NCBI GenBank assembly: GCA_015904055.1
Contig: JABMDE010000024.1
Location: 23,814-39,344, forward strand
DNA: 15,531 nucleotides
From: Nitrospira sp.
GTDB lineage: Bacteria > Nitrospirota > Nitrospiria > Nitrospirales > Nitrospiraceae
Reading direction: 5' to 3'
Part shown: one piece after another, positions 1 through 15,531 of the stretch
How positions within the stretch are numbered: the first letter of the stretch is position 1
Layout of the letters: each line of letters opens with the position of its first letter
Translations under genes and position numbers: made by a program
Notes under the pieces: model-generated
Database searches by the model: none
Told to the model about the DNA's origin: nothing
What the model saw: only the letters and a program-made list of their open reading frames with translations

Positions 1-260
1 GCCATCCGCCGGCAAACGGTTCCGGCTACGATCATCAAATCCGACTGCCGAGGCGAGCCCCGAAACACCCCGGCTCCGAACCGGTCCATATCGTACCGTG
101 AAGAGACGGCGGCCATCATCTCGATGGCGCAACAGGCAAGCCCAAAGGTCATGGGCCACAGCGAACCTTTTCGTGCCCAGTTCACGGCTTTTTCCAAGGT
201 GCCCGTGAACACATCGGGAGCACCGTCCTTTTCCTGACGTCCCAGTTGAATCAATCCCAT
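1..260 (-). CDS. nuoB: NADH-quinone oxidoreductase subunit B (NuoB), 3' end outside window
   Basis: This is the N-terminal 86 residues of NuoB, the peripheral-arm subunit of respiratory complex I that carries the last iron-sulfur cluster (N2) before quinone. The residues [15 protein letters not shown] contain the adjacent cysteine pair (C43, C44) that ligates N2, followed by the family signature YDMDRFG and [16 protein letters not shown]. The other ligand cysteines would lie beyond the window edge. C83, in GTVC, sits where many homologues have T or P and is not a known ligand. The ATG at 260-258 is preceded at 5 nt by GAGG, which overlaps the end of nuoA. The spacing to the nuoA stop is 7 nt, so the two are co-transcribed and probably translationally coupled. 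The reading frame is open to the edge. Identification is secure. Confidence 0.97.
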
Positions 261-267
261 ATAAACC

Positions 268-651
268 TCAGTCCCACTCCAGTGCACCCTTCCGCCAGGC
301 ATACACATAGGCCACGACGAACAGGGCGATAAAAATGATCATCTCAATCAAACCGATCAACCCAATTTTGGTAAAGACCACCGCCCATGGGTAGAGAAAG
401 ATGACTTCAATATCGAAAATGACGAATAACATCGCAAAAATGTAGTAGCGCACCGGAAACGGCATACGGGCATCAGAGAACGGTTCGGCGCCACACTCAT
501 AGGTCGATAATTTTTCAGGCTCAGGATACCTGGGCTGAACAAAATAGCTGATCACCAACGTCAGCACTCCGAACGCAAGCGCGACGAAAATGAAGAACAG
601 GATCGGAAAAAACTTGGTTAAATAATCGAGAAGTTGATCAGTATCGCCCAT
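268..651 (-). CDS. nuoA: NADH-quinone oxidoreductase subunit A (NuoA)
   Basis: NuoA is a small membrane subunit of complex I next to the quinone channel. The 127-residue protein has three predicted transmembrane helices (about residues 11-35, 66-90 and 94-117). It carries the family's conserved loop [12 protein letters not shown] and the segment [26 protein letters not shown], given here in part as [11 protein letters not shown]; the ECG cysteine and the acidic D-E pair of helix 2 are present. I prefer the ATG at 651-649, which has GTGAGG 8 nt upstream. An in-frame ATG at 672-670, adding seven residues, has only a weak AAGG and cannot be excluded. The gene is first in a nuoAB... operon and has a candidate promoter just upstream. 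Length is normal for the family. Confidence 0.96.
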
Positions 652-694
652 TGCCTTTGCCTCACAAGGCATTGACCTTGAAAGAAGAATTGAA

Positions 695-724
695 ATTCTA
701 GAGCCTCGCTCCTAGGGATAGCAA
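695..724 (-). promoter_or_regulatory. Candidate sigma-70 promoter of the nuo operon
   Basis: On the minus strand TTGCTA (724-719) and TAGAAT (700-695) are separated by 18 bp. They match the -35 and -10 consensus at 4/6 and 5/6 positions. Transcription would start near 688, about 35 nt before the preferred nuoA start. This is the best match in the gap upstream of nuoA, but only by eye. Confidence 0.4.
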
Positions 725-1223
725 GCGAACAAAGGACCTAACAGGACCATTCCCTAAAGCCCTAGATATTCCGATTTATGCGATGACGAGATGGGAACAC
801 CAGCCCAGGTGAAGGCAAAAGCAAGCAGGAATTGGGAATAGATCAATGCGCAAACTCCACTGTATTTGCAAAGGCATCTGTCGGAACTCGACAGACCCAT
901 GACCTGAAGATGTAGCGTGTGGATTAGGCTCGGCTCCGAGGCTGTCCGGATGAAGGAACCATCCGTAACTGGGTGGGCGGCTGTGGCTGAGAACTGTCCC
1001 ACTCTGACTTCATCGGGCCGGAAGCCTTGGCTTTCCGCCGCCGATGGATCTGCGTCTCGATCCTGGGTTTCCTCCGATCGCCGAAGGGCACCGACGGGTC
1101 TTGATCGCGACGTCCGTTCATACACTATCCCTTAATAGCGCGGCATGGAGGGATACCGGCAAGCCGCGACACCATAACACTCAGAAAAACCTCCGTCAAA
1201 CCCTGGACCATCTGCTCAAATTC
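725..1223. other. Gap between divergent nuoA and OmpA-family gene, no convincing gene
   Basis: About 500 bp between the two outward-facing promoters. Open frames here (for example 754-1125 on the minus strand) show no recognisable domain, a poor start context and an unlikely composition, so none is called. The only clear structure is a perfect 7-bp hairpin at 877-895 (TCTGTCG, 5-nt loop, CGACAGA) without a T-run on either side. It could be an operator, a small RNA or chance. No tRNA-like fold was recognised. Confidence 0.5.
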
Positions 1224-1251
1224 TTGACAAGACAGCATGATTTGCTATGGT
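1224..1251 (+). promoter_or_regulatory. Strong sigma-70 promoter with extended -10 for the OmpA-family gene
   Basis: A perfect TTGACA at 1224-1229 is followed after 16 bp by TATGGT at 1246-1251. A TG at 1243-1244 gives the extended -10 pattern TGnTATnnT. The start of transcription would be near 1258, leaving a leader of about 32 nt with AAGGA at 1277-1281. It lies inside the upstream extension of the reading frame, which argues that translation starts at 1290. Confidence 0.72.
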
Positions 1252-1289
1252 TTGCACAGACACTCACGCCTTATATAAGGAACCTCTCT

Positions 1290-2948
1290 ATGAAACCTCT
1301 GACACCATTCGTCCTTATCCTATCCATAGGGATCAGCCTGTCCCTGGACCAAGGAGCAGCTCAAGCCCAGCATGCCGACATGGTCCGCTATGGAGAAGCC
1401 GCGGTTACCTTTGCAAACGGCGTGATCCAAAAAGTGACCCCCCGTGACGGTATCGTGAATTTGATCACCGGTGATAACCAATCATCAGGCAATCGGATGC
1501 TCATGGCACGGCGGGATACTTTCTATCTCAAACTCGATCACCCGGCTGAGGTGGCAGCCGGCGATCTCTTTACCGTCTACAAACGCGCGCGCAAAGTCTT
1601 TCACCCGCTAACACAAGAATATCTCGGCTTTATCGTGCTACGGTTGGCCGTGGTGCGAGTGATCGAGACCGATGGTGCGCTCGCAACTGTGGAGGCCGTC
1701 ACGAGTTATGGACAGGTCGCTCCGGGCGATCCCGTGATGCGGTTTATCGCGCCGCCGGCACCCGACGCAGCAACCAGCCTGACATCGGATGTCGCCGATC
1801 TCAGCGGCATGATCGTCGAATTACAGACGGATAAACCGATGACCTTGGTATCGCAATTCGATATCGTGTACGTGGACCGTGGAAGCGCGGACGGGCTCAA
1901 GACCGGTGATCTCATGGATATCCGCCGCCATAGCGTCGGAATTCCCGCAAGAAAGATCGGCCAACTCAAAGTCATATCGACCGAAGAACACACGGCGACC
2001 GCGCGAGTCATCAAAGCCAACACCCGCGTGCTCAAGGGAGACCGATTCAAGCTTGTCGGATATTCGGCTCCGGTCGTTCAACCGGTGGAACTCGTTCCGA
2101 CCCCGGCCAAGGCAGAAAAACAAGACCGGACGGGAGGACAACCGGATACCGCTTCAGCTGATCTCGTCGCCGGCAAATTGAAAACACAAGATGCCTCCGG
2201 ACAAAGCCGCATCAACTTGGGCGACGTGGCAAGCTTCCTTCGCTATGAATCCGGCGAAGCGGCGATCAAGCCTGAAAGCTACACCGTGTTGGACCAGGTG
2301 ATCGACCATCTGCTTACCAGCGGCGATACCAGGCTGATTCGGGTGGAAGGCCATACCGATAACGTAGAAATCGGTCCCTCGCTGAAGTCTCGCTATCCGA
2401 GCAATGTAGACCTCGCCAACGCCCGTGCCGGCGGCGTCCTCCGATATCTTGTAGAAAAGGGCGGATTGGATTCGGCTCGGCTCACTGCCGTAGGCTACGG
2501 CGACAGCAAACCGGCAGCCACCAATGCCAGTGAAGAAGGCCGGACGAAAAACCGTCGAGTGGAAATTCTGCTTTATGAGCCGACTACTGACCCTCAAGCC
2601 TCCACGGCCGATGTTCACAATCAGGCGCAGAAGCAAGGACGCGATTCTTCCGGTCTGAGCGCACGAGGGACAAACGGCCAACTGAGCACTCCTCAGGCCG
2701 TCCCTCTGAACTCGGGAGCCGGCACGCTTTCTGTCGGCCAACAACAGCAGGCTTCTGCCGGAGATGGAACGACACTGCCGAGCAGCCCGAACACAGGTGG
2801 GGTTATGTCATCTACCGGTCAACAACAGCCACAGGCAGGGGCAGGGGATGGAACCGCATCCTCGAATAACCCCAACACAAGTGGCGCCCCTTCACCAAAT
2901 CCGAACCAGCAGGATCCTCAGCAGCCGGCCGCTCCGGCAAACTTCTAG
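1290..2948 (+). CDS. Secreted OmpA-domain cell-envelope protein with two beta-rich modules
   Basis: A 552-residue protein probably anchored to peptidoglycan in the periplasm. The ATG at 1290 has AAGGA 8 nt upstream and opens a signal peptide (MKPLTPF, hydrophobic VLILSIGISLSL, likely cut after AQA near residue 27). Residues about 30-265 hold two glycine/valine-rich stretches (VAAGDLFTVYKRAR; GLKTGDLMDIRRH) that resemble SH3-like or FlgT C-terminal-type barrels; this part is only tentatively classified. Residues about 318-430 are an OmpA C-terminal domain: GHTDN (354-358) and RTKNRRVEI (418-426) include the aspartate and arginine that bind diaminopimelate. The tail (430-552) is low-complexity, rich in Q, P, S, G and N, with a 27-residue imperfect repeat. 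It has its own promoter. An upstream extension of the same frame to 1044 is rejected because it would bury the promoter and the signal peptide. Confidence 0.88.
   Translation: MKPLTPFVLILSIGISLSLDQGAAQAQHADMVRYGEAAVTFANGVIQKVTPRDGIVNLITGDNQSSGNRMLMARRDTFYLKLDHPAEVAAGDLFTVYKRARKVFHPLTQEYLGFIVLRLAVVRVIETDGALATVEAVTSYGQVAPGDPVMRFIAPPAPDAATSLTSDVADLSGMIVELQTDKPMTLVSQFDIVYVDRGSADGLKTGDLMDIRRHSVGIPARKIGQLKVISTEEHTATARVIKANTRVLKGDRFKLVGYSAPVVQPVELVPTPAKAEKQDRTGGQPDTASADLVAGKLKTQDASGQSRINLGDVASFLRYESGEAAIKPESYTVLDQVIDHLLTSGDTRLIRVEGHTDNVEIGPSLKSRYPSNVDLANARAGGVLRYLVEKGGLDSARLTAVGYGDSKPAATNASEEGRTKNRRVEILLYEPTTDPQASTADVHNQAQKQGRDSSGLSARGTNGQLSTPQAVPLNSGAGTLSVGQQQQASAGDGTTLPSSPNTGGVMSSTGQQQPQAGAGDGTASSNNPNTSGAPSPNPNQQDPQQPAAPANF
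2736..2897 (+). repeat. Two imperfect 81-bp repeats encoding the low-complexity tail
   Basis: Residues 483-509 and 510-536 of the OmpA-domain protein are diverged copies, each with a GQQQ start, an AGDGT core and a PNT near the end. The copies differ at many bases, so the duplication is old, unlike the perfect duplications in the signalling genes. The tail probably acts as a flexible spacer. Confidence 0.7.
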
Positions 2949-2965
2949 CCCTCATTTTTGCTCAC

Positions 2966-3007
2966 GGCGGTTCGTCGCTGGTTGAAAAACCGGATGCGAC
3001 AACCGCC
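2966..3007 (+). other. Long GNRA-capped hairpin between the OmpA-family gene and priA
   Basis: The stem is built of 7 bp (GGCGGTT 2966-2972 with AACCGCC 3001-3007), then 5 bp (GTCGC 2974-2978 with GCGAC 2996-3000), then 4 bp (GGTT 2980-2983 with AACC 2988-2991). The loop is GAAA (2984-2987), with a single-base bulge at 2973 and a small internal loop. It starts 18 nt after the stop of the upstream gene. There is no T-run after it on either strand, so a classical intrinsic terminator is doubtful. A 3'-end stabilising or processing hairpin, or a dispersed palindromic element, fits equally well. Confidence 0.6.
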
Positions 3008-3021
3008 TGCCGCCCGTGACG

Positions 3022-3051
3022 TTGTTCTCCCTTTTCCTGCGCTGCTACAAT
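3022..3051 (+). promoter_or_regulatory. Candidate extended -10 promoter immediately before priA
   Basis: TTGTTC (3022-3027), an 18-bp spacer and TACAAT (3046-3051) preceded by TG at 3043-3044 (TGnTACAAT). The -10 differs from consensus at one base. Transcription would start about 6-7 bases after it, on or next to the ATG at 3057, which has no Shine-Dalgarno sequence; the mRNA may therefore be leaderless. Confidence 0.42.
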
Positions 3052-3056
3052 GCCGC

Positions 3057-5327
3057 ATGCCTCTCGATGAACGCAGCCTTCGTGCCACTGCAACTCCAAC
3101 CCTCTACGCCGACGTCATCGTCCCCCGCCATATCGCCAAAGCCTTTACCTATGTCGTGCCTCCGGCATTGGCCCAGACACTCGCCATAGGCCAACGAGTC
3201 CTTGTCCCGTTCGGCCCATCGATCCTCGAAGGAGCGGTGATCTCGCTCAGTGATCAGCCTCCCATGGGGATACAGGCTGCCTACCTCAAAGAAATCCGAT
3301 CGCTGGCCAGCGGGACCGACGATCCCGATCTCTCGCCCGCGCGGCTCGATCTGTCTCGCGCTATCGCGGAGTACTATGTCGCACCCTGGGGCCAGTGTCT
3401 CCGGCTTGTTCTGTCGAAAACTCCTGCGAAACAGCCCAATCCTCTGCGGTATGTGGCCACCGATCAAGGTCGCACCGTGCTGGGCGCTGGAACTTGTCCA
3501 GACCATCTACGCCCCATGCTGGGCCGTATTGCGCGTCAAGCCAGAGGCCTGCTGTCATCCACTCTTCTCAAGACTCGCGACCACGATAGTCGGAAAACGG
3601 TCAAGGCGCTCGAACAACTGTCCTGGGTAGTCGCCACTGCATCACCGGTCGTCAAGACCGCGGTTTCCAAGCGACAGGCACAACCCATCGCCCAGCAAGG
3701 TGATCGAGCAGGAGACGCCGATCGGGTGCTCCTCGAGAAGATGCGGCCGGAACCTGATCGGGTATGGACCACTCGTGTGGCCGCCTGTCTTCAGGCCAAT
3801 CAGGCCAGGAAGATCGTCTTGTGCGCTCCATGGGAGGATCGGATCAGCCGGCTTGCCGATGCCATCCAACAGACACACGCCATCGGCAAGTCAGTCATCA
3901 TACTAGCCGGCGAGATTGCCAGGGCAGAATGGCTCGGACGGCTACTCTCGACCCTCACAGATCTCTCAATCACCATCGTTCCCACGTCACCGGCATCAGA
4001 TAACCGGACAGGCAGACAGGGGACAACGCCATCGGTGATCGTTGGAACTCGCTCAGCAGTATTCGCACCGCTCCCATCAATCGGTCTCATTTGGATGGAC
4101 AGAGAAGAAGATCCGGCGTTCAAGGAGCCTCAAGAACCACGTTATCACGCCCGAGAAGTCGCCTGGATGAGGGCCAAAGGAGAGGGGGCGCTGGTGGTAC
4201 TCGCATCCGCCCATCCGTCGCTGGAATCGGCATGTGACCCGGACGCCGAAACCTATGCCGTTTCACCAGAACCGGCCCGCCGACCGGCGATCGAGCTCGT
4301 CGATCTCAACCAGGAACCGGGAGGGACCCTGCTGAGCAGCACGCTGGTGGCGGCCATACAGGAAGCCGTGGACCGCAAAGCGGGTGTCCTGCTCTTCTTG
4401 AATCGTAAAGGCTACGCCAGAACGCTGGTCTGCCGGGACTGCGGCTGGATGCCGCGCTGCCCCTCCTGTGCGGTTACGCTTGCCTACTCACGCGAAGCGG
4501 GAAATTTATCCTGCAGATATTGTGGGAAGGCCGATGCCCTGCCGCAATCCTGCCCGATCTGTCAAGCAGTCCGATTCAATACCGTCGGAGATGGAACTGA
4601 GCGTGTCGAGCTCGACGTCCGGCGCTTGTTTCCCCAGGCGAAGATCGCACGGTTGGATGGCAGCAGACTGCATCGTACAGCTGCCGCACGCGACCTCTGG
4701 GAAGGAGTCCGGTCAGGAACATGGGACATCCTGATCGGCACACAGGCACTGTTTCAACGGGAACCGTTCCCGCGCAGAGGGTTGGTCGGTATCCTTCACG
4801 CTGATTCCGGATTGCATGTTCCGGACTTTCGCGCCGCGGAACACACATACCAACTGCTGGACAAAGCCGTGCGTTGTGGGCGGCCGGCGACGGAAGGCGG
4901 CCGGGTCATCGTACAAACACGGCTTCCCTCCCACCATGCCATACAGGCGGTACTGTCCGCCGACCCGCGCCGTTTTTATGATGAGGAACTGGCGGCAAGG
5001 CGTCTGCTCAACTATCCACCGGCCTGTCACCTGGCCACCCTTTCAGCATCAGGAAGAAACCGGCAAGAAGTTGAAGCGGCAGCAATAGAGTGGAAGAGCC
5101 GTCTCGAGGGGGCTCTGGATGGAAGAGCATCGATCACCCTGTTAGGACCGGTGACCGCCATGGGACGGCTGCCGAAAGGGCATCATCGGCAGCAGATTCT
5201 TGTGAAAGGAAGTGACCGTCCGCTCTTATGCCGTCTTATACAGGGATCCGTTGAGCGAATGGAAGGCACCTATCGAAGGGGGCAGATCAAGTTCGTCGTC
5301 GATATCGATCCCGTTGAGATGGGGTAA
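3057..5327 (+). CDS. priA: Primosomal protein N' (PriA) with degenerate helicase motifs
   Basis: PriA recognises stalled forks and reloads the replicative helicase. The 756-residue product has the N-terminal 3'-DNA-binding domain (YADVIVPRHIAKAFTYVVP), a winged-helix region, a helicase-like body and the C-terminal domain ending VDIDPVEMG. All eight zinc cysteines are kept (C459, 462, 468, 471, 486, 489, 499, 502). The ATPase motifs are not. The Walker A site, normally GSGKT, reads CAPWEDRIS (256-264). DEEH reads DREE (348-351). SATPS reads SAHPS (384-388). The AKGHDF part of motif V reads FQREPF (566-571). GRAGR of motif VI reads RCGRP (606-610). The frame is intact on both sides, so this is not a frameshift. 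ATP hydrolysis and unwinding are therefore unlikely. Actinobacterial PriA is a known parallel. I chose the ATG at 3057 because the conserved domain begins soon after it. In-frame TTG 2958 and ATG 2994 lie in or beside the upstream hairpin and lack a ribosome site. Confidence 0.93.
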   Translation: MPLDERSLRATATPTLYADVIVPRHIAKAFTYVVPPALAQTLAIGQRVLVPFGPSILEGAVISLSDQPPMGIQAAYLKEIRSLASGTDDPDLSPARLDLSRAIAEYYVAPWGQCLRLVLSKTPAKQPNPLRYVATDQGRTVLGAGTCPDHLRPMLGRIARQARGLLSSTLLKTRDHDSRKTVKALEQLSWVVATASPVVKTAVSKRQAQPIAQQGDRAGDADRVLLEKMRPEPDRVWTTRVAACLQANQARKIVLCAPWEDRISRLADAIQQTHAIGKSVIILAGEIARAEWLGRLLSTLTDLSITIVPTSPASDNRTGRQGTTPSVIVGTRSAVFAPLPSIGLIWMDREEDPAFKEPQEPRYHAREVAWMRAKGEGALVVLASAHPSLESACDPDAETYAVSPEPARRPAIELVDLNQEPGGTLLSSTLVAAIQEAVDRKAGVLLFLNRKGYARTLVCRDCGWMPRCPSCAVTLAYSREAGNLSCRYCGKADALPQSCPICQAVRFNTVGDGTERVELDVRRLFPQAKIARLDGSRLHRTAAARDLWEGVRSGTWDILIGTQALFQREPFPRRGLVGILHADSGLHVPDFRAAEHTYQLLDKAVRCGRPATEGGRVIVQTRLPSHHAIQAVLSADPRRFYDEELAARRLLNYPPACHLATLSASGRNRQEVEAAAIEWKSRLEGALDGRASITLLGPVTAMGRLPKGHHRQQILVKGSDRPLLCRLIQGSVERMEGTYRRGQIKFVVDIDPVEMG

Positions 5328-5344
5328 GGTTAGCGGGATTTTTT
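5310..5344 (+). terminator. Probable intrinsic terminator overlapping the priA stop codon
   Basis: CCCGTTGA (5310-5317) pairs with TTAGCGGG (5330-5337) with two G-U wobbles, enclosing a 12-nt loop that contains the priA stop, and is followed by a run of six T at 5339-5344. The structure also covers the last codons of the convergent gene, so the two 3' ends share it. The wobbles make the stem modest in strength. Confidence 0.5.
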
Positions 5345-5752
5345 CCGTACGGCCGGTTGAGACTCCTTCTTCGTGTGAGAAGGATGATCCGTCGCATCGG
5401 TGGAAGCCGCCCATGTCCGTTTGAACAGACCATACGAAAAAGCGATCCAAAATACGGAAGAGAACAGACCCAGTACGACAGCCATGAGCATCGTTTCCAT
5501 CTGGTCTTGGGAGGGGGTTTCAGAAATACCCTTAAGCTGAATCATCACGTGTATCGGCCAGGCAAAGCTTTCCAAGCCGAGCAAGAGAGTCGTCCAGGCC
5601 CAGAGCTCCGTAATGGACCGAACCCTCCACCACAGAAATCCCGCTACAGTGAAGGCCCAGAGCGCCACAATACCCTGAGCAGCAGCCCCCTGGAGAATCC
5701 AAAACCCAATGGTCGTGACGAGGGTTCCCAGGATGAGATTCAGGATGATCAT
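5330..5752 (-). CDS. Small multi-pass membrane protein of unknown function
   Basis: I do not recognise a family. The 140-residue product has about four hydrophobic segments (residues 2-20, 24-44, 50-71 and 86-111), consistent with three or four transmembrane helices. Its charged, lysine-rich C-terminal tail (from about 112, ending QPAVRKKSR) is probably cytosolic. The ATG at 5752 lies two codons after an in-frame TGA, so the start cannot be further upstream; no Shine-Dalgarno sequence is visible. It lies 55 bp after the stop of the CheY-like gene on the same strand and may be the last gene of that transcript. It is convergent with priA with only 2 bp between the stop codons. No link to signalling can be shown from the sequence. 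Confidence 0.8.
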   Translation of the reverse strand: MIILNLILGTLVTTIGFWILQGAAAQGIVALWAFTVAGFLWWRVRSITELWAWTTLLLGLESFAWPIHVMIQLKGISETPSQDQMETMLMAVVLGLFSSVFWIAFSYGLFKRTWAASTDATDHPSHTKKESQPAVRKKSR

Positions 5753-5807
5753 CGTGTGTCAGACAGCCGCGTAGAAATCCAAGTCTGACTGGGGACCCAA
5801 TGCGATG

Positions 5808-6209
5808 TCAATGAGGGGAAGGAACCGTACGAATCGAGGACATATCGGCTTCGGCAGCAACGGCCTCGAGCAGGATATTCACGTCGAACGGTTTCTGAAG
5901 GGTTCGGCTGGCACCCAGCATCTTGGCGACATCCAGGAAGTTCAGGATCCCGATCATGTCGCCGCCGCCGGTCATCGCAATCACGCGGGACGAGGGAAAC
6001 TCACGGTGCAGAGTCACGATACTTTCCAGACCATCTTGATCGGGCATCAGAATATCCATGATCACCACGTCGGCTTGGCGGGCCCGATATCGTTCCAGTC
6101 CCTCCTTCCCGCTACGTGCCTCCTCCACGACATACCCGGCCTGCTCCAGAATTGCCCGGACAAGACAGCGTATACGATCTTCGTCATCAATAACCAGAAC
6201 TGACGGCAT
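5808..6209 (-). CDS. CheY-like single-domain response regulator
   Basis: The 133-residue protein is one receiver domain with no output domain. The full catalytic set is present: acidic pair D8/D9 (VLVIDDED), phosphoacceptor D52 (IMDILMPDQDG), T80 (AMTGG) and K106 (LQKPF). The ATG at 6209 is chosen over a longer reading to 6359 because GGAGG stands 6 nt ahead of it and the receiver fold begins at once. It overlaps the end of the preceding receiver gene by 23 nt, pointing to one operon with the four-PAS kinase. The natural reading is that it takes phosphate from that kinase and relays it or acts by protein contact. Partners are inferred from position only. Confidence 0.92.
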   Translation of the reverse strand: MPSVLVIDDEDRIRCLVRAILEQAGYVVEEARSGKEGLERYRARQADVVIMDILMPDQDGLESIVTLHREFPSSRVIAMTGGGDMIGILNFLDVAKMLGASRTLQKPFDVNILLEAVAAEADMSSIRTVPSPH

Positions 6210-6660
6210 TAAACCCCTCCCGCGACAATTGTGATCGCTCTTCGCGTTGTATCGACAGCTCAGTTGATGGTGGACAGGCTGCAGATCGAGCATCCAAGAC
6301 CCGCCGAATCCTATGCGCCAGGTCCTGCACTGTAAGCGGCTTCGGAGCGATGTCGACAATTCCGCTCATATGATTGTCTTCATTGAACAGTGCCTGCTCC
6401 GAACCGACACAGAGGATCACCGGCAGATCCGGTCTCAGTTGCCGACATCGGTGGGCCAGTCGATCTACGGACATATCGGGCAGAGTCAGATCGGCAATCA
6501 AGAGATCCACGCGCTGCGGAGCCAGATCGAACGCCTGCCAGGCCGCTGTTCCACTCGTCAGTATGATCAGACGGTACCCGAGCGACTCCAGCATTTTCTG
6601 TCCGGACGTGACAAAAGATTCCTCGGCCGCCACGAACAGGATACATTCGCGTCCATACAT
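6187..6660 (-). CDS. Receiver domain split off from the upstream hybrid kinase; degenerate active site
   Basis: A 157-residue receiver. Phosphoacceptor D57 (LIADLTLPDM) and K107 (APKPL) are kept, but the acidic pair that binds magnesium reads AA (ILFVAAEES, A11/A12) and the usual Thr after strand 4 is Val (ILCVGS, V85), so phosphorylation is doubtful. The first in-frame residues, GREC, repeat residues 827-830 of the kinase gene, which it overlaps by 94 nt. A perfect 14-bp tandem duplication at the junction shifts the frame. With one copy removed, the kinase would read straight through into this receiver as a hybrid protein. The ATG used here is provided by the duplication itself, with only a weak GGA as ribosome site, so expression may be low. 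A 50-residue tail after the receiver runs into the CheY-like gene. Confidence 0.82.
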   Translation of the reverse strand: MYGRECILFVAAEESFVTSGQKMLESLGYRLIILTSGTAAWQAFDLAPQRVDLLIADLTLPDMSVDRLAHRCRQLRPDLPVILCVGSEQALFNEDNHMSGIVDIAPKPLTVQDLAHRIRRVLDARSAACPPSTELSIQREERSQLSREGFNAVSSGY

Positions 6661-9146
6661 TCGCGTCCGCGCGGGAGTGAGTTATCAGGTACAGGAACCG
6701 CCGCCGCAGAGCGAGACAGCGCAGGGATATAGACCGACACCACTGTGCCGACATCGATCTGACTGTCGACCACGACAGTCCCTCCGTGCGCCGTCACAAT
6801 CCCATGGACGACGGACAACCCCATTCCACGTCCCTCACCCAATGGCTTGCCGGAAAAGAACGGCTCGAAGATTCGATCGGCAACCGCCGGTTCCATGCCT
6901 TCGCCGGAATCTCGTACGGTCAAACAGGCGTAGCGGCCGGCCGCCAGTCGGCCAGACGGTGTGATCTGATCAGTCTTGATTTCTTTGTCTTGGAGATGGA
7001 ATGCCAGAATTCCTCCGGTCTTCCTCATGGCATGGATGGCATTGTCCGCCAAATTCATGATCATCTGATGCATCTGCGCCGTATCGGCCAAGACAGGACT
7101 GGTCGATGCATCGATCTGCTCTTTGAGTTCGATCGAGGAAGGGATCCCGGCACGCAAAGGCTTGATGGCTTCCTTGACCAACAAATGGAGAGGAAGGGGA
7201 TGCCGGACTTGTTCGCTCTGCCGGCTGAATGTCAACAGCTGATGGACCAGCTCGCGCGACTCCATTCCGGCGGACAGCACTTGTTGAACATAGTGATGCG
7301 CCTTATTGTCGTTGGGAATCAGCGGGAGTGCCAGATGGCTGAAACCGAGCACCGCCGTCAGGCTGTTGTTGAACTCATGCGCAATGCCGCCGGAGAGTGT
7401 GCTGAAACCGAGCACCGCCGTCAGGCTGTTGTTGAACTCATGCGCAATGCCGCCGGAGAGTGTGCTGATCGCCGTCATCTTCGACGCAATACGCAGAGAC
7501 GCTTCGACCTTCTTGCGATCGGTGATATCGATGACGATGCCAAGCGTACGGCTGGGCACAGGCGTAGCGCCATCCCCATTGAACCAGGTACGGGAATTCA
7601 GGCTGATATGCCGAATTTCACCATCGGGCCTGACGATCCGGTGTTCGAGATGGAACTGCCCGTTGCCCGCCGGATCATGGGCTCCCTTGACCGCGGAAGA
7701 GACTTTCTCTCGATCGCTTTCATGGACAAGTTCGATATAGCGTTGAAGAAGGCCGGGTTCATCCGCGCTCACACCGTAGATTGACCGCAGAACCGGCGAC
7801 CAATAGAGCGTATCCGATTGATGATCATGCTCAAAGATACCGACCTGCGCGGTACGAACGGCGAGATCCAGTCGTTCTTCGCTTTCCCGAAGCCGACCCT
7901 CCGCCTGGCATCGGGCTGTGATATCAATGACCGCAACCAGTAGCGAAGTCCCCGAAGCCATGGTAACGGGATTCAGACCGATCTCGGTAGGAAATTCAGA
8001 ACCATCATGACGCAGCCCGCACAATTCCATCCCGTGTCCCATAGGATGGACCACGGCGGTGGACAACGCCTTCTCCCTCGCCATTTCAAAGGTCACGCGG
8101 TCGTGCACACAAAAGAGCGTTTCCACCGGTAACCCCAGCAACTCGTCGTGAAAGTAGCCAAACATGTTCTCAATCTGCGTATTGGCCATCGAGATAACGC
8201 CGTCCTGGCCAACCATCAGCAGACCGTTAGGGGCAGATTCCACAACCTGCCTAAATAGAAGATCCTGCTCCTTTGCCGACATGTCGAGCGACGCCCCGGC
8301 CGTCTGATCTTGAACGATCCCTAAGAAGCGAATGGGTTCGCCGGCGAGGTTGCGAATGACCAGCCCTCGAAAGTGGACGGCGCGAACATTCCCGCTGGGC
8401 TGAACGATTCGACATTCCACATCAAAAGGCTCATCCAAGGTGAGTGAGCGTTCACCGGCATCAAGGACCCGCCCACGGTCTTCAGGATGAATGGCAGCCT
8501 TGAACGTGTCATACGTGGGCAGGATCCTGCCCGGCTCATAGCCAAACATACGGCACTGTTCATCAGACCATATTTCCACACCGGTACGAATATCCCGCTC
8601 CCACCTTCCAAAGCAGGCGGAAGACCGGGCTGACTCCTGATGTGCGCCGGTTCTGACTATGCCGTGATCGCGCGACTGGTCAGACACATCAATGGAAACA
8701 CTCTCTGCTTCCCGGCATCGTGTGACATCGATCATCACCCACACCATCGCGGTTAGGCGCCCCATTCGGCCTTTTACCGGCGAGAGGGTAATTTCATTCC
8801 AAAAAGAAGTGCCGTCCTTACGGTAATGGAGCAGACAGACCCGGCAGGCCCTCCCCTGCTGGAGAGCCAACTCAAGCTTTTCCACGGAGGCCTGATCAGT
8901 ACCAGGACCGGCCAGGATGGCCATGTTCTTACCGACGATCTCGCTGTCCGTATAGCCGGTCAGTAACCGGAAGGCAGGATTCACGTGGGTCACGGGATGA
9001 TGGGACGCCCTGGCATCAGTCATTACCACGCCGCATCCGGTGGCCGCGATGACTTTCGACTGGAACCGGCACTCTCGGCGTTGCCGAACAAGACGCCAGA
9101 CCGCAATGCCAAGAAGCAGGAGAGCGGAACCGGTGAAAACAACCAC
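6567..9146 (-). CDS. Membrane-anchored four-PAS histidine kinase, frame-shifted before its receiver
   Basis: An 859-residue sensor kinase. The GTG at 9146 has GAGG 5 nt upstream and an in-frame TGA five codons before it. Residues 2-20 form a single membrane anchor with no periplasmic loop, so sensing is cytosolic. Four PAS domains follow (about 27-130, 160-275, 285-410, 415-545). The first has LOV-like features but Met75 where photoactive Cys would be. The dimerisation/phosphotransfer domain has two identical histidine boxes, GGIAHEFNN with H569 and H590, because of a perfect 63-bp tandem duplication. The ATPase domain is complete: N box around N702, DSGEGM at 746-751, FEPFFSGK, and GRGMGLSVVHG. 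After residue 830 the frame is shifted by a 14-bp duplication, so the last 29 residues are nonsense relative to the receiver that should follow. Kinase function may survive; intramolecular phosphorelay cannot. It heads a group with a receiver and a CheY-like regulator. Confidence 0.93.
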   Translation of the reverse strand: MVVFTGSALLLLGIAVWRLVRQRRECRFQSKVIAATGCGVVMTDARASHHPVTHVNPAFRLLTGYTDSEIVGKNMAILAGPGTDQASVEKLELALQQGRACRVCLLHYRKDGTSFWNEITLSPVKGRMGRLTAMVWVMIDVTRCREAESVSIDVSDQSRDHGIVRTGAHQESARSSACFGRWERDIRTGVEIWSDEQCRMFGYEPGRILPTYDTFKAAIHPEDRGRVLDAGERSLTLDEPFDVECRIVQPSGNVRAVHFRGLVIRNLAGEPIRFLGIVQDQTAGASLDMSAKEQDLLFRQVVESAPNGLLMVGQDGVISMANTQIENMFGYFHDELLGLPVETLFCVHDRVTFEMAREKALSTAVVHPMGHGMELCGLRHDGSEFPTEIGLNPVTMASGTSLLVAVIDITARCQAEGRLRESEERLDLAVRTAQVGIFEHDHQSDTLYWSPVLRSIYGVSADEPGLLQRYIELVHESDREKVSSAVKGAHDPAGNGQFHLEHRIVRPDGEIRHISLNSRTWFNGDGATPVPSRTLGIVIDITDRKKVEASLRIASKMTAISTLSGGIAHEFNNSLTAVLGFSTLSGGIAHEFNNSLTAVLGFSHLALPLIPNDNKAHHYVQQVLSAGMESRELVHQLLTFSRQSEQVRHPLPLHLLVKEAIKPLRAGIPSSIELKEQIDASTSPVLADTAQMHQMIMNLADNAIHAMRKTGGILAFHLQDKEIKTDQITPSGRLAAGRYACLTVRDSGEGMEPAVADRIFEPFFSGKPLGEGRGMGLSVVHGIVTAHGGTVVVDSQIDVGTVVSVYIPALSRSAAAVPVPDNSLPRGRECMDANVSCSWRPRNLLSRPDRKCWSRSGTV
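6641..6668. repeat. Perfect 14-bp tandem duplication at the kinase-receiver junction
   Basis: ATACATTCGCGTCC occurs twice in direct succession (6641-6654 and 6655-6668; minus-strand unit GGACGCGAATGTAT). Fourteen is not a multiple of three, so it puts the kinase frame out of register with the receiver frame. Both frames read G-R-E-C in their own copy, which shows the original single-copy reading. Confidence 0.97.
7338..7463. repeat. Perfect 63-bp tandem duplication covering the phosphoacceptor-histidine box
   Basis: Copies at 7338-7400 and 7401-7463 are identical, and the identity runs 5 bases further (68 bp aligned at a 63-bp offset). It adds 21 residues (TLSGGIAHEFNN...VLGFS) and keeps the frame. 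Twenty-one residues are three heptads, so the coiled-coil register of the dimerisation helix can be kept while the active histidine is present twice. Confidence 0.98.
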
Positions 9147-9274
9147 CGTGGCCTCTTTTCAAATCAGCTAGGATTGACTCGGCCAGAATTCAGAACAAGG
9201 GTATCCCACCCGTATGTAATGATACACGGGCTCACGCAATGTGATTAGATGAAATAGGTGGAAAACGAACAGAA
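9147..9274 (-). promoter_or_regulatory. Upstream region of the four-PAS kinase with an imperfect 22-bp palindrome
   Basis: The leader between the terminator and the GTG start must hold the promoter of the kinase gene unless transcription reads through. I see no good -35/-10 pair. An imperfect palindrome lies at 9209-9230 (CCCGT ... ACGGG, with inner T-A and wobble pairs), a possible operator; no known regulator motif was recognised. AAGAGG near 9154 is the ribosome site. Confidence 0.35.
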
Positions 9275-9302
9275 ATATAGCCCTACCATAATAGGGCTAT
9301 AT
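9275..9302 (-). terminator. Intrinsic terminator after the NarL-type regulator
   Basis: ATATAGCCCTA (9275-9285) and TAGGGCTATAT (9292-9302) form a perfect 11-bp stem with a 6-nt loop, beginning 6 bp past the regulator's stop. On the minus strand the stem is followed by TTCTGTTCGTTTTCC, moderately U-rich. It separates the giant-kinase/regulator operon from the four-PAS kinase gene. Confidence 0.72.
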
Positions 9303-9308
9303 GTCTCG

Positions 9309-9974
9309 TCAGGTCTGCCGTTTGACAAAGAGCGCCGCCGCCTGCGAGCGGCGGGTGATATGAAGTTTATGAAAGACATTGGCAAGATAATTTTTCACGG
9401 TCTTGTCGCTCTTGTCGCTCAGATCGAGTGCGGTGGCAATTTCCTTGTTTGTTTTTCCTTCGGCGACGAGCGCCAGTACCCGCTCTTCCTGTGTGGAGAG
9501 TTTTTCCACCCCCGGCATATCTTTGCCGGCTGCCAATCCGCGCAGCCACGCGAGCGCACGGTCGGTCACGGCGGGGTCCAGAATCGACCTGCCCTCGGAG
9601 ACAGCACGGATCGCGCCGATCAACGACAGCGCATCGATGGCTTTCAACACATACCCGTGCGCACCGGCCAACACGGCAGCCAGAACCGAGTCGTCGTCGG
9701 CATAGGAGGTCAGAATGATCACCCGGAGAGCGGGAAACGAGGCAAGGAGGTCTCGGCAGGCATCGACACCTGAACCATCAGGAAGACGCACATCCATGAG
9801 CACCACGTCTGGTTTCAGGTTCTCTACTTTTCTGATTGTCTCCGCAATCGTCGCCGATTCTCCCACTACCTGAATAGAGCCATGCTGGCTCAGCACCGTC
9901 CGAAGGCCCACACGAACGATCTCATGATCGTCCACGAGCAAGACACGAATGGTCTTGAGCTTCGCCTTATTCAT
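9309..9974 (-). CDS. NarL/DevR-type response regulator with a 3-residue insertion in its HTH
   Basis: A 221-residue DNA-binding regulator. The receiver has all key residues: D15/D16 (LLVDDHE), phosphoacceptor D61 (VLMDVRLPDG), T89 (ILTSYAD) and K111 (GYVLKAI). A LuxR-type helix-turn-helix fills about residues 153-216 (EERVLALVAEGKTNKEIA ... TVKNYLANVFHKL), and the C-terminal RRSQAAALF recalls DevR/DosR. The turn reads LSDKSDKTVKNY, where the family normally has LSDKTVKNY, because of a perfect 9-bp tandem duplication; residues S186-K191 are SDK twice. This may weaken or change DNA binding. The ATG at 9974 has AGGAGG 7 nt upstream and overlaps the end of the giant kinase by 8 bp (ATGAATAA), so the kinase is its obvious partner. 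A terminator follows directly. Confidence 0.95.
   Translation of the reverse strand: MNKAKLKTIRVLLVDDHEIVRVGLRTVLSQHGSIQVVGESATIAETIRKVENLKPDVVLMDVRLPDGSGVDACRDLLASFPALRVIILTSYADDDSVLAAVLAGAHGYVLKAIDALSLIGAIRAVSEGRSILDPAVTDRALAWLRGLAAGKDMPGVEKLSTQEERVLALVAEGKTNKEIATALDLSDKSDKTVKNYLANVFHKLHITRRSQAAALFVKRQT
9402..9419. repeat. Perfect 9-bp tandem duplication inside the helix-turn-helix
   Basis: CTTGTCGCT occurs twice in succession (9402-9410 and 9411-9419). It inserts Ser-Asp-Lys in the turn before the recognition helix of the NarL-type regulator without changing the frame. Confidence 0.95.
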
Positions 9975-12900
9975 CGGCCGACCTCCTGGGTATATCCAGC
10001 AGCACTTTCGTCCCTTGCCGGGGCCGAGAGCGAACCTCGATCCGACCGCTAAGCTTCCGCGCCCGCGCCGCCATATTGACCAATCCGTGCCCGACGTCGC
10101 GGACGGCCTCCGGGATAAATCCTTTTCCGTTATCAGTCACCGACAGACGGACGGATCGTCGCAGCCGTTTGAGCGACAGCGTGATGCGGACGGCCCCGCT
10201 GTGGCGGAGGCTGTTGCTCAGCGCCTCCCGCATGATATTCATCACATGATACGCCTGTTCCGTCGAAAACTCGTGAGCCGCGGCCTCCTCAATCGTCACA
10301 CGGCATGCCGTTCCGTTGGATGCGCACATGGCCTGAACCATCGTCCGCAAGGTCTCCCCGACATCGGCTTCTTCCAACACGTGCGACTCGATGCCCGCAA
10401 TGAAGTTCCGGACGTCGGTCATGACATGATTCAGCTGTCCGATCGCGCGATTCAAGGCGGCCATGAGCGGCGAGGCGGCCTTCTTACTCGACAACGGCCG
10501 CTTGGATACGAACGTCCTGCAGGATTCCAGGCCCAGACCAACCGCAAAAATGGACTGTAAAATGCCGTCGTGCAGATCCTCGCTGATCCGCTCGCGTTCC
10601 TTGACCGCGGCACGCAGATCCTGTTCCCGTTGACGGAGCATCTCTTCCACACGCTTGCGTGCCGTGATGTCGGTCGAGGCGCCCAGGAGCATGACGGCCT
10701 GACCCTGGGCATTAAGAAGCGGCCGCTTGACGGTTTGCAGCCAGCGGATCTTTCCGGTGGTATCCGTGATCTTCTCTTCAAGAATAAACCGTTCTTGCAC
10801 CATGTCCATCACCTCGAGGTCTATCAGACGGAACTGCGCCACTTCCTCACAACGCGAATTGAAATCCACATCGGTTTTCCCGAGCAAATTCTCCACTGTT
10901 GTTCCATAGACATCGGCGGTCGCCTTGTTGACCAGCGTGAACCGCCCGTCGCGGTCCTTCGCAAAAATAAAGTTTGGATCCGTATCGATCACTTGCCGCA
11001 TGAAGGCGTGAGAATTCTGCAGTTCCACTTCCACCCGCTTGCGCTCCGCTGTTTCCATCATGCGCCCAAGGACTTCGCCAACCGCCGCACCAAAGTTTTG
11101 GGTCTCATGGGTCCAGTCCCTGGGCAACCCGACATGTTCAAGCCACATCACTCCCACGAGTTTGCCTTGACGACGAATCGGCACATCCATCATGGAGGTA
11201 ATCCCCAGCGGAAGAAAATAGTGATCGACAAATTCGCTCATGCGCGGATCGGAAAGAGCGTCAGGCGCAGCCACCACCAGACTTGCCGCGATTGCCTCTA
11301 AGTAACGGGGGTACTGCGAGGTCGAATGCCTGCTGCCGGAAAAATGGACGGCGTGTGAACGATCGTAGAGGTTCTGGCAGACCAGCTCAGTCCCGTTCTC
11401 AGATAGCAGCCACACGCTGACGCGAGCGACTCCAAGTGTCTCTGCCACGATCTCGCACACACGCGGTAGTACGTCAGAGAGTGTCCAGTCCGCATCGTCG
11501 AGGTGTGTGAGACGGAGGAGCGCAGCCTGCATCTTCACGACCTGTTGGGTCCGCTCGTTCACCTCATGCTCAGTACGCTTACGCTCGGTGATGTCCCGCA
11601 TAAAACAGTGATAGCCAAGATAGCGCCCGTCGTCCTGGTCATTGATTCGCACCATCAAGATTTGCTTCCAGAAGGTCGAGCCATCTTTTCGCTGTGCCAG
11701 GGCTTCGAACTCTCCCTTTCCATTCCGGTGCATCGCCTCGTAGGCTGCTTCCGCATTGGACAAATGGTCCTGAGCAACTGTGTGATACCACGTTCCCCCG
11801 ATGAGCTCGGCTGGATCATAACCCAGTGCGGCCGCATACATGTCATTCACCGAGGTATACACCCCTTGAGCGTCCATCCGTGCGATGCCCGGCATCGCGT
11901 TGGCCAAGGCGATGTTCATTTCTCGCAACGTTTCTTCTGCCAGTTTGCGCTCAGTCACGTCCTCACAGGCAACCAGCACCACGGTCTCTCCGTTAGAAGA
12001 CTGTCCGATACGGACTGTTTCCCTCACCCAAATGACAGTTTGATCTTTCCGCACCTTCCGAAACTCCAAGTGCTGCGTCAACTCCGGCACCAGAAGACAC
12101 TCGGACAGGCTCGAAGCAACAGTATTCTTATCGTCTTCATAATAAACATCTAGTACAGAACGGCCAACCAATTCCTCCACACAATACCCGAGCAGCTCGG
12201 CTCCAAACCGATTGACCGACCGCACCGTGCCGTCCGTCGCCAACGTGAAGTACATGGTGGGAGTTTCGTCATATAACGTCCGATACCGTTCTTCGCTCAC
12301 CCGCAACGCCTCTTCTGCCCCCTTGCGCTCAGTAATGTCCACCGTCGCGCCGATCAGCCGGACAATGTTTCCTGCTTCGTCCCGGTTGGCGTGTCCTCGG
12401 ACGTGGGTCCAAATGATCGATCCGTCTTTTCGGATCATCCGAAGTTCATAGTGGTACTCGTCTGTGGCTCCAGACACGATTTGTTCCCAGTTCTTGAGCG
12501 CGATGGGTTGATCGTCGGGATGGACGAGGCCAAGCCACGCAAAGGGATCGGTCGAGAGCTCGCCGGGTCCATAACCGAACAGAGCCTTGAGATTCGCGTC
12601 GCCGTGATACTGGCCACTCGCGACGTCCAATTGCCACACCCCTACATTCCCGATCGCCGTGGCACGGGCATATCGCTCCTCGCTCACACGCAACGCCTCC
12701 TCCGCCCGTTTGCGCTGGATCATGAACGCGATGTGACCGGCAATCGTCTGCGAAATCTGCAGCTCTTCTTCTGTAAACTGATGCGGAGTATCGTAATAGA
12801 GCATGAATTTCCCCAGCAGCCCGTCGGACGACCACAAGGGGATAAAACTCATCGCCCGGATTCTCTCGGCGCGAAACACTTCTCTATACGCTTCCGTATA

Positions 12901-15531
12901 CGGATCTTCTTCGATATCAGTCACACTCTTCGGCGGCGGATTCACGGCCTCGCGCGTCCATGGAGAATGGCCCTCCACCGCTTGTATATATTCTTTCGAG
13001 AGACCCCGTGATGCCTTGAATTTCATCACGCCATCGTTGTCAAAGAGTAAAATAGAGGCACGATCCACCTTGAGCGCCCCCTGCACACCGTTGATCCCCT
13101 GTTCGTAGATTTCCTCCAGCGAGGAAGCCCGGGACAGAGCCACGGTCATGTTGAAGATGGCCTGCAGCGCCTCGTACTGTCGTACCCGCACTGCTTCAAA
13201 CTCCTTGCGCTCGGTGATGTCGGTATGCGAGCCGAGCAGTCGCACGCGCCGACCATCCGGCTCCGTGATGAACGAGGCGTGTGAGTCGATCCACCGATAG
13301 GTCCCGTCCTGATGGCGCAGGCGAAAGTCCTGGCGAAACGCCCCTAACGGGTTGTCGAGATAGTCCCGTGCGTAGGCCACGGCGCGGGCGCGATCGTCCG
13401 GATGCAATCGTGACTCCCAGTTCTCGAACGTGTCCGGCAGCTCTGCTTCGCTGAACCCGAGTTGGCTTTTCCATTCCTGAGAAAAGGACACCTCTCCCGT
13501 TTCCGTATTCCAATCCCACAAGCCGGTGTTGGAAGCCAGCAGCGCTTGCCGCAGTTTCTGCTCAGACGTTTTGAGCGCCTGCTCGCCCCGCTTCCGTTCG
13601 ATCGCGAAACGGGTCAGATTGGTCATGCGATTGATCAGCTGCAGATCCGCCGGTACAGGTTCGCGCGGCATGCTGTAATAGAGTGCGAACGCGCCCAACA
13701 CCTGCCCATCGGTGGCGATGATCGGAGTCGACCAGCAAGCCCGAAGACCGTGGTTCAATGCAAACTCGCGATACTTTTCCCACAACGGATCGGTGGCGAT
13801 GTCCGACACGATCACCTGACGGCCCAAATAGGCAGCTGTGCCACACGAGCCCACGTCAGGGCCGATAGCCACGCCATCGATCGCTCTGTTATACGATTCC
13901 GGCAGACTGGGGGACGCGACATGCCGCAGATGCTGCCCGTCCTGGTCCAGCAGCAACACGGAGGCCAGCATGCCCTGGCTGAGCGACTCACAACTTTGAC
14001 AGAGAAAGGTGAGCGTATCCGATAGTGAGTGGGAGGACGCCAGCAACGCCAGCACCTGATTTTCCGCTTCCAGGAGCTGTTCGGCTCTTTTCCGTTCGGT
14101 GATGTCGAAGATCACACCGTCACAAAAACTGAGCGACCCGTCAATGGAAAACACACCCTGACCTTTCTCATACACCCACCGGATCGTGCCATCGTGGTGG
14201 AGAAGTCGATATTCCATTTGGTAGGGCTCTTTTCCGTCCAATCCCTCATGTACGCGATCTTCGACGAGTCGGCGATCATTGGAGTGAATCACGCTGGCAT
14301 AGGATCGGACCTGATTATTCAGAAAGTCCGAGGCGGGATAGCCCGTCAGCTGTTCGATGGCATCGCTGAGATACGCCATTGTCCAATGCTCGTCCGCGGC
14401 ACAACGATAGATGGCCCCCGGAATGTTGTCGACGAGGGATCGAAATCGCGCTTCGCTTCCCCGAAGCGTCTGTTCCATTTGCTTCCGCTCGGTGATGTCA
14501 TGAGTCACGGCAAGATGCTCGGTGGAACCCGTAACCGGATTCCGGAACGGAACTGCGTAGGTTTCCATCCATCGCCGTATCCCTTGCCCTCCCTGAAGCT
14601 CGAACTGAAGTGTTTGTGATGCTCCCTTGATCACCGCCTGGTGCATATCGATGAACAACGCTCGGTGCTCGGGTACGACCAGGTCGAACACCGAGCGCCC
14701 AATCGCGTCTCTCTCATCTAGCTCGACCATGCAGAGACCGGCCGGGTTCATGGATAGCAGGGTCCCATCTGCCGCGACACGTTTGATACAGCCGGGGCCC
14801 GTACTCAGCATCAGCGAAAGAAGCATTTCCCGTCTGACTTGCTCTTCTTCCTCCCGCTTGCGCACAGTGATGTCACGGCCCACCCCCGTCAGTCCGATGA
14901 CATGACCCTCGCCGTTACTCAACCGTGCGCCGGTCCAGTGATAGGGAATCGTTTGGCCGTCCTTCGTCAGCAGATGGCCATCTAGTTCTGCATAACCATC
15001 CCGAAAGGCCTGCTGAATCGCCGATGCAGTGCGTTCATGCTCCGCCGATGGAACAAATTCCAGTGCGTGTTTATTGAGGAGTTCTTTCGCGCTGTAGCCC
15101 GTCACTCGTTCCAGCGTCTGGTTCCAGCGAACCAGGCTGCCCTGAAGATCCAACGTGAACAGAACATCGGGGATGGTTTCCATAATGTTGTGGAGATCAG
15201 CCAGGGCCCGGTTTCGCTCTTGTTCGGCGCGCGCCCGTTCCAATTCCGCTGATGCCCGAGAGGCGAACATGGTCAGCAACGATCTCAACCACTCCCCGTC
15301 ACATATCGGCTTGACATCCATGATCACGAGCAATCCGATCACCGCTCCGTTTTTCCCTCTGAGCGACAGGCCGCAATATCCTTCGACCTGTAACTGGCCT
15401 AATCGCGTGAACGAGGGAAAGGCGGATTGAACGCCTCGTTCAAAACAGGCAAAGGAAGACGCAAGCGCCGTTTCGCACGGGGTGTGTACTAGATCGTATT
15501 CGAAATTGTCGACCAGCGCGCCGCCCGCAGC
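9967..15531 (-). CDS. Giant soluble sensor histidine kinase, 8 PAS and 4 GAF domains (5' end outside window)
   Basis: At least 1854 residues are visible and the frame is open to the window edge, so the start lies outside. The edge itself encodes a GAF domain (YDLVHTPCET ... GLLVIMD). Order, by nucleotide: GAF 15531-15300; PAS 15190-14870, 14840-14480 and 14450-14090; GAF 14060-13590; PAS 13560-13200; GAF 13180-12700; PAS 12680-12320, 12300-11940 and 11925-11575; GAF 11560-11040; PAS 11020-10645. Most PAS domains end in a DITERK-type linker. The core is of the NarX/DegS type (HisKA_3): ERERISEDLHDGILQSI with the phosphoacceptor His at 10572-10570, then an ATPase domain with NSLRHSG, DNGKGF and GHGLVNMAARA at about 10280-9985. 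No membrane segment is visible, so it is probably cytosolic and reads several internal signals. No GAF ligand can be named. It is followed, with an 8-bp overlap, by the NarL-type regulator, its probable partner. Confidence 0.94.
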   Translation of the reverse strand, partial: AAGGALVDNFEYDLVHTPCETALASSFACFERGVQSAFPSFTRLGQLQVEGYCGLSLRGKNGAVIGLLVIMDVKPICDGEWLRSLLTMFASRASAELERARAEQERNRALADLHNIMETIPDVLFTLDLQGSLVRWNQTLERVTGYSAKELLNKHALEFVPSAEHERTASAIQQAFRDGYAELDGHLLTKDGQTIPYHWTGARLSNGEGHVIGLTGVGRDITVRKREEEEQVRREMLLSLMLSTGPGCIKRVAADGTLLSMNPAGLCMVELDERDAIGRSVFDLVVPEHRALFIDMHQAVIKGASQTLQFELQGGQGIRRWMETYAVPFRNPVTGSTEHLAVTHDITERKQMEQTLRGSEARFRSLVDNIPGAIYRCAADEHWTMAYLSDAIEQLTGYPASDFLNNQVRSYASVIHSNDRRLVEDRVHEGLDGKEPYQMEYRLLHHDGTIRWVYEKGQGVFSIDGSLSFCDGVIFDITERKRAEQLLEAENQVLALLASSHSLSDTLTFLCQSCESLSQGMLASVLLLDQDGQHLRHVASPSLPESYNRAIDGVAIGPDVGSCGTAAYLGRQVIVSDIATDPLWEKYREFALNHGLRACWSTPIIATDGQVLGAFALYYSMPREPVPADLQLINRMTNLTRFAIERKRGEQALKTSEQKLRQALLASNTGLWDWNTETGEVSFSQEWKSQLGFSEAELPDTFENWESRLHPDDRARAVAYARDYLDNPLGAFRQDFRLRHQDGTYRWIDSHASFITEPDGRRVRLLGSHTDITERKEFEAVRVRQYEALQAIFNMTVALSRASSLEEIYEQGINGVQGALKVDRASILLFDNDGVMKFKASRGLSKEYIQAVEGHSPWTREAVNPPPKSVTDIEEDPYTEAYREVFRAERIRAMSFIPLWSSDGLLGKFMLYYDTPHQFTEEELQISQTIAGHIAFMIQRKRAEEALRVSEERYARATAIGNVGVWQLDVASGQYHGDANLKALFGYGPGELSTDPFAWLGLVHPDDQPIALKNWEQIVSGATDEYHYELRMIRKDGSIIWTHVRGHANRDEAGNIVRLIGATVDITERKGAEEALRVSEERYRTLYDETPTMYFTLATDGTVRSVNRFGAELLGYCVEELVGRSVLDVYYEDDKNTVASSLSECLLVPELTQHLEFRKVRKDQTVIWVRETVRIGQSSNGETVVLVACEDVTERKLAEETLREMNIALANAMPGIARMDAQGVYTSVNDMYAAALGYDPAELIGGTWYHTVAQDHLSNAEAAYEAMHRNGKGEFEALAQRKDGSTFWKQILMVRINDQDDGRYLGYHCFMRDITERKRTEHEVNERTQQVVKMQAALLRLTHLDDADWTLSDVLPRVCEIVAETLGVARVSVWLLSENGTELVCQNLYDRSHAVHFSGSRHSTSQYPRYLEAIAASLVVAAPDALSDPRMSEFVDHYFLPLGITSMMDVPIRRQGKLVGVMWLEHVGLPRDWTHETQNFGAAVGEVLGRMMETAERKRVEVELQNSHAFMRQVIDTDPNFIFAKDRDGRFTLVNKATADVYGTTVENLLGKTDVDFNSRCEEVAQFRLIDLEVMDMVQERFILEEKITDTTGKIRWLQTVKRPLLNAQGQAVMLLGASTDITARKRVEEMLRQREQDLRAAVKERERISEDLHDGILQSIFAVGLGLESCRTFVSKRPLSSKKAASPLMAALNRAIGQLNHVMTDVRNFIAGIESHVLEEADVGETLRTMVQAMCASNGTACRVTIEEAAAHEFSTEQAYHVMNIMREALSNSLRHSGAVRITLSLKRLRRSVRLSVTDNGKGFIPEAVRDVGHGLVNMAARARKLSGRIEVRSRPRQGTKVLLDIPRRSADE

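Follow-up and report, generated by a model that had tools for sequence, protein, structure and literature searches.

The closest counterparts of the kinase described here are PAS-domain hybrid sensor kinase/response regulators (P0002-P0055 in our search; those that carry an organism name belong to Nitrospira or Nitrospiraceae), in which the same kinase and receiver domains occur in the same order. The closest of them, P0002, shares its junction residues, RGREC-ILFVAAEE, with the window, by which is meant the whole 15,531-nucleotide stretch of DNA that was analysed (Table 1). These proteins are single chains with a single H-box, whereas the window kinase has acquired a second H-box and a frameshift.

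Waite and co-workers reportedly found, in 2001 and 2003, tandem duplications that had arisen spontaneously in capsule genes of pneumococci. As in those genes, the duplication in the window lies inside an ORF; unlike them, the window comes from an environmental bacterium and has taken several hits. A natural pneumococcal isolate in which a capsule gene carries a short tandem duplication has also been described (PMC4022640). Tandem duplications that arose through microhomology in the ssp1 gene are covered in a fungal review (PMC13207564), and the 63-bp duplication of the window, which lies between 5-bp direct repeats, resembles the cases given there; the 14-bp duplication differs from them in having no microhomology, as does the host in being a bacterium.

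Receivers that have lost their chemistry are likewise known. According to Bourret et al. (2025; PMC12632262), an active receiver is defined by five residues (DD, D, T and K), and a pseudo-receiver is a PF00072 match in which at least one of DD, D, T and K is missing. The putative receiver of the window shares with the bacterial pseudo-receivers described there a PF00072 match without DD and T, and differs from them in having been detached by a frameshift. Among the titles and abstract openings retrieved, which cover the literature in part, none named a hybrid kinase split by tandem duplication.

Table 1. Genes and perfect tandem duplications of the window discussed in the text
Feature	Position	Strand	Remarks
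priA	2958-5327	plus	syntenic marker that placed the window
Stand-alone small receiver	5808-6209	minus	overlaps the detached receiver ORF at its end; Shine-Dalgarno site strong
Detached receiver ORF	6187-6660	minus	157 aa; begins MYGRECILFVAAEE; start in first repeat copy; pseudo-receiver
Sensor histidine kinase, truncated (PAS repeats, HisKA, HATPase_c)	6567-9146	minus	859 aa; last 29 residues an out-of-frame tail
Perfect 14-bp tandem duplication	6641-6668	minus	kinase-receiver junction; 2.0 copies; ends without microhomology
Perfect 63-bp tandem duplication	7338-7468	minus	period 63, 68 matched; H-box doubled in frame
NarL/LuxR-type response regulator	9309-9974	minus	221 aa
Perfect 9-bp tandem duplication	9401-9420	minus	adds Asp-Lys-Ser in GerE/LuxR helix-turn-helix of the adjacent regulator
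Large multi-PAS NarX-type kinase	9967-15531	minus	open at window edge

The kinase-receiver junction and its ancestral state

As the initial annotation had stated, the 14-bp unit is present twice at the junction: GGACGCGAATGTAT was found as two head-to-tail copies with 0 mismatches (6655-6668 and 6641-6654, minus strand), and no third match to the unit occurs in the window with up to 2 mismatches allowed. The kinase frame enters copy 1 in phase 0 and copy 2 in phase 2, and the receiver frame reads copy 2 in phase 0, exactly as the kinase reads copy 1. Consequently the kinase terminates 29 residues past RGREC (TGA at 6567-6569) and the ATG of copy 1 starts the receiver ORF, both of which had been described correctly. 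The kinase loses its receiver because the duplication shifts the frame. A hybrid histidine kinase carries HisKA, HATPase_c and receiver in one chain, and in the window the receiver lies in a separate frame.

In shuffled sequences the 14-bp unit had a mean of 0.14 matches, with two matches reached in 1 of 200, and perfect tandem repeats of period 14-100 were absent from all of 200 Markov sequences matched to the window in length and composition. A chance origin of the 14- and 63-bp repeats was therefore rejected relative to shuffles and Markov sequences; real relatives do carry a few repeats of 14-15 bp in control DNA.

The kinase search found 1282 proteins and, among the 120 listed, the 54 best after the window itself (P0002-P0055) were examined; lower-ranked proteins of other architectures without PF00072 were left out of the fusion count. 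The receiver was in the same chain as the kinase in all 54, with 24-27 residues between the kinase and receiver landmarks in the alignment, and no split homologue was found among them. Five of these proteins, P0002-P0006, were seen to have the single-copy junction. Since all 54 are fused, the fused single-copy state is ancestral and the split of the window kinase recent, so that this part of the interpretation in the initial annotation is supported. Compared with P0002, the kinase has 38 differences in the 809 positions before the junction, and the receiver 2 in 155 when the first two, misaligned residues are set aside (3 in 157 by script). Ancestral junction DNA was sought in the closest genomes, where the stretch has been lost from one (G073) and a contig ends at this point in another (G110).

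A wider family search gave matches in 47 of 175 genomes, and 30 of these matches became loci. An open frame runs from the H-box to the receiver in 21 of the 30, 19 of them recognised by motif; the remaining two, L023 and L037, were identified by eye. The other nine (L024-L027, L033, L034 and L038-L040) form another class, with open frames of 773-804 aa and an H-box near the C-terminus; in L024 and L033 a receiver-like tail comes immediately after the H-box, which gives the impression of a deletion that took out the ATPase domain and the bulk of the receiver.

A second H-box and a degenerate receiver

The 63-bp duplication, which like the 9-bp one goes unmentioned in the initial annotation, repeats the H-box segment TLSGGIAHEFNNSLTAVLGFS in frame, so that the kinase has two candidate phospho-accepting histidines, His569 and His590, 21 residues apart. 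Its matched run is 68 because its ends share TCAGC, a 5-bp microhomology. The H-box segment measures 44 residues in the window and 23 in all 54 homologues of the alignment. A motif scan of the same 54 proteins found one H-box in 49, none in five (sequence variation) and two in none, and the duplication is private to the window kinase among the homologues compared. Residues 583-830 of the kinase show only 3 differences from P0002, which, together with the ORFs being still open, points to selection that was strong until recently.

The window receiver matches PF00072 (E 9e-10), with AA in place of DD and V in place of T, the D and K being kept; it is accordingly a pseudo-receiver, as are those of P0002-P0006. 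Across the 54 homologues the acidic pair is DD in 48, DA in two (P0006 and P0032) and AA in four (P0002-P0005), and the AA and DA proteins are among the closest relatives of the window kinase. The phospho-acceptor D and the K are conserved in the window and in every one of the 54.

These observations bear on the proposal, made in the initial annotation, that a single event turned an intramolecular relay into two proteins, which finds no support as far as a working relay is concerned. The acidic pair and the Thr had already gone in the four close and still fused relatives P0002-P0005, so there was probably no working relay left to split, and the intramolecular phosphorelay, judged from residue conservation, had probably been lost before the split. 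The proposal is also undercut by the duplicated H-box of the kinase and by the new ATG of the receiver, whose Shine-Dalgarno pairing is no better than typical: its pairing energy with the 16S tail is -3.2 kcal/mol, compared with a median of -3.0 for 185 background ATGs. The corresponding values are -10.8 for the small receiver and -11.0 for the regulator, both clear sites, and -5.8 for the GTG of the kinase. The receiver ORF begins 91 nt upstream of the kinase stop and in a different frame, and 91 nt is far for translational reinitiation. On these signals the detached receiver ORF would be poorly rather than efficiently translated, this being the likelier of the two.

Neighbouring genes and the cluster in related genomes

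The adjacent regulator has also been altered. The best 120 of the 7987 homologues found are 196-220 aa long, mostly 217-218, and none of these 120 is as long as the window protein. The Asp-Lys-Ser insertion was absent from all eight aligned homologues, and this 9-bp duplication in the DNA-binding turn is private to the window.

The six genomes nearest by PriA (top of the search) were G110, G073, G065, G072, G079 and G094. Cluster parts have been lost at the site in three of them (G073, G065 and G072), the receiver is damaged in G110, and G094 is intact, keeping the order priA, small receiver, hybrid kinase, regulator and NarX-type kinase. The site cannot be judged in G079 because its contig begins 434 bases from priA; the other kinases of that genome are only distantly similar. 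A further genome, G056, is intact, with small receiver, hybrid kinase, regulator and the end of the NarX-type kinase, and priA adjoins. The completeness of these genomes is uncertain, so that absence from a whole genome is weaker evidence than a changed site.

In G073, about 90% identical in DNA, two stretches are missing: window 5968-6108, which lies within the small receiver, and window 6244-6723, covering the receiver and the junction. A kinase scar of 36 nt remains, and the genome gave no kinase match at E 1e-30. At positions 4700-5561 of its locus L084 (contig C272) the kinase locus has collapsed: the C-terminal scar of the kinase is, by eye, joined to the receiver tail, and the small receiver has an internal deletion. 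In G065 (70%) the kinase is absent between small receiver and regulator, and the regulator is reduced to its DNA-binding half. The small receiver of the window stands within 60 bases of the small gene at 5330-5752, unlike in G072, where 949 bases past the copy of that gene hold no receiver recognisable by eye. In G110 (78%) the receiver, at a contig end, has an in-frame stop and a 144-bp deletion. The window kinase resembles a pseudogene or decaying locus in two respects: its frame is broken relative to conserved homologues, and damage has occurred independently in relatives (G073, G065, G072 and G110, with G094 and G056 intact).

Some further differences were noted at these sites. The G073 stretch lacks most of the OmpA-like gene at 1044-2948 (window 1377-2841) and a part of PriA at window 3467-3674 (about 210 bp by hand), the latter probably in frame. 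The far end of the L084 region is presumably a tRNA-Leu region. Positions 1-949 of the G072 locus (L087, contig C8) hold other sequence in the place of the small receiver, perhaps including an unrelated reading frame close to where the contig begins, and the receiver pseudogene of G110 (L083, contig C474, 3300-3869) has DN instead of DD.

Origin and meaning of the duplications

The explanation preferred here, and considered probable, is early decay of the hybrid kinase/regulator cluster through slippage-type duplications. It would have started from a hybrid histidine kinase whose receiver was already a pseudo-receiver. Tandem duplications of slippage or microhomology type would then have struck the kinase twice, once through the H-box (63 bp, between direct repeats of 5 bp) and once at the junction (14 bp); the third, of 9 bp, would have hit the neighbouring regulator in its DNA-binding turn. 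The frameshift from the 14-bp duplication detached the receiver, whose frame stays open behind a chance ATG but is probably translated poorly, and the cluster has been lost or damaged several times in the group of relatives. The repeats, the frames, the ancestral fusion, the degeneration of the receiver and the cluster damage in relatives are observed directly, whereas slippage as the mechanism, non-functional products and relaxed selection are what we infer. Counting against decay, the ORFs are still open, neither the 63-bp nor the 9-bp duplication breaks the frame, the contig of G110 ends within the receiver, and groups of at least three repeats within 2.8 kb occur in control DNA too.

The window holds a hybrid kinase caught soon after splitting, with a fused relative of 95% identity still in existence, and the suggested order of events is that the chemistry of the receiver was lost first and the covalent link second. 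There is also a warning in this: what looks like a kinase with an orphan receiver can differ from an ordinary hybrid by a single mutation, and is not necessarily a two-protein system that has evolved as such.

The number of repeats gives some weight to a sequencing, amplification or assembly artefact, which is nevertheless unlikely. Control DNA of 800 kb from eight relatives held 16 perfect tandem repeats with a period of at least 9, of which three had a period of at least 14 and none one above 15; scaled to the window, 0.31 and 0.06 would be expected, and the numbers observed are 4 and 2 (Poisson 3e-4 and 0.0016). An earlier set of 40 loci (L001-L040, 261 kb) held 11 repeats, none with a period of at least 14, and the pooled controls gave expectations of 0.40 and 0.04 (Poisson 7e-4 and 9e-4), although all of these statistics are overstated because the window was chosen for having a repeat. 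The three private perfect duplications (14, 63 and 9 bp) fall within 2.8 kb, and at least three repeats within 2.8 kb were found in 5 of 3440 sliding windows of the 800-kb controls, so that clustering alone is not unique; a period near 63 bp was found in none of the controls. Against an artefact, the 28-bp and 20-bp arrays are shorter than the usual assembly words, and reads should have contained them; the 5-bp microhomology at the ends of the 63-bp duplication is as often seen in real events; and the private repeats sit in a cluster that is damaged in relatives too.

Two possible causes of the repeats found no support. A mutator lineage is unsupported, since repeat rates are ordinary in the two genomes nearest by PriA, with three repeats of period at least 9 in 124 kb of G073 and two, both of period 14, in 93 kb of G110 (21 stretches each); a further 40 kb from G094, G065 and G072 held three, two of them in GCT runs. 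Special secondary structure as a driver was not indicated by single-strand DNA folding (z-scores 1.07, -0.38 and -0.73).

The 14-bp array might also be a reversible contingency locus, in which the hybrid kinase is off while two copies are present and comes on again when one of them is precisely lost. Perfect repeats inside an ORF and the precedent of the pneumococcal capsule genes speak for such a switch, which is nevertheless unlikely. Just two 14-bp copies with 0 bp of microhomology are a weak substrate, two further duplications would also need reverting, and cluster parts have been lost outright in three of the six related genomes. An array retained in related genomes is characteristic of phase-variable loci, and this one is missing from all 235 order-level genomes, even when two mismatches are tolerated. 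In pneumococci, reversion of insertions of at most 9 bp is put at no more than about 1e-5 by a paper that cites the results of Waite (PMC4022640), and a rate no higher than this would be expected for such insertions.

Equally improbable is a functional fission, in which the kinase, perhaps as a two-histidine enzyme, and the free pseudo-receiver work as two proteins. Both ORFs are open and the ATG is in frame, the 21 added residues amount to three heptads and could preserve the helical register, and the phospho-acceptor Asp and the Lys are kept in the window and in all 54 homologues. These points are opposed by a new ATG without Shine-Dalgarno pairing above background, by the position and frame of the receiver start relative to the kinase stop, by the loss of three of the five active-site residues, and by the uniform fusion of the 54 homologues. 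That a two-H-box kinase (one helix) and a free pseudo-receiver are both expressed and each revertible, as a multi-state contingency switch, is most improbable of all.

The fourth perfect tandem repeat of the window, of 9 bp at 14037-14054, lies in the large NarX-type kinase and was rejected as a further private duplication, as the homologue P0247 has, by eye, the same length there. Another protein, P0241, matches the open frame at 9967-15531 and is recorded on two contigs (the longest of 92,866 bases), so that a second assembly of this region may exist.
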